Assembly: GCF_021535045.1 (NCBI RefSeq)
Contig: NZ_CP091056.1
Span: 1,984,001 to 2,048,000, forward strand
DNA length: 64,000 nucleotides
Origin: Ornithinimicrobium sp. INDO-MA30-4
GTDB lineage: Bacteria; Actinomycetota; Actinomycetes; Actinomycetales; Dermatophilaceae
Reading direction: 5' to 3'
In this document: positions 1 to 64,000 of the stretch, one piece after another
Numbering within the stretch: position 1 is the first letter of the stretch
How the letters are laid out: each line of letters begins with the position of its first letter
The notes under the pieces: generated by a model
Told to the model about the DNA's origin: nothing
Databases searched by the model: none
The model's input: the letters and a program-made list of their open reading frames with translations, nothing else
Made by a program: the position numbers and the translations under genes

Positions 1-1
1 C

Positions 2-403
2 GACCAACAGTTACGTTGGCGCTACGACCGCCTCCGGGACAAGGTCGCCAAATATGAGACTTACCGACTGAATGGGCGCGATTGCCCGGAATCTCTCCAG
101 GGACAAACGTTTACGGCTACACGTGCCGCACGAGAGGTCGTGCGGATAGTCGCGAATACACTGGGGACGGAAAATACTCTGATAGCCGGGGAAGTTGGGG
201 CGTCTGAGAGCGAACTACTGCCCTCTGCGCGACCCGCGGAGGTGGAGGTCGGTGGCGCCGAATCGGTCTGGGTCGCTACCAACCGCAATCGGGCGGCCTC
301 CGAGGACATCATCAAGGTACTCCTCAGGAGAGCCTCCGAATCCGACGTGGATCTAGGTGTCACGAACAGAGGGCTCGACCTCGCGCAAGATTTTGCTGGC
401 TGA
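2..403 (+). CDS. C-terminal part of an unrecognised protein (5' end outside window)
   Basis: A frame is open from the first bases of the window to TGA at 401-403, giving about 133 residues with no start needed inside the window. The fragment is hydrophilic, rich in Arg, Glu and Asp, with no membrane segment or motif I can name. Its codons are less GC-rich at third positions than those of its neighbours, which may mean transferred DNA or a shadow reading. A one-base shift near 370-385 would let the protein continue in another frame to about 554, ending in a basic tail. It converges on the response regulator gene. Function unknown; reality as a gene only moderately likely. Confidence 0.35.
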   Translation, partial: DQQLRWRYDRLRDKVAKYETYRLNGRDCPESLQGQTFTATRAAREVVRIVANTLGTENTLIAGEVGASESELLPSARPAEVEVGGAESVWVATNRNRAASEDIIKVLLRRASESDVDLGVTNRGLDLAQDFAG

Positions 404-546
404 GGCCCTTTACCGTCAGGAAGATCGGCTGCCGTACTTCGACAGCGCTGTGGTTGAGCTACTGGCTTCCCGTGCCCTCGGAGCCTTTGGGGCTCTGTGC
501 CACCTGGCGTCGGTTCACAAACTGTTCTGCATGCGACGCCCAAGGA

Positions 547-1202
547 CTAAGTGAGGCGCCGGTTCCGATAGGCCCACATCGCCAATTCCACGCGATTGCG
601 CAGGCCAAGCTTGGTCAGCAGGCCAGCCACGTGAAACTTCACGGTGCTGAGGCTGATGAAGAGGTCACCAGCGATCTCGGCGTTGGTGCGCCCGCGCGCC
701 ACCTCGATTAACACCGCTTCTTCGCGTTCGGTCAACGGGTCAAGCGGTGGCGTTTCGTTGCTGGGCGCGGGCTGCTGCGTGGCCAAGCGCCGCAGCAACC
801 TGGCAGTGACCGCCGCGTCGATGAGGGCGTCGCCGCGCACGGCCGCCTCCATGGCTTCCACGATTTGGGTGGCCGGTGCCCCTTCAGCAAGAAGCCGCGA
901 GCGCCGGCTTGTAGGGCACCGTAGATGTAATCGTCCGTGTCGAAAGTCGTGATGACGATGACGGCTAACGGGTCATCCACCCCAGGTCCGGCTAGTCGGC
1001 GGGTGGCTTCGATCCCATCGAGCACCGGCATCCGAATGTCGAAGAGACAGACATCGGGGCGCAACTGTCGCGCCAGTCGCACCGCCTCGGCGCCGTCACG
1101 GGCTTCGCCCACGACCTCAATGCCCGACTGTGCGCCCAAGATCATCGCCATGCCCTTGCGCACAATCTCTTGATCGTCGGCAATAAGCGCCCGGATTGTC
1201 AT
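547..1202 (-). CDS. NarL/LuxR-family response regulator (one frameshift)
   Basis: Two-component response regulator of about 218 residues. The N-terminal receiver domain has the acidic pair after IRALIADD, the phospho-acceptor Asp in CLFDIRMP and the conserved Lys in GFLLKG. The C-terminal LuxR-type helix-turn-helix reads LTEREEAVLIEVARG then SLSTVKFHVAGLLTKLG. The reading frame breaks near 880: the codons after LLKG resume one base off, as if a G had been lost from a G run, and the linker continues as APATQIVEAMEAAVRGD. The start ATG at 1202 overlaps the stop of the kinase gene by ATGA, so the pair is translationally coupled. The kinase just upstream is the obvious partner. Target genes are not evident. 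Confidence 0.9.
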
Positions 1203-2347
1203 CGCTGACCACCTGCCAAGGGGAAGGAGGCGCGGACTTCCCAGCCATGCGGCTTGCACACTCCAGCACTGAATTGCCCACCCAAGAGTTCAGCCCTTTC
1301 CCGCATACCGATGAGGCCGTAGCCGGTGCCAAATCGATCTGGCATCTGGCCATTATCGCCGACCACGAGCTCAACCCTCGATGCGTCTGAGGTCACGACC
1401 ACGCTCACCTCGCTGGTCCCTTGGGCGTGCCGCAACGCGTTCGTGACCGCCTCCTGGGCAATGCGAAAGAGGGCGCCTTGCACTTCAACCGAGGCGGACT
1501 GAACGTCTCCGATGATCTGCACGTCAATGTTCACGCGCTCGGTGCTCCGCTGCGCCAAGGCCCGAATGGCGGCTACGTCGCGACCGGGGGTGAGCCCTGC
1601 CGCCTGGGTTTGGTCCCGGAGCGCGCCCACGATGGAGCGCATTTCGGCGAGCGCTTGGGCGGCTTCAGTTTCGATGGACTGCAGGGCCGAACGCGCCGGG
1701 GCTTGCGGTGGGGCGTCAATCACGGCCAGCCCGGCCTGGGCCTGAATAGCAATGGCCGAGACGTGGTGCGCCAACGAGTCGTGCAGTTCTCGGGCCAACT
1801 CTTGGCGCTCCTGCAGCTTGATGTGGTCAATCATCTGGCTGCGGGAGGCAGCCCGATATCGAACGACCTGGCCGAGCGCCGAGAAGAACACCAACACGGC
1901 AGCGCCGGAGGCCGCCTCCGTGCCGGTTTGCGAGCCAGTCAGCGTCGCCATCGCCACCGCAGCAACCATGAAGGGCAGCCCCGCAATCGCGTGACGCACG
2001 CAAGCCCAGCGGAACAACGCATACGGAAATAGGACGACTACTACACCGGCGAAGAGCACGATCGGCTCCGCACCCACCAGGAGCGCCATTGCGTCCAGCA
2101 GGGCAAACCCACCGAACGCAACCGTCGTAGCCAACAAGGGCCGGCGGACTCGAATCAGGATAAGCCCAGCAAGTGCCAGGCCGAAGGCCACCGCGAGCGG
2201 CCACCAGGCCAGGTTGGGGTCGAAAAGCGCCTGCAACAGCGTCGCGACGACAACCACGGCGGCGATGACCTGGTCACGGCGGGTGGCTGCTGGCGGAGGG
2301 TCGGCGACTGCCGGCTCCCGCCACCACTGAGCCAATGTTGTGCGCAT
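1199..2347 (-). CDS. NarL-type sensor histidine kinase
   Basis: Intact 382-residue membrane histidine kinase. The first 165 residues are hydrophobic with about five to six membrane segments and no obvious extracellular sensor domain, as in LiaS/DesK-like kinases. A HisKA_3 dimerisation helix follows, with the phospho-accepting His in RELHDSLAHH, then a HATPase domain with the N box IAQEAVTNALRHA and the G box TGYGLIGMRERAELLGG. It is the first gene of a two-gene unit, overlapping the response regulator by four bases. Signal unknown; kinases of this architecture often sense membrane or envelope stress, which here is inference only. Confidence 0.92.
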   Translation of the reverse strand: MRTTLAQWWREPAVADPPPAATRRDQVIAAVVVVATLLQALFDPNLAWWPLAVAFGLALAGLILIRVRRPLLATTVAFGGFALLDAMALLVGAEPIVLFAGVVVVLFPYALFRWACVRHAIAGLPFMVAAVAMATLTGSQTGTEAASGAAVLVFFSALGQVVRYRAASRSQMIDHIKLQERQELARELHDSLAHHVSAIAIQAQAGLAVIDAPPQAPARSALQSIETEAAQALAEMRSIVGALRDQTQAAGLTPGRDVAAIRALAQRSTERVNIDVQIIGDVQSASVEVQGALFRIAQEAVTNALRHAQGTSEVSVVVTSDASRVELVVGDNGQMPDRFGTGYGLIGMRERAELLGGQFSAGVCKPHGWEVRASFPLAGGQR

Positions 2348-2477
2348 GTGCTCACCCTACGGAGACAGCCGCGTCTTCACACCCGCCAGTCAGCCACCGC
2401 GAATCTAGCCTTTCGGCTAGGTGAGAAGTAGTCGGCTGGCCGGTGCGCGCAGGGTGGGCTCACCACAAGGTTGAGAT

Positions 2478-2953
2478 ATGAAGACGAAAACTAACCCCGC
2501 ACTGCTCCACGACGAACAGGTCAACCCCAAGATGGTGCTCGCTGGCCTATGGACAGCGATGCTGATGGTCTTTGCCTATGTCGATATTTTCGGCTTCTTT
2601 CGCGCCGACATCATCGAAGGCGCACGCGCTGGCGAAGTCGCCGGCATTGGCCTGGCGATCAATCAGGGGTTCCTGGTGTTCTCCACAGTCTTTGTGCTCA
2701 TTCCCATTGCGATGATTGTGGTTTCGCTGCTCGCAAGCCCCGGCTCAACCGCCGCGCCAACATCGCCACCAGCATCATCTACGCCGTCGTGATCGCTGGC
2801 CTCTGCATCGGCGAAACCTGGGTTTACTACTTGCTGGGCAGCGCCGTCGAGGTTGTCCTGCTGTTGATGATCGCCCGCCTGTCCTGGACCTGGCCGTCAA
2901 CGGTCGATGCCCGCGAAGAGGTTGCTAAGCCAGCCACACACCTGTTGGCTTAG
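2478..2953 (+). CDS. Small four-helix membrane protein, DUF6326-like (one frameshift)
   Basis: About 157 residues when two frames are joined near 2735-2750. The first part (LWTAMLMVFAYVDIFGFFRADIIEG) and the second (NIATSIIYAVVIAGLCIGETWVYYLLGSAVEVVLLLMIARL) together give four hydrophobic segments. The pattern of an early Asp-Ile-Phe motif, a short polar loop and paired C-terminal helices resembles the uncharacterised DUF6326 family of bacterial membrane proteins, an assignment made from memory. The gene lies 130 bases from the divergent kinase gene and three bases before the glycosylase gene, so the two plus-strand genes probably share a transcript. No function is known. Confidence 0.7.
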
Positions 2954-2956
2954 CCC

Positions 2957-3592
2957 ATGGATGAGCAACCGCGGACCAGCCACGACGTTCCCTCGTTGCT
3001 CAACACCATCCGCGCTTGTCGGATTTGTCGCGATGAGCCGTGGCAGCCCTCCAACCAACTCCCCCATGAGCCTCGGCCTATTGTGCGGGCTAGCGCCACC
3101 GCTCGAGTCGTCATCATTGGTCAAGCCCCCGGCCGCAAGGTCCACGAAAGTGGCGTCCCGTGGGATGACGCCAGTGGCGCACGGCTGCGCACCTGGCTCG
3201 GTATGACGGCAGAGCAGTTCTATGACGAGGCTCAGGTCGCGATCGTGCCCATGGGGTTTTGCTACCCAGGCAAGGCGAAGTCGGGTGATGCGCCACCACG
3301 CAAAGAGTGCGCGCCCACCTGGCATGATCCGCTGATGTCACTACTGCCGGCTGATCGGCTCACCATTCTCATTGGGCGCTATGCCCAACAGCGCTATCTG
3401 CCGCAGGCCGGCTCAAGTGTCACCCAGGCCGTGGGTCGGTGGGCCGAGTTCTTGCCGGCAACCATCGTGCTGCCGCACCCATCGCCTCGCAATATCGGTT
3501 GGTTCAAGGCCAACCCATGGTTTGAGCAGGAGACCATCCCAGCAGTTCAAGCACGGATGGCGCAGTTGACCGACGGCATCACACGGGGCTGA
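2957..3592 (+). CDS. Uracil-DNA glycosylase family protein (Fe-S type)
   Basis: Intact 211-residue member of the uracil-DNA glycosylase superfamily, which removes uracil from DNA in base excision repair. The substrate-binding motif I reads VVIIGQAPGRKVHESG (residues 51-66) and the C-terminal motif LPHPSPRN contains the conserved His. Four cysteines at 21, 24, 102 and 118 have the CxxC ... C-x15-C spacing of the 4Fe-4S cluster of family 4/5 enzymes. It starts three bases after the upstream membrane protein gene. Its 3' end overlaps the convergent TetR gene by 14 bases. The precise UDG subfamily is uncertain. Confidence 0.87.
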   Translation: MDEQPRTSHDVPSLLNTIRACRICRDEPWQPSNQLPHEPRPIVRASATARVVIIGQAPGRKVHESGVPWDDASGARLRTWLGMTAEQFYDEAQVAIVPMGFCYPGKAKSGDAPPRKECAPTWHDPLMSLLPADRLTILIGRYAQQRYLPQAGSSVTQAVGRWAEFLPATIVLPHPSPRNIGWFKANPWFEQETIPAVQARMAQLTDGITRG

Positions 3593-4183
3593 GACGACGC
3601 CCTAGGTGTAGGGCTACGTCATCCAGGCAGGCATCAAGCAAGGCATCGTCACCAGTGCCCAGCCAGTTCTGAGCCAGCCCGATCAGGCTGCCAAAGAGCG
3701 ACTCAGCCAGCACCTCAACCGGCGCATCCCAGACGTGCTCAGCATCGGCCGCAACCTGGGTCAAGAACCGGGCCAGTTCGGTGCGGAAGCCCACAACGGC
3801 TTCCGCTGCGAGCGCGGTCAACTCTTCATCACGAACGCCCATCAGCCCTAGCTCTTGAAACACCAACTCGGCCTGGGGGTCGGTCCGCAGCGACGCGGCA
3901 TACCGTTGCATCGCACAGCGCAGCACCTCGTGCGGGTCACCACTGAGGCTGAGCGCACCGCCCAGCACCGCCGCCGCCGTCTCAACATCTTCCGCATAGA
4001 CAGCCCGCATCAGACTGGTCTTTGAGTCAAAGGCATAGTGCACGGCGCCTAGCGGCACTTCGGCGTCCTTGGCCACCGCTCGGGTGGTGAGAGCCCAGCA
4101 CCATCGCGGCGCATCACCCGCATGGCTGCCTCGACGAGTTGGGCCCTCCGCATCGCAACCGGCACATGAACTCGCTTTGTCAT
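3579..4183 (-). CDS. TetR-family transcriptional regulator (frameshifted near start)
   Basis: TetR-type repressor of about 200 residues. The helix-turn-helix is LTTRAVAKDAEVPLGAVHYAF; the C-terminal ligand-binding domain is helical. The true N terminus (ATG at 4183, then TKRVHVPVAMRRAQLVEAAM) is in a different frame from the rest; the frame changes near 4093, just before the helix-turn-helix. The ATG overlaps the stop of the MFS transporter by ATGA, so the transporter and its likely repressor form one operon, the usual arrangement for drug-responsive efflux. The inducer cannot be told from sequence. Confidence 0.85.
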
Positions 4184-5704
4184 ACAACAACCTCGCTCGT
4201 TGCCGACTTCTGCGCAGATACTCGCCGCGTGCGTAGCGCGATCAAGGCTTGCAACCCGGTGTAAGCCGCGACCAGGCCTGCGACCAGCAGGACCACCGCC
4301 ATACCTGAGGTGAAGGACTCGGCAGCCGTCGCGAGGAAACTGTCGGCAACGACACCCGGCAAGCCGTCGGCTGCCAACTGTGCGCCGCCTGGCGTTTCGC
4401 TCCCGGTCTCGATCACCTGCTGAGGCACCTCACCTGAGGCATCCGCCAGCCCAGCACTGTAGAGCGCGAGCCCGAGTGTGCCCAGGACTGCCGTGCCCAT
4501 GGCACCGCCCATCTCGTATGCGGTCTCGGATACCGCGGCAGCGCTGCCGGTGCGCTCGGGTGGAGCCGAGGAGACCACCACATCGTTGGTCAGGCTCTCA
4601 GCCAAACCAATACCTAGCCCGATCGTTGCGGTCCACAAGCCCAGGGCGATAAGTCCGGTGGAGTCGATCACGAGCGCGCCAACGACAAACCCAGTGGCAG
4701 CTAGCAACATCCCACCGCCAATAACTACGCGCAGCGTCAACAGCCGCGCCAGTGCCGGGGCGGCCAGCGAACCAACGACGGAGGCCAGGGCGAACGGCAG
4801 GATCCAGAGACCGGCGGTCAGCGGCGAGAGGCCCTCAACGAACTGCAAGTACTGGGGCAGGAAAAACAGCAGACCCAAGATCGAGAACACGCTCAGCAGG
4901 TTGGTCAGGATGGCGACGGTAAAGACTCGATTGGCGAAGAGGCTGACGTCGAGCAGTGGCTCGGCCAGCGTCAATTGGCGGCGCACAAAGACCCACAGCA
5001 ACGCGATGCCGACCAGCATGGCGGAGATAGACACCACGCCAACCCCGTGCGCGCCCAACTCCTTCAAGCCGTAGACCAGCGGCAACATACCGGCAATCGA
5101 CAAGGCGGCTGAAGCCACGTCGAACGGCCCAGGGTTTGGGTTGCGAGACTCGGGCAGCAATATCACGGCTCCAAACAGCAGCAACACCATGATCGGGGCA
5201 TTGATCAGGAAGACCGAGCCCCACCAAAAGTGTTCCAGCATGAATCCGCCAATGACTGGCCCTATCGCTGTGCCACCGGCAAAAGCCGCAGCCCACGGCG
5301 ATTGCGCTGCGGCGTTCACGGTCATCTGGGAAGACAGTACGCACCAGCGAGAGCGTGGAGGGCATCAAGGTAGCCCCTCCGAAACCAAGCAAGGCCCTTG
5401 CTGCGATCAACATCTCGGCAGAGGTGGAGAACGCAGCGAGGACAGAAGCGGCGCCGAAGGCAGCGGCACCAATGATGAGCAGTCGACGGCGGCCGATGCG
5501 ATCGCCAAGGTTGCCCATCAGGACCAGCAGCCCGGCCAACAGGAAAGAGTAGATGTCGATGATCCACAGCAGTTGTGCCGTGGAGGGGTCGAGGTCTTCG
5601 CTTAGCGCGGGCACGGCAATACCGAGCACAGTCATGTCAATGCTGATCAGCAGCACTGGCAGCACCAACACGGCGAGTGCTGCCCAGCGGCGGCGGGTAG
5701 TCAA
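4180..5704 (-). CDS. MFS efflux transporter, DHA2 / QacA-SmvA type (one frameshift)
   Basis: About 507 residues with 14 predicted membrane segments, as in the drug:proton antiporter-2 family. The N terminus LLISIDMTVLGIAVPAL carries the conserved Asp of helix 1, and the loop 2-3 signature is GNLGDRIGRRRLLIIG. Motif C appears as GGTAIGPVIGGFMLEHFWWGS. The frame changes near 5325, between RSAIAV and the segment leading into motif C. QacA/SmvA proteins export lipophilic cations and disinfectants; substrate specificity here is inference. The downstream TetR gene overlaps by four bases and is the likely local repressor. Confidence 0.88.
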
Positions 5705-5776
5705 TCAGCGGCTCCATTCATCGGTATATCCCCGAGAATGGCACAAGTTGGTCGATCGTCCAACTCATTCGACCTA

Positions 5777-6511
5777 TCAGGAGCTCAGCGGCCCTCGCCA
5801 CACACTGTCACCGCTATGTGTCGGATCCCCGTCGTAGGCCTCCACCGACACATCGACCACTGAAAATTCGGCCGTGGACAGGTTCGCGGGCAAGGCGAAG
5901 TCTCCAGACTCACCGTCCAATAAACCGAGGGTAATCAGGCCAGAGCTGTCCGGATTGATTAACCACACCTCGAGGTATTGGCCCTCTAGATCAGGCGCCG
6001 ACGCTTGATCGATCCGCAGCACCTGCTGACCATCGATCACGAGAATTTCGGCCTGAGCTGGCTGGTCTGCACCGCTGAGCACGTCCAACTCCGCGGTTGC
6101 GACCAGCGACTCCTCTGGCCGCTGGTTCAACAGGGCGGAACCTGCCAGCGCCACGATGGCGCCTACGCCCGCTGCTGCAGCCAGCCACCCAAGGGACACG
6201 CCCGGTTTGCTCTCCGGCTTGCCGCGAAGAGCACCCAACGACCTCCTGGTGGGCAGGTGAGCATGGTCATCCGCTAGCTCCACAGGGCCGTCTTTGGCGA
6301 GGCCTGTCCCCGTCGTTTGCTCCACTATTTGGTCCCACACGCGGGTCGGTGGCATCTCGGTCATTGGGCCGGCCACCTTCAAAGTTTCGCGGGCATAACT
6401 CAGGCCTTGCGCGGCCCGCCGACAGTCAGCACACTCGAGCAGGTGAGATGCTTCTTGCGAGGTGGGACTGTGTAGTGCCCAGGTCACAAGGCGGTCGTCG
6501 TCAATGTGCAT
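5777..6511 (-). CDS. RskA-type membrane anti-sigma factor
   Basis: Intact 244-residue anti-sigma factor. Residues 1-60 form the cytoplasmic sigma-binding domain with a zinc-finger-like HLLECADC motif. One membrane helix (GWLAAAAGVGAIVALAGSALL) lies near residues 107-128. The outer part matches the RskA domain, with EGQYLEVWLINPDSSGLITLG. It overlaps the sigma-factor gene by 11 bases, which fits co-translation of sigma and antagonist. In RskA/SigK systems, release of sigma follows regulated proteolysis of the anti-sigma factor; the protease is not in this window. Confidence 0.9.
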   Translation of the reverse strand: MHIDDDRLVTWALHSPTSQEASHLLECADCRRAAQGLSYARETLKVAGPMTEMPPTRVWDQIVEQTTGTGLAKDGPVELADDHAHLPTRRSLGALRGKPESKPGVSLGWLAAAAGVGAIVALAGSALLNQRPEESLVATAELDVLSGADQPAQAEILVIDGQQVLRIDQASAPDLEGQYLEVWLINPDSSGLITLGLLDGESGDFALPANLSTAEFSVVDVSVEAYDGDPTHSGDSVWRGPLSS

Positions 6512-7100
6512 TCTTCACCTCCATCTCCACGCGCAGTCGGCGCAGGGTGCGAGCATGGTGGCTCTTCACCGTTCCCAGCGGCATGCTGAGATGTTCTGCG
6601 ATTTGCGCCATCGTCATGTCGTGGATAAACGACAGCACCAGGATGTGCCGTTGCGGGTCGCCGATCCGCTCTAACTCTTGCGCCAACGTCAAAAGCACGT
6701 CGATCCGCTCGGGTGCCATATCTGTGTTGCGAGAACTGTCTGTCAACACTTCCGTGAAAGAGATCGGGTCGACCGACGTCTCTCGGTTGCTCGGACCTCG
6801 GCGCAGGCTGTCGGCGATTTTGTGCCGAGTTATGCCCACTAGCCAGGCACCTAACGCTGAGTATTCGGGGTCAAACCGGTCTTTGGATTGCCAGGCCGCA
6901 ACAAAGACTTGTTGCGTGACATCTTCGGCCTCGAAAGGCCCGACAGCCTTTTTGGCTAACCCGAAGACGAGCGAGGCCCACCGCTGATACACCTGAGCCA
7001 GAGAGCCCTCGTCGCCGCGCTGAAAGGAGCGCGCGACTTCGGCATCGGTATCAGCGCCGCTGCTTGAAGTACGAATCCTCTCAGTCACGCACACCACCAT
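6501..7100 (-). CDS. ECF sigma factor (SigK-like)
   Basis: Intact 199-residue extracytoplasmic-function sigma factor. Region 2 contains YQRWASLVFGLAKKAV and AEDVTQQVFVAAWQSKDRF; region 4 contains DMTMAQIAEHLSMPLGTVKSHHARTLRRL, the -35-binding helix-turn-helix. The pairing with an RskA-type anti-sigma gene supports a SigK/SigL-like group. The start is uncertain within the first ten residues (GTG and ATG codons near 7085-7100). It lies 40 bases downstream of the sortase gene on the same strand, so sortase, sigma and anti-sigma may be cotranscribed, suggesting a cell-surface stress regulon. Confidence 0.9.
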   Translation of the reverse strand: MVVCVTERIRTSSSGADTDAEVARSFQRGDEGSLAQVYQRWASLVFGLAKKAVGPFEAEDVTQQVFVAAWQSKDRFDPEYSALGAWLVGITRHKIADSLRRGPSNRETSVDPISFTEVLTDSSRNTDMAPERIDVLLTLAQELERIGDPQRHILVLSFIHDMTMAQIAEHLSMPLGTVKSHHARTLRRLRVEMEVKNAH

Positions 7101-7140
7101 ATCGAGTCCCAGTTGGCCATTTCCTCAGGGATTCTTGTGG

Positions 7141-7841
7141 CTACTCGTCAGGCACCGGTGTAGCGGCAATTACCACGTTGTCGGTGTAGCTGCCCACGTC
7201 TGCTTGCCACTCGCCGGTGCAGGTGATGAGAACCAACCGCTCGGGGCCCGCCCGCTCGAAGAGGTCCGCTACTGGGAGATCGCCCTTGTCGAACTGCTCG
7301 CGACCAACGACTTCGTAGGTCCGAGTAGTGCCGTCAGCCAGTTCCACGTCAATCAGGGTGCCTACCTCAGCCTGGCGCAGTGGCGCCATAGCCCCAAACC
7401 CCTCAGTAGTGTCGACATGCCCGGCCAAGACGGTCGATCCACCGTCAATGGCTGGGGTTGCGCCAACTTGTACCAACCAACGCGATCACCATCTGCCGGG
7501 ACTGCCATCTGGTCGCCTTCAACTCCGAGAGCGTCGATGGGCGCGTCAATGTCAAGCGCCGGCACAGACACCCGAGTGGGTGCCATCACGCTGGGCGCAG
7601 ACTGGCTGGTCGGATCAGCTGAAGAGCGGCCGATTTCGGGGGCAGTGCCGGAAGCTGGATCGGTCTGCGTCGGCGTCGTCTCTGCGCTGGGCTCGGGCAT
7701 CACGCTGATGGAGCCCACAGTCGCAATGTCTTCGTCTGCAGACGAAACCGAGTAGCCGCCGACGGCTAGCGCCGCCACAGAAACCGCGAGCACTCCGGCC
7801 CACACCGCTCTGGATGGGCCGGAGCGCTCACGTTGACTCAT
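7141..7841 (-). CDS. Class F-type sortase (one frameshift)
   Basis: About 233 residues. An N-terminal membrane anchor (VWAGVLAVSVAALAVGGYSV) is followed by a Ser/Thr/Pro-rich linker and a sortase domain starting at APTRVSVPALDIDAPI. The catalytic His lies in VLAGHVDT and the catalytic Cys in LITCTGEW. Where many class F sortases have Arg in a YRDNVV segment, this one reads YTDNVV, so the third catalytic residue may be replaced. The frame changes near 7470-7480, between GWYKL and VQVGATPAI. It follows a DUF4397 gene by seven bases, a pairing common in actinomycetes. Confidence 0.85.
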
Positions 7842-7848
7842 CGTCAGA

Positions 7849-8649
7849 TCAGACGCTCTCGCGGCTCAGACGACGGCTGGCGACGACTGCACCAGCTGCG
7901 CCGGTCAAGGCCAGCCCAAACATCCACAGGGAAGCGTTGCCATCCAGAAGGCCTGCCTCACCGGTCGGCACGCCAGCCGGGTCACCGTGCAAGCCGTCAA
8001 TGGTCTGCACTGCGAGCGCTAGGTTCTCGTCCTCTGCCGAGCCCCAGGCATACACGATGGTGTTGGTGCCCTCAGCTAGGTCGACGTCAGCCGGACCGAT
8101 CGCCACGGTATCGGTGCCAGCCAGCACGACGTCCGCGCTCACCGAGCCAGCGTCAAGGTTCAAGACCTCTTCGTTGGGGTTGGTCAGGCCCTCGATCACC
8201 GGGGTCTCACCCGCACGAACGTCAACAGCAGGGGCGGCAGCCGTGTGGCGAACCGTCAGCCGAGCCTGGCCGGCATCCAACTGCGATGTGTCGTTGGCGA
8301 ATGCGCTCAACATCGGCGTGCCTTCAGCGTCAAGGTGAGCGGCCAGCGTGAGGTTTGCGCCACCGGGCACTTCGATGCCCTCAGCCGAGATGGCTGGTTC
8401 TGCCGAGTCGGGAGTGTCTCCGTCAGCATAAACGTCAATGTCGTAGCTGCCAGCGGGCAGTTCCAGCGGGTCGGTCAGCGTGCCGGGCTCAAAGTCAGGG
8501 ATCGTCTCCTCGCCGTTGACATAGACGTCTACGGTCAGGCCGGGAACAGCGTGTAGCACCGACACGTCCGAGGTGTCTTGAGCCAGAGCGGGAACGGCGG
8601 TGGCAACCAGAGCGAGGCTGGCGGCGGCACCCCAAGCGATGGAACGCAT
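7849..8649 (-). CDS. Secreted, membrane-anchored DUF4397 protein
   Basis: About 266 residues from ATG 8649, chosen because GGAGGAG precedes it by a normal gap; an earlier in-frame ATG at 8664 overlaps that ribosome site. A signal peptide (IAWGAAASLALVATAVPALAQ) leads two DUF4397 repeats, each with a hydrophobic strand and a Val-Asp-Val core (VLHAVPGLTVDVYVNGE; TVRHTAAAPAVDVRAGE). A C-terminal hydrophobic helix (LWMFGLALTGAAGAVVASRR) ends in basic residues, but no LPXTG-type signal precedes it. DUF4397 proteins are surface proteins of unknown role. The sortase gene directly downstream suggests a shared envelope function. Confidence 0.88.
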   Translation of the reverse strand: MRSIAWGAAASLALVATAVPALAQDTSDVSVLHAVPGLTVDVYVNGEETIPDFEPGTLTDPLELPAGSYDIDVYADGDTPDSAEPAISAEGIEVPGGANLTLAAHLDAEGTPMLSAFANDTSQLDAGQARLTVRHTAAAPAVDVRAGETPVIEGLTNPNEEVLNLDAGSVSADVVLAGTDTVAIGPADVDLAEGTNTIVYAWGSAEDENLALAVQTIDGLHGDPAGVPTGEAGLLDGNASLWMFGLALTGAAGAVVASRRLSRESV

Positions 8650-8991
8650 GTAGATCTCCTCCATGAAATAGGAAGTCCGAGTGACTCCCTGCTGCTTCTT
8701 ACTTCGCGAGTTTCTTCAATTTGGTTGCAGCCGGTGGGAAATTCTTTTACATGACGATGCGGCGGACCCCCTAAGGCCCGCGGCACCTTCAACAGCAGGC
8801 GTTAGCGGTTGACGTATTCCTGTTCGGGCACGCCGTCAGCAAGCATCCTGAGCCTCCGCTGATAAGTAACACCGCAGTATGTGAGGGCAGCGACACGCGA
8901 AGTCAGTCGGCTCACCCCACGCGAAAAGCGGCCCCCACCCAAAGGTGGAGGCCGCTTTCGCTATCTGGTGCCGCGTTGCTCTAACCGGGGG
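8650..8991. other. 342-base intergenic region with one hairpin
   Basis: This gap separates the DUF4397 gene from the cell-wall-binding 5'-nucleotidase gene. It holds the DUF4397 ribosome binding site at its left edge and a strong hairpin at 8925-8958. I found no convincing open frame or RNA gene in the remainder. Confidence 0.6.
8925..8958 (-). terminator. Hairpin terminator after the 5'-nucleotidase gene
   Basis: A 15-base stem, AAAGCGGCCCCCACC against GGTGGAGGCCGCTTT, with one mismatch and a four-base loop. It lies 33 bases past the stop codon of the nucleotidase gene on the minus strand and ends in a short T/A run on either side, as expected of an intrinsic terminator. Confidence 0.8.
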
Positions 8992-11675
8992 TTACAGACC
9001 CGAGACGCGATCTTCAGGTGCCGAGACCGGGTTGTTGGCTTCAAGGTAATCAACCAGGTTGGCCAGGTCTTCGGGCCCACCCAAGAGGTTGGTGCCATTG
9101 GTGAAGGCTGTGAACTGGTCGCCACCCTCAGCCAAGAAGCTCAGCGTTGCCACCCGGTAGGTGTCACCCAAGACCAGCGGAGTGCCGTTCAACTCCATGC
9201 CACTCACCTTGGAGCCAACGGGCTGGCTGGCATCCCAGGTGTAGCTAAAGCCTTCCGAAACACCGAGCGCCAACGTCTGACGGCTACGGTCCTCGACGAA
9301 CTGCTGCTCCAACACGTCTTTGACGTCCTGGCCAGTCATGTCGATCGACACCAGCAGGTTGCCAAACGGCATCACTGCGTATGCATCGGCATAAGTGATG
9401 TCGCCGGCGGGCAGGCTGGAGCGCACGCCACCGACATTCATGAAGGCAATCTCAGCTTCGCCTTCGTCGACTCCATCCGTGCCAAACAGGATCGAGTCTG
9501 CGATCAAGTCAGCCATCGGAGTTTCGATGCCACGGTCACCGCTGGAGTCACCAGTGATGTCTTCCGAGGCGCTACCGACGACGGTTGCGCCAGCTTCATC
9601 CGAGAGGGCTGCCCAGCCATCAACCAATGCAGCGACCTCGGGGTCTTCATTGCCCTGCAAGACCAAGTAGTTTTCAGCAAAGCTGGCGTCGCGGTCAACG
9701 TCGCCCGTGCTGCGGCTGATCGTGAGGTTGGTCTCGGTCACGGCCCGGCCATACTGGTTGGCGCTGGTCACCAGACGGTCGTTGCCGGCCGGGTCTGCAA
9801 TGTTGCACACGTAGGGTTCGTGCGTGTGACCGGTCACGATCAAGTCGATCGATGGGTCAAGACCTTCGGCAATGGCGACCATCGGGCCACTGATGCCCTC
9901 GCAGCTGTTGTAGCCACCAGTTGCGAAGCCACCTTCGTGCATCATCACCACGATTGACTCGACGCCCTGGTCCTGTAGCTCCGCGGCCTTTTCGTTCGCC
10001 GTTTCGATCTCATCGCGGAACTCGACGGAGGAAACACCAGCCGGGCTGACCAGGGTTGGCGTGGCTTCCAGGTCATGCCGATGAAGCCAACGTCAACGCC
10101 ACCCATGTTTTGCACCGCGGTGCCGGGCAGCAGGGTCTCGCCGGTCTCGCTATCCCTCTCCACCACGTTGGCGGCCAACCACTGGAAGTCAGCACCGTCG
10201 TAGTTTTCGCCGTTGCCACAGCCGTCCGTCGGGTGGCAACCGCCATTTTGCATGCGCAGCAACTCTTCGGTGCCCTCGTCGAACTCGTGGTTACCGACGC
10301 TGCTGAAGTCGAGGCCAATGGCGTTCAGGCTGTCAACCGAAGGCTCGTCATGGAAGATGCCCGAGAGGAACGGCGAGCCGCCAATCAAGTCGCCAGCGGC
10401 CACGGTCACCGACTGATCGGTATAGACATCAGAACGCAGGGCGTTCAACGTTGTCGCCAAGTTGGCAACGCCGCCGACCAAATTCTGCTCGGGGTCCTGG
10501 GTCTCGGTGAGCGTTGCACCCTCATCAACTTCGAGGTGTCCGTGGTAGTCGTTAAAGGACAGCACCTGAGCGTGCAGCGAGTCGGCCCAGGCTGGCGCGC
10601 CTAACACGATGGGCTCTTCGACCTCAGCCGCCAGAGCGGCTTCGCCACCAACGAGGTAGACGCCGAACGGGCTGAGACGGTCTAGGGCAAGGAAACTTGC
10701 CTTAGGGAGCCCCTCTTGCTCGCTGAGGACAACTGGCTCGCCGTAGGCTCCCGCCGCAGCCGAAGCGCTCAGCGCGTCAGGGAAGTTCTCACCAGATGCG
10801 ACCCAGGCAACTTCGACGTCCTGCGGGAAAACTCAGCCACTGCAGCTGATGTCTCATACCGGTCGTCTCCGCGATGCGCTCTACCGGGTAGCCCAGGGCT
10901 TCAATGTCAGTTATCACCTGAGCCGAGAGCGAACCCTCGCCACCCAGCAGCGCGACCGACTGTGGCTCCAACGCGGTTAGTTGTTCTGCGGCCGCCTCGC
11001 TCAACCCGCTGCCCTTGCTCAAGAGCATGGGCGCACCCAAGCACTAGCCAAGGCGCCACCGGACAATGCGTCGGGGAAGTCCTCGCCAGCGGCCACGAAG
11101 GCAACCTCAACTGGCCCGTCGTTGAAGGCCTCCGAGAGGAGCGCAGCTGTGTCGTAGCGGTCATCGCCGCCGATGCGAGAAACGTCGTATCCGGCAGCAA
11201 TGGCTTCTTCCTCGACCCCGGCCTCAACAGACCCTTCGCCGCCGACGATGACAACGGTCAGTTGCTCGGGCGTCTCAACCTGTCCGGCGGCGTACTCCGC
11301 AAGCCAGGGAGTAAGAGAATCCGATGGAGTCAGCAGCACAGGGACGCCTTGGGAGCCGGAGCCATCAATCTGAGGGGTGAGGCCTGGAGTGGGCTCGTTG
11401 ACCGGTGTCCGAGCAGTGAGCGCGTCGGCGAACACTTCACCGGAGGCGAGGAAGACAACGTCTCCGCCGCTCTCAATGGCAGCTTCGAAGGAAGTCTCGT
11501 AGCGGTCAGCGCCAGCGAGTCGCTCAACCTCATCACTCACAGCGATTCGTTCGGCCGGAGCCGCTCCAGCGGCCAAGGAGGGCAGTGTCGCCCCAGCTGA
11601 CATGGTGAGGGCGAGGCCCATGGCCGCACTCAGCGCCACCGTCTTACGGCGGCGCGGTGGATTCGGATGACTCAC
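8992..11675 (-). CDS. Cell-wall-binding-repeat 5'-nucleotidase/metallophosphatase (at least four frameshifts)
   Basis: About 890 residues after joining frames near 11035, 10880, 10825 and 10068. GTG 11675 follows AAAAGGAG. A signal peptide leads three cell-wall-binding type 2 repeats (LAGADRYETSFEAA; IGGDDRYDTAALL; and a third near 10860). The metallophosphatase domain has metal ligands in SFNDYHGHLE, GNHEFDEG, VVMMHEGG and VTGHTHEPY. The 5'-nucleotidase C-terminal domain contains NVGGVRSSLPAGDITYADAY and a PFGN motif. The enzyme should dephosphorylate nucleotides outside the cell while held on the wall by non-covalent repeats. Each break is a one-base loss in a short run; the one at 10880 removes one G from IAGDDRYE. 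Confidence 0.9.
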
Positions 11676-11820
11676 GAATTTCTCCTTTTGTTCGCTCCAA
11701 GACACAACGCTGTGCTTAGACGCAGGGGTCGTCTGAGCAACCTACCTTGGCGATCGCCTATTAGGAATGGCTTATTGCAGAATGCGTCATGAAATTACTC
11801 GGCCAATAGCGGCAGGAGTA

Positions 11821-13261
11821 TCAGGAAACAGCAGGGGAAATTATCTTGACAAGATCGGCCAGTCGCTGATGCGCCACTTCCGAGGACACATAAGGATCCA
11901 ACTCAAGACACAGTTCGGGGTCTAGCGACGGGACATCCACGTGTGTCACGAGCGGGTGGAATGGACTTGAGCCTGTCTCACCAGCGGACAAGAGCACTTC
12001 GTGGAGTTTTTCGCCCTCCGTAAGCCCAGAGAAGGTAATTGTCCCATTGCCGCCAGCCGCCGCGATAAGGTGCTCAGCGATATCCATGATGCGGATCGGC
12101 TCACCCATATCGAGGACGAGGGCCTGCCCGCTTGACCCTGTTGCCGCAGCGTGAATAACCAGGGCCACAGCCTCCTGATCGCCATCAAGAAACGAGTGAC
12201 GTCTGGATCCGAAACGGTCAGCGGTTGGCCCTTTGCCAACTGAGAACGAAAGGTCTCCAAGACCGAGCCACGGCTACCGAGGACATTGCCAAACCGAACC
12301 GAGACAAACTCACCGGGATATTTTTGGCCGAACCACGAGGTGAGGCCTTCGGCAATACGTTTCGAACGGCCCAACACGTTTACCGGGTCGGCAGCCTTGT
12401 CACTGGAGATATTGACAAAACGGTTGACCCCCACGGCTGCGCTTGCCCGCAAGACGTTTAACCCGCCCCCTACGTTGGTCTGAATCGCCTCACCAGGGTG
12501 CCGCTCAAGCGACTGGACGTGCTTCAAGGCAGCTGCGTGGAACACCACGTCCGGCTGCTCTTGTTCGAAAATCTGGTCGATTCGCCGGGCGTCGCGGATG
12601 TCAGCGAGGACAAATTCGCGGCGATTCAACTTTCCGCCCATGCCCAGCGCCAAGGACGTGCCGTGCAATGCCGACTCGTCCCGGTCAAGCATGAGCAGAA
12701 GCGCTGGCCCCATCGACATCAGTTGTTGGCATAATTCACGCCCAATCGACCCGCCAGCACCGGTCACGAGGATCGTCTGACCCTGCACGGACTGCCGGGC
12801 AATCTCGAGATCGATTTCGACGTGTCGACGCCCCAGAAGGTCGTCAAAGCTCAGCTCTCGGATATCTCGGACATCAACCCAGTCGCGCAGCAGTTCTTCC
12901 AGCGGCGGAACGATCTTGACGGCCAGTCCAAACCGACGGGCATACCGGGCTAGATCGCTCGTCAGATCGGGGTGCCCGGGCGCTGCGATGATGAGCACGT
13001 CAATGGCTTCAGCTTGAGCGATCTCAGCCAGGTCGGATCGGGCGCCGACAACGTCGATTCCGGAAACACTGGTGCCTAACTTGACCGGGTCATCGTCCAA
13101 AAACCAACGATTTGCCACTCGGCGGTCTGCGCTGACTGCACTGATCGGGCAATCTGCTCGCCGCCTTCTCCAGCCCCAAAGATCAGCGCGCGGCGCAGAC
13201 GATTCTGCTCAACTTTTGCACGCCCACTCGACGCCTTCCTACCACACACGGGGTCAATCAC
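11821..13261 (-). CDS. FlaA1/CapD-like nucleotide-sugar 4,6-dehydratase, without membrane domain (two frameshifts)
   Basis: About 480 residues from GTG 13261. An N-terminal Rossmann-like domain (RRALIFGAGEGGEQIARSV) is followed by the SDR domain with GAGGSIGRELC, AALKHVQSLERHP and SDKAADPVNVLGRSKRIAE, typical of UDP-GlcNAc 4,6-dehydratases of the PglF/CapD/FlaA1 group. Frames join near 13100 and near 12185. PglF/CapD proteins usually begin with four membrane helices; those are absent, and the divergent ldh gene starts 87 bases away, so there is no room for them. It probably makes a deoxy-keto sugar for surface glycans. No other glycan gene lies nearby. Confidence 0.85.
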
Positions 13262-13347
13262 CTTTGCTTGACCCCACTCTATGGGTTAACCACACCTCAC
13301 AGTGGCGCACGAGGGCAGAGTCAACACTGACCTGCGACACTGAGGGC

Positions 13348-14304
13348 ATGAGTTTCCCGCCAGTAGGCCCTCCCAAGGTCGCCATCGTCGGCGCTGGATC
13401 CGTTGGTGCGACCCTTGCCTACGCCGCGCTCTTGCGAGGCATCGCTCGCCGGATCGCTCTATACGACATTGACAAGACCAAGGTTGAGGCCGAAGCCGCC
13501 GACATCTCGCACGGCCTGGCATTTAGCCCGGTGGGCGAGATCGTCGGGAGCGACGACATTGAGGTATGCCGTGATGCTCAGGTCGTCGTCATCACCGCTG
13601 GCGGAAAGCAGAAGCCTGGCCAGAGCCGGATGGAGTTGGCTGAGGGAACGGTCAACCTGACCAAGACACTGATGCCGCAACTACTTGAAGTGGCACCGGA
13701 TGCGACATACCTGATGGTGACCAACCCGGTCGATGTGGTGACGATGGCTGCACTGAAAGTGAGCGGTCTGCCACGCCAGCAAGTCTTTGGGTCTGGCACC
13801 GTGCTCGACACGGCGCGCTTTCGCTATGAGATCGGCAAGCACATCGACGTGGCCGCCCAAAGCGTGCACGCCTATATTGTCGGCGAGCACGGAGACACTG
13901 AATTTCCGTTGTGGACCGCTGCACGCGTCGGTGGTGTCCCGCTCTTGGAATGGCAGCGCGATCACGCCAAACTGACGATCACCGAGCGCGACGCGATTGC
14001 CGACAACGTGTTGAACTCGGCCTACAGCATCATCGCGGGCAAGGGCGCCACAAATTACGCCGTTGCCCTGGCCTGCGTGCGGATCTTGGAGTCCGTTTTG
14101 CGTGATGAAAACCGGGTGCTATCCGTCTCGACCTGGGTTGATGACTACCTGGGGGTCAAAGACGTGTGCCTCTCGGTGCCGACCGTGGTCGGCAAGCAAG
14201 GCGCCGATGAGCGATTGGTCTTACCGATGTCGCCTGATGAGCTTTCCCGATTGCACGCGAGCGCGGAGTCGATCAAGAACACTGCGCGCAAGTTTGGCTT
14301 TTAG
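13348..14304 (+). CDS. ldh: L-lactate dehydrogenase
   Basis: Intact 318-residue NAD-dependent L-lactate dehydrogenase, interconverting pyruvate and lactate. ATG 13348 (SFPPVGPPKVAIVGAGSVG) is preferred; an open frame extends far upstream but lacks family similarity. The glycine motif GAGSVG is at 15-20, with Asp40 marking NAD preference. The substrate loop reads GQSRMELAEGT, and its Gln marks an LDH instead of a malate dehydrogenase. The catalytic His181 lies in VGEHGDTEF. The gene stands alone, divergent from the dehydratase, and ends in a bidirectional hairpin. Confidence 0.95.
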   Translation: MSFPPVGPPKVAIVGAGSVGATLAYAALLRGIARRIALYDIDKTKVEAEAADISHGLAFSPVGEIVGSDDIEVCRDAQVVVITAGGKQKPGQSRMELAEGTVNLTKTLMPQLLEVAPDATYLMVTNPVDVVTMAALKVSGLPRQQVFGSGTVLDTARFRYEIGKHIDVAAQSVHAYIVGEHGDTEFPLWTAARVGGVPLLEWQRDHAKLTITERDAIADNVLNSAYSIIAGKGATNYAVALACVRILESVLRDENRVLSVSTWVDDYLGVKDVCLSVPTVVGKQGADERLVLPMSPDELSRLHASAESIKNTARKFGF

Positions 14305-14318
14305 CACCTAGCGGCAAC

Positions 14319-14358
14319 AAAAATCGCCCATCCCACCATGGCGGGATGAGCGATTTTT
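14319..14358. terminator. Bidirectional terminator between ldh and the FucP-like gene
   Basis: A hairpin with arms AAAAATCGC..ATCCC and GGGAT..GCGATTTTT flanks an eight-base loop. The A run on one side and T run on the other give a U tract on both strands. It lies 15 bases past the ldh stop and just before the stop of the convergent transporter gene, so it can end both transcripts. Confidence 0.9.
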
Positions 14359-14368
14359 GTGTCTAGGC

Positions 14369-15714
14369 TCAGAGCACTCGGGGCGCCGGACCAGCGGCTG
14401 GGTCTACGTCATCCTTGACGTTGATGTCGATCGCCTTCAGCGTGTAAACGCCATAGGCAGCGATGAGCGCGAAGCAGACCGCCGGGATGATGTAGCTGTA
14501 GTTGACCGCAGAAGCGTCGCCGATCGCGGCGGCCACCAGGGGCAGCGTGGCGCCACCGACGATTGCCATCACCAGGCCGGCAGCGCCGAACTTCTGATCT
14601 TCTGCGCTGAGGTCCTGCAAGGCCAAGCCGTAGATCGTTGGGAAGAGCAGCGACAGGCTGGCCGAGCTGGCCACGACCGCGACCGCGCCTAGGACGCTGG
14701 GGAAGAGCACCGCAGTCATCGTCAGCACGATGCCGATCAGGCACATGGTGATCATCAGCTTGCGGCTGTCGATGAAGCCCATCAAGAACACCATCAAGAA
14801 GCGCGAGATGCCAAAGATGATGAGGCTGGCAATCAGCCAGCGGCCGGCTTCGCCTTGGGACTTGTCCAGTGTGTCGACGACATAGACGGTGGTGTAGGTC
14901 CAGATGCAGGTCTGACCCGCCACGTTGAAATACTGAGCAGCGACGCCAAACACGTAGGGCTTGTTGGCCCAGAGGCGGCTGATCCGCGACCCAGAACCGC
15001 GAGGATCAACCTCAAAACTCGTGGAGGCCTTTTGTCCCGGGATCCGGGTCAAAAAGATGCCAACCAAGATGATCGCCAACACCACAGCCAGCACCACGTA
15101 TGGCGTGCTGATCGCGAGCAATTCGTCTTGCATTTGGGACTGCGCTGCCTCGGCCGAAAGGCCTTCTCGGTCTTCAGGGCTGCTAATCGCGGGCAAGATG
15201 AAGATAGCGGCGATGGCACTGCCCGAGAGCGTGCCGATCGGGTTGAACGACTGTGCGAAGTTCAACCGCCGGGTGGCGTTGGAGCGGGGGCCCATCGAAA
15301 GCACGAACGGGTTCGCTGAGGTCTCTAGCACCGACAGGCCAGCGGCCAAGGTGAAGAGTGCCAACAGGAAGAAGTTGAAGGTCATGGCGGACGCTGCTGG
15401 CACGAAGAGCGCGCCACCGGCCGTGGCCAAAGCAAGGCCGACCAGCACACCGACCTTGTAGGAGAAACGAGAATTCAAGAAGGCTGCCGGGATAGCAAGC
15501 AGAAAATAGGCACCGTAGTAAGCCGACTGCACCAACGCCGACTGCAGCAGCGACATGTCGAAGACCGACTTGAAGGCACCCACCATCGGGTCCGTCATGT
15601 TTGCCGCTATACCCCATGCGGCGAAACAGGTCACCACCATGATGAAGGGCACCTTCATCCCTGGGTGGAGAAAGGCACTGCCGTGGAGGCCGCGCTTGTA
15701 GTCCTGGTTGTCAT
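14369..15714 (-). CDS. FucP-family MFS sugar:proton symporter
   Basis: About 445 residues with 12 membrane segments, resembling the L-fucose permease FucP family (PFIMVVTCFAAWGIAANMTDPMV; the TSANPFV loop; NATRRLNFAQSFNPIG). The Asn-Pro and Gln-Ser-Phe-Asn motifs are family signatures. ATG 15714 has a GGGAG ribosome site eight bases upstream but is one base out of frame with the main frame, which is open back to 15802, so a one-base error between 15655 and 15714 is likely. The substrate (fucose, glucose/galactose or another sugar) cannot be fixed. A LacI/cre-like site lies about 75 bases upstream. Confidence 0.85.
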
Positions 15715-15785
15715 GATTCTCCCTGGTGAAAGACCCAACCCCATTAGTGGATCTGAGGCTATGCTCCCAGCATCTTTGCTGATAG

Positions 15786-15799
15786 TGCAAGCGTTTTCT
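15786..15799. promoter_or_regulatory. cre/LacI-operator-like site upstream of the FucP-like gene
   Basis: TGCAAGCGTTTTCT matches 12 of 14 positions of the catabolite-response consensus TGWAANCGNTNWCA, including the central CG, and resembles operators of LacI-family regulators. It sits in the promoter-side region of the sugar transporter gene. A single short site can occur by chance, so confidence is low. Confidence 0.35.
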
Positions 15800-15835
15800 C
15801 ACAGGTGGTGAGTCAGGACTTATTCAGTGCCCCAA

Positions 15836-16873
15836 CTAATGTGAGTCGGCCGTCGGCAACACCAGGGTGACGACGCAGCCCGTTCCGGCGCTGGCCCGCC
15901 GCACGCTGACGTCACCGCCTGCTTCTTGGGCGATCGCACGCGCCATCGTCAGCCCCACGCCTGTCCCCGAGGCGGACCCGGGTGTCCGCGCCACGCTGCC
16001 GCGCCAACCCGGCTCGAACATGCGCGCCAAGTCTTCATCGCTCAACCCCTGGCAACCATCGGTGACGTCGACTTTGGCTTGGCTGGCGCTACCGCCATCA
16101 CTTGTCGGCGCACTCACGTTCACGGCGATCCGTGATCCGTGCTGGGTATACAGCACTGCATTGCGCACCACATTGGTGAGGGCTCGGCTCAGCCGAGCGC
16201 TATCTGCCTCGATAACCACGCTATGCGGGGTCTCCACGGCAAAGGAAACCCCCCGTTCGGCCGCCACCGGAGATTGAGCAGCCACGACATCTCGGGCGAT
16301 TTCGACCAGATTTAGCCGCTCAAGGCTCCCGGGCGACGGTGCTTCTTGCAGCCGCGACATCTCCAACAAGTCATCCACCATGGCAGCCATCCGATCGCTC
16401 TCACTGCGAATCCGCTGGTGGTAGGCATCTGGGTCAGGTGCCACACCGTCTTCGAGAGCTTCTGCCATGACGCGAATCCCAGCCAGCGGCGACTTCAGAT
16501 CGTGCGACGCCCAGGTGACCATTTGAGTCCTCGTTTTGGCTAGAGACTGCTCTCGATCACGCTCGGCCGCAGCCACAAGCACCTGTCGATCGATCTTGCG
16601 CACGGCGCGGGAAACGACAAACCCGCAGGCCAGAGCAATCGGGATGGAAGCCACCAGGAGCCAAGCCACCAGAGCCAAGTCGTGCGGAGACAAAAACATG
16701 GCCCGGGCCGTCACCCAGATCCCGGCGGCGAGGCTCGCGACCACGACCAAGGGTGCAATCAACGTTGCCCAAGCAACGGACCGCTGGGCCAGACGAATAG
16801 TGAGAAAAGCGCCGACGATGCCGACAACTGCTGCCATCCCGCCTGCCAGTGCAAGTGCCTCAAGCTCCGGCAT
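15836..16873 (-). CDS. Sensor histidine kinase (OmpR-type partner)
   Basis: Intact 345-residue membrane histidine kinase. Four hydrophobic segments occupy residues 1-105. The HisKA helix has the phospho-accepting His in WASHDLKSPLAGIRVMAEAL. The HATPase domain has the N box ALTNVVRNAVLYT, the Asp of VDVTDGCQGLSDEDLARMFEPGWRG and the G box GTGVGLTMARAIAQEAGG. The Asp-Asn-Gly normally found in box G1 reads TDGCQG, a small deviation. Its ATG overlaps the response-regulator stop by one base (TGATG). Signal unknown. Confidence 0.92.
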   Translation of the reverse strand: MPELEALALAGGMAAVVGIVGAFLTIRLAQRSVAWATLIAPLVVVASLAAGIWVTARAMFLSPHDLALVAWLLVASIPIALACGFVVSRAVRKIDRQVLVAAAERDREQSLAKTRTQMVTWASHDLKSPLAGIRVMAEALEDGVAPDPDAYHQRIRSESDRMAAMVDDLLEMSRLQEAPSPGSLERLNLVEIARDVVAAQSPVAAERGVSFAVETPHSVVIEADSARLSRALTNVVRNAVLYTQHGSRIAVNVSAPTSDGGSASQAKVDVTDGCQGLSDEDLARMFEPGWRGSVARTPGSASGTGVGLTMARAIAQEAGGDVSVRRASAGTGCVVTLVLPTADSH

Positions 16874-17573
16874 CAGGCCGCCTGTCCCCAGCGATACCCC
16901 TTGCTCCAGACCGTGACCAGTCGGCGCGGAGAAGCCGGATCAACCTCAATCTTGTTGCGCAGCCGGCGAACGTGCACCGTCACCGTGGAGTCATCGCCAA
17001 AATCCCAGCCCCAGACCCGCTCCATCAACTCATCGCGACCGACCACCACACCTGGGTGGCTCATCAGGAACGCGGCAAGGTCAAACTCACGAGTCGTCAG
17101 GTTGAGCGCCAGCCCGCCACGATGCAAGGTACGCGCCCGCCGGTCGAGGGTCAGATCCCCGTCGCGGATGGCTAAAGCCGGTCCAACGTCAGCCCCCACT
17201 GAGCCTCCGTCTTCACTGCGACGCAGCAAGGCTTGGACCCTGAGCACCAACTCACGCGCGCTGAACGGTTTGGTGACGTAGTCGTCCGCACCAACTTCAA
17301 GCCCGCTACCCGGTCGTCTTCGGTGGCCTTGGCCGTAAGCAAAATGACCGGCACCTCTGGGGCTTGCTGGCGCATGCGACTCAAAGCTTCAAGCCCGTCG
17401 ATGCCCGGCATCATCACGTCGAGAATCACCAACCTCGGTGACTCCTTTGCGTGGGCTGCGACGGCTTGCAGACCATCACTGGCTTGCGTCGTCAGCAGGC
17501 CTGCACGATGCAAGTACGCCACGACCACCTCACGCACAGTGTCGTCGTCATCGACAACCAGCACGGTATTCAC
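16873..17573 (-). CDS. OmpR-family response regulator (one frameshift)
   Basis: About 233 residues from GTG 17573. The receiver domain has VLVVDDDDTVREV, the phospho-acceptor Asp in VILDVMMPGIDG and VILLTAKA. The winged-helix domain contains LNLTTREFDLAAFLMSHPGVVVGRDELMERVWG and VTVHVRRLRNKIE. The frame changes near 17295, in the conserved GADDYVTKPFS stretch, where the expected residues can be read in the second frame. It overlaps the kinase by one base and the preceding glyoxalase-like gene by GTGA, so all three appear to be one operon. Confidence 0.9.
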
Positions 17574-18429
17574 AACTTCGACCCTAGCCCTACCTCAGGG
17601 GAGAAAATATGACTAACTGATGACGAATCTTTCAGCGAACGTTCAGTTTTGCTAGCCGTGGCCGACTCAGTCGCCGAGCCCATCACCGCAAACATCTCGC
17701 CATCGGGCCCACGTAAGACCGCTAGTTGGCCAAACTCGGTCGTAGCAACAGGGGCAACAACTTCACCACCGTGGGCAGTCGCCACCTCGACCGCCGCCTT
17801 TGCGTCCGTGACAGCGAAGGTCAATGCCCAGTGCGGTGGCATGCCTTCGCTCAGCCCGATCCCAGCAACGGGGTCGTCGTGGCCTGGCACTCCCACCATG
17901 GCGTACTTCACATTCTCCATGGGGATGTCCTGGTAGACGTAGGTAAAGACGGAGGATAAAACTCGCGCGCAACATCAAAGTCGCCGACCATCGCTTCGCT
18001 CCACAGCACGGCACCAGGCTCGTTGTAGAGGTTGTAGCCGGTGTGTGCCCGATTGCCAGGTCCCAAACACGGCACCAGTGGGGTCCGCATAGACCGCCAT
18101 CGTGCCCATCGGGCCAACCTGCATCGACCCAAAAGCACCTGTGCCCCAGCCGCTGAAATAGCAGCCTCAGTTGCTGCCGAGTCATCGACTGCGAGGTAGG
18201 TCGTCCATGCGTGGACTGGCTCGTCCATGCCTTCCATGGGTGGGGCCATGCCTGCGACGGTTTGGCCCTTCACCGTTGCGTTGAGGTAGCCACCAAACTC
18301 TTCTTCGCCTCCTTCGAACTCCCACCCCAGCAATGCGGAGTAGAACTTCTTCGAACGCTCGATATCTGTCACAGACAGGTCCACCCACGCCGGAGTGCCC
18401 TGTGCCCAAGCCTCTTCACGAATTGGCAT
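17570..18429 (-). CDS. Two-domain VOC (glyoxalase/bleomycin resistance-like) protein (two frameshifts)
   Basis: About 285 residues from ATG 18429. Two VOC halves are visible: the first with GTPAWVDLSVTDIERSKKFYSALLGWEF and LAVDDSAATEAAISAAGAQVL, the second with GAVLWSEAMVGDFDVAREFY, HWALTFAVTDAKAAVEVATAHGGEVV and LAVLRGPDGEMFAVMG. Frames change near 18125 and 17935. The final 35 residues after FAVMG do not look like a VOC tail; a one-base shift would end the protein near 17652, so the overlap with the response-regulator gene may be a reading artefact. VOC proteins bind metals and act as lyases, dioxygenases or binding proteins; the substrate is unknown. Confidence 0.82.
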
Positions 18430-18522
18430 TGCGTTGCCCCACATCCTCGTCAGTGACACCTGCTGGCGGCGTCATCACGTCGATCTTGTCGCAAACCCCC
18501 GACAAACCACCACAATGACTTA

Positions 18523-19763
18523 ATGACCGTCATCCCATTCGAGACTTCGAGCTCTATCGACGCTGAGATTTTCTCGCTGTTTTGGATCCTCCTGGCCGCC
18601 TTCGTTTCACCAGTCCTAAGTCGCCTGACAAGGGGCTATGTCCCCGACGTGGTCTTGCTACTGGTGTTTGGTGTCCTGCTCGGTCCCGATGTCGCTGGAC
18701 TCGCAAGCACTGAAGGCGGGGTTGCCCTAGTCAGCGAGCTGGGGCTCGGAATGCTCTTTTGCTGGCGGGCTTTGAGCTTGACCCTTTGGTTTTGAAGAGT
18801 CGGCAAGGCGCTTCGGCGGTCCGCACCTGGATTGCCTGCCTCATCATCGGCTACGCGATTGCCTCGTTCATCGTCCCCGGTGATGTGTTCACCGCCGAAG
18901 TCGCGGTCGCTATTGCCATCACCTCGACTGCGCTGGGCACTCTGTTGCCCATCATGAAGAGCACGGGCATGTTGGGCACTCCGATGGGCCAGGCTGTTTT
19001 TGTGCACGGAGCGGTTGGCGAACTGCTGCCGATCATCGCGATGGCGCTGCTGCTGAGCAGCCACAGCATCGGCTCCGCAGCCATCGTGCTGGTGCTATTC
19101 GTAATCTTGGCCGCAGTGGTGGGGCGTGTGCCTCAACACCTGCTGAGCAAGATCCCCTGGCTGGGCGGCATGCTGGCTGCCGGCTCGGGCGGCACCTCGC
19201 AGATGATCGTGCGAGCCGTGGTCCTGCTGTTGATGAGTCTGATGGCCTTGGCTGCCGCTTTCGAGTTGGACGTGGTGCTAGGTGCCTTTGCAGCCGGGGC
19301 GATCTTGCGTCGCCTCGGACCAGACGCGGACCCACACCTCGAAGAAAAACTGGACACCCTGGCATACGGGCTGCTGGTGCCGATCTTCTTTGTCAGTTCC
19401 GGTCTCAACATTGACCTTGAAGCCGTCAGCTCCGCACCGTGGACGCTATTGGCCGTGTTGCTACTGATTGTAGGGGCTCGCGGATTGCCAATTTTCCTCG
19501 TCGAGCGCTTCACCTCCACTGGCTCGGGGCTGACGACTAACCGCGAACGAGTCCAGCTGTCGTTGTATGGAGCAACTGGCTTGCCGATCATCGTCGCTGT
19601 TACCTCGGTGGCCGTCAGCACCGACCTGATGCCTTCTGGTGTTGCGTCGATCTTGGTCGCAAGTGGGGCTGCCAGCGTGCTGATCTTCCCGCTGGCCGCT
19701 CGGCTTCTGGGCCGCAAGGACGCCCAGGATGAGAGCTCGGAGACAACTACGGCCCGCCCCTAA
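18523..19763 (+). CDS. CPA2-type monovalent cation:proton antiporter (one frameshift)
   Basis: About 413 residues with 12-13 membrane segments, matching the sodium/hydrogen exchanger (Kef-like) domain without a C-terminal RCK domain. Visible motifs include PDVVLLLVFGVLLGPDVAGL, the conserved acidic residue in LLAGFELDP, and ITSTALGTLLPIMKSTG in the unwound-helix region. The frame changes near 18765 within the segment GMLF-LLAGFELDP. It would exchange Na+ or K+ for protons for pH or ion balance. Divergent from the VOC operon and convergent with the HdeD-like gene. Confidence 0.88.
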
Positions 19764-19778
19764 AGAAGGGACGGGCCG
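19750..19778. terminator. Hairpin at the antiporter stop codon
   Basis: CGGCCCG-C-CCC and GGG-A-CGGGCCG pair around the TAA of the antiporter gene. The stem is GC-rich but has no clear T run, so it is a weaker intrinsic terminator candidate for the convergent antiporter and HdeD-like genes. Confidence 0.5.
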
Positions 19779-19799
19779 AGCGGACGAGCAGGGTCGTTG

Positions 19800-20330
19800 T
19801 TAGCTCTTGACCTTGAGCATGATGCCGCCGATGACGCCCATCACGCCGTAGGCGAAGGCGAAAGCGCCAACCCATACGGAGAGGAACGCGATGCTGATGA
19901 CGGGTCCGAACAGGAAGATCAGACCGGTGATGAAGGACAGCACACCAAAGGTGATCAGCAACCAGCGAGGCTCAGAACGCTTGGCGGCGAAAGCGCCAAA
20001 GAAGTCGAAGGCTCCGCGGGCAATCAGCCAGAAGCCAATCAAGATCGCGATCGTGACAGCGCTCTTACCGGGCTGGAAGATGGCGAAGAACGAGGCGAGA
20101 AGCGCCAAGATGCCAACCATGATCAGGTAGGCGCGGTGGGAGGCGCCGCTCTCAGTCTGGAAGGCAGCGACCAGCATGTAGATACCTTCGATGAGAGCCC
20201 AGAAGCCCCATACAAAGACGAACGCCAGCAACGTAGCGAACGGCGAGGTCATGGCGATGAAACCGAGAATCAGGGCAAGGATGCCGCGAACGATCAGGCC
20301 GCCGGGGGACAATGACATTTGCTTGTTCAT
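19800..20330 (-). CDS. HdeD-like (DUF308) membrane protein
   Basis: About 176 residues from ATG 20330, preceded by an AGGAG ribosome site; an in-frame upstream extension to 20375 looks non-coding. Six hydrophobic segments with the family pattern GGLIVRGILALILGFIAM, FVWGFWALIEGIYMLVAAF and GFWLIARGAFDFFGAF place it in the HdeD/DUF308 family. In enteric bacteria HdeD contributes to acid resistance; in actinomycetes the role is undefined. It stands alone. Confidence 0.85.
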   Translation of the reverse strand: MNKQMSLSPGGLIVRGILALILGFIAMTSPFATLLAFVFVWGFWALIEGIYMLVAAFQTESGASHRAYLIMVGILALLASFFAIFQPGKSAVTIAILIGFWLIARGAFDFFGAFAAKRSEPRWLLITFGVLSFITGLIFLFGPVISIAFLSVWVGAFAFAYGVMGVIGGIMLKVKS

Positions 20331-20476
20331 TGGACTCCTAAGGATTCGGAAATGAGATAGGACACGGCGCCACACAGCACACCAAGGCCTATTGCTGCGC
20401 TGCGCGCTGGTTGGTACAACATGCCCACGCGCAACCCTTGACGCCGACCCACGTCACGACACGGCAGACTAGCCCC

Positions 20477-21568
20477 ATGAACAGCACCTATCCGTTTTTG
20501 ATGGCCACAATGACTTGTTGTGGGAGGCGCGCCAAAGTGCGGGGTATGACTGGTCTCAACTCGACATTGCGGGCTCAACCGCAACCCACACTGACATTCC
20601 CCGGCTACGGCAAGGGGGAGTTGCGGCTCAGTTTTGGTCGGTTTATGTGCCATCGACGTTGACCCGCGATGAGGCGCTGATCCAGACGCTGGAGCAGATT
20701 GATGCCGCGCACGCCATGATCAAGCGCTATTCGGGCGACTTTGAGTTAGCTCGCAGCGCTGATGATGTCGAGCGGGTGGTGGCTTCGGGCAAAGTGGCTT
20801 CCCTGCTCGGAGCCGAGGGTGGCCACCAAATTGGCGAGTCGCTCGGAGTTTTGCGGATGCTGTATGCCTTGGGCGTTCGCTATTTGACGCTCACCCACAA
20901 CGACAACACTCCCTGGGCTGACTCGGCGACAGACGAACCCGCTGTTGGCGGGCTCAACGACTTTGGCCGAGAGGTTGTGCGTGAGATGAACCGTATTGGC
21001 ATGCTGGTCGATCTCTCGCACGTCGCTGCCACCACGATGCACGCCGCTCTTGACGTCACCTTGGCGCCGGTGATTTTCAGCCACTCCAGCGCTCGCGCGA
21101 TCTGTGACAGCCCGCGAAACGTGCCCGATGACGTCCTGGTGCGCTTGGCCGAAAACGAAGGCACCTGCATGGCGACGTTCGTCCCGGATTTCGTCAATCA
21201 GGACTGCTGGGATTGGCGCGTTGCTGCTGGCCAGGCCGCTGCCGAGGCAGGTGTGACAGCCACCGACCTGGAAAGCTTTAACCCTGGTCAGCCGACTACG
21301 CCCTGCGACACCCCAAGCCGATCGCGACGTTGGACGATGTGGTCAAGCACGTCGAGCACCTGCGCGAAGCCGCTGGGGTCGACCACATCGGTCTCGGTGG
21401 CGACTACGACGGCACCCCCACGCTGCCGACCGGCCTTGAAGATGTTTCGACCTACCCAGCGCTGCTCGGCGCGTTGAGTGAGCGTGGCTGGTCAGAGCAA
21501 GACCTCATCAAACTGGCCGGCGGCAACGTTTGCGCACCCTGCGGGCCGCCGAAGTAAAGGCGTGTTGA
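20477..21568 (+). CDS. Membrane dipeptidase, peptidase M19 family (three frameshifts)
   Basis: About 363 residues. ATG 20477 (NSTYPF) leads into the zinc motif [11 protein letters not shown] one frame over, as if a T were wrongly called in a T run near 20500. Later motifs are [38 protein letters not shown] and [18 protein letters not shown]. The frame changes again near 21290, and the end [10 protein letters not shown] ... LAGGNV continues one frame over as [12 protein letters not shown] to TGA at 21568. M19 enzymes are dinuclear zinc dipeptidases (renal-dipeptidase type), acting on dipeptides including D-residue forms. It ends four bases from the convergent SDR gene. Confidence 0.88.
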
Positions 21569-21572
21569 TCGC

Positions 21573-22489
21573 CTAGTTGAGGTAGGAGACGCCAGTCAGG
21601 CGCTCCGACTGCGACCACAGGTCCGAAGCTAGCGTGAGGTCGTAAGCCTCCGGCTTGGCCGCGACGATGACTGGGGCGCCGCGCTGTTCGCCCATACCGT
21701 CAGGGCCATAGTATTGGCCACCGAATGCGCCCGGGTCCGTCGCTGCACGCAGCGTCGGCAATGCTCCTGCCTCGGCTGGCTGGGTGAGCAGGGCCTTGAA
21801 GGGTGCCTGCAATTTGCTGGTGTAGCGGCCATCAAGCAAGTGGTTAGCCAACCCGGTGCCGGCCGACCCGGGGTGTGCGGCGATAGCCATCGTGTCGGCC
21901 CCCATCACTGCGAAGCGGCGCTGCAGCTCAAAGGTGAAGAGCAGGTTGGCCAACTTGGAGCGCCCATACGCCTTGACCTTCTTGTAGGGCTCATCCAAGC
22001 CAGCGTCAGGCAATTGGTCCATGTCGCCCCAGCGGTGAGCCAGGCTGCTGACATTGACAATGCGCGACCCCGGGGTGTTCGTGATCTGCTCCATCAGGTG
22101 GCCGGTCAGCGCAAAGTGGCCCAGGTGGTTGGTGCCAACTGCAACTCAAAGCCGTCCTTGGTGACAGCCGGATCGGTCATCATGATGCCCGCGTTGTTGA
22201 TCAGCAGGTCGATCTTGTCGTGCCTAGCCTTAACTGCATTGGCGAAGGCTTCAACTGAAGCCAGGTCGGCCAAGTCGAGTTGCAGGACCTCTGCCGTGCC
22301 GCGCTGTGGACCCAGGCCTGCGACGGCCTTTTCGCCGCGTTCGACGCTGCGGCTAGCCACCACAACATCGGCGCCGTGCATCAGCAATTGGTGCACTGTG
22401 GCGAGCCCCAGACCGGCATTTCCACCGGTCACAATGGCGGTTTTGCCGCTGAGGTTGCCAATGTTGAACGTGGTCCAGGACTGCTTCAT
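21573..22489 (-). CDS. SDR-family oxidoreductase, retinol dehydrogenase-like (one frameshift)
   Basis: About 305 residues. The cofactor motif is TGGNAGLGLATVHQL, followed by NNAGIM, the catalytic Ser in SRIVNVSSLAH and the active-site YGRSK. The frame changes near 22140 between DGFELQ and the segment GTNHLGHFALTGHLM. The architecture resembles the classical SDRs annotated as retinol dehydrogenase or protochlorophyllide reductase-like, in which NADP is usual. The substrate is unknown. Confidence 0.87.
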
Positions 22490-22571
22490 CGATTCGCCTT
22501 ACGTTGATGTGAGACCCGACCTGACGCCGGGCACCACGTATGTCAACGGTTGGTCGGCTGCTGAGATTCCC

Positions 22572-23336
22572 TCAGCCGCCGCTAAAGAGCGAGGCCAGGC
22601 CCTTTCGGATCGCGCTGACATCGCTATCGACACCTAAGACATCCACCTCTGGTAGTGCGCGAATCAACTCAGCATCGCCGGCGAAGTAGCCACTCGCGAC
22701 CTTCTCTTGCGCTGCCGTGGACAAAATTTCGCGTATGGCGTTCAGCACCGTTTCATTCTTTGGCCCGGGCTCGCCAAGGGAGACGGAAAGGTCGTAAGGC
22801 CCGACAAATAGGCCGTCGACTCCGGCGACTCGAGCGATGTCGGCGCGCTGCGCATACCCCACGGCTGTTTCGATCATCAGCAGGAGCAATGGGTCGGCGA
22901 CTGGAGCGGGGTTGAGCGCCAAGCCTGAGCGCGATAAGCCGGTCCCGCGAGCGCCGACGGGCGGCGGGCAGGCTGCCGAGACGATGGCTTCGGCCTGCTC
23001 AGGTGAGTTCACGGCAGGCACAATGATCCCAGCCGGACCAGCGTCCAGAACCCGCGCGATGGCCGCGGATTCGTGGCCCGGCATCCGCACCAGCACCGGC
23101 ACTCCGGCAGCCGACGTGACCCGCAATATCGGGCAGATGTCGGCCACGGTCAACGCCCCGTGCTCCAGATCGATGCCGATCCAATCGGGTCGGGTCGCCA
23201 CCCCAGCAAGCACTGCCTCCAGGATGTCTGGCCCGAGTGTGGTGACCCACCACCCCTGCAGGTTGGCTGCTTCACTGTCTGGGCCGGATGAACGAACACG
23301 TGCAACGAAAGCCTCGTCGGGGGTGGTGGTCGTCAT
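22572..23336 (-). CDS. HpcH/HpaI-family aldolase
   Basis: Intact 254-residue class II-type aldolase of the HpcH/HpaI (4-hydroxy-2-oxoheptanedioate aldolase) family. Signatures include IGIDLEHGALTVAD, VLVRMPGHESAAIARVLDAGPAGIIVPAVNSPEQA, the metal ligands in LLLMIETAVGYAQ and VDGLFVGPYDLSVSLG. Such enzymes cleave 2-keto-3-deoxy-type acids to pyruvate (or glyoxylate) and an aldehyde. No catabolic pathway genes lie beside it, so the substrate is undetermined. It is divergent from the LLM oxidoreductase gene with a 54-base gap. Confidence 0.9.
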   Translation of the reverse strand: MTTTTPDEAFVARVRSSGPDSEAANLQGWWVTTLGPDILEAVLAGVATRPDWIGIDLEHGALTVADICPILRVTSAAGVPVLVRMPGHESAAIARVLDAGPAGIIVPAVNSPEQAEAIVSAACPPPVGARGTGLSRSGLALNPAPVADPLLLLMIETAVGYAQRADIARVAGVDGLFVGPYDLSVSLGEPGPKNETVLNAIREILSTAAQEKVASGYFAGDAELIRALPEVDVLGVDSDVSAIRKGLASLFSGG

Positions 23337-23390
23337 GGGAACCTCGCTCGTTGAAGTGCTGATCCTGGTTGATCGTTAGATAATGAACGC

Positions 23391-24323
23391 ATGGACTTGA
23401 GGATCTTCACTGAACCACAACAAGGCGCGTCGTATGCGGATCAGTTGCGACTAGCGCTGGCTGCTGAGGCCGCTGGCTATAGCGCCTTCTTCCGCTCCGA
23501 CCACTATGTGGCGATGAGCGGCGACGGACTACCTGGGCCTACCGATTCATATGTCACCTTGGCTGGCCTAGCGCGCGAGACCTCGACGATTCGACTGGGC
23601 ACCCTCGTGACGTCGGCGACCTTCCGCTATCCCGGCATCTTGGCGATCTCAGCCGCCCAGGTTGATGAGATGAGTGGCGGTCGACTTGAGTTGGGGCTCG
23701 GTGCGGGGTGGTTCGAGGCCGAGCACCAGGCATACGGGATCCCGTTTGGCAGTGGCCCAGAGCGGTTTGACCTGCTCGAAGACACGCTGAACATCGTGAC
23801 GGGGCTCTGGAAGACGCCCGTGGGCCAAACGTTCTGCCACGACGGGATTGCGGTGAGCGTGAAGGATTCGCCTGCGCTGCCGAAGCCGACGCAGCAGTAT
23901 CCGCCGATCGTCATGGGCGGTGGCGGCAAGAAACGGACCCCGGCGCTGGCCGCGAAGTTCGCTTCGGAGTTCAACCTACCGTTTGTGTCGATGGAGGTCG
24001 CGGCTGCGCAGTTTGCTCGGGTCCGAGCTGCGTGCGAGGCGATTGGGCGCTCGCCGGAGTCATTGGATTGGTCGGTCGCTCTCGTGGCGTGTGTCGGGCG
24101 CGATGATGCTGAAGTTGCTCGGCGGGCCGCGGCGATTGGCCGCGATGTCGATGAGTTGAAGGAAAACGGACTGGCTGGGACACCCGATGAGGTTGTCGAG
24201 CGCTTGGGTCAGTGGCAGGAGGCGACCGGGATCGGCCGGGCCTATTTGCAGATGCTGGACATCGCCGACGTCGACCACACCGAGTTTGTGGCGCAAACCG
24301 TGATGCCGCAGGTCACGGCCTGA
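23391..24323 (+). CDS. LLM-class flavin/F420-dependent oxidoreductase
   Basis: Intact 310-residue bacterial luciferase-like TIM-barrel oxidoreductase. Family features are YADQLRLALAAEAAGYSAFFRSDHY, TIRLGTLVTSATFRYPGILA, DEMSGGRLELGLGAGWFEAEH and PPIVMGGGGKKRTPALAAKFASEFN. Actinomycete members commonly use coenzyme F420, but FMN cannot be excluded from sequence alone. The stop codon overlaps the start of the next membrane protein gene (TGATG). Substrate unknown. Confidence 0.9.
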   Translation: MDLRIFTEPQQGASYADQLRLALAAEAAGYSAFFRSDHYVAMSGDGLPGPTDSYVTLAGLARETSTIRLGTLVTSATFRYPGILAISAAQVDEMSGGRLELGLGAGWFEAEHQAYGIPFGSGPERFDLLEDTLNIVTGLWKTPVGQTFCHDGIAVSVKDSPALPKPTQQYPPIVMGGGGKKRTPALAAKFASEFNLPFVSMEVAAAQFARVRAACEAIGRSPESLDWSVALVACVGRDDAEVARRAAAIGRDVDELKENGLAGTPDEVVERLGQWQEATGIGRAYLQMLDIADVDHTEFVAQTVMPQVTA

Positions 24324-25010
24324 TGGCCAGGCGCTCGCGGCTGAGCACCGCCGGATTGTTGTGGTTGGCCGCGGGTGCTGTGTATGCCGGGTGTGAGGCC
24401 ATCGCGGCCCGGCCTATCCGGGCTATAGCTATGCGAGGAACTACATCAGCGATCTTGGCGTGCCCTACCCCGGTGTCTATGAGGGCCGGGTGCAGGATTC
24501 GCAGTTGGCTGGCGTGATGAACTTTGGCTTCATTGCCGAGGGCGCGTTGATGTTGGCTGGGACGCTGGTGGCTGTCCGACTGTTGACATCGCGCGGTGTT
24601 GGTGCCGGACTGGTGGGTTTGGCTGGGGTGCACGCTGTGGGCATCACGCTGGTGGCGCTGTTCCCAGCGGGTGAGCTCAGCAGCGAATTAACGCTGCAAC
24701 TGCACGTCACTGGCGCTGGCATGTCGATCGTCGCCGGGAACCTGCTGATCATCAGCGCTGGCTTGGCCTCTCGGGCGCTCAAAGCCCCCGTTGGTATGCC
24801 GTGGGCTCGGTCGCCCTCGGCGTCACTGGCCTGGTCTCTTTGGTGATGTTGCTCGTCGATTCGGGCTCAACCAGCATCGATCTTTTGCCTGACGGGGTTT
24901 GGGAGCGCGGGGCCGTGGGTGCGATCACGCTCTGGCAGATCGGCACTGGGGTGCTGCTGCTCGTCAAGCGGCCGGGCCGCAGTGGCTCCTCGTCGGGAAC
25001 ATCGCGATGA
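24323..25010 (+). CDS. DUF998 membrane protein (two frameshifts)
   Basis: About 229 residues with six membrane segments. The N terminus (RRSRLSTAGLLWLAAGAVYAGCEAIAA) is followed one frame over by YPGYSYARNYISDLGVPYPGVYEG; the NYISDLG motif marks DUF998. The frame changes near 24410 and again near 24787. The 3' end overlaps the convergent cobD gene by 47 bases. DUF998 proteins are uncharacterised integral membrane proteins. Confidence 0.8.
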
Positions 25011-25893
25011 GGCCGATCAGCAGGGCCACCTCAACTCGCTCGGTTAACTCTCGAGCCCTCGCCACATCGGCCGGACCAGGCCGAGGGCCATCGCCCAACA
25101 GCGGTCGATCCTCAACGCGGCTGCCGTAACGCAACTGTCCACCCAGTTGGCGGCCCAGGGCAGCTGCCACGGCTGATTCGGCAACACCGGCGTTGGGCGA
25201 AGGATGCGCGGCAGCGTCCCGGCGGACAATCCGCGCAATCGCACCGGCTTGGCGGGGTGACACCAAAGCCACTACCAGGGCAAACAGCCGAGCCGGAGCC
25301 AGATTGGCCACATCGTCCAGCCGAGCCGCCGCCCGGCCAAAGTTCTCGTAGCGCTCACTGCGATGCCCGACCATCGCATCCATCGTGTTGATCGCCCGAT
25401 AGCCAGCAGCACCAGGTGCCCCCAGCAGCAACCCCCACCACACGGGAGCCACCACGGCATCAACCATGTTCTCTGCCAACGACTCAATCACCGCGGCGGC
25501 AATCTGCGACTCATCAAGCCCACTGGGATCACGGCCCACCAGCGAAGGCAGCAGCCGTCGGGCTTCATTGAGGTCGCCAGCAATCAACGCATCCTCGATC
25601 GTCTTCGCGACCCGCCGCAACTCCCGGCCGGCAACACTGACGCCGACCGCCACCGTGGTCGACCTGGTCGCCGCTCCAGCGGTCGCGCCGAGGGCAACGC
25701 CAGCCACCGCATACCCGAGGCCGTTGAGTCGTGAGTCTGCCCAAACGCGCCGCTCAAGCCACCCCATTGCCCGGCCAAACAACGCCACCGGGTGTATGCC
25801 GTTGGGCGGCTCGCCCAGCACCCGATCCCAGATCAAGCCACCGGCCACGCCACGAGCATTGCGAGCAAAACTCACTGCAAGCCATCCGACCAA
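24964..25893 (-). CDS. cobD: Adenosylcobinamide-phosphate synthase
   Basis: Intact 309-residue CobD/CbiB-type membrane protein, which joins adenosylcobyric acid to aminopropanol phosphate in the late corrinoid pathway. Typical segments are DRVLGEPPNGIHPVALFGRAMGWLE, SLAENMVDAVVAPVWWGLLLGAPGAAGYRAINTMDAMVGHRSERY and PSPNAGVAESAVAAALG. It begins with TTG 25893 inside the 3' end of cobU (22-base overlap). It is the last gene of cbiZ-cobU-cobD. The name cobD here follows the aerobic-pathway usage (cbiB in Salmonella usage). Confidence 0.92.
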   Translation of the reverse strand: MVGWLAVSFARNARGVAGGLIWDRVLGEPPNGIHPVALFGRAMGWLERRVWADSRLNGLGYAVAGVALGATAGAATRSTTVAVGVSVAGRELRRVAKTIEDALIAGDLNEARRLLPSLVGRDPSGLDESQIAAAVIESLAENMVDAVVAPVWWGLLLGAPGAAGYRAINTMDAMVGHRSERYENFGRAAARLDDVANLAPARLFALVVALVSPRQAGAIARIVRRDAAAHPSPNAGVAESAVAAALGRQLGGQLRYGSRVEDRPLLGDGPRPGPADVARARELTERVEVALLIGLIAMFPTRSHCGPAA

Positions 25894-26417
25894 GCGTCCG
25901 CCCGACCAAGGGACAGCACCTGACCTGCAACAACAAGCGCGCGGTGGTCGGCCACGGCGGAAACCTGCTGATTGAGGTGGCCTATCGCGTCGACATACCG
26001 ACGGCCTAGTCGGGTTGGGGGATGCACCGCGAGACCGACCTCTTCGCTGACGATCACGGTGTCGCCATCACGGCGTGCGAGTGCCGCGAGGACCGGCTCG
26101 ACATCGACGCTGAACGACTCCGTGGCTTCATCGAAGTGCCTGGTCAGCCAGGTGCCGAGCGAGTCAAGGAGCACTGGGCCCGATGTCGCCGCTAGCACCT
26201 GAGTCAGGTCTTCATCTTCAGCGAGCTCTCTTGTGATCCAACCGGATCCACGGCGGTCTTGGTGAGTCTGCACTCGGGCGGCGTGGTCAGCATCGCGGGC
26301 ATCAACCAGGGCAGTCGCGAGATAGGTCACTGGTGCACCAACAGCCCACTTAGTGATGAGCGATTCGGCGACAGCAGACTTGCCGGAGCGAGTGCCGCCC
26401 AAGATCAGCGCAATCAT
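25872..26417 (-). CDS. cobU: Adenosylcobinamide kinase/guanylyltransferase
   Basis: About 181 residues from ATG 26417, which overlaps the cbiZ stop by ATGA. The P-loop is GGTRSGKS (residues 7-14); a His in VQTHQDRR fits the guanylyl-accepting His of CobU/CobP. Further motifs are LLDSLGTWLTRH and VIVSEEVGLAVHPPTRLGRRYVDAIGHLNQ. It phosphorylates adenosylcobinamide and forms AdoCbi-GDP for nucleotide-loop assembly. No cobS or cobT is in the window to complete the pathway. Confidence 0.93.
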   Translation of the reverse strand: MIALILGGTRSGKSAVAESLITKWAVGAPVTYLATALVDARDADHAARVQTHQDRRGSGWITRELAEDEDLTQVLAATSGPVLLDSLGTWLTRHFDEATESFSVDVEPVLAALARRDGDTVIVSEEVGLAVHPPTRLGRRYVDAIGHLNQQVSAVADHRALVVAGQVLSLGRADAWSDGLQ

Positions 26418-27052
26418 GAATAGCTCCGCAGCACTTTGAGCACCGAGTCGTAGACCGCGATGGCGAGGCGGCTTCCCCACAGGGACCTGGGGCCAGCGAA
26501 GACTTCAACGTCATGCCCTGCGCGGGCGGTCGGGCAGACGATCGCAACGGCATCACTCGCAGTCCCGGTGCCAGGGACGCCAAACTCCACGAGCGCTTGC
26601 GTTTTGGCCTCGGTCAACGTCATCACCGCGTTGACCAGGGCTGACTCAGACAGCACTACGGGCAGTTGCACAACGATGTTGATCGTCCCGGGGTGGTAGT
26701 CCATCCACCCGCCCGCCCGATCGGCGGCCCACGTCGGCTTGGTGACACCAACGGTTGAAGTCACCAGCACACCCTCAAACTCTGCGTTTTGATAGCGGCT
26801 CACGTCAGCCGCGGTGAGGAGAGCGACTGGGTCATCCGCCATGCCCAGCGATTTGGCGATTTCGCTGGCATGGACGTCGAGGTCCATCCGGGCATAGTCC
26901 AATGGCACGCCGAAGTTGATCATCGACGTCGCCTCGCGGAGCCCGCCACCCACGGCTGCCGAGCTCAGCACGGTGACTGGCTGCGGCCATACCCACGAAA
27001 GCAGTCCGCGATGTCCGGTCGCTGGCGGGTGAAGCGTGGGGGTGATCAGCAC
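26414..27052 (-). CDS. cbiZ: Adenosylcobinamide amidohydrolase
   Basis: Intact 212-residue CbiZ. Family motifs are LSSAAVGGGLREATSMINFGVPLDY, TAADVSRYQN, VLVTSTVGVTKPTWA, TINIVVQLPVVLSESALVNAVMTLTEAKTQAL and GTGTASDAVAIVCP. CbiZ hydrolyses the amide bond of adenosylcobinamide (and of some complete cobamides) to adenosylcobyric acid, allowing salvage and remodelling; it was first described in archaea and occurs patchily in bacteria. Being first in cbiZ-cobU-cobD suggests salvage: strip the side arm, rebuild it with CobD, then activate with CobU. Confidence 0.92.
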   Translation of the reverse strand: MLITPTLHPPATGHRGLLSWVWPQPVTVLSSAAVGGGLREATSMINFGVPLDYARMDLDVHASEIAKSLGMADDPVALLTAADVSRYQNAEFEGVLVTSTVGVTKPTWAADRAGGWMDYHPGTINIVVQLPVVLSESALVNAVMTLTEAKTQALVEFGVPGTGTASDAVAIVCPTARAGHDVEVFAGPRSLWGSRLAIAVYDSVLKVLRSYS

Positions 27053-27106
27053 ACCACCACTCTAGGGACTCCTGCGCCGCATGTTTCGATTGTGCTTGCG
27101 ACGCCG

Positions 27107-27975
27107 TTACATGGTGAAGGGCCATACGGCCAAGGCCACTGGCGCGAGCACACTGGCCAGCGCGAAGGCATAGGCCAATAGGGTCAACCAGGGGGTCGAG
27201 TGCGCTCCAGCCATCAACTGCAATCGTGGTCCGGCCGCCGACCCACCGCTCATCACTTCGTCAGGGCTCGGCCTGCCGCCACGGCAAACAACGCTCTCGC
27301 GGTATGCACGGCGCCGGCCTCTCGGATGGCGACCCGGTCGGCTAAGACTTCAATCAGGAGCCGCACCTCGTCGAGCGCGACCGGCACCCGGAGCGGCGCC
27401 GGCACTGCCTCATGCACCACGGTGAAGAACTCCAGCAACAAGTCATGTCTGGCTTGCAAGTGGGCTCGCTCGTGGGCCAACACTGCGTCTAATTCCGCCG
27501 TGCTCAACTGCTCAAGCGTGCCTTGGCTCAACACCACCCGCGAGCGCCGACCTGGGATGCAGTAGGCCGTTGGCAGCGGGTGCTCAAGCACTCGCACGGA
27601 CCGGTCTCGGCCCTGCCCATCCGCGCCAATCAGGTCGACCAGAGCCAGGTGGTCGTCCCGCAATGCGCGCAATCGGGTCCCCACTCGGTGGCCCGAGACC
27701 AAGAGCGAGATCAACACAGCACCCGACACCAGGCACACCAGGGCAAGCAGGACCCACTGATCGCCCAAACCGCGCCCACCGCTGAAGGACGGAATCGCCG
27801 CCGGGGCAGCCGCGAGCGCCGAGATGATCGCGCCCAACGAAACCGCTTGCCAGGCGAGCAATGCTGCCTGCGGTGTATAGCGAAACCGGGTTTGCCGAGC
27901 CATTAGTCGCGGCCAGACCCCACCCATCAACAACGCTAGGACCACCAAGGCCAATGGCGGCATGGCGGCGATCAT
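27107..27975 (-). CDS. M56-family (BlaR1-like) membrane metallopeptidase (one frameshift)
   Basis: About 289 residues. Three N-terminal membrane segments precede the zinc-protease motif AVLAHERAHLQARHD (HExxH variant HERAH). The frame ends at a TGA at 27253, but one frame over the sequence continues with LTLLAYAFALASVLAPVALAVWPF, a final membrane helix typical of actinomycete M56 proteins, to TAA at 27107. There is no penicillin-binding sensor domain, unlike staphylococcal BlaR1. Six bases separate it from the BlaI-type repressor gene, its expected partner, which M56 proteases cleave or cause to be cleaved. Confidence 0.85.
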
Positions 27976-27981
27976 GTCAGG

Positions 27982-28386
27982 TCAGGCGTCGGGATTGGCG
28001 CGGCGTTCCACTTCGGCCAGCGCGGCCCGCAGGTCAGCCACTTCGCCAGTCGAGGCGCCGTCGAGGAAGTGCATGAGCGCGGCACGCCGGTCACCAGAAT
28101 CGACGTCTTCCATCGTGTGCCGCATTGACGCGGCGGTCAGCTCGGCGCGACTCGCGGCAGCGCGGTACTCCCACGACCGCCCCGCGCGCTCGCGCAGGAC
28201 CATGCCCTTCTTGGCCAGTCGATCCAGGACCGTCAGCACGGTTGTGTAGGCGATATCGCGGTCAGCGGCTAACTCGTTATGCACCGCCCGCACCGTGAGT
28301 GTGCCCCGCTCGTGAGCCCACAGCGTCTCCATCACCACACGCTCAAGGTCACCAAGCCGCGTCGGCGATGATGGGCCGTTTGGCAT
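27982..28386 (-). CDS. blaI: BlaI/MecI/CopY-family repressor
   Basis: About 134 residues from ATG 28386. The winged helix reads LGDLERVVMETLWAHERGTLTVRAVHNELAADRDIAYTTVLTVLDRLAKKGMVLRER; the C-terminal helical part mediates dimerisation and holds the usual cleavage region. Its start lies within the 3' end of cydC. Gene order cydA-B-D-C-blaI-M56 on one strand, plus palindromes with ACTACA/TGTAGT-like arms before cydA, suggests it represses the whole operon including itself. Confidence 0.9.
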   Translation of the reverse strand: MPNGPSSPTRLGDLERVVMETLWAHERGTLTVRAVHNELAADRDIAYTTVLTVLDRLAKKGMVLRERAGRSWEYRAAASRAELTAASMRHTMEDVDSGDRRAALMHFLDGASTGEVADLRAALAEVERRANPDA

Positions 28387-30048
28387 GGTCACTCCTTCGG
28401 GTGGGCGTTGCTCTGGGTGCGTCTAACTCCAGGATATCGGCGAAGTGTTCTAGGTCTTCGCGCCGGTGTGTCACCAGCACAAGGGATTTGCCCTTAGCGA
28501 CGGCACGCAGGCGCTCCATCACTTCGGCTGCGGTGCCGCGATCGAGGTGGGCGGTCGGTTCATCGAGGAGCAACACGTGACGGCGCGAGATGACGGCTCG
28601 GGCCAAAGCCAGCCGAGCCCGCTCACCCGCTGATGGCGTGTGCCCACCCAGGCCCAGGCGTGTCTCTAGGCCTTCGGGCAATGTGTCCAGAAGCGGCTTC
28701 AATCCCACGACAACAAGGGCGTCAATCATTTGCTCGTCGCTGGCCTCGGGTGCGGCCACCCGCAGGTTTTCGGCTAGGGAGGCATTGAAGACATGTGGCT
28801 CATCCCCAGAAATGGCAAACAACTCGCGGGTATGCGCCATGCTGAGCTCGCCCACATCGCGGCCGTTGATCGTGTGGTCACCGGCGGATCGGTCCAGGTG
28901 ACGGGCTAGCACTGCCATCAGCGTTGATTTGCCGCACCCGTTCGGGCCGCGCACAGCGAGGTGGGTGCCGTGGGTGAGACGGAAGGCAGGCAACTGAAGG
29001 CTCGGGGTGGCAGGGTCGGTGTTGCTGGCCGAGGCGCTAGTCCAGGAAGCCTGCGCGTCGCTGAGTTGGATGGAGGGGGCATCGGCGTCAGCCGGGACTT
29101 GTGCCTCCCCAGTACTGTCCACGGCAGGGTCTTGGCTGAGCAGGCGTGACATCCGCTGTTCGGCGGCTTCTGCCCGTGCGAAAGCCCGCACCGTGTCGGG
29201 CAGCCCGCTGATTGCTTCGCCAACCGCGACTGGCAGCAAAACCAACAGGGCCGCAATCGGCGCGCTGAGCAGGCCAGTCGCCAGACCTTGCGTGAGCACC
29301 AGCCAGGCCATCCCTGCCGTGCCACCTGCAGTATTCGCGACGAGGCCAGCAACCAGCCGAGCCCTCACTCGCGCTTGCCGCCGCGTTGCTTCGTCAAGGT
29401 TGGTGTGGGCAGTCGCCAACTCAGCCGCCAACGCCTTCGACGCTCCGATGGCGGAAACCTCGACAGCCTGCCAAGCAACTTGGTCGGTGACTTCGGCGAC
29501 CCGTCGCTGCGCCTCAGCGCAGGCGGGCTCAATCACCCGCTCGCCACGCAGGGCCCACCAGGTCAACGCAGCCACCGCTGTGACATATCCGAGCATGAGT
29601 AGACCGGCCGCCGGTAAGAAGAGCGCAGCCAGCACGGCCGCCCCGATGGCAGATAGCGCGCCAGAAAGGGCGGGGACCCAAGCCCGCGCGGGGCTTCGGC
29701 CACCTCGGTGAGGTCATCAACAACGCCAGCCAAAACATCACTGCGGGCCGAGCGCCCAAGTCGCGCCGGAGTTAGCGGGATCAGCGAGCGATAGGCGTCG
29801 GTGCGGCGGTTCGCGAGGTCACTCAGTGCTGCGTTGTGGGAGGCCAAGCGCTCTAAATAGCGAAAGAAGGGCCGGGCCATCCCAAAGGCGCGCACTGCAA
29901 CGATCGCAGTCAGCAGCGTCAACATGATCGGCTGCTCGCTGGCACGGACAATGAGCCAGCCAGAAGTAGCCGTTAGCGCAATGCCAGCCGAGCTAGCGAT
30001 CGTGCCATAGAAGCAGGCGATGGCGATCTGCCGCATGTCTCGATTCAT
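28349..30048 (-). CDS. cydC: Cytochrome bd assembly exporter subunit CydC (one frameshift)
   Basis: About 566-residue ABC half-transporter. The membrane domain begins MRQIAIACFYGTIASSAGIALTATSGWLIVRASEQP, characteristic of CydC. The nucleotide-binding domain has a Walker A close to GPNGCGKST, the LGLGGHTPSAGERARLALARA signature and LLLDEPTAHLD. The frame changes near 29685 (EVAEAP then WVPALSGALSAIG). ATG 30048 overlaps the cydD stop by ATGA. CydDC exports thiols (cysteine, glutathione in E. coli) and haem-related functions have been proposed; it is required for bd oxidase maturation. Confidence 0.9.
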
Positions 30049-31654
30049 GTCGCCGCCAACAATTCGCGTTGGGTGTCTGCGATGGCCATCAAGGCGCTCT
30101 GATGCGTCACCGCGATCACGCACCGGCTGCTGGCCAAGCGAAGGAGCGCCTCGTGCACCTGGGCCGTCGCTGTCGGGTCAAGGTGGGCAGTCGGCTCATC
30201 CAACAAGATCACCGACGTATCAGACAGGGCCGCACGGGCCAGGACGATGCGGGCTCGCTGGCCTGCCGACATACCAAACCCGTCTTCGCCGAAGGCGGTG
30301 TCGAGTTCACTGGGCAAACCATGCGCCCAGCGCTCCAGGTCGACGTCTTGCAGCGCCTCCCAGATGGCGGCATCGCTGGCCTCATTGCCCAAGGTCAGAG
30401 CGTTGCGCAGCGTCCCGGCAGGCAGGTAGGGCCGACCGGTGACGAAGTGCACGTCACCGCTGATCACAACACCGGTGTTTGCAGTGCGCAGACCGGCGAT
30501 GATCTCGAGCAACGTCGTCTTGCCAGCCCCGCTGATGCCGGTGACGGTGTGCAGCCCACGGTCCCAACTCGCGGCAAACCCACCGATGACTTCATTGGCC
30601 GCCGCTGGGTATCGATAGGTCACGCCTTGCATCGAGACAGCAGCACCGCCGGGGTCGATCAGGTGTGCGCTTTGAGAACTCTGAGCATCCTCGGCCTTGG
30701 GGTCCACGTCGTCGCTCACTAACTCATTGGCCACATCATCGAGGGCCTGCACCCCATCGGCCGCCGCGTGGAACTCGGCCCCGACCTTACGGATTGGCCA
30801 ATATGCCTCTGGTGCGAGCAAGATCGCGAGCAACCCGGCAAACAACTCCATCGATCCATAGGTCAGGCGCAGGCCGACCGTGACCGCCACGATGGCAACC
30901 GAGAGCGAGGCCAGCAGCTCTAGGGCTGCCGAGCTCATGAAGGCCAACCGCAACGTGCGCATGGTGGCTCGTCGGTGTGCACCGTTGACCTGGGCAATCA
31001 CCTCGGTCTGGCGCTCGGCGCGACCATAGTTCACCAGCGTCGGCAGCCCTTTCATCACGTCGCTGAAATGACCCGAGAGGTCCGCCAATCGCTGCCACCG
31101 GCGCTGGGTTTCCCGCTCGGTGGCCATGCCAATCAGCGCCGCAAAGAAGGGCAACAGCGGCAAGGTCAACAGCACGATGAGGGCGCTGATGGGGTCGACC
31201 CAGAGCAGCGCCAGGAGTGCCAGCACCGGAGTAACCACGCCAGCGATGAGCGCCGGAAGATATTGGTGACATACGGCTCGATGGCGGTGACGCCCTGCGA
31301 GGCCAATGCCGCGCGGGTGGCCGGTTCGATGGCCTGCTCGAAGGAGCGCTCAACCAACGAGTGGTGAGGCTGCGGCGCAGTTCGCGCGAAACCAAGGCTG
31401 CCAGCCGGGCGCTGACCGTTTCGGCTAGCCAACTGGCCACGGCACGGGCCGCCATCACCGCCACCAGCGACGCGATAGGTATGACGAGCCGGCCCTGCGC
31501 GATGACCTGCACCACGAGGTTGGTCACGGCGGCGGCGACTCCGATTGCTAAGCCCCTGGATCACGCCCAGCGCGGCCAGCAGCACCAGCGGCTTGCGAGC
31601 GCTGGGCACCAGTGTCACCAACCGTTTATCAAACGGGCCGCCTGACTTGCTCAT
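30045..31654 (-). CDS. cydD: Cytochrome bd assembly exporter subunit CydD (several frameshifts)
   Basis: About 536-residue ABC half-transporter. N-terminal KRLVTLVPSARKPLVLLAALGVIQGL and VTNLVVQVIAQGRLVIPIASLVAVMAARA lead to the CydD-like FFAALIGMATERETQRRWQRLADLSGHFSDVMKGLPTLVNYGRAERQ segment. The nucleotide-binding domain has GISGAGKTTLLEIIAGL, FGEDGFGMSAGQRARIVLARA and VILLDEPTAHLD. Frames change near 31550, 31360 and 31258. ATG 31654 overlaps the cydB stop by ATGA. Partner of CydC. Confidence 0.9.
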
Positions 31655-32675
31655 CCCACCGAAACCGGATCCGGGATGTTCGCCACGGAAAGCCGCTTGC
31701 GGAAAGTCCAGTAGGTCCACGTCGTGTAGAGCAACATGATCGGGGTGAAGACCAGCGCAGCACCTGTCATGATCTGCAAGGTCAAGTCGCTGCTCGAGGC
31801 GTTGGTCACGGTGAGCGAAGTCCCGTCGGCCAAGGTCGTCGGCATCACCGCGGGGTAGAGGGCCACAAAGTAGGTTGCCGTTGTGGCGGCGACGGTGATG
31901 ACCACGCCGACGAACGCCATACCCTCACGTCCTTGGTGGTTGAACGCCAAGGCCGCGACCAGGGCCACCGCTGCGAGCACCGACAGCATCCAGGTCCACG
32001 CGGTGCCCTGGGTGAAGCCGAGCCAACTGAGCAAGACGACCGCGCCTAGGGCCGTTGGTGCGCCGAGCCGCCAGCCGAGTGCTTGAGCGTCGTCGCGGAT
32101 CGGGCCACGCGTCTTGAGTGCCAAGAAGAATGCCCCGTTGGTCAGGCTGAGGCCCACGATGACGGCTCCACCCAGCAGGCTGACCGGGTTGAGCAGGGTC
32201 AGCAGGTTGCCGGTGAACTCAAAGTCCGCGTCAATCGGGAGGCCTCGGACCAGGTTAGTCAGGGCAACACCAACAAGAAGGGGCTGCAATGGAGCCACCG
32301 ATGATGGTCGCGTCCCAGCGTTTGCGCCACTGCACGTCGTCGCGCTTGGACCGATACTCAAGCCCATATTGCGCAGGATGAGGGCGACCAGCAGAAAAGA
32401 AACGGCAAGTAGAACGCCGAGAACATCGTGGCGTACCAGTGCGGGAACGCCGCAAACATGGCCCCACCTGCGGTGATGAGCCACACTTCGTTGCCATCCC
32501 AGTGCGGGCCAATGGTGGCGAGCATGACTCGGCGACGCTTTTCGCCCAGGCCTGGCGTGTCGTGACGACCGAGCACGGGCAGCAGCGCGCCGACCCCGAA
32601 GTCAAAGCCTTCGAGCACGAGATAGCCGGCCCAGAGCAGGCCGATAAGGCAGAACCAGATTAGTGGGAGGTCCAT
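31651..32675 (-). CDS. cydB: Cytochrome bd ubiquinol/menaquinol oxidase subunit II (two frameshifts)
   Basis: About 341-residue membrane subunit. It begins PLIWFCLIGLLWAGYLVLEGFDFGVGALLP, with TIGPHWDGNEVWLITAGGAMFAAFPHWYATMFS, the CydB signature. Frames change near 32375 and near 32290, the latter inside WDATIIGGSIA-PLLVGVALTNLVRG. About nine membrane helices are present. An AAAGGA ribosome site precedes ATG 32675, 18 bases after cydA. CydA and CydB form the bd oxidase, which reduces oxygen at low tension without pumping protons. Confidence 0.93.
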
Positions 32676-32693
32676 GGCGATGTCCTTTCGGGA

Positions 32694-34148
32694 TCAGTAG
32701 GCGAACTGCAGCGGAGCGTCTTCGTCATCGGTCTCCAGCTCTGCCGGGTCAACGAAAGGCTCGGCCCCCGGGCGACGTAGGTCAAAAAGAGCTTCACTTC
32801 GATGACTGCGAGCGCCGCATAGAGGGCTGTATAGACACTCATGGAGACCCAGATCTCGGTGGTGCTGACGGACGGTGAGACGGCCGAGTTAGTTGTCATC
32901 AGGCCATAAACAACCCACGGCTGACGGCCCGCCTCGGTGAAGATCCAGCCGAAGGAGTTGGCAAAAATCGGCAATAACGGCGTTACAAGGGCAACCGTTG
33001 TCCACCACTTGGCGCTCGGCGTGCGATTGCCGCGAGTCACCCACAGCATCAGGGCGGCGATGCCCATCGTGGCAAAACCAAGGCCCATCATCAGGCGGAA
33101 AGACCAGTAGGTCAGCGGGATCACCGGCGCGTAATCATCGGCAGTGACGAGCGCCGCCACCTCTGGGCCGTATTGCTCCCCGACTTGGGCTGCCATCGCT
33201 GCCTCACTGATCTGCAAGTCATTGATGCCTTCGACTTCGGCATTCCAGTCACCGGTGCCCAGGAAGGACAGCAGCCCGGGGATTTCAATGATGCGAGTGG
33301 CTTCGCTGCCATCGAGCGGCCCGATCGACAGCACCGAGAATGGCGCATTGTCGGTCGTTTCGTAGAGAGCTTCGGCCGCGGCCATCTTCATGGGCTGCAC
33401 TTCGGTCATGATCTTGCCTTGGATGTCCCCGGTGATCGTGACCGCCAGACCCGAAACCAGAGCGACGACAGCACCCACCCGCACAGCCTTGCGATACAGC
33501 CGGTCATCTTCAGCGTCGGTGGTGCGTCGCATCAGCCAAAACGCGACGCCCATGACCACGGCACCACCCACCATGTAAGCGGAGGCCGCGACGTGCGGGA
33601 AGGTCACGAGTTGCACTTTGTTGGTCAGGATCGCCACGAAGTCGGTCATTTCGGCGCGGCCGGTCTCGGGGTTAAACCGGTAACCCACGGGGTTTTGCAT
33701 GAAGGAGTTGGCGGCCAGGATGAAGTAGGCCGACAGCAGCGTGCCGATGTGGACCAGCCACATGGAGGCGGCGTGGAGCCTTTCGGGGACGCGACCCCAG
33801 CCGAAGATCCAGACACCGAGGAAGGTCGACTCGAGGAAGAACGCCAGCAGCGCCTCAAAGGCCAAGGGCGCACCGAAGATGTCACCGACAAAGCGTGAGT
33901 AGTCCGACCAGTTCATCCCAAACTGAAACTCTTGGACTAGGCCAGTGACCAGACCAAGGGCGAAGTTGATCATGAACAGCTTGCCGAAAAACTTGGTCAG
34001 GCGCAGGTATTCGGGCTTGTGCGTGCGCACACCATTGGGTGTGGAATCCCGCGACGATGGCGGACAGGCCAATCGTGACCGGCACAAACAAGAAGTGATA
34101 AACAGTCGTGATGGCGAATTGCCACCTAGCCAGGTCAACAGCATCCAC
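32694..34148 (-). CDS. cydA: Cytochrome bd oxidase subunit I (two frameshifts)
   Basis: About 484 residues from GTG 34148 (DAVDLARWQFAITTVYHFLFVPVTIGLS; the His in TTVYHF is the b595 ligand region). The frame changes near 34045 before KPEYLRLTKFFGKLFMINFALG and again near 32770, so the true C terminus is AYTGA-side at 32694. Conserved features are GLVQEFQFGMNWSDYSRFVGDIFGAPLAFEALLAFFLESTFLG, the b558 ligands near VTFPHVAASAYM and a short Q-loop containing NDLQISEAAMAAQ, like the short-loop CydA of Gram-positives. First gene of the cyd operon. Confidence 0.94.
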
Positions 34149-34170
34149 GTGAACTCCCCAGGGCGTAATA

Positions 34171-34204
34171 ACTACGTTACGTAGTAGAAACTACATCACG
34201 TAGT
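34171..34204. promoter_or_regulatory. Twin palindromic operator upstream of cydA
   Basis: A perfect 15-base palindrome, ACTACGTTACGTAGT (34171-34185), is followed by a near-copy, ACTACATCACGTAGT (34190-34204), with centres 19 bases apart, 23 bases upstream of the cydA start. BlaI/MecI operators are TACA/TGTA-type dyads, and the arm ACTACA fits. With a BlaI gene at the end of the same operon, this is a strong candidate for its binding site, though another repressor is possible. Confidence 0.7.
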
Positions 34205-34244
34205 TGAGGGTTGTCATACGTGGCTAAGCGTGCGTGTGCTTCTA

Positions 34245-34293
34245 GCGGAGCGATATGAGCGAAACCGGGCAGATCTCGCTCATATCGCTCCGC
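34245..34293. repeat. 18-base perfect inverted repeat with 13-base loop
   Basis: GCGGAGCGATATGAGCGA (34245-34262) is matched perfectly by TCGCTCATATCGCTCCGC (34276-34293). It lies between the end of pxpC and the cydA promoter region. There is no T run on either side, so it is not a standard intrinsic terminator, although it could end pxp transcription or act as an operator or repeat element. Confidence 0.8.
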
Positions 34294-34308
34294 CAGGTGA
34301 CATCGGCG

Positions 34309-35171
34309 CTAGTTACTCCAGCGGAAACGCACCGCTTGCCCAGGCTGCAACTGGGCCGCAAGGTCGACGTCGGCCTCGGTCAGCACGCCAATCACCGGAT
34401 AGCCGCCAGTCACCGGGTGGTCGTTAAGGAAGATGATCGGCTCGCCGCTGGGCGGCACTTGCACGCAACCGCGCACCATCGCTTCGCTCGGCAACTCCTG
34501 ATCTTGGTATGCGGTGTCGCGAGTGAGCCCGTTGCCCTCCAGCCGGACACCAACCCGGTTGCTACGACTGCTCACGGACCACACTTGCGCGGTGATCGCG
34601 GCGTGATCACTAAACCAGTCTGACCGCGGCCCTGGCAGCAGTTTTAACTCAACGGTGCCCGTTGCGGGGACGGCGCTAGCGACAGCGTCCACATTGGGGA
34701 ACGTGCCCTCAAACTCACCAATCGGAACCACATCACCCGCTCGGACTTGTTCCGGCCCCAGACCGGCCAGGGTGTCGGTCGAACGCGATCCCAACACAGC
34801 CGGCACGTCAAAGCCACCGCGCACCGTCAGGTATGTCCGCAGCCCACGGGCAGGTTGGCCAACCCTGATGACGTCGCCATCGTTCAACTGCAAGACGGCG
34901 TTGTGGGGTCGGCGGTGACCATTCACAGAGATCTCGGCATCAGCGCCGGTCAGGGCCACGATCTGCGCTCCGTGGATTGTGGCAGCAAACCCGCCAAAGG
35001 TGATCTCGATAGCTGCAAGCCCTCGCCATGCGCGACCATCCGAGCGCCCAGTTCATAGGCCCCGCGATCAACGGCTCCCGAGAGCCCGACGCCGACTGCC
35101 GCATACCCAGGTCGTCCGCCGTCTTGAAACAGAGCCAGCGGACCGGGCGCGATGACCTCGATGGCACTCAT
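34309..35171 (-). CDS. pxpC: 5-oxoprolinase subunit C (biotin-dependent carboxyltransferase-like; one frameshift)
   Basis: About 287 residues from ATG 35171. The N terminus AIEVIAPGPLALFQDGGRPGYAAVGVGLSGAVDRGAYELGARMV is the KipA/PxpC signature; after a frame change near 35000 it continues with GFDVPAVLGSRSTDTLAGLG, LKLLPGPRSDWF and GVRLEGNGL. PxpABC hydrolyses 5-oxoproline to glutamate with ATP. Its ATG overlaps the pxpB stop. Last gene of the NRAMP-pxpA-pxpB-pxpC operon. Confidence 0.92.
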
Positions 35172-35800
35172 CGGCGGGCCTTCACGAATCGCACCGTGGC
35201 CCCGGGCGACAGCAGTGCCGGCGGCTCTCGGTCGGTGTCCCACATCTGATCGGCCGTGCTGCCGATCAACTGCCAACCTCCCGGTGACGTGCGGGGATAG
35301 ACGGCGCTGAACTCTCCGGCGAGCGCCACAGCACCCGGCGGCACCTTGGTGCGTGGCTCATCGCGACGAGGGACAACCAACCGTGAGTCGCCACCAACCA
35401 GATACGCAAAACCCGGAGCGAAGCCAAAGAAGCCCACGGTCCACGAAGTCTCGGTATGCGCCGCAATCACTTCACGCGTCGATAGGCCGGTGTGTTTGGC
35501 CACGTCATCGAGATCTTCACCGTCATAGCGGACTTTGATCTCGACCTCTTCACCTGCGTTTTGCCCCAGCTCGGCAGTCTCGTCGAGGCGGGAAGCCAAG
35601 TTGGTGATGTGCACGCCCAGACCTTCCAGCACGGCTCGCTTCTCGACCCGCAGCATCAGGGTGCGAGCCGCAGGCACTAACTCCGTCACGCCCGGCAGGT
35701 CGGCCTGTTCCATCAGAGCGTGGAGCGCGGCGACCTGTTGCAATGAGCTGACTTCGCAGAGCAGCGCTCGCTCGCCGAGCGGCCTGATCGTCACATCCAT
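35168..35800 (-). CDS. pxpB: 5-oxoprolinase subunit B (KipI-like)
   Basis: Intact 210-residue KipI/PxpB. Signatures include IRPLGERALLCEVSS near the N terminus, KVRYDGEDLDDVAKHTGLSTREVIAAHTETSWTVGFFGFAPGFAYLVGGD and VPPGAVALAGEFSAVYPRTSPGGWQLIGST. It is the cyclophilin-fold partner of PxpC. It follows pxpA with a single intervening base and overlaps pxpC by four. In Bacillus the homologue KipI also inhibits a sporulation kinase; no such role is implied here. Confidence 0.94.
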   Translation of the reverse strand: MDVTIRPLGERALLCEVSSLQQVAALHALMEQADLPGVTELVPAARTLMLRVEKRAVLEGLGVHITNLASRLDETAELGQNAGEEVEIKVRYDGEDLDDVAKHTGLSTREVIAAHTETSWTVGFFGFAPGFAYLVGGDSRLVVPRRDEPRTKVPPGAVALAGEFSAVYPRTSPGGWQLIGSTADQMWDTDREPPALLSPGATVRFVKARR

Positions 35801-35801
35801 G

Positions 35802-36581
35802 TCAGCTCACAAACTTCGTAATCGTGACGCCCGCAGCGGTGAGTTCGGAACGAACCTTCTCTGCCATCTCGACAGCGCCCGGTGAGTCACCGTGAGTGCA
35901 TAGTGACTGTGCCGACACCTCGACCTGCGAGCCATCATTCGCGGTGATGAAGCCTTGCGTGACGAGCGTGACCATCCGGTGCGCGACCTCCTCCGGGTCA
36001 TGCAGCAAGGCTCCCGGTTCGCTGCGAGGGACCAGCCGGCCCTGGGGCGTGTAGCCACGATCAGCAAACGCCTCCGTCACCACGCGAAGCCCCTGATCTG
36101 CACCGATGCGCAGCGATGCCGCACCGGGCAGACCCAGAACAGGAAGGGACGAGTCGTATGCGGTGATGGCTTCAACAACAGCTTTGGCTTGGCCTTCGTT
36201 GTCGATCACTGCGTGATAAAGCGCTCCGTGCGGCTTCACATAGACGACGCGAGTGCCGGCGGCACGACACATCGCCTCAAGCGCGCCCAGTTGATAAAGC
36301 ACGTCAGCGGCTAACTCAGCCGGGTCTATATCGATAAACCGTCGGCCAAACCCGGCCAGGTCGCGATAGCCGACCTGGGCTCCGACGGCCACGCCGCGCT
36401 CGGCAGCCTGAGCCACCGTGCGTCGCAGGGTCAGCGGGTCACCGGCGTGAAACCCGCAGGCGACGTTGGCGCTGGTGACGATCTCGAGCATGGCTTCGTC
36501 ATCGCCGAGTTTCCAGGTGCCGAACGACTCGCCAAGGTCAGCATTGAGGTCAACGACTAGATCAGTCTGCGCGTGACTCAT
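35802..36581 (-). CDS. pxpA: 5-oxoprolinase subunit A (LamB/YcsF family)
   Basis: About 259 residues from ATG 36581, which overlaps the transporter stop by ATGA; an open extension upstream to 36824 lies inside the transporter and is not family-like. Motifs are DLNADLGESFGTWKLGDDEAMLEIVTSANVACGFHAGDP, VGAQVGYRDLAGFGRR, VKPHGALYH and the C-terminal SLCTHGDSPGAV, with the conserved Asp and His residues of the YcsF active site. Confidence 0.94.
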   Translation of the reverse strand: MSHAQTDLVVDLNADLGESFGTWKLGDDEAMLEIVTSANVACGFHAGDPLTLRRTVAQAAERGVAVGAQVGYRDLAGFGRRFIDIDPAELAADVLYQLGALEAMCRAAGTRVVYVKPHGALYHAVIDNEGQAKAVVEAITAYDSSLPVLGLPGAASLRIGADQGLRVVTEAFADRGYTPQGRLVPRSEPGALLHDPEEVAHRMVTLVTQGFITANDGSQVEVSAQSLCTHGDSPGAVEMAEKVRSELTAAGVTITKFVS

Positions 36582-37817
36582 GTCCACAGTGTCCCAAGGC
36601 TCGACAGCGACTGGAAGCCCAAGAAGAGCGTCAGCAGCCAGGCAAGGACACCGATGATGAGCAACCACCTGGGGTAGACGTAACCCTGCAGCAGATCGCG
36701 GCGGCGCCATGCTGCATACAAGATCACGGTGAATCCGAGGGGCAGGATCACGCCGTTCAGAGCTCCGACAAAGAGCAGCAGCGTGACGGGCGCCTGGCCA
36801 AGGACCACAAACAAGAAGGCACACACGATGATGAAGACCACGGTGATCATGCTGCGTGCCCGCTCAGAGGTCTTGCTCGTCGTCAGGAACGAGGCACTGG
36901 TGTAGGAAGCGCCAATCACGGAGGTCAAGGCGGCCGCCCAGAAGATGACACCAAAGGCCCGAAGCCCAAACTCGCCTGCCGCAAACTCGAATGCACTGGC
37001 GGCCGGGTTGCTGGGGTCAAGGTTCGCGCCCTGGCTGACAACACCAAGGATCGCCAGGAAGAAGATGGCGCGCATGACGCCGGTGACCAGGATGCCCACC
37101 ACCGAACCGGTGGCGATGGAGCGCACGTTGCTCGGCCCACTCTCGCCCGCGTCAATGAGGCGGTGCGCACCGGCATACGTGATGTAGCCACCGACGGTGC
37201 CACCGATCAAGGTGGTGATGATCAGGAAGTCAATCGTGTCTGGCGCGAAGGTCTGCTTCACGGCCTCGGCCACTGGTGGGTCGGTCGTGAGCGCGATGAT
37301 GGTCGTGATCAGGATCATCAGCCCACCGAGGACGACCACGATTCGGTCAAGCGCCATCCCGGCCCGCTTGCTGAGGAAGACACCGATCGCCAGGATTGCC
37401 GAAATCACAGCGCCGATCGTGGGGTCTAGGCCGAGCATGGCGTCGAGACCGAGGCCGGTGCCAGCGATGTTGCCGATGTTGAACGCCAAACCACCCGAAA
37501 CGATCAGGAAAGCCAGCACCCATCCCAGCCCCGGCGCGATCTTGTTGGCGAGTTCGTTGCCGCGCAGACCAGAGACGCCGATGACCCGCCAGACGTTCAT
37601 CTGGACGGCAATGTCGACCAAGATCGAAACACCGATCGCGAAGGCGAAAGCCGCGCCGATCTCGATAGTGAAGTTGGTGGTCTGGGTGATGAAGCCCGGC
37701 CCGACGGCCGAGGTCGCCATCAGGAACATCGCGCCGATCAGCGCACTGCGCTTTCCTTTGGCTTGCCCCTTTGGGCTTTCGGCTTTCCTTGGTGGTCTTT
37801 GCCGGCTCGCTAGCCAT
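36578..37817 (-). CDS. NRAMP-family divalent metal transporter-like protein (one frameshift)
   Basis: About 413 residues with 11 membrane helices. The core begins IGAMFLMATSAVGPGFITQTTNFT. Canonical NRAMP metal sites read DPGN in helix 1 and MPH in helix 6; neither is evident, which matches the NRAMP-related YcsG group found beside pxp genes in Bacillus. The frame changes near 37750, within a Lys-rich N-terminal tail. It is the first gene of the pxp operon, coupled to pxpA by ATGA. The transported solute may be 5-oxoproline or a related compound instead of a metal; that is inference from context. Confidence 0.82.
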
Positions 37818-37902
37818 TTGGGTCTCCGTAGCGCTCAGATCGTGCGGTCAGATAGTGCCGCCGACGGAGCCGCACCATTGCGAATAGAACGAACCTAGCG
37901 AT

Positions 37903-37911
37903 TGTTGAACA
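37903..37911. promoter_or_regulatory. Small dyad in the NRAMP-pxp / GntR intergenic region
   Basis: TGTTGAACA is a short dyad of the kind bound by FadR/FCD-type GntR regulators. It lies between the divergent transporter operon and the GntR gene, at a place suited to control of both. The site is short, so it is only a candidate. Confidence 0.35.
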
Positions 37912-37944
37912 GTTGCACAATAGATCGATATGTATGTTGTACCT

Positions 37945-38658
37945 ATGAGTGAGCACTCCGCCTCGGCCGAAGCGACAAGCCTGGTGGATCAACTTTCCAC
38001 CGCGTCGAACCGCTTTGCTCAGCCCCGCTCTGCGCCCGAACGGGTCGCTGACTTCCTGCGCGAAGAGATCGTTCAGGGGCGCCTGGGGAGTGGAACTCAA
38101 CTCACCGAAGAGTCGATCAGTGGCACGCTATCGGTGGCTCGCAACACCGTGCGAGAGGCCTTCACCCTGCTCACCGCCGAACGGCTGGTCGCACGCGAGC
38201 CACACCGCGGGGTATTCGTCCGCCAGCTTTCGCTGCCCGACATCGCCGATCTTTACCGTATGCGCCGCATCGTCGAACCCTCGGCGCTGCGGTCAGGTCC
38301 GGAGTTTGGTGAGCACAGTGTCGACCTGCTCGAGGCTGCCGTCAGCGAGGGATATAGAGCCCAGCAGGCAGAAGATCGGCATGGCGTTGCCTCGGCCAAC
38401 CAAGAGTGGCACCGGCACGCTGTGGGTATAGCTGGAAGCCAGCGCTTGGACCACACCATGTCGGGCTTGTTGGCAGAAATGCGCCTGGTGTTTGCGCAAA
38501 TGGACAATGATGTGGATTTTCACGCCAAATATCTGGCTCGCAACGAAGAAATCACCTCCATTGCCGCCCAAGGGGAGCGCGGTCGAGCCGCTGATGCCCT
38601 TGATGCCTACCTCGCGGAGGCGAGCGCTGACATACAAGCGAGTCTGTCGAGCGAGTAA
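37945..38658 (+). CDS. GntR-family (FadR/FCD) regulator
   Basis: About 237 residues from ATG 37945. The N-terminal winged helix reads APERVADFLREEIVQGRLGSGTQLTEESISGTLSVARNTVREAFTLLTAERLVAREPHRGVFVRQL; the C-terminal FCD domain includes DIADLYRMRRIVEPSAL and metal-ligand-type residues in NQEWHRHAVGIAGS. It is divergent from the NRAMP-pxpABC operon and is its likely regulator, probably responding to 5-oxoproline or a related acid. It ends four bases from the convergent cobQ gene. Confidence 0.9.
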   Translation: MSEHSASAEATSLVDQLSTASNRFAQPRSAPERVADFLREEIVQGRLGSGTQLTEESISGTLSVARNTVREAFTLLTAERLVAREPHRGVFVRQLSLPDIADLYRMRRIVEPSALRSGPEFGEHSVDLLEAAVSEGYRAQQAEDRHGVASANQEWHRHAVGIAGSQRLDHTMSGLLAEMRLVFAQMDNDVDFHAKYLARNEEITSIAAQGERGRAADALDAYLAEASADIQASLSSE

Positions 38659-38662
38659 ACGC

Positions 38663-40177
38663 CTAACGCCAGCCTGGCCCGGCGCCGGGCGGAGTCGCCG
38701 AGGCAGTCACATTGAGCAGGTGCCACATGTCGACTTCGGCTTCGATCCAGTCGGCAAGGCGATCAGCTTGACCATCAGGTGCCGCTGCATAAGTCGTGGG
38801 TGAAGGAGTGAAGTCACGCTTGCGGTCCAGCGCGACTTGAGTCAGGAAGTCCTGCCGGAACCCGTCAGAGTCAAAGAGCCCGTGCAGGCTGGTGCCATAG
38901 GTCGGGGTCGGCCGCGTCACGGCTGCACCTTCCTCTTCACCATCAATCTGCAACCAACTGCTCCCTGAAACCTGCGGGCGGCCCCACCGGATCTGATAGC
39001 CGCTGACACCAGCGCCCGTGTCGTGGGTATGCCCAGCGCTGCGACTCACGGTTTTAGGTGCGGTAAACACGGTGTGGGTTGGCAACAGCGCGAGACCCGG
39101 GACGATGCCTTCGCCTGACTCAAGGTCGTCCTCGATGCGTTCGCCCAACATCTGGTAACCGCCGCAAATGCCGAGAATCCAGGCATCGGTGCTGCTCAGC
39201 GCGTCGGCAAACCCTGAAGTCCGCAACCAGGCCAAGTCGTTGACGGTGGCGCGGCTGCCGGGCAAGACGATGAGATCGGCACGGGCAAGGTCATCAGGTC
39301 GCTCCACCCAACTCAGCTCAACATCAGGCTCGATCAGCAAGGGGTCTAGGTCAGAGGGTTGGACAGCGAAGGGTAGCGAACCGCAGCCACGCGCAGTGGT
39401 TTGCCGGTGCGGGCCCCGCTCCCCGCATACGCCCGACGTGCATGTCGAGAGAGTCCTCAACCCCAAGCATTGGCTCATCACCCAGGTGCGGCAACACCCC
39501 AAGCACCGGCACACCATCACGTAACTCCAGGTCAGCGATGCCGTCCTCGAGCAATGAGGCATCGCCGCGGAAGGAGTTCAACACGATGCCGACCACCTGT
39601 TGGCGCAGGTGGTCGGGGAGTAGGTCGAGCGTGCCGTGGGCAGCCGCGAACGCTCCACCTCGATCAATATCCACCACCAAAATCGCCGGTATGCCGGCCG
39701 CGGCGGCCAGGGCAGGTTCACCAAATCCCGGTCCAGCAGGTTGATCTCGGCAGCTCCGCCAGCACCCTCAGCAACCACAATCGGGTAGTCACCGCGCAAG
39801 CTGTCAAGAGCGCTCAGCACTGTCGAGCGAAGTAGCTTGGCGACCTCGCCGTAGTCTGCGGCATTCGTCGTCGAGACCTCGTCCCCGAGAACCACGACGT
39901 GACTGGCATTGCGGGTGGGCTTGAGCAGGATCGGGTTCATCCGCCGGTCTAACTCCACCCGGGCCGCGTGGGCCTGGACCGCTTGTGATCGCCCCACCTC
40001 GCCACCATCGGCCGTGACTGCGCTGTGGTTCGACATATTTTGGGCCTTGAAGGGCGCCACCCGCAGACCCTTACGGGCAAACGATCGGCACAGGGCGGCG
40101 GCCACGGTCGACTTGCCAGCGCCGCTGGTGGCGCCGACGACCATGATGGCTCCGGTGGGAGCGCCCGTTTCAGTCAC
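38663..40177 (-). CDS. cobQ: Cobyric acid synthase (two frameshifts)
   Basis: About 504 residues. The N-terminal synthetase domain has [70 protein letters not shown] and [18 protein letters not shown]. Frames change near 39720 and 39358. The glutaminase domain carries the nucleophile Cys in [11 protein letters not shown] and the C-terminal [13 protein letters not shown] with its catalytic His. CobQ amidates adenosylcobyrinic acid a,c-diamide at four side chains, giving cobyric acid. It is isolated from the rest of a corrin pathway; no ring-synthesis genes are in this window. Confidence 0.93.
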
Positions 40178-40229
40178 ACTTCATTGTCGCTGATATCAAG
40201 CGCACAGTTTCAGCGAGCGTGGACCGCTG

Positions 40230-41909
40230 GTGGCATTTAGCCTCATCCACATGCACCCGCAGAGTGACAACGACCCCATCTTCACCAATGACACTGAGCG
40301 CAAAGTCTGGCGCAAAGTCGTCCAGGCCGTGGACTCCGACGATGTCATCTTGGCCAACGTCCGTCTTACTGACGAGACCAAGGATCACGAGGTCGACTTG
40401 CTCGTCCTGATGCCAGACGTGGGCATCGTTGTGGTGGAGGTTAAGGGTGGCTCCATCTCCGTTGACGATGGCCGGTGGTGGCAAAGTGGCGGGTCCAGCC
40501 GCCACGAGATCTACCCCGTTGACCAGGCTCGCGACTCCAAATATGCGGTCCGGCACTACATCGAGAACGACCCTCGCTGGCGAGACTCCTCTCGCACCCG
40601 GGTGCGCTGGGCGCATTGCGTTGTGACGCCATACACGGATATTGCCGACGATTTCTCCACGCCGGATTGCCCCCGCTGGGCGATCCACGGGCGGACCGAT
40701 ATGGACACCCTGACCCCACGCATTCGCGACTGTGCACTGCGGCAAGAGGGCGGTCAGCGAGTGCCCGACATTGATGACATCGAACTCATCGCCGAGATCC
40801 TCAAGGGTCGGTATTTGCCCACGCCCAACGTGGCTGCCGAGGCAGACGAACGCGAAGCCGTCTCCGATCGGCTGACCCAAGAGCAAGCACTGCTACTGAA
40901 AGTGACGCGCCTGCTGCGCCGAGTTGAAGTTCGTGGTGGCGCAGGCAGCGGGAAGACGGTGCTGGCTTTGACGCAGGTCAAGGATCTGGCCCGCGGTGCC
41001 AATGACCGCCCCACTGAGCGCGTTGCCCTGCTGTGCTACTCCATCGGACTGGCGACCTACCTCAAGCGCCAGGTCGAGCAGATGCCCCGAAAACACCGCC
41101 CAGCCTTTGTCGGCACTTTTCATGAGTTGGGTATGCAGTGGGGCGCCGAGGACGGAACACGAGACGACAGCAACTTCTGGGAAGAACGGTTGCCGGTCCA
41201 GATGGCTGAATTGGCAGCGACGCTGGATGATCGGCACAAGTTCGACTCCATCGTGGTCGATGAAGCTCAGGACTTCGCCGAAACCTGGTGGTCGCCCTTG
41301 CTTGGGGCGTTACGCGATGAAGACACCGGCGGGCTCTTCGTCTACAGCGATGAGAACCAGCGCATCTTCGACCGTTTTGGCCGACCGCCAGTTGAGTTAG
41401 TCCCGCTCGTGCTCGATCACAACCTGCGCAACACCAAGCAGATTGCGGAGGTGTTTGATCCGCTCGCACCAATGCGAATGCGGTTGAAGGGTGGCGACGG
41501 GCCAGAAGTGTCGTTCATCGCCACTGATCCCGAAAATGCCCTCGGCACGGCCGATGATCAGGTCGAAGCCCTCCTCGATGAGGGCTGGGATCCAGCCCAC
41601 ATCGCCTTACTCACCACCGGGCGTCGTCACCCGCAACAAGCCGAACTGCAGCAAGATCGTGGACAACTCGGCTATTGGCAAAGCTTCTGGGATGCCGAAG
41701 ACGTCTTCTATGGTCACGTCCTTGGCTGCAAGGGCCTCGAGCGCCGAGCCGTAGTCCTGTGCGTGAATGAGTCAGAGAGTCGCGAACGCGCCAAAGAACG
41801 GATGTATGTCGGTTTGTCGCGCGCAACCGATCGTCTCGTGGTTGTCGGTGACCCAGATGTGGTCCGCGCCATGGCAGGTGAATCTGTGGCCCGACGGCTT
41901 GGGCTCTAG
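40230..41909 (+). CDS. NERD-domain protein with UvrD-like ATPase domain
   Basis: Intact 559-residue protein from GTG 40230 (an ATG at 40251 is an alternative). Residues 15-130 form a nuclease-related NERD domain (TERKVWRKVVQ, the DHEVDLLVLMPDVGIVVVEVKGG core with conserved Asp, Glu and Lys). An ATPase domain follows, with Walker A VRGGAGSGKTVLAL near 235-248, Walker B FDSIVVDEAQDFAETWW near 340, DHNLRNTKQIAEVF, and the C-terminal helicase motif MYVGLSRATDRLVVVGD. Such proteins look like restriction- or repair-type DNA enzymes. It sits alone, divergent from cobQ and overlapping the convergent cobO stop by four bases, unrelated to its B12 neighbours. Confidence 0.9.
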   Translation: MAFSLIHMHPQSDNDPIFTNDTERKVWRKVVQAVDSDDVILANVRLTDETKDHEVDLLVLMPDVGIVVVEVKGGSISVDDGRWWQSGGSSRHEIYPVDQARDSKYAVRHYIENDPRWRDSSRTRVRWAHCVVTPYTDIADDFSTPDCPRWAIHGRTDMDTLTPRIRDCALRQEGGQRVPDIDDIELIAEILKGRYLPTPNVAAEADEREAVSDRLTQEQALLLKVTRLLRRVEVRGGAGSGKTVLALTQVKDLARGANDRPTERVALLCYSIGLATYLKRQVEQMPRKHRPAFVGTFHELGMQWGAEDGTRDDSNFWEERLPVQMAELAATLDDRHKFDSIVVDEAQDFAETWWSPLLGALRDEDTGGLFVYSDENQRIFDRFGRPPVELVPLVLDHNLRNTKQIAEVFDPLAPMRMRLKGGDGPEVSFIATDPENALGTADDQVEALLDEGWDPAHIALLTTGRRHPQQAELQQDRGQLGYWQSFWDAEDVFYGHVLGCKGLERRAVVLCVNESESRERAKERMYVGLSRATDRLVVVGDPDVVRAMAGESVARRLGL

Positions 41910-42514
41910 TAGTCAATCCCCTTGCGGGCACGGATCTTCTCGTCAAACGCGTGCTTGATCTTGGTCATTTCGGTCACGGTGTTAGCGACCTCGACAACCT
42001 CGGCTGCCATCTCGCGGCCAGTCAAAAAGACCGACACGTTCTCCGGTCGGTTCTTGAGCGTTTCAGCGACCTCAACTGGGTCGATCCAGCCCCAGGACAT
42101 CGGATAGCTGATCTCATCGAGCACGATCATCCTGTGCGAATCAGAGTTAATGAGTTCTTTGCTGAAGGCCCAGGCCGCGAGCGCTTTGGCCTTGGTCTCG
42201 TCCATGTCGTTGGACTCCCATGAAAAGCCATCGCCGGCGACAAACCAGTCGATGCCAAGTTGCTTACTCATCGCTTCTTCACCGGTGTGCCACTTGCCGC
42301 TCTTGATGAATTGCACGACAGCCGTGGGCCAACCGCGAGCGATCGAGCGCATCGCGGTGCCAAACGCAGCCGTGGACTTGCCTTTACCGTGGCCGGTGTT
42401 CACGAGCACCAGCGAAGACGCTGAGCGCAATTCGCGCTTGTTGTAGGGCCGCTTCTCACGTGGTGCGTCGTGATCCTTGTCCTGCGTCGTTTCGTCGGCA
42501 ATCTCGTCGCTCAA
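41906..42514 (-). CDS. cobO: Cob(I)alamin adenosyltransferase, CobO type
   Basis: Intact 202-residue corrinoid adenosyltransferase. The P-loop is VNTGHGKGKSTAAFG; further motifs are RGWPTAVVQFIKSGKWHTGE, MIVLDEISYPMSWGWI, and FLTGREMAAEVVEVANTVTEM. It attaches the 5'-deoxyadenosyl group to Co(I) corrinoids. Its ATG overlaps the btuD stop by ATGA, placing it at the end of the riboswitch-led btuF-btuC-btuD-cobO operon, so imported corrinoid is adenosylated by a coregulated enzyme. Confidence 0.95.
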   Translation of the reverse strand: MSDEIADETTQDKDHDAPREKRPYNKRELRSASSLVLVNTGHGKGKSTAAFGTAMRSIARGWPTAVVQFIKSGKWHTGEEAMSKQLGIDWFVAGDGFSWESNDMDETKAKALAAWAFSKELINSDSHRMIVLDEISYPMSWGWIDPVEVAETLKNRPENVSVFLTGREMAAEVVEVANTVTEMTKIKHAFDEKIRARKGIDY

Positions 42515-43330
42515 GGCAATCCTCCAGGTCGGTCTTCGGGGTGGCGGGCGGAACGGGGAGCCGGGAGCACCACGTATTCGCCATCAAGTTTTCGGACGGT
42601 CAGCGGCGTCTCGTAGACATCCGACAGAATCTCTGGCTGCAGGACTTCTTCGGGAGAGCCAATGGCCACCACTTTGCCGTGGCGCATCAACAGCAACCGG
42701 TCGGCAAATCGAGCAGCAGTGGTCAGGTCGTGCATCGCTGCCAGGACAGTGAGTCCATCGCGTCGGCGCAGGTCATCGACCAACTCCAACACCTGCACCT
42801 GATGTCCAAGGTCGAGAGCGCTGGTGGGCTCATCGAGCGCCAGGATCGAGGTCTGCTGCGCCAGCGAGCGAGCCACCACGACGCGTTGGGCTTCACCGCC
42901 AGAGAGGCCCACGACCTCACGTTGGGCAAAGTCGGCCAAACCCAGGCGGTGCAACACGCTGTCGACAATCCGGTGATCGCGCTGAGACTCTCGCGCTAGC
43001 CAGCCCAGTGAGCGGTGCGCCCGAGCAACACATACTCGACCACGCTCATACCTTCGGGGAGCAAGGGTTTTGTGGCATCACCGCGATGTCAGTGGCGCTC
43101 GGGGCGCGGCCATCAGGCATCGTCACCGTGCCGGTGTGCTTCCCCAAACCCGCGATCGTATGCAGCAGCGTGGACTTGCCAGCACCGTTCGGTCCGAGCA
43201 CGGCCAACCACTCACCGGCATAGAGGTCAAGGTCAACGCCAGCAACAGCCGTCTTGTCGCCATAAGAAACGGAGACGTCGCGGCAGGACAAGGCGACAGT
43301 GTCGGTCACCACCGGGTTCGCGCTCATCAT
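42511..43330 (-). CDS. btuD: Corrinoid ABC transporter ATP-binding protein (two frameshifts)
   Basis: About 273 residues. Walker A is VLGPNGAGKSTLLHTIAGL, the signature is VVGLSGGEAQRVVVARSLAQQ and Walker B is SILALDEPTSALDLGHQ. Frames change near 43062 and 43000; between them the sequence reads LLPEGMSVVEYVLLGRTAHW, typical of the Q-loop region of FecE/BtuD proteins. ATG 43330 overlaps the btuC stop. Position in the riboswitch operon supports corrinoid import. Confidence 0.9.
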
Positions 43331-44447
43331 GCACCCCGGCGCGAGCGTCGCAACACGAAGGCAAAGAACGGTGCGCCGACAAACGCAGTGATAATGCCGA
43401 CGGGCAACTCGGCCGGTGCAACCACAGTGCGGGCGCCAATGTCGACCAGGGCCATAAACGAGCCACCGACCAACGCCGACAAGGGCACAATCACGCGATA
43501 ACTATGGCTGGTCAGCAGACGCACCAGGTGCGGCACGACCAGGCCGACGAAGGCGATCAAGCCGCTGACCGCAACAGCCGCCGCTGTCAGCAGGGTGGCG
43601 GCGGTGATGATCAGGAAGCGGGATCGGGCCGGGTTGAGCCCCAAAGCACGGGCTTCGTCGTCGCCCAACCGCATCACGTCGAGGTGACGGCGCAGCATAA
43701 TCAGCAAACCGCCACAGACGATGACATAGGGCAGCAGCAGAAGGACTTGCTCCCAGCCGCTGGTGGCCAGCCGGCCAAAGAGCCAGGACAGCACTTCACG
43801 TGCCCTGGTTTCATCAAGTTTTTGCAGTGCATAAGTTTGCGCGGCGGAAAACAGAGCGGCTACCGCGACACCGCTGAGCAACAAAGTTGCTGGCGACGTC
43901 CACGACCCTCGTGCCACCAAGACGGAGGCCAGCACCGCGACGACGGCACCGATAAAGGCCGCGGCCGGGACTGCCGACACCGGGCCCCAGCCGATGTCCA
44001 GGCCAAAACCCAAAGCTAAAACAGCGCCAAAACCGGCACCCGCGGAAACGCCAAGCAGGTATGGGTCCGCCAGTGGGTTCCGGAAGACGCCCTGGAACGA
44101 TGCCCCCGCCATACCCAGTGCAGCCCCGACGAGGACGCCCAAAATCGTGCGTGGCAGGCGAATCTGGAAGAGCACGGCCTCGGCCCGAGAGTCGAGGCTG
44201 GTCGCCAAATCGACACCTGGGATGAGATTGAGCATGGAGCGAGCGACTCCGGCCACCGGCAAGCCGGCAGCCCCACTCGCGGCGCTCAGCAGGATGACAG
44301 CGATCAGCACGGTGACGCAGATCGCGACCACCCGTTTGCGCAGCCTAAAGGACCCCGTCGCGGAGAGCTCAGGCAAGCAAGCGACCCCGACCCGACGGGC
44401 GAAGTTGCCTTCGTCGCCGCCTGATCGAGGTCGCGTTGCTGTGTCAT
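43327..44447 (-). CDS. btuC: Corrinoid ABC transporter permease (FecCD family)
   Basis: About 350-370 residues with ten membrane helices, such as RLPRTILGVLVGAALGMAGASFQGVFRNPLADPYLLGVSAGAGFGA, the coupling-helix region ARALGLNPARSRFLIITAATLLTAAAVAVSG and FVGLVVPHLVRLLTSHSYRVIVPLSALVGGSFM. The main frame begins at 44376; ATG 44447 with an upstream GC-poor leader is a likelier start but is in another frame, so one more base error near 44385 is suspected. It ends in ATGA overlap with btuD. Confidence 0.9.
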
Positions 44448-44468
44448 GTCAGTGCTAATAGTTGCTGA

Positions 44469-45442
44469 TCAGCCAACCGGCACGGCGGCAGCATCCAGAG
44501 CCTGCGCTGCTGCCTCAATGAACTGGGGCAGACGTGGCCCCCAGCGCGAAGCGATGTCAGCGTTGACCGTGATGATGTTGCCCTCTTGCACGGCAGTGAT
44601 CTCGTCCCAGCCCGGACGTGCGGCGACGTCTTCGGCGGTGTAGCCAACCTGATCGGTGATCACGATGACCTGCGGGTCCGCTTCGATGATGAACTCTTCG
44701 GTGAGCTGGGGGAAGCCAGACTCATCGGTGTCAGCCTCATCGGCGATGTTGGTGGCGCCCAAGTCGGCGTACACCGAGCCAACGAAGCCGAACGAGCTAG
44801 CGGAGAAGAAGGTGTCATCCAGCTCGTGATAAACACGCGGCGAAGCTTCGGCGGGAGCTTCGGCAAGGGCGGTGTCAACATCTTCGCGCAGGCCAGAGAT
44901 GACCTCTGCCGTCTCATCAACGTGGTCGGTGGCCACACCGAGGTCGGCCATTTGCGCATAGCCACCCTCGATGTCGGCAGGTGCGCCGTAAACCAGGACG
45001 GGGATGTCGAGCTCGCCCAAGCTGGCCACCAGGTCGTTGGAGTCGCCAGAGGCGACAACCAGGTCAGGCTCGTAGGCGACGATGGCTTCGATGTTGGGGT
45101 CGAAGCCCGACAAATCGGTGACCGGGGCTTCTTCGGGCGTCGTTGAGAAGGAGTCGACAGCGACAACCTGGTCACCAGCGCCGATGGCGAAAAGCACCTC
45201 GGTCGCGCTGGGCGAGATCGAGACGATGCTCTCCGGCTTGGCTTCAAGGACGGTTTCGCCAGCGTCGGACTCGATAGTGACGGGGTATTCGCCACTCATC
45301 GCCTCACCAGTTTCTTCGGCGGCGTCGCCTTCAGCAACCTCTTCGCCCTCGGAGCGGTCGATGGTGTCTTGCTCTTCGATGCTTGCGCAGGCCGAAAGGC
45401 CAACAATGAGCGCCAGCGGGCGGCCCATGTGCGTAGTTTCAC
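44469..45442 (-). CDS. btuF: Corrinoid-binding lipoprotein of the ABC importer
   Basis: About 320 residues. A lipobox (VGLSAC) precedes an acidic linker and the periplasmic-binding fold of the TroA/BtuF superfamily (IVSISPSATEVLFAIGAGDQVVAVDSF; IEAIVAYEPDLVVASG). GTG 45442 has an AGGAG site seven bases upstream but is out of frame with the lipobox by one base, so the first codons probably contain an error; the in-frame ATG 45428 has no good ribosome site. It lies directly after the cobalamin riboswitch, which supports a B12-type ligand. Confidence 0.9.
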
Positions 45443-45474
45443 GTTAGATCTCCTAGTCGTCGAGGTGGATTTGC

Positions 45475-45650
45475 TCGAACGACGGGATCCTGGTGTCGAT
45501 CGAACCAGCCCTTGTCCTCGAGGGTTCGCGGTTCAGATCACGCTGAAGTTCGACCGGACTGATCCATCCTGGGATGGCTTTACCGTTGCGGGACAGTGCC
45601 GGACTCTCACCGGACTTCGACTTTCACCGTGCGCGGTCAGCCTACCTGGT
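45475..45650 (-). promoter_or_regulatory. Cobalamin (AdoCbl) riboswitch
   Basis: On the minus strand the core reads GTCCGGTGAGAGTCCGGCAC then CTGTCCCGCAACGGTAA, an excellent match to the conserved B12-box region of cobalamin riboswitches (GGTG-AA-TCC ... CTG-CCCGCAAC-GTAA). Upstream is the GC-rich arm with GCACGGTGAAAG; downstream helices and a GACAAGGGCTGGTTCGA region follow before the btuF start. It should shut off btuF-btuC-btuD-cobO when adenosylcobalamin is plentiful. Outer boundaries are approximate, and the 5' edge overlaps the end of the cobC-like gene. Confidence 0.93.
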
Positions 45651-46539
45651 CCAAGGCATATGCCAACCGACTCAGTCCTTCGGAATTGGGCACCGCGACC
45701 CGGAATACGCCTGGCATCCCGAAGCTGGTGCAATCCCGGACCACAATTCCGTATGGCGCCAGTTCGGTCCGCAAGTCCGTGCCGCTGACCAATACCCACG
45801 GGGCATCGCCGGCCCGGACAGTCAGCCCATGATCCACGAACAGCCGCCTCAACTCGCCGCGGAGAATGGCGATCTGCATCGCCAAACCAGGCAAATCAGC
45901 ATGTTCCAACAGATCCGGCAACACCGCGAGCGCCAACGTGCTGACCGACCAATGCGGCTGGTGCTGACGCAGTCTGGCCGGGTCAAATCCCTCCGGCGCG
46001 ATGACATACCCCAGGCGCAGGCCGGGGCAGGCGAACGTCTTGGTCAGCGAGCCCACCGTCATCTCAGGCCGACCAGCGCTCCACGCCCCGGTGGCCAGCG
46101 CAAAGAATGCTTCGTCCCAGACATCTGCGCGGTTTCTGGGACCAGCTAAAACGCCGGTCGGGCTGTGAGGGTTGCTCCTCCAGATCGGTCCGCGCACGCC
46201 TGGGCGACGCGGGTGTAGCCCAAACTCGGGCTCACGGGCCACGGTGCCGCCAATCTCGGTCGCGACGATGTGGATAGCCTCGCTGCCGCCATTGGTCAGG
46301 ATCAGCCGCTCAGCGTCCACCCCGATGACCTCCGCCAACATGCGCTCCGCCCGCCGCGCATCTGGATAATGCCCGATGGCGTCGAGGTGACGACTCACCA
46401 GTTCATCGAATTGCGGGGGAAACGGGTTGAGGTTTTGGGACAGGTCCAGCACAGACTGAGGATCAAGCCCCAGCGCAGCCGCGATGGCTGGGCCATCTCC
46501 GCCGTGAGCACCTGGGGGTGGCAGGTTTATTGAGGTCAC
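45637..46539 (-). CDS. PLP-dependent CobC-like aminotransferase-fold enzyme (threonine-phosphate decarboxylase type)
   Basis: About 300 residues from GTG 46539. The sequence opens AHGGDGPAIAAALGLDPQSVLDLSQNLNPFPP, followed by ILTNGGSEAIHIVA, and the PLP-Lys motif VGSLTKTFACPGLRLGYVIAP. This matches the actinomycete CobC-like (Rv2231c type) proteins. L-threonine-3-phosphate decarboxylation yields aminopropanol phosphate, the substrate joined by CobD. Its stop overlaps the riboswitch region, so it lies immediately upstream of the importer operon, on the same strand but probably in a separate transcript. Confidence 0.85.
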   Translation of the reverse strand: MTSINLPPPGAHGGDGPAIAAALGLDPQSVLDLSQNLNPFPPQFDELVSRHLDAIGHYPDARRAERMLAEVIGVDAERLILTNGGSEAIHIVATEIGGTVAREPEFGLHPRRPGVRGPIWRSNPHSPTGVLAGPRNRADVWDEAFFALATGAWSAGRPEMTVGSLTKTFACPGLRLGYVIAPEGFDPARLRQHQPHWSVSTLALAVLPDLLEHADLPGLAMQIAILRGELRRLFVDHGLTVRAGDAPWVLVSGTDLRTELAPYGIVVRDCTSFGMPGVFRVAVPNSEGLSRLAYALDQVG

Positions 46540-46558
46540 TTGACTATCGAACCACCCC

Positions 46559-46915
46559 TCAGTGGCTATCGCTGACGCAAAATTCGTTGCGCTCGGGGTC
46601 CAGCAGCGTCGTCCAGGTGATGCCCCACTCGTCGTGGGTGGAGTGCACGCTGGCGCCCAACTCAACCAATCGCGCAACCTCGGCCTCACGGTCGTCGGCG
46701 GAGAGGTCCAGGTGCAGGCGATTCTTAACGGCCTTGCCCTCAGGGACCTGTATGAAAATCATGGCTGGCTCGCCCTTGGGCCCGATCACGGCAACGAACT
46801 CACCCGCCTTAGGCTCAGCAGCGAACTCGTAACTCAAAGCCCTTGCCCAAAAGTTGCCGCTGGCTGCGCGTGGGCCGCGTCGACCGTGATGGCGCCAAGA
46901 GAGAGACTAATACCT
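46559..46915 (-). CDS. Small VOC-family (glyoxalase-like) protein (frameshift)
   Basis: About 118 residues. The reading LSLGAITVDAAHAQPAATFWARAL joins, one base off near 46858, to SYEFAAEPKAGEFVAVIGPKGEPAMIFIQVPEGKAVKNRLHLDLS and TWTTLLDPERNEFCV, a complete single VOC unit. The missing base is a T in a T run. The start is unclear: no ATG or GTG with a spaced ribosome site is in frame, although GGAGG lies at about 46915, so a further base error is possible. Function unknown beyond the VOC fold. Confidence 0.75.
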
Positions 46916-46952
46916 CCATCGTGGCCAGAATGTGTGCGCTTGTCGAGGTCTG

Positions 46953-48207
46953 TCAATCACTCTTCCGGATCGCCGTGATGATAGATGGAATTGCCCCCAG
47001 GCCGTTGACCACCACATACGAGGTCACAGCCCCCACAGCGGGCAAGACTGCCAACTCAGCCGACAGGCCAAAGAGCATCGTCGTCAGCACCAAGATCATC
47101 AGCGGCAGCGGGACGACCGCGACACTAACAGCGGCCGCGATCGTCGGAACAGCGACAACCAGGGGGATTGAGGGGATGAGCGAATTCACCGCGATGCCAG
47201 TGATAGCACCCATAAAGAGCAACGGAAAGACCGGGCCGCCAAAAAACCCCACTTCATCGACAGCGCAAAGACCAGGGTTTTCGCCATAAGGACAACCGCC
47301 AAGTAGCCCAGACCAACGGTGGCCGTTTGAGCCAGGATCGGCTCCAGTTGGCCCCGACCGCTGAACATGGTGACGGGCAGGGCAAATCCACCGCTGCAAT
47401 CACGCACCCGGCAACTGTGGACCGCACCACTGAATTCTTGAATTTTTCGCGCACTACGCCGGCTAATTGCAAGCTGAGGACCGCGATAATTCCCATGAAC
47501 GCGCCTAAAACACCAAGGCCAATAGCGATGGGGATCCACGTAACTTCCAGACTTGCTTCCGCTAAGTCATAGACATTGAGGAACGGGGAGCCCGCGAAGG
47601 AAACAGCACTGTCAGAGCGACTGTCGCGGCGACCAGGCCAGGAATCAGGCGCTTATGGCTAAAGGCCCAACGCTCGTGATGCGCTTCTAGAGCCATGATC
47701 GGGCCCGCGTAGGGTGGTCGCCAAACCACCAAATACGGATGAGATTCCGGCAAACGTCAGATCCTTTGTCATCTCCTGATCGCCGCCGACTTTTTCCGAT
47801 ACCCCAGTGCCGATGCCTGCACCGAGCGTGCCTAGCGGAGCCTCCGGACCGGCGGAGCCACCCCCGATCATGCTGACCATTCCGATGGCTGCGAACCGAG
47901 CAGCGTGCTGGGGCCGCACTTCTCCTTCGATCATTTCGTCGACGAAGTTCGGGTCCACACCCTCCAGTTGCCAGATCTTGCGCAACCAGCCGACCAGGAA
48001 CGAGGCGACCACCACGATCGCCACGGCTGTGAGCGACCCGCTGAACCAGCCGAGTGGGGTTTGCTCTTCACCCCAAATGAAGGTGTGCATCAAACTTTCG
48101 ACGCCGAGAAACACCAACACCCCAATGGCAGAGAACGCTCCCACCAGCGCGGAAAGCAGGACGAGACGGCCAAAGCCTGCATCACGGGCAAAAGTGGTTG
48201 TGGTCAT
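46953..48207 (-). CDS. CLC-family chloride channel/antiporter (several frameshifts)
   Basis: About 417 residues. Frames change near 47710, 47600, 47395 and 47250. Helical signatures: SLMHTFIWGEEQTPLGWFSGS, the ion-binding motif GGGSAGPEAPLGTLGAGIGT (equivalent to GREGP), GIAVNSLIPSIPL and a C-terminal FGLSAELAVLPAVG stretch. The gating Glu is retained in GPEAP. There is no CBS domain. It may exchange chloride for protons or act as a channel; the distinction cannot be made here. Divergent from the gasdermin-like gene across 104 bases. Confidence 0.85.
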
Positions 48208-48311
48208 AGCCGAAATCTAGTCTCAGCGGATGTATCAGCCAAAGGCATGACAAGTCCTGACTTGCACAACAAGCCCGGGCGCAACCAGCGCCGATGACAA
48301 AGGAGTGCATC

Positions 48312-49026
48312 ATGCCCGTACGCCCGAACTACTACAAGCACAACAACAAGAAGTACTTCCGCAACGCAGCGGAGAACGTCCTCCTCGGAAGCTTCGGGGA
48401 AAAGAAGTCGCCAGTCGGTGGACGCAACTACCTTTCAGTCGAGGGCCAGGTGCCGAGCCACATTCTGGACAACTACGCACGGAAGGTGACGACCGTTAAG
48501 GAGAACTGGCAGGCGGCAACGCAAGTAGACCTTGGCTCGTCGTCCGTGGCTGGTTTCGATGTGGCCGGCTCCAGCCTGAGCGCATCGCGGCAAACGTCAT
48601 TCTCGCTGAGCGACCTGCGCTCCGCCGATGTTGAGTTGGTGAAGTTTGTGCTCGACGAAGGCGACGTCAAGCGCGTTCTCAACCAGAACTACACGCGGGC
48701 TCGCACTGCCATGAGCAACGAAGGCAACGACGCCCGCATCGCAACATCTGTCTGGATTGCGATGAGCGCGACGCTGGCGCGGGACTTCAGTGTTGGCGCT
48801 GAATTGGAGATGTCGGCCAGCGCGGATGGCATCAAGATCACGTCCTACGTCGAGGCTGACGGAAAGGCAAGGAAGCCTCATGATCGCCCGCCGGGTGAAG
48901 AACGTCATCACCCTGAGCCAGGGGACGACTTTCGCCTACGGCATGCACAAGGTCAAGACCTGGGAGCAGTCACGCCGTCGTGGTCGGGTTATGGACCTTG
49001 AAGACGACTACCAGGGCATGGGCTGA
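48312..49026 (+). CDS. Candidate gasdermin-like protein (one frameshift)
   Basis: About 237 residues from ATG 48312, after an AAAGGAG site. No named motif is certain. A predicted N-terminal helix (KKYFRNAAENVLLGSFG) is followed by a Gly/Ser-rich strand region (DLGSSSVAGFDVAGSSLSA), then DVELVKFVLDEGDVKRVL, then ARIATSVWIAMSATL. After a frame change near 48868 it ends with KNVITLSQGTTFAYGMHKVK. Order and spacing recall the gasdermin N-terminal domain, whose last strands in animal proteins have the form VTIP-G-T-LAF-V-QL. There is no signal peptide or Cys. A 18-base hairpin separates it from a large unknown gene. The family call is inference and needs structure comparison. Confidence 0.45.
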
Positions 49027-49045
49027 ATTACCTACTGCAGCACTT

Positions 49046-49091
49046 AGTCTGGCGGGTGGAGCCGGCCCTGTTGGGCTCCACCCGCCAGACT
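49046..49091 (+). terminator. Strong hairpin between the gasdermin-like gene and the next gene
   Basis: A perfect 18-base stem (AGTCTGGCGGGTGGAGCC against GGCTCCACCCGCCAGACT) with a ten-base loop, followed by TTTCCC. It starts 20 bases past the first gene's stop and ends 22 bases before ATG 49114 of the next gene. It can terminate or attenuate transcription or stabilise the upstream message, making the downstream gene less expressed. Confidence 0.85.
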
Positions 49092-49113
49092 TTCCCGTGA
49101 GGAGACGCTGCAG

Positions 49114-51258
49114 ATGACCCAGCCCGACCTCCACTGTGGAGCCAGGCCCTGATGGCAGCGTCGGTGCACGAAGACCGCAAGACCCGTCGGGGGGCGGATC
49201 GCCGGGCCCAGTCCTGGGCGCGCTTGCTCAAGGAATGACCCACGGTGAAGTCGCTCGCGGCTCCCTCACCAGCATCAAAGCGTTGCCTGGGTGGGTCACC
49301 TTGGACATTGAACGGCCCAAGACTGAGCTCTGGACTACAACGCAGCAAACCGGCAAGACCATCGCTGGTGGCCCATTGGAAGCCGACGAAATCGAACGGG
49401 CACTGGCCTTGGGCATCAGGCCCAATCGTGCTGAGGTCTTTGCCTCATACCTCACCGGCACAGGCCTTCGAGAACTCTACGAACTACTCGATCAAGGCTC
49501 CTACCGGGTGCATCGGCCCGAAGAAGCAGCACTTCTCGTCATTGCTTGGTTATTGCGCGAGAAGGATCGCACCAATGCCTTGGACATCCTGGAGCAGATC
49601 ACCCCGTATGCGGCTCGCCTTCGGTTTATGCCTCGCGTCGCCAGCGCGCTATTTGCCACCAGGGGTTGTGGCCCGGCACACAACGGGCGACATCATCGCG
49701 TTTCTTGACGGCATCGGCACCAGCGAGCGCATCGAAACCCAACGCGAAGCCCTGTGCGTCTGGCTGCCGCTGAGAGACGAGTTCCTGGCCCTGTGGCTCA
49801 GCCTGCGGACCGCCACCGGCGATGACCTCACCAGTAGCGAAGCCACCAGCAAGACCCTGTCATGGAGCGCCGAGCAGGTTGAAGAAGCACACCGTGTCCT
49901 GCGCCGGTATGACGCTGCGTTGCGTCAGCACCCACGGTGCAACAAGCCGCATCACGAGGGCAGCAACCTGCGTCTCTTGGTTGATGCCACCCGCAAACGC
50001 CTACTGAATCAACTCGATCCCAGCAGTTTCGGCTGGGCCCGGTGGCAGCGCGTGACCTGATCAAGAAGTCAGGGCGTCCTGGCGATAAGGCCCACACCAC
50101 GCTGCGCCTCCAGCAAGCCCGAGTTGCTGCCATGCCCTCGCCGCCCTACTCGCCGCTGTTGCACAACATCGCCTATCGCAGCATCGGGCCGATGAAGGCT
50201 TGCTCCATCCTGAGCAGCTCACACATCCGGTCAGTGAGGCCGAGGCCGAGCAACTCCACCTCTCCGCTGGAAGTCCGCTCAGTAGCAAGATCACCCGTCT
50301 GATCCACCGTGCTCAAGCTGGTTCAATAGCCGATCTGGTCGCTCAGGGCGTGGTGTCGTCGCCGTGGCTTCGCGAGAAAAGGCTGACCGCCAGGATGACG
50401 CCTTGGGCCTGGCTCGACGAGTGAGCGCGCTGGCGATCGATTCGTTCCCGGGCAGCCCGTTGCCAAACCTCATCGTGCACGATCTGTCCGCGCTCTTTCA
50501 GGCTGGCGGTTGGCGACTGCCCCTGGTCGAAGAGCCCTCCCCGCATGACTTCGAGGAAGTTTCGGTGAGCGCTTCGTGGCCGCTGCTCAAAGCGCGGAGA
50601 CCTTGCTGAACGGGACGCTGTACGAACGATACTTCGACCTCGACTACGCGGCCGTTTGCTTACTCCGTGGGAGACCCCGAGAGCCACCTTGCTCGGGCGA
50701 AAGCCGGCGACCGCAGGAGCGATTTTCGGCCAACTTTGCCTGAGTCGCGCCGGGCTGAAATCGGTCGACTCGGTCCATGACAGTCGGCGCGTCATCGAAG
50801 TCAGCCAGCAGTTCACCACGCACAATCTCGCCATCCTGCTCGACGCTGGCGTGCACCCGCAGACCCCCTGGTTTGAACTGGCGCTATCTGCCGGGCAGAC
50901 CACGGCTGAACTGCTGCTTCGCGTCCCAAGATCGCCCAATCCGCAAACCACACTGCGCAATGCCGGGTATGCGTGGCGCCAGGCGCTGTTCTTCCTCAAG
51001 TGCGCCGGGGAAGAGCGAGCGCCTGAGTTCATGACGCGCCTCAAGCCAGCGAAAGTGCGTCAGATTGGCCGCTCAGCGAGGTGCTCGATGGACTTAATTT
51101 TGTCGTGCACAGAGGGCGATTTGCGCCAACCGACAGTGCGGCTTCTTTCCGCAGGTTGGAGGGCTGGAGCAGCCATCCACATGGGGCCATCGGGTCCGCC
51201 TCACCCCCGCATACGTGATGCAAGCCAGGCCATTTACGCCACAACCGAGTTTCTTTAA
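49114..51258 (+). CDS. Large unrecognised protein (multiple frameshifts)
   Basis: About 715 residues if ATG 49114 (GAGGAG site upstream) is joined through breaks near 49134, 49230, 49660, 50050, 50150, 50350, 50560, 50655 and 51050. Readable blocks include GSLTSIKALPGWVTLDIERP, EADEIERALALGIRPNRAEVFASYLTGTGLRELYELLDQGSYRV, PEEAALLVIAWLLRE and, near the C terminus, QFTTHNLAILLDAGVHPQTPWFELALSAG and NAGYAWRQALFFLK. It looks mainly helical, soluble and without membrane segment, P-loop or protease motif. It shares a transcript direction with the gasdermin-like gene and probably forms a unit with it. The number of breaks is high, so true decay cannot be excluded. No function assigned. Confidence 0.6.
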
Positions 51259-51268
51259 TCGCCGAAGC

Positions 51269-51287
51269 TATGGATAGGCTCCCCTTA
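51269..51287. promoter_or_regulatory. IdeR/DtxR-like iron box
   Basis: TATGGATAGGCTCCCCTTA matches 13 of 19 positions of the IdeR/DtxR consensus TTAGGTTAGGCTAACCTAA, including the central TAGGCT and CCT. It lies 24 bases upstream of the siderophore-binding lipoprotein start, so repression by iron-bound regulator is likely. The match is moderate, not perfect. Confidence 0.55.
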
Positions 51288-51310
51288 CCTACTAAAGGAT
51301 GGAGCCATTC

Positions 51311-52315
51311 ATGGCCTTGCAGAACCGTGGACGCGCATCGATGGCTACCGCCGCCGTCGCCTCACTGATGTTCCTCGCCGCTTGCGGCTCTGACGACTCG
51401 AGCGACTCTGGGGAAGCCGCCGACAGCAGCGCCGATGCAGGCGCCGCAACCGTCACGATTACCGACTCGCAGGGACGCGATGTCGAGATCCCCACCAACC
51501 CCGAAGTTGTTGTCGCTACGGACTGGACAGCAATCCGCACGCTGAACGACTTGGGCGTTGAGGTCGATGCCACACCAGCCTCCATTGCTGGGCTGCCGGA
51601 TGACCTCGCCGTTTACGAGGATGGCAATATCCCAACCGTCGGCGATGTCTTCGAGCCTGACTACGAGGCAATCGCCGCGATGGAGCCCGACCTCGTTGTC
51701 GTCGGCTCGCGCAGTGGCACCCCCGAGGTCGTCGCCGAGTTTGAGCGCTTCGCTCCGGCCGTGATCGACATGTCGGTTCGCACCGAGGACCCGGCTGAGT
51801 TTGTGCCCGACACCCGTGAGCGTGTTGAGCAGTTTGGTGAGATCTTTGGCCTTAAGGCCGAAGCCGACGAACTGATGACCGGCGTTGAAGACCAGATTGA
51901 GGCGCTCAACGCCGAGATCACCGAGAGCGGCGACAACGCCATGTTCGTCCAGGTTTCCGACGGCTCCGTTGGCGCCTACGGCCCCGGCTCACGCTTCGGC
52001 CTGGTCTACTCGGTCTTCGGCTACGAGCCGACCGATGCACCCGTCGATGACGAGGGCAGCCACGGTCAGGAGATCAGCCAGGAGTTCTTCGTTGAGTACA
52101 ACCCCGATGCCCTCCTGGTGCTTGACCGTGCCAAGACCGTCGGTGAAGACCAGACTCCCGCGCTCGACATCTTGACCGACGGCCTGGCCGACAGCACCAA
52201 CGCCGCGCAGGACGACCGCATGGTTGAGGTGGACGGCTTCTCTTGGTACCTCGCCGCCAACGCACCAAGCTCGCTGCAGGCGATGATCGACGACGTCGTC
52301 GCCAGTCAGGGCTAA
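51311..52315 (+). CDS. Iron-siderophore-binding lipoprotein
   Basis: About 334 residues from ATG 51311, preceded by GGAG; the in-frame ATG 51299 is too close to its ribosome site. A lipobox (FLAAC) and a Ser/Asp-rich linker lead to a siderophore-binding fold (VTITDSQGRDVEIPTNPEVVV; IPTVGDVFEPDYEAIAAMEPDLVVVGS; VSDGSVGAYGPGSRFGLVYSVFGYEPTD). The GSRFG and EISQEF segments resemble the YclQ/FatB (petrobactin-type) group. First gene of a four-gene uptake operon, five bases before the permease. Confidence 0.9.
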   Translation: MALQNRGRASMATAAVASLMFLAACGSDDSSDSGEAADSSADAGAATVTITDSQGRDVEIPTNPEVVVATDWTAIRTLNDLGVEVDATPASIAGLPDDLAVYEDGNIPTVGDVFEPDYEAIAAMEPDLVVVGSRSGTPEVVAEFERFAPAVIDMSVRTEDPAEFVPDTRERVEQFGEIFGLKAEADELMTGVEDQIEALNAEITESGDNAMFVQVSDGSVGAYGPGSRFGLVYSVFGYEPTDAPVDDEGSHGQEISQEFFVEYNPDALLVLDRAKTVGEDQTPALDILTDGLADSTNAAQDDRMVEVDGFSWYLAANAPSSLQAMIDDVVASQG

Positions 52316-52321
52316 GCATCT

Positions 52322-53339
52322 ATGACGTTGACTCGCGCGCCTGAGCAGTCCGCGCAACCACGAGCAGGTTCCAGTTTCTACCGCTGGGGCCTGCTCTTGG
52401 CCGTCCTTGCCCTTGGCCTGGGCGCGTATCTCTCGCTCGGGGTCGGCGTCGTGCACATCCCGCTGTCAGCCATGTTTTCCCCTGATGAAGATCAGTGGGA
52501 GATCATCTCTCGCTCTCGACTGCCGCGGACGGCAGCGATCTTGCTGGCTGGCTCGTCGATGGCGGTCGCTGGCTTGATCATGCAGCGCATCACGCAGAAC
52601 CGCTTCGTTTCACCGTCGACTTCAGGCACCACCGAGGCTGCGATCTTTGGCATCTTGCTGGCCACCTTGTTTGTCCCCGGGCCCTCGCTGACCACCAAAA
52701 TGATGATCGCCATCGTCACATCGATCATCGGCTCCGTTATCTTTTTGCAGATCCTGCAGCAGATGCGGCACCGCGACCCACTCGTGGTGGCCCTGCTCGG
52801 CATCATGTACGGCAGCGTGATCAGCGCCATCACCGTCGCGGTCGGCTATCGGCTGGACCTGGTGCAGCTGCTCGATATCTGGACGACGGGCTCGTTCGCC
52901 TCCATAATGTCCGGCCAATACGAGCCGCTGTATATCGTGCTGTTTGCCCTGATCGCGGGCTTCTTTTTGCCGATCGCTTCACCGTGGTGGGGATGGGCCG
53001 CGATGTGTCAACCAGCCTTGGCGTCAACTACACGTTCGTGCTTTACACCGGGCTGATCGTCATCTCGATCATGTCTGCCTCGGTCGTGGTTGTCGTTGGA
53101 GCGATCCCCTTCTTAGGCCTCATCGTGCCCAACGTGGTCGCGCTGATGATGGGGGACCACGTCCGTCGCGTGCTGCCGGTCACCGCAGTGGCCGGAGCAG
53201 GGTTTGTCCTGATTTGTGACATCATCGGCCGCTGGATCATCGCGCCTTATGAGATCCCAGTGGCAACGATTGCTGGCGTCGTTGGCGCTGGCTTCTTTGT
53301 CTGGCTCATCGTTCGACACGGCAAGGGGCTTCGGCATGA
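52322..53339 (+). CDS. Siderophore ABC transporter permease 1 (two frameshifts)
   Basis: About 338 residues of the FecCD family. Features include RSRLPRTAAILLAGSSMAVAGLIMQRITQNRFVSPSTSGTTEAAIFG and, after a frame change near 52985, MGRDVSTSLGVNYTFV and GAIPFLGLIVPNVVALMMGDHVRRVLP. The frame again appears one G short in the GGGG run near 53327; restoring it gives a TGA at 53339 overlapping the next ATG (ATGA). It pairs with the second permease, as in YclN/YclO. Confidence 0.9.
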
Positions 53340-54362
53340 CCGCCGTTCAAGACCACGCCACCACTGGCCACACCATCTCGGCCAACGGGGCATCTCCGGC
53401 AGAGAAGGCTAAAGACCGTCGCGTCCTGGCCATCCTCATTGGGCTCGCCGTGCTCGGATTGCTGGCCATCACCGCATACCTCACGTATGGCGTGCAGGGC
53501 AGTTGGTCGTATGCGCTCAGCCTGCGCTCGCGCCAGGTCGGGTCACTGATCGTGGTGGGCATCGCCATTGGGGCCTCCAGCCTGGTGTTTCAAACCATCG
53601 CCGGCAGCCGCATCCTGACCCCTGGCGTGATGGGTTTTGATGCGGTTTATGTGCTGATCCAGACGATGATCGTTAGCCTCTTTGGGGCGAGCACGTTGCA
53701 GTTGTTGGGCGTGATGGAGCGGTTTGCGCTCAACACGTTTGCGCTGATGATCTTTGGTTTGCTGCTGTTTCGTTTTTCTTTCGCTCCAACAGCCGCAACC
53801 TCTTTGTGGTGGTGCTGGTCGGCATCGTGCTCGGCTCGCTTTTTGCCTCTCTCAGCACACTGACCTCTCGACTCCTCAGCCCCGATGACTTCTTGACATT
53901 GCAGACGGTGCTCTTCGCCAGCTTCACGACGGTTGACCCGGTGCTACTGGGGTGACCGGGGCGGCCACTGCGTTTGGGCTGCTGGCGCTGTGGCCGCAAC
54001 TGCGCAAACTGGATGTTGTCGATTTGGGCCACGACGGCTGTGTTGCTCTCGGTGTCGACTACCACCGCACGGTTCGCACCACGTTGGTCATCGTGACGCT
54101 GCTGGTGGCAGCCTCGACGGCTCTCGTCGGGCCGATGATCTTCCTGGGACTCATCGTGGCCAACCTGGCCCGGCAAGCACTCCCGACGCACCGGCATACC
54201 TCGTTGGTTGTGGCCAGCGCACTCATCGGCCTGCTCTTCACGGTCGGTGGCCAATTCCTCGTCACGCACGTCTTTGACCTGCAAACCCCGATCAGCGTGG
54301 TCATCAACCTCGTTGGCGGACTCTATTTCATTGTTCTTCTCTTGAGGACTGATCGACTGTGA
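53336..54362 (+). CDS. Siderophore ABC transporter permease 2 (two frameshifts)
   Basis: About 341 residues of the FecCD family, from ATG 53336. LRSRQVGSLIVVGIAIGASSLVFQTIAGSRILTPGVMGFDAVYVLIQ is the typical first half. Frames change near 53775 and near 53945. The second half has LDVVDLGHDGCVALGVDYHRTVRTTLVIVTLLVAASTALVGPMIFLGLIVANLARQAL. It overlaps the following GTG start of the ATPase gene (GTGA). Confidence 0.9.
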
Positions 54363-55160
54363 TTTTCCTACATGCCGTCTCGCACGCCTATGGGGCCACG
54401 ACGGTCCTCGATGGGGTCGATCTGAGCATCCCGCGGGGCAAATTAACTGCCCTGGTGGGGCCAAATGGCGCTGGCAAGTCGACGTTGCTGTCGGCAATGG
54501 CGCGGCTGCTCAAGCCGGACACCGGTCAGGTGATGGTCGGCGACCTCGACGTGCTGAGCGCTAAGCCCGCTCAGATGGCCAAAAATGGGGGTGCTCAAGC
54601 AACTCAACCAGCTCAGCGCCCGGCTGACGGTGATCGACCTGGTGCGCTTTGGCCGATTCCCGCACTGTCAGGGGCACCTACAGGCCGAAGATCACCGCAT
54701 CGTCGAGCAGGCGATGGACTATGTCGACCTGCAGGAATTCCGCGATCGCTTCTTGGATCAGCTCTCCGGCGGGCAGCGTCAGCGTGCGCTGATTGCGATG
54801 GTGTTGGCGCAAGACACCGAATACATCCTGCTCGATGAGCCGCTCAACAACCTCGACATGCGGCACGGGGTAGCCATGATGCAGTTGTTGCGCCAGGCCG
54901 CCGATGACCTGGGCCGCACCATCGTCGTCGTGCTGCACGACATCAACTTTGCTTCCGCGTGGACCGACTATTTGGTAGGTATGCGGGATGGCAGCGTTGT
55001 CGCTCAAGGCACGCCCGAGCAGATCGTCCAGCGTGAACCGCTGCGCGAGATTTTCGGCCTCGACATGCAGGTCGTCGATGTGGCCGGTCGCAAGATTGGC
55101 ATGTATTGGCACCCAGAGTTGATCGGCGCTGAGAGGCCAACGCAGGCTGCTGCGGTCTAG
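54359..55160 (+). CDS. Siderophore ABC transporter ATP-binding protein (one frameshift)
   Basis: About 266 residues from GTG 54359. Walker A is LVGPNGAGKSTLLSAMARLL, the Q-loop region VLKQLNQLSARLTVIDLVRFGRFPH, the signature LDQLSGGQRQRALIAMVLAQ and Walker B YILLDEPLNNLD. The frame changes near 54590 in an AAAA/GGGG stretch (KPAQMAK then MGVLKQLN). It resembles YclP. Last gene of the operon; no clear terminator but a repeat-rich gap follows. Confidence 0.92.
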
Positions 55161-55194
55161 CCGCCCCGCCCCTGCCCACGGCCCCCTCACAAAA

Positions 55195-55265
55195 ACGCGA
55201 ATCGCATGTTTGCGCTCTGGTCGCATGTTCTAACGCGCGCTCAGAGCAACAAAGCGCGAATCGCA
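55195..55265. repeat. Short repeated motifs after the siderophore operon
   Basis: CGCGAATCGCA occurs at 55196-55206 and again at 55255-55265, and TCGCATGTT occurs at 55202-55210 and 55221-55229. Partial inverted arms (GTTTGCGCTCTG with CAGAGC..CAAA) could also pair. They lie in the 178-base gap before the flavoprotein-methyltransferase gene. They might form a terminator or regulator site, but nothing fixes the role. Confidence 0.45.
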
Positions 55266-55338
55266 CTTGTGTCTTTGGCGACACGTCGCGTCCGGGAAGA
55301 CCTCGGCCAGCGCCTCGGGTGAAACGTAACTTAGAGAT

Positions 55339-56923
55339 ATGAGCCACGCGAGCCACTCCACCATCGAACGCCACTGCGACGTCGCCATCATTGGCGGCTC
55401 GGCTGCCGGACTTGCCGCAGCCCTCCAGCTCGGCCGTCTGCGCAGGTCGGTCATCGTCATCGATAGTGGCGAGCCGCGCAACGAACCGGCCGAGCACCTG
55501 CGCAGCTTCCTTGGCTACGAGGGCAAGGCCCCCGGCGACTTGCTGGCCGTCGGGCGCGATGAAGTGCGCAGTTATGGCGGCGAGATCCTGACCGGCCACG
55601 TTGAGACCGTCACCAAGGGTGATGACGGCAAGTTTGTTGTGCACCTCTCCGGGGGCAACTCCGTCGTAGCCCGCCGAGTGATCGCTGCCACCGGTCTGGC
55701 CGACCACCTCCCCGACATACCGGGTATGCGGGAGCAGGGGGCGCGGCGTCATTCACTGCCCGTTCTGTCACGGCTATGAGGCTCGCGACCAGGACATTGT
55801 TGTGCTCATCACTAGCCCGATGGTTCTGAACGCAGCCAGCCTATTCACTGCGCTGACCAACAAGTTGACCTTGGTGCTGCATGCCGAAGTTAGCGCGGAT
55901 GAGCCCGGTTTAGATCGGCTTCGGGCAGCCGGTGTCAGCGTGATTGACGCCAAAATGACCTCGGTGAACAGCGATGTTAGCGATGCCGTGACCTCGGTCG
56001 ATCTCGACAATGGGCAGCAGCTGCCGGCCCAGACCGTCGTCATTGGACCGACGGTCTCAGCGAACGTCGCGCCGTTTGTCGACCTCGGGTTGGAAGCGAG
56101 CGAGCACCCATGCGGCCTGGGCACCTTCATCCCGGTGGAGATGACCGGCGAAACGCCAATCCCGGGCTCTTTGCCGCTGGCAGCCTGACGAACCCAGGCT
56201 TCCAGGTGCTGCCCTCAGCCGCGCATGGCAGCCAGGTCGGTGCCTACGTCAGTTTCACCTTGGTCGATGAGGACATTGAGCAGGCGTCCAACGTCTCAGG
56301 CAATGCGTCCGATTGGGACAACCGCTACAGCAGCCAAGAGCGGGTTTGGAGTGGCAACCCCAACGGCAGCGTTGTCGCCGAAACTCAAGGCCTCGCTCCA
56401 GGCACGGCACTCGAGATCGGCGCCGGCGAAGGTGCTGACTCCATCTGGCTGGCCGAGCGCGGCTGGAGCGTCACGACCAACGACATCTCGCAGGTGAGCT
56501 TGATCGAGCCATGGCCGAGGCCAACCGTCGAGGGTTGACCCTGATCCCTTTGCGAGCCGACATCAACGACGCCGACCCCATCGACGGTCGAACCTTTGAC
56601 CTGGTCAGCCTGGCCTACGCCTCGTTCCCGAAAACGCCGGACGGCCGGGGTCTGACCAACGTGTTGAGCGCGGTGAAGGTCGGCGGCACCGTGCTGCTAG
56701 TAGGGCACGATCTGACCCCGATGATGGATGCTGCCCCGGGTGAGGCTCGTCCCTTTGACCATCGCGCCTACGTTCAGCCGGCCGACGTGGCTGAGATCTT
56801 GGCAACCTCAGACGACTGGGAAGTGCTGGTCAACGAGTTGCGCCCCGGCCGAGCGGCCACATTCACACCGGCAAGCACCATCACGTCGACGACGTCATCG
56901 TCCGCGCTCGTCGCCTTCGCTGA
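55339..56923 (+). CDS. FAD-dependent oxidoreductase fused to SAM methyltransferase (several frameshifts)
   Basis: About 527 residues. The N-terminal half is thioredoxin-reductase-like: the FAD motif VAIIGGSAAGLAAALQLG and, one frame over near 55735, the redox CPFC in IHCPFCHGYE. A frame change near 56160 leads to FAAGSLTNPGFQVLPSAAHGSQVGAYV. The same frame runs without a break into a class I methyltransferase: WDNRYSSQERVWSGNPNG and the SAM motif ALEIGAGEGADSIWLAERGW. Further changes near 56505 and 56855 restore an ending HTGKHHHVDDVIVRARRLR. Such fusions are known in actinomycetes; the substrate is unknown. Confidence 0.85.
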
Positions 56924-57001
56924 TGAGGCGTTCCCTGCGCGTGAGCCTGTTTTCCAGAGCTCACGGGCCGGATTTTGCCTCATCGAGACGGGCTGGCGGG
57001 T

Positions 57002-57215
57002 CTAAACCTCGCCGGTCTCGGCCTGCTTGCGGCGAATCAGCGTGGCAGCGTCCACCAACGAAAGCCCTGGCACGTTCTCCCGCAGCAGCCGGATGGCCTC
57101 AACGTCGCGCCTCTTGGTGAACATCTCTGGGCCCATCTCGTTAGCGATGAACTCGCGGGCATCATCAATGCGCTCGACATTGCTGCGGGTGTCAAATAAA
57201 GAAGCCGTCGAACAT
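57002..57215 (-). CDS. Small unrecognised protein (frameshift near start)
   Basis: About 70 residues. ATG 57215 has a GAGGAG site; MFDGF leads after one extra T near 57195 into TRSNVERIDDAREFIANEMG and a following charged helix, EMFTKRRDVEAIRLLRENVPGLSLVDAATLIRRKQAE, ending TAG at 57002. High Arg/Glu helix content and normal codon use suggest a real, soluble small protein. It lies on the minus strand just downstream of the peroxiredoxin gene start-side, separated by 42 bases from its stop, in a space left otherwise empty. No family recognised. Confidence 0.6.
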
Positions 57216-57257
57216 TGCTCTCCTCTGTGGCGCCAGGCTGTACCTACGCCATCGACG

Positions 57258-57857
57258 CTACTCCGCTGAGGAGCGGCCAGGCAGCAATGAGGTGCCCAAA
57301 CCTTCTCGGCCCCTCATTAGTGTTGCGCTAGCTCGGTGGTTGCCGCGGGCCGGGTAACCATCCGACTGGGCGAACTGCAGACCAGCGATGACCTCATCGA
57401 GCGGCGGGCGGCCGAACGGCATGGTTGCGACGGCGCTCCAGAACAGCGAACCGTCGCTGTCTAGGATGAACATGCCAGGCTCGGAGAACACCTCGGGCTC
57501 GCCGTCCTTGATCGAGTGCGAGATAAACAGCCCCCATTCGCGAGCGTCAGCCTCGGTCAGACCATGGGCCACCGAGAGCTTGTCGAGCTTCCACTCTTCG
57601 CTGACCGACGCGCTTCGGGCTTCGTCTTCCATGCTGATAGCGACGACCCGGCCAACGCCAGCCTCAGCCAAGTCATCGAGGCGACGGTTGATCTCGCCAA
57701 GCTGCTTGCGGCATACCGGGCAGTGCAGTCCGCGGTAGAACACGACCATCGTGAAGCGGCCATCGGCACCGGTCCCGAGGTTCAGGTCGGTGGTGCTACC
57801 GCCGCCGTTGAGGGGCAGGTCGAGTGCGGGCACTTGCTGCGTGGGGACCAATGTCAT
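57258..57857 (-). CDS. AhpC/TSA-family peroxiredoxin-like protein
   Basis: Intact up to the C terminus; 199 residues. The active-site CxxC is CPVC at 46-49 within VVFYRGLHCPVCRKQ, in the TSA/AhpC-like thioredoxin fold (VVAISMED, GMFILDSDGSLFWSAV). After YPARGN the last 27 residues are unlike the family and read into non-coding sequence, so a base loss near 57345 may have displaced the true stop. It probably reduces peroxides or acts as a thiol redox protein. Confidence 0.83.
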   Translation of the reverse strand: MTLVPTQQVPALDLPLNGGGSTTDLNLGTGADGRFTMVVFYRGLHCPVCRKQLGEINRRLDDLAEAGVGRVVAISMEDEARSASVSEEWKLDKLSVAHGLTEADAREWGLFISHSIKDGEPEVFSEPGMFILDSDGSLFWSAVATMPFGRPPLDEVIAGLQFAQSDGYPARGNHRASATLMRGREGLGTSLLPGRSSAE

Positions 57858-57902
57858 GTCGGGCCAACGGGTTCAGACATTCCCGCTCGCAACTATTCAC
57901 AC

Positions 57903-58865
57903 TCAACGTTCAGGATCACCAATCCCAATCCGCTCCAAAGCGTCATAGATCAACGCCCAGAATCTATCCTTCTCGATACTGAGGGCAGCAGAGGTGAGGC
58001 AGTCCGCCGGTGCGGGTGTGCGCAGGTCAGCCACGGTCATACCCAAGGTATGCGTGCCGCTGGTTTCGATCTGAATCGGCATCGGCGTCGCGGGCACGAC
58101 GCTGGGGTCGATGACATGGGCCACCGCACAGGGTCATGCACGGGAGGAGTCGAAACCCTGCGCATCGCGATAAGTCTGGCCAAAGAACACCAGCAGTTCG
58201 CCGACAAAGCGGGCCGGGGCCGTGTCGATCTCTGCGATCGCCCGCGCCACATCAGGGGTCGCAGGTGCCTGGTGGGTGGCATCAAGGCCGACCATCACCA
58301 CTGGCCAGCCAGCGGTGAAGACAATGTGCGCCGCCTCGGGGTCGATCACGATGTTGAACTCGGCGACTGGGCTCCAGTTGCCCTCGTGCACGCCGCCACC
58401 CATCAGGACAACTTTCTTGACTCGCTCAATAATGCGGGGTTCTTTGCGGGCTGCGAGCGCGATGTTGGTCAGCCCACCGGTCGGCACCAACGTCACCGTG
58501 CCGCTCTCATGCGCCATCAGCGTGTCGATGATCAGGTCAACTGCGTGCCGGGCATCCAGCGCGATCACCGGTTCAGGCAGGTCAGGGCCATCGAGGCCGG
58601 TTTCGCCGTGGATGCTGGGCGCAATCTCGACCTCCCGCACCAGCGGCCGATCAGCACCCGCAGCAAACGGCACATCGGTGATACCGGCCACCCGCGCGAT
58701 CGAGAGGGCATTGCGGGTGACCTTGGCAAGCGTTTGATTTCCCACGACCGTCGTCACCGCCAGCAATTCGATCTGCGGGCTGCCATGAGCTAGCAAAATC
58801 GCGACGGCATCATCATGGCCAGGGTCGCAATCCAGGATGATCTTTTCGCGGGCGCGGTCACTCAC
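57903..58865 (-). CDS. Inosine/uridine-preferring nucleoside hydrolase (one frameshift)
   Basis: About 320 residues. The calcium/substrate motif is IILDCDPGHDDAVAILL; further signatures are VTTVVGNQTLAKVTRNAL, TGLDGPDLPEP, VLMGGGV and AEFNIVIDPEAAHIVF. The frame changes near 58140 (GFDSS then PPVHDPCAVAHVIDP), where the second half of the active site continues. It hydrolyses ribonucleosides to base and ribose. Neighbouring genes include a ribose-type ABC importer, supporting nucleoside or sugar scavenging. Confidence 0.9.
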
Positions 58866-59376
58866 TGGGCACCACCGTTAGCGCTGGCCCACCGAACTCG
58901 GCTGCTGAGGAAAACTCCTCAAACGAGGTCGCTTCAAAGGCTGCATCCGCGATTGGGCGCCCATCCGCAGTCCACACCCATAGCCCGTCTAGCTCGACCG
59001 CCTCAGGCGGTGGGCCCGCGTCGAGATAGGTGGCAGCGGCGTCGAAGTCATAGCCGCACGCACGTTGGGCGGCCCGCTCCGATTCACCAACACAGAGCTG
59101 CTGCCATTGGCCAAAAGACCCGACGCCCGTGTTCATCGTCAAGATCACCATGTAACCGAATTCTCCATCCAGGATGTTGGCGCCGCTCACGAGCGACCCT
59201 TCCGGCAGTGCGGGCCAGACGTCCTCGCCCCCGCTGAAGTTGGCGTCATACTCGCGCAGACCTTGGCGAAGTTCCTCGCCTTCAACCGCATCCGTCTCAG
59301 CCGCGCAGCCTGCCAGTAACACGCTCGCCACGACAGCCGAAAACCCCCGGCAGACAGTCGACTTCGCGTGGCTCAT
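58858..59376 (-). CDS. Hypothetical lipoprotein
   Basis: Intact 172 residues. A signal peptide ends in the lipobox LLAGC, so the mature protein is probably lipid-anchored outside the membrane. The rest is acidic (EGEELRQGLREYD) with three further Cys (two near QLCVGESERAAQRACGYD). No domain is recognised. It overlaps the nucleoside hydrolase start by eight bases, so the pair is likely coexpressed. Confidence 0.82.
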   Translation of the reverse strand: MSHAKSTVCRGFSAVVASVLLAGCAAETDAVEGEELRQGLREYDANFSGGEDVWPALPEGSLVSGANILDGEFGYMVILTMNTGVGSFGQWQQLCVGESERAAQRACGYDFDAAATYLDAGPPPEAVELDGLWVWTADGRPIADAAFEATSFEEFSSAAEFGGPALTVVPSE

Positions 59377-59471
59377 GCAGCGACGCTACCCAGCCACTCC
59401 CGAAGGGTCAATGAGTCGCGCGCCGGTTCGTTCGCCCTGAAACGAGAGTCGAATGCCCCTAAGATCGAGGT

Positions 59472-60036
59472 ATGCAGCCAGTGCCGTGGGTCATTCTTGT
59501 CACCGGCCCGCCCGGCTCCGGCAAGTCCAGTGTGGGGGCGGCGCTGGCCAGGCACCTGGGCGCCGCGCTTCTCGATCAAGACTCAATGACGAACCCCTCG
59601 TCGACGTCGTCGCGCGATCAATTGGCGCGACGTCTTATGACGATCCGGCGCTCTCGGCGCTAGTTCGCGAGGCACGCTACGAATGCGTCTTCTCAGCCGC
59701 CTTGGACTGCGTCCGGTCGGGGACCAACTCGGTGCTGATTGCCCCTTCACACAAGAGCGTCGCCACCTCGACACCTGGCAACAACTGGCCACCCGAATCA
59801 GTCAAGCCGGGGGGAAACCTGCCATGGCCTGGATCCGCATTGACGCGGATGAGTTGTCCCGCAGGCTCTCACGGCGGGGGGCGACAAGAGACGCTAACAA
59901 ACTCGAAAATCTCCAGAACTACTTGGCAGGTCTCGATTTGGCGCCGCCGGTCGGGCCATTCGTCGAAGTCGACGCCCACAGCACGATAAAACAGCAGGTC
60001 AAAGACCTTGCACAGGAGTTAATCCAACTGCACTGA
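59472..60036 (+). CDS. P-loop kinase-like ATPase (two frameshifts)
   Basis: About 187 residues. The Walker A motif is VTGPPGSGKSSVGAALARHLGAALLDQDS, as in small-molecule kinases and zeta-like kinases. Frames change near 59590 and near 59745. The rest reads IGATSYDDPALSALVREARYECVFSAALDCVRSGTNSVL and MAWIRIDADELSRRLSRRGATRDANKL. It is too short for a ribokinase and closest in shape to shikimate/gluconate kinase-like proteins. The adjacent LacI gene and importer suggest phosphorylation of a sugar or nucleoside, which is inference. Confidence 0.75.
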
Positions 60037-60073
60037 GCGCAGAAACGCTTCAAAATTCAGTTTGCATCAAGGG

Positions 60074-60132
60074 TTGACAACCTTGTCATTGCGCCTTCAT
60101 AGTTGACTTATCGCTCAATGACAACGATGACA
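60074..60132 (+). promoter_or_regulatory. Promoter with two LacI-operator-like dyads
   Basis: TGACAACCTTGTCA (60075-60088) is a perfect dyad and TGACAACGATGACA (60119-60132) is a degenerate copy, centres 44 bases apart. A TTGACA (60074-60079) overlaps the first dyad and a CATAGT box lies 18 bases on, a plausible sigma-70-type promoter. Both match LacI-family operators such as TGACAACGTTGTCA, so the LacI protein encoded just downstream probably represses its own operon and the importer. Confidence 0.7.
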
Positions 60133-60144
60133 TAGGAGGCTGAC

Positions 60145-61256
60145 ATGACGACAAATCGTCGCCGCGCGGTCCTTCGAGACGTCGCAGAGTTGGCTTCCGT
60201 GAGCATCAAGACCGCCTCGCGCGTGCTCAACGACGACCCAGCCGTCGCTGAGCCCACTCGAGCCGCTGTCGTCCGGGCGATGGAAGCCCTCGACTACCAG
60301 CCAGACCCGGCAGCACGGTCACTGCGAGCGGGCAAAGACCGGATGGTCGGCGTTGTCATCGATAGCGTCGGCGACGTCTTCTTTTCGCGAATGGTGGCCC
60401 GCATTGAGTCAGTGCTCAACGCCGCTGGATACCTCGCGCTGATTGCGTCCAGCAACCGCAACGAACAAGCCGAGCGCGATGTTGTTCAGGCCTTCGTGCA
60501 GCGCCGTTGCGCCGGCATCATCGTCGCGCCGATCACGCCGGCATCCCTGCATGGGTTAGGCCTGCGCGACACCCCCATCGTCTTTGTCGACCGAATCGGC
60601 GACCTGCCGCAGACTCCTCCGTCGTGTCCGACGACTACGGCTTCGGGTGGCGAGCCGCCGAACACTTGATCCGACACGGCCACCGACGCATTGCCCTGAT
60701 CAGCGACACTCCGTCATTGGCAACGACCCGCCTGCGCCAGGATGGCTTCCGCGCAGCCATGACCGCCGGGAACTTACCTATCGACGAACGCCACATGCAA
60801 ACAAACTGCGAAGAGCGCGGCGAGGTCTTGCGGGCGATCAACTACCTGTTGCACCTCGACCAACCACCGACCGCGCTGATCTCCACCAACACCCGACTTT
60901 CGCTCGGCGTTGTCCCCGCACTGCACCAATACCGGCGCACCGACGTCGGACTCATCTCGATCGGTGACTTCGACATGGCAGCCAGCCTGTCCCCGGGCGT
61001 CACCGTTATCGACCACTCGCCTGAGGCACTCGGCGAAGAGGCGTCCACCACGCTGCTGCGCCAATTGAGCCAGTCCGGCGCAGCGCCTCAGGAAACCCTT
61101 ATCACGGTGCCAGCACAACTCATACCCAGAGGTTCAGGGAGGTCCTTATGGGCTCCTTGCAAGTCACGGACTCAACGAAGAGGACCCAGGAGAAAGTATG
61201 TCGACCACCACACAGCACTCCGTTGGAGCGCTCGCGCACACCCCACTGCGGGGTGA
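60145..61256 (+). CDS. LacI-family sugar-responsive repressor (two frameshifts)
   Basis: About 345 residues before the tail. The N-terminal helix-turn-helix reads LRDVAELASVSIKTASRVLNDDPAVAEPTRAAV, followed by a hinge and a sugar-binding fold (RMVGVVIDSVGDVFFSRMVARIESVLN). The frame changes near 60615 (DRIGDLP then SVVSDDYGFGWRAAEHLIRHGHRRIALI). The body ends near PAQLIPRGSG; the open frame to 61256 beyond this is rich in Arg and not family-like, so the true stop is probably displaced by an error near 61140. Two operator-like dyads precede it. Confidence 0.87.
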
Positions 61257-61266
61257 CGTCTCGTGA
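61198..61266 (+). CDS. 22-codon leader-like open frame before the ABC importer
   Basis: ATG 61198 has an AGGAGA ribosome site and encodes a short peptide, MSTTTQHSVGALAHTPL and four further residues, whose TGA overlaps the GTG start of the ATPase gene (GTGA). It could be a translated leader coupling translation. The alternative, favoured by the high error rate, is that it is the true N terminus of the ATPase displaced by one base. Confidence 0.4.
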   Translation: MSTTTQHSVGALAHTPLRGDVS

Positions 61267-62030
61267 GCATCGAACCGATCTATGAAGCCCGCAACATCGT
61301 GCGCAACTTCGGCTCTGTCCAGGCTCTTCAAGGCGCCAACTTCGACGTCCGCCCAGGTGAGGTCTCTGCGCTTATCGGAGACAACGGAGCAGGCAAGTCG
61401 ACTTTGGTGCGGATCCTTGCCGGAGCCGACCAACCCAACAGTGGCGAGCTGTTCTTCCAAGGGCAGCCCATCAGCCTCGGCAACCCCACCGATGCCCGCA
61501 GCCGTGGCATCGAGACGGTGTTCCAGGACCTGGCGCTGGCCAACCACCTCGACCCCATCCAGAACATGTACCTCGGACGCGAGTTGATGAAGCCAGGCCT
61601 ACTAGGCCGAATGGGCTTCATGCAGACGAGCGAAATGCGCGAAGTCGGCCGAGTTGCCTTCAACGACCTGGGTGCCACCGTCCGCAACTTCACCGGCCCG
61701 GTTGGCGGTATGTCAGGTGGTCAACGTCAGGCAATCGCCGTCGCCCGAGCAGCCGCCTGGGCCAAGAACGTGATCTTTCTTGATGAGCCGACCGCGGCTC
61801 TGGGAGTCGTCCAAACCAAGGGCGTGCTCGACCTCATTCGTCGGATCAAAGACAAGGGCATCGCCGTGGTGCTAATCAGCCACTCCATGCCGCACGTTCT
61901 CGAGGTCTCAGACCGCGTGCATGTGATGCGCCAAGGCAAGCGTGTCGCCGTCCTCAACTCCAAGGACACCAGCGTTGAAGAGCTTGTTGGTGCCATGACC
62001 GGTGCACTTGATGGGAAGGAAGCAGCATGA
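61263..62030 (+). CDS. Ribose-type ABC importer ATP-binding protein (single domain)
   Basis: Intact 255 residues from GTG 61263. Walker A is LIGDNGAGKSTLVRILAG, the Q-loop region GIETVFQDLALANHL, the signature GGMSGGQRQAIAVARA (LSGGQ with Met) and Walker B VIFLDEPTAAL. The RbsA/XylG family usually has two ATPase domains in about 500 residues; this is a single-domain form, as in FrcA-type systems. ATGA overlap to the permease. Substrate probably a monosaccharide, by family; not proven. Confidence 0.9.
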   Translation: MSIEPIYEARNIVRNFGSVQALQGANFDVRPGEVSALIGDNGAGKSTLVRILAGADQPNSGELFFQGQPISLGNPTDARSRGIETVFQDLALANHLDPIQNMYLGRELMKPGLLGRMGFMQTSEMREVGRVAFNDLGATVRNFTGPVGGMSGGQRQAIAVARAAAWAKNVIFLDEPTAALGVVQTKGVLDLIRRIKDKGIAVVLISHSMPHVLEVSDRVHVMRQGKRVAVLNSKDTSVEELVGAMTGALDGKEAA

Positions 62031-63120
62031 GTGTCGACACTCCCACAAAGCCGACCGCCCCGGCAGAGACGGCCCCGCGGCCCAACATGATGGCCCGAGT
62101 CGGCAGCGCTCTGGGCGCCCAGGCCATGCAGATCGTGTTGGTCTGGCTGGCCATCATCGCCATCTTTGCCGTGCTCAGCCCGGATGCCTTCTTTGACCCC
62201 AACAACTTCCGTAACATCGCCATCAGCGTCTCCATCTTGGCGGTGCTGGGTGTTGGCACCACCTTCATCATCATCACCGGCGGCATCGACCTCTCGATGG
62301 GCTCCGTGCTCGTCTTTAGCGGCGTCGTGTCCTCGATGGCGATGGGCAACGTCGGTGAAGGCCAAGGCTGGCTATCGGCCCTAGTCGGAATCATCGTCGC
62401 GCTGACCTCGGGTCTTGCCTGGGGAACACTCAATGGCTTCTTGGTCGCCAAGGCCAAAGTGCCCGCCATGATCGTGACCCTAGGAACCTTCGGCGCAGCC
62501 CTGGGTTTGGCCAAGTGCTCACCGGCGGCATCGACCGGCGCGACGTGCCCGACGTGTTGGTCGACACCGTTGGCTTCGGTGATGTCTTCGGCATCCCAAC
62601 CTTGGTGATCGTCGCCAGCCTCATCGTCATCGCCGGCATCATCCTGCTCAAGCGCTCGCGCTTTGGCCTGCACACGGCAGCCGTCGGCTCCAATGCTGAG
62701 GCTTGCCGCCGAGTCGGCATCAACGTCGACCGGCAATTGATCAAGGTTTATGCCCTCGCCGGTGGTCTCGCCGGACTCGCCGGACTGCTCAACCTCACTT
62801 TCTTCCGCTCCACCACGATCGCGGGACACAGCCTCACCAACTTGGACGTCATCGCTGGCGTCGTCATTGGCGGGACCAGCCTCTTCGGAGGCATCGGCAC
62901 GGTATTTGGCACGGTCATCGGCCTGCTGATCCCGGCCACTCTGCGCAACGGCTTCGTCATCCTGGGCGTCCAGCCCTACTGGCAGCAGGTCGTTGTGGGT
63001 GCGTTCTTGGTCGCCGCTGTTTACAGCGACCAGCTGCGCCGAGCCTCTAGCAGCCGTGGTGGCGGAGGCAGACCCAACCTGTTCCACCGTTTGTTTAACT
63101 CCAAGAGAAAGGACTCATAG
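62027..63120 (+). CDS. Ribose-type ABC importer permease (one frameshift)
   Basis: About 364 residues with eight to ten membrane helices. Signatures include VLGVGTTFIIITGGIDLSMGSVLVFSGV, TLNGFLVAKAKVPAMIVTLGTFGAALGLA and, after a frame change near 62512, DVPDVLVDTVGFGDVFGIP, GSNAEACRRVGINVDRQLIKVYALAGGLAGLAGLL and VIGGTSLFGGIGTVFGTVIGLLI. It is preceded by ATGA overlap with the ATPase and ends one base before the binding-protein start. Confidence 0.92.
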
Positions 63121-64000
63121 ATGCGTCCCCTGAAGGTAATTGCGCCCACTGCAGCAGCCGCACTCCTCGTCACGATGGCGGGTTGTGGCAGCAGCGACGA
63201 CACCGAGACCGCATCCGCTAGCGGCGGCTCAAGCGACGTCAACTTGGCATTCATCCAAGGCGTCATCGGTGACAACTTCTACATCTCGATGGAGTGTGGC
63301 GTCCGCGCCGCAGCCGAAGAGAACGGCGTTGAGGTCAGCGTCCAAGGCCCCCAGAAATGGGACCCGGCCCTGCAGCAGCCCATCGTTTCCTCGGTTGTTG
63401 CCACCAACCCCGATGCCATCCTGATCGCCCCCAACGACGTCAGCGCCTTGCAGCGTCCGTTGGAAGAGGCCGCCAGCGACAGCGAAATCGTCCTGGTCGA
63501 CACTACTGTTGAAGACCCCTCCATCGCAGCGTCTGAGATTGCCTCTGACAATGTCGGTGGCGGCGCCGCTGCCTTTGAGGCCATCCAAGAGTTGGCCCCC
63601 GAGGGCGGCAAGGTCTTGGTTATCGACAACCAGCCAGGCATCTCGACTTCCGATGACCGGGTGAAGGGCTTCGAAGAGGCCGTCGCCGAGGACTCCAACT
63701 TTGAGTATGTCGGCGTTGAGTATGCCCAGAACGCTCCAGCCACAGCCGCTGAGATTGTGACCTCCACGCTGCAGCGTGACCCCGACCTAGCCGCGATCTT
63801 TGCCACCAACATCTTCAGCGCTGAGGGTGCCGCCACCGGCATCGAGCAGGCTGGCGCCACCGGCGAAGTGCAGGTTGTGGGCTTCGACGCTGGCCCGGCC
63901 CAGGTTGAAGCTCTCGAAGACGGCACGGTGCAGGCCATCATCGCCCAGCAGCCCTACGACATCGGCTACCAGGGTGTCGAACAGGCATTGGCGGCCATCA
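63121..64000 (+). CDS. Sugar-binding lipoprotein of the ABC importer (3' end outside window)
   Basis: At least 293 residues, open at the window end. ATG 63121 follows the permease stop immediately, with an AAAGGA site inside the permease end. A lipobox (VTMAGC) and Ser/Asp linker precede a type I periplasmic-binding fold: LAFIQGVIGDNFYISMECG, AILIAPNDVSALQRPLEEA and AAIFATNIFSAEGAATGIEQAG. This is the RbsB/ALsB-like class that binds monosaccharides. It completes the ATPase-permease-binder set. Confidence 0.92.
   Translation, partial: MRPLKVIAPTAAAALLVTMAGCGSSDDTETASASGGSSDVNLAFIQGVIGDNFYISMECGVRAAAEENGVEVSVQGPQKWDPALQQPIVSSVVATNPDAILIAPNDVSALQRPLEEAASDSEIVLVDTTVEDPSIAASEIASDNVGGGAAAFEAIQELAPEGGKVLVIDNQPGISTSDDRVKGFEEAVAEDSNFEYVGVEYAQNAPATAAEIVTSTLQRDPDLAAIFATNIFSAEGAATGIEQAGATGEVQVVGFDAGPAQVEALEDGTVQAIIAQQPYDIGYQGVEQALAAI

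What the first reader, a model, noticed from the sequence alone, without database searches (positions are those of the whole stretch)
48312..51258. Candidate gasdermin-like gene paired with a large unknown gene
A 237-residue protein has the gasdermin N-terminal order: an initial helix, Gly/Ser-rich strands, a stretch like DVELVKFVLDEGDV, then ARIATSVWIAMSATL, and a final strand KNVITLSQGTTFAYGMHKVK. Animal gasdermins end this domain with the form VTIP-G-T-LAF-V-QL. Bacterial gasdermins are death effectors usually next to a protease gene; here the neighbour is a roughly 715-residue protein with no visible protease motif. If the fold is right, this would be a gasdermin pair with an unfamiliar partner. 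The residue match is a resemblance by eye, not an alignment.
Basis: partly seen in the sequence, partly recalled or inferred. Interest (0 to 1): 0.75.

Follow-up and report, generated by a model that had tools for sequence, protein, structure and literature searches.

The report
Possible distant bacterial gasdermin, unpaired
A small gene in an actinobacterium may be a very distant cousin of the gasdermins, proteins that kill a cell by punching holes in its membrane, but the likeness is only slightly stronger than chance and the big gene next door does not look like its partner.

Summary
The ORF is a real gene. The window copy (48312-49026) carries one frameshift; an intact 238-residue copy lies in Ornithinimicrobium laminariae, and a 34%-identical full-length relative in another actinobacterium (G276). 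The gasdermin reading is plausible but unproven. But hhalign's own probability is only 22%, the score falls to control level with another alignment method, the G276 relative alone shows nothing, dropping any of three of the four references weakens or removes the signal, PADLOC's bGSDM model finds all four references but not this protein, there is no cysteine, and two single-sequence structure predictions failed (pLDDT 32 and 37). I put a gasdermin relationship at about even odds. The 'pair' is not supported: the 17 kb around the G276 gene has no large gene, the fetched surroundings of six large-gene relatives have no small gene, and an 18-base perfect inverted repeat (terminator-like) separates the two here. 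No protease family showed among the 13 neighbours scanned. The large protein belongs to an unnamed sporadic actinobacterial family, also on plasmids.

The parts
48312..49026 (+). Small gene, candidate distant gasdermin; frameshifted near 48870 in this assembly; the intact relative is 238 aa
   Evidence: AAAGGAG just upstream of the ATG at 48312
48522..48824 (+). Codons 71-171, the stretch that hhalign places on bacterial gasdermin profile columns 93-190
49046..49091 (+). 18-base perfect inverted repeat with 10-base loop, then TTTCCC: terminator-like hairpin between the two genes, also in O. laminariae (94% complementary)
49114..51218 (+). Large gene, broken in the window; intact relative 765 aa; unnamed sporadic actinobacterial family; not part of the proposed function

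Best explanation
The small gene encodes a stand-alone protein of 238 residues that is a very distant relative of the pore-forming domain of bacterial gasdermins. By analogy it would sit inactive in the cell, held by its last ~20 residues (basic linker, then conserved D-[LF]-E-D-D-[YF]-x-G-M-G); removal or displacement of that tail would let it oligomerise into membrane pores and kill or arrest the infected or stressed cell. The activator would come from elsewhere in the genome, not from the large neighbour. Shown: a real gene with two relatives, and weak colinear similarity to bGSDMs. Inferred: fold, autoinhibition, pore formation and role.
For: hhalign of the 238-aa protein against the 4-sequence bGSDM profile: score 30.0, P 0.00097, residues 71-171 on columns 93-190. 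None of 238 control ORF fragments (max 19.3) and 0 of 400 shuffles (max 20.6) reach it. The two-sequence family profile scores 22.4 (0 of 105 slices of the large family, max 17.0; 0 of 150 block shuffles, max 21.4) and 23.9 with the 3-sequence profile (0 of 105, 0 of 150; and 0 of 300 column shuffles). The family profile's best hits to the four references taken singly fall on one register (within 12 positions) in 4 of 4; nulls do so in 0 of 120 and 1 of 105. hmmsearch with two bGSDM profiles ranks the protein 1 of 540, E 0.05 and 0.0056. Length and a conserved C-terminal tail fit the bGSDM layout described in PMC10989679 (passages).
Against: hhalign's own probability is 22.0% for the protein and 2.4-3.9% for the pair. 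With E-INS-i alignment of the same four references the protein scores 20.4, about the shuffle maximum. With the tool's alignment of the four, holding full-length Gloeothece, the pair scores 17.2, P 0.13. Dropping 7n51, 7n52 or 7n50 weakens or removes the signal; dropping Gloeothece keeps it; 7n51+7n52 alone give none: 17 of 105 and 93 of 150 nulls reach the pair's score. P0004 alone scores 10.3, below the null mean, and adding it lowers the score; in the register test P0002 alone gives 3 of 4 and P0004 1 of 4. Global mode beats the pair's nulls only with the 4-sequence profile, not with the 3- or 2-sequence ones, and 1 of 400 shuffles beats the single protein. phmmer with single references ranks it 5 to 54 and the family HMM does not raise the bGSDMs. 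Curated bGSDM model silent (matches 4 of 4 references). Pfam Gasdermin silent, though it matches only 1 of 4 references. No cysteine; no protease neighbour seen; structure models uninformative.
Confidence: 0.45

Rival explanations
1. The small protein is an actinobacterial orphan of unrelated fold; its likeness to gasdermins is a weak coincidence picked up because one family was tested on purpose.
For: Curated bGSDM model silent (control 121); signal depends on which references and which alignment method make the profile; P0004 carries no signal; single-reference and reverse searches silent.
Against: 0 of 238 control fragments and 0 of 400 shuffles reach the local score; register agreement in 4 of 4 references for the family profile; one true bGSDM pair scores as low as 14.4.
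Confidence: 0.47
2. The two adjacent genes are one functional unit: the small protein an effector, the large protein its sensor, activator or inhibitor.
For: Same strand, 87 bases between stop codon and ATG in the window and 89 in O. laminariae.
Against: No large gene in the 17 kb around the G276 small gene, and no small gene in the fetched surroundings of six large-gene relatives (one of these, L024, begins 394 bases before the match); an 18-base inverted repeat lies between the genes in both species; no relative of the small protein in the plasmid collection that holds six large genes.
Confidence: 0.05

Closest known systems
Bacterial gasdermins (bGSDM; PDB 7N50, 7N51, 7N52, 8SL0, 9V2S; PADLOC PDLC02986)
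   Same: Similar length; weak colinear profile similarity over residues 71-171 and, for the pair profile, 87-219; by eye, a last-strand motif TxFAYxMxKV like VFGFKCFEI / VFGVKLVRL of the solved ones; a short conserved C-terminal tail.
   Different: Not recognised by the curated bGSDM model; no cysteine; no protease among the neighbours scanned; similarity below ordinary detection.
Eukaryotic gasdermin pore-forming domain (Pfam PF04598)
   Different: No Pfam hit at E<=10; no room for a large helical C-terminal repressor domain in 238 residues.

Membership tests
bacterial gasdermin (bGSDM) | Match to the curated family profile | tested here: not met
   PADLOC PDLC02986: none at E<=10 (where the loose first look gave no candidate to score); 4 of 4 references match
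bacterial gasdermin (bGSDM) | Remote, colinear profile similarity to solved bGSDMs | tested here: inconclusive
   Above the local nulls for P0002 and for the pair, but not robust to references or alignment method and absent for P0004 alone
bacterial gasdermin (bGSDM) | Gasdermin N-terminal domain fold | tested here: inconclusive
   AlphaFold2 on single sequences failed: mean pLDDT 32.0 (238 aa) and 36.6 (residues 69-238)
bacterial gasdermin (bGSDM) | Short C-terminal inhibitory peptide after the last strand | tested here: inconclusive
   A ~20-residue conserved tail exists; its inhibitory role is not tested
bacterial gasdermin (bGSDM) | N-terminal cysteine for palmitoylation | tested here: not met
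   No Cys in the 238 aa nor in P0004; an earlier in-frame ATG would add one Cys, but the AAAGGAG site favours the second ATG
bacterial gasdermin (bGSDM) | Adjacent protease gene | tested here: not met
   Ten O. laminariae neighbours are transporter parts, an aminotransferase, a ClC channel and a regulator; the large gene has no hit; three G276 neighbours are an AAA/TPR/LuxR regulator, AlkZ-like and GMC oxidoreductase. Other ORFs of these stretches were not scanned
bacterial gasdermin (bGSDM) | Pore formation and cell death on cleavage | not testable with these tools
   needs experiment
eukaryotic gasdermin (PF04598) | Pfam model match | tested here: not met
   only 1 of 4 bGSDM references matches, below the cut-off, so weakly informative

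The most novel reading that the evidence does not exclude
A separate, unrecognised branch of prokaryotic gasdermins in Actinomycetota that lacks the N-terminal lipid-anchor cysteine and a neighbouring protease, with an acidic aromatic tail as its lock; in G276 it lies about 94 bases downstream of an AAA/TPR/LuxR regulator, so it might be switched on by transcription rather than by cleavage.
Probability: 0.25. Interest if true: 0.65.

Novelty: new variant of a known kind. Interest (0 to 1): 0.38.

Why it matters
If it is a gasdermin, current bGSDM models miss a branch, and protease pairing and N-terminal lipidation are not universal in bacteria. If it is not, the case shows how far an eye-read motif can be trusted. 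One deep-alignment structure prediction would probably settle it.

Tried and rejected
Sequence searches that gave no credible relative beyond the two: NCBIfam, PADLOC, PDB sequences, phages, plasmids, viral contigs. Pfam gave one sub-threshold hit (SWIRM-assoc_3, E 0.021, 15.4 bits against a cut-off of 27) and PHROGs one for P0004 (E 0.2); both taken as chance. The pattern scan of genome contigs found only O. laminariae.

Genome searches with the small protein or its two-sequence profile (1, 97, 396, 24, 394 and 346 genomes, overlapping draws) gave G000, G020 and G276 and seven weak places (E 0.004 to 0.13), all dropped. In one search I read three of these on the wrong strand; one search reads them rightly. 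Three of the seven have stops inside the match (L002, L010, L033); L004 is an open frame with a non-coding base pattern; L005 is a real but different 394-aa ORF matched over about 80 residues at about 25%; L006 and L034 are matches of about 40 residues. A search for bGSDMs in 336 Actinomycetota genomes with the 4-sequence profile gave two matches, each with four stops inside, dropped. Further bGSDM references were sought on plasmids, phages and viral contigs; only the Gloeothece one was found.

Whether the locus is an insertion could not be judged: 1 of 8 congeners searched had the ClC gene at E<=1e-20, among other genes by my reading. Fold search was not run because both models were too poor.

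Full report
What is there. The window belongs to a 2.8 Mb genome held as G000 (completeness 74.86%). The small ORF starts at 48312 behind AAAGGAG, runs to a frameshift near 48870 and ends at 49026; G020 has it intact, 238 aa. The two copies differ by 1 substitution in 715 aligned bases, but this is a local tract: the window is 0-3% different from G020 over 47.6-50.2 kb and 6-32% different over 50.2-51.8 kb in 200-base bins. I infer recombination rather than strong constraint on this gene.

Relatives. Over the genome searches (overlapping draws) only G000, G020 and G276 hold the gene; seven weak places were read and dropped. The G276 protein (P0004) is 34% identical over the whole length and shares the N-terminal YFR..A..V.LGS.GEKK block, the TL...T.FAY.M.KV..W strand and the D.EDD..GMG end. 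Full-length conservation at this distance shows a real protein-coding gene.

Gasdermin test. Pfam, NCBIfam, PADLOC and PDB sequence searches gave no credible hit. I took rows of three solved bacterial gasdermins (7n51, 7n52, 7n50, called vit, run and bra in the scripts; these species labels are recalled), and a cyanobacterial one (glo) from a Gloeothece plasmid. Positive control: each of the four is found by a profile of the other three at local scores 55-121, while single true pairs range from 14.4 to 118.1. The 238-aa protein scores 30.0 (P 0.00097, hhalign probability 22%) against the four-sequence profile, residues 71-171 on columns 93-190; 0 of 238 fragments of ORFs called in the fetched loci (max 19.3) and 0 of 400 shuffles (max 20.6) reach that. 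The two-sequence family scores 22.4 (probability 2.4%) and its alignment runs colinearly from 87 to 219; 0 of 105 slices of the large-protein family (max 17.0) and 0 of 150 block shuffles (max 21.4) reach it. With the three-sequence profile it scores 23.9 (max nulls 15.5 and 19.9; 20.9 in 300 column shuffles, reversed 17.3). Against each reference alone the family's best hit falls on one register in 4 of 4; nulls do so in 0 of 120 and 1 of 105. hmmsearch with two bGSDM profiles ranks the protein first of 540 sequences (238 fragments, 300 shuffles, P0002, P0004), E 0.05 and 0.0056.

Results against. P0004 alone has no signal (10.3; rank 84 and 4 of those scored), and adding it lowers the score. 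With E-INS-i alignment of the four references the protein falls to 20.4 and the pair to 21.7; leaving out 7n52 or 7n50 removes the signal, leaving out 7n51 leaves it weak, leaving out Gloeothece keeps it. With 7n51+7n52 alone there is none (17 of 105 and 93 of 150 nulls reach the pair), and the tool's own alignment with full-length Gloeothece gives the pair 17.2, P 0.13. In global mode the pair beats its nulls with the four-sequence profile only; with the three-sequence one 62 of 105 and 62 of 150 nulls reach it, and 1 of 400 shuffles beats the single protein. In the register test P0002 alone gives 3 of 4 (reached by 1 of 120 shuffles and 18 of 105 slices) and P0004 1 of 4. phmmer with single references ranks P0002 at 31, 54, 5 and 35, and the family HMM searched the other way does not raise the bGSDMs above the controls. 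The curated bGSDM model finds 4 of 4 references but not this protein. Both AlphaFold2 jobs, on single sequences, failed, so the fold is untested. I therefore do not file it as a bGSDM; 'works like a gasdermin' stays near even odds.

The neighbour. The large gene (765 aa intact, from its ATG) has no credible domain hit. In 396 genomes of the order, full or nearly full-length relatives occur in six others (G079, G107 with one stop, G231, G334, G353, G442), a partial one in G239 and weak ones in four. tblastn found no credible relative of the small protein in the fetched stretches around these (best E 0.045 over 26 residues, dropped; L024 starts at a contig end), and no large gene in the 17 kb around the G276 gene. 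G276 is not among the large-gene hits, and those six are not among the small-gene hits; both calls report 396 genomes of the order, which I take to be the same draw. Six plasmid records of Streptomyces, Embleya and Curtobacterium also carry the large gene. In three of the six genomes a tRNA gene lies just upstream on the same strand. Between the two genes, in both species, is an 18-base inverted repeat, perfect in the window and 94% complementary in O. laminariae; the intergenic stretches fold at -54.9 and -49.1 kcal/mol, z -7.6 and -5.8. It looks like a terminator, though the simple terminator scan of O. laminariae did not list it; its loop is longer and its T run shorter than that scan asks. 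The ten scanned neighbours are siderophore-type ABC transporter parts, an aminotransferase, a ClC channel and a regulator: not an evident defence island, and no protease among them.

Literature. PMC10989679 (passages) describes bGSDMs: at least 50 known, a C-terminal peptide that holds the protein inactive, a palmitoylated C3, dedicated proteases. PMC10584675 (passages) reports unannotated gasdermin-like clusters found by structure, so unrecognised divergent gasdermins are expected. The founding paper (PMC9134750, number taken) is not held. Four paper searches on gasdermin were seen as listings only; no listed title or abstract start named an actinobacterial bGSDM, but full texts were not checked for it.

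Noticed in passing
window 49114-51218; L024-L029, L035-L040: Unnamed protein family of roughly 700-765 aa, sporadic in Actinomycetota and on plasmids of Streptomyces, Embleya and Curtobacterium, in three of six chromosomal cases just downstream of a tRNA gene; no credible domain hit in the libraries searched.
   Followed up: partly
window 49046-49091; L007 7127-7173: Very strong 18-base inverted repeat between the two genes, kept in both species.
   Followed up: yes
window 42000-56000 against L007: Mosaic of 0-5% and roughly 6-32% divergence from O. laminariae in 200-base bins, with a switch inside the large gene: probably homologous recombination tracts.
   Followed up: partly
window 43000-56000: Many small insertions and deletions break ORFs that are intact in O. 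laminariae, and the assembly is 75% complete: probably sequencing errors.
   Followed up: no
L041 2992-3948: Gloeothece verrucosa plasmid gene annotated as hypothetical that matches the PADLOC bGSDM model; the next gene (4300-5382) is also hypothetical and could be its partner.
   Followed up: no
L013 8183-11579: In G276 the small-gene relative lies about 94 bases downstream of an AAA_16 + TPR + LuxR (GerE) regulator on the same strand.
   Followed up: partly
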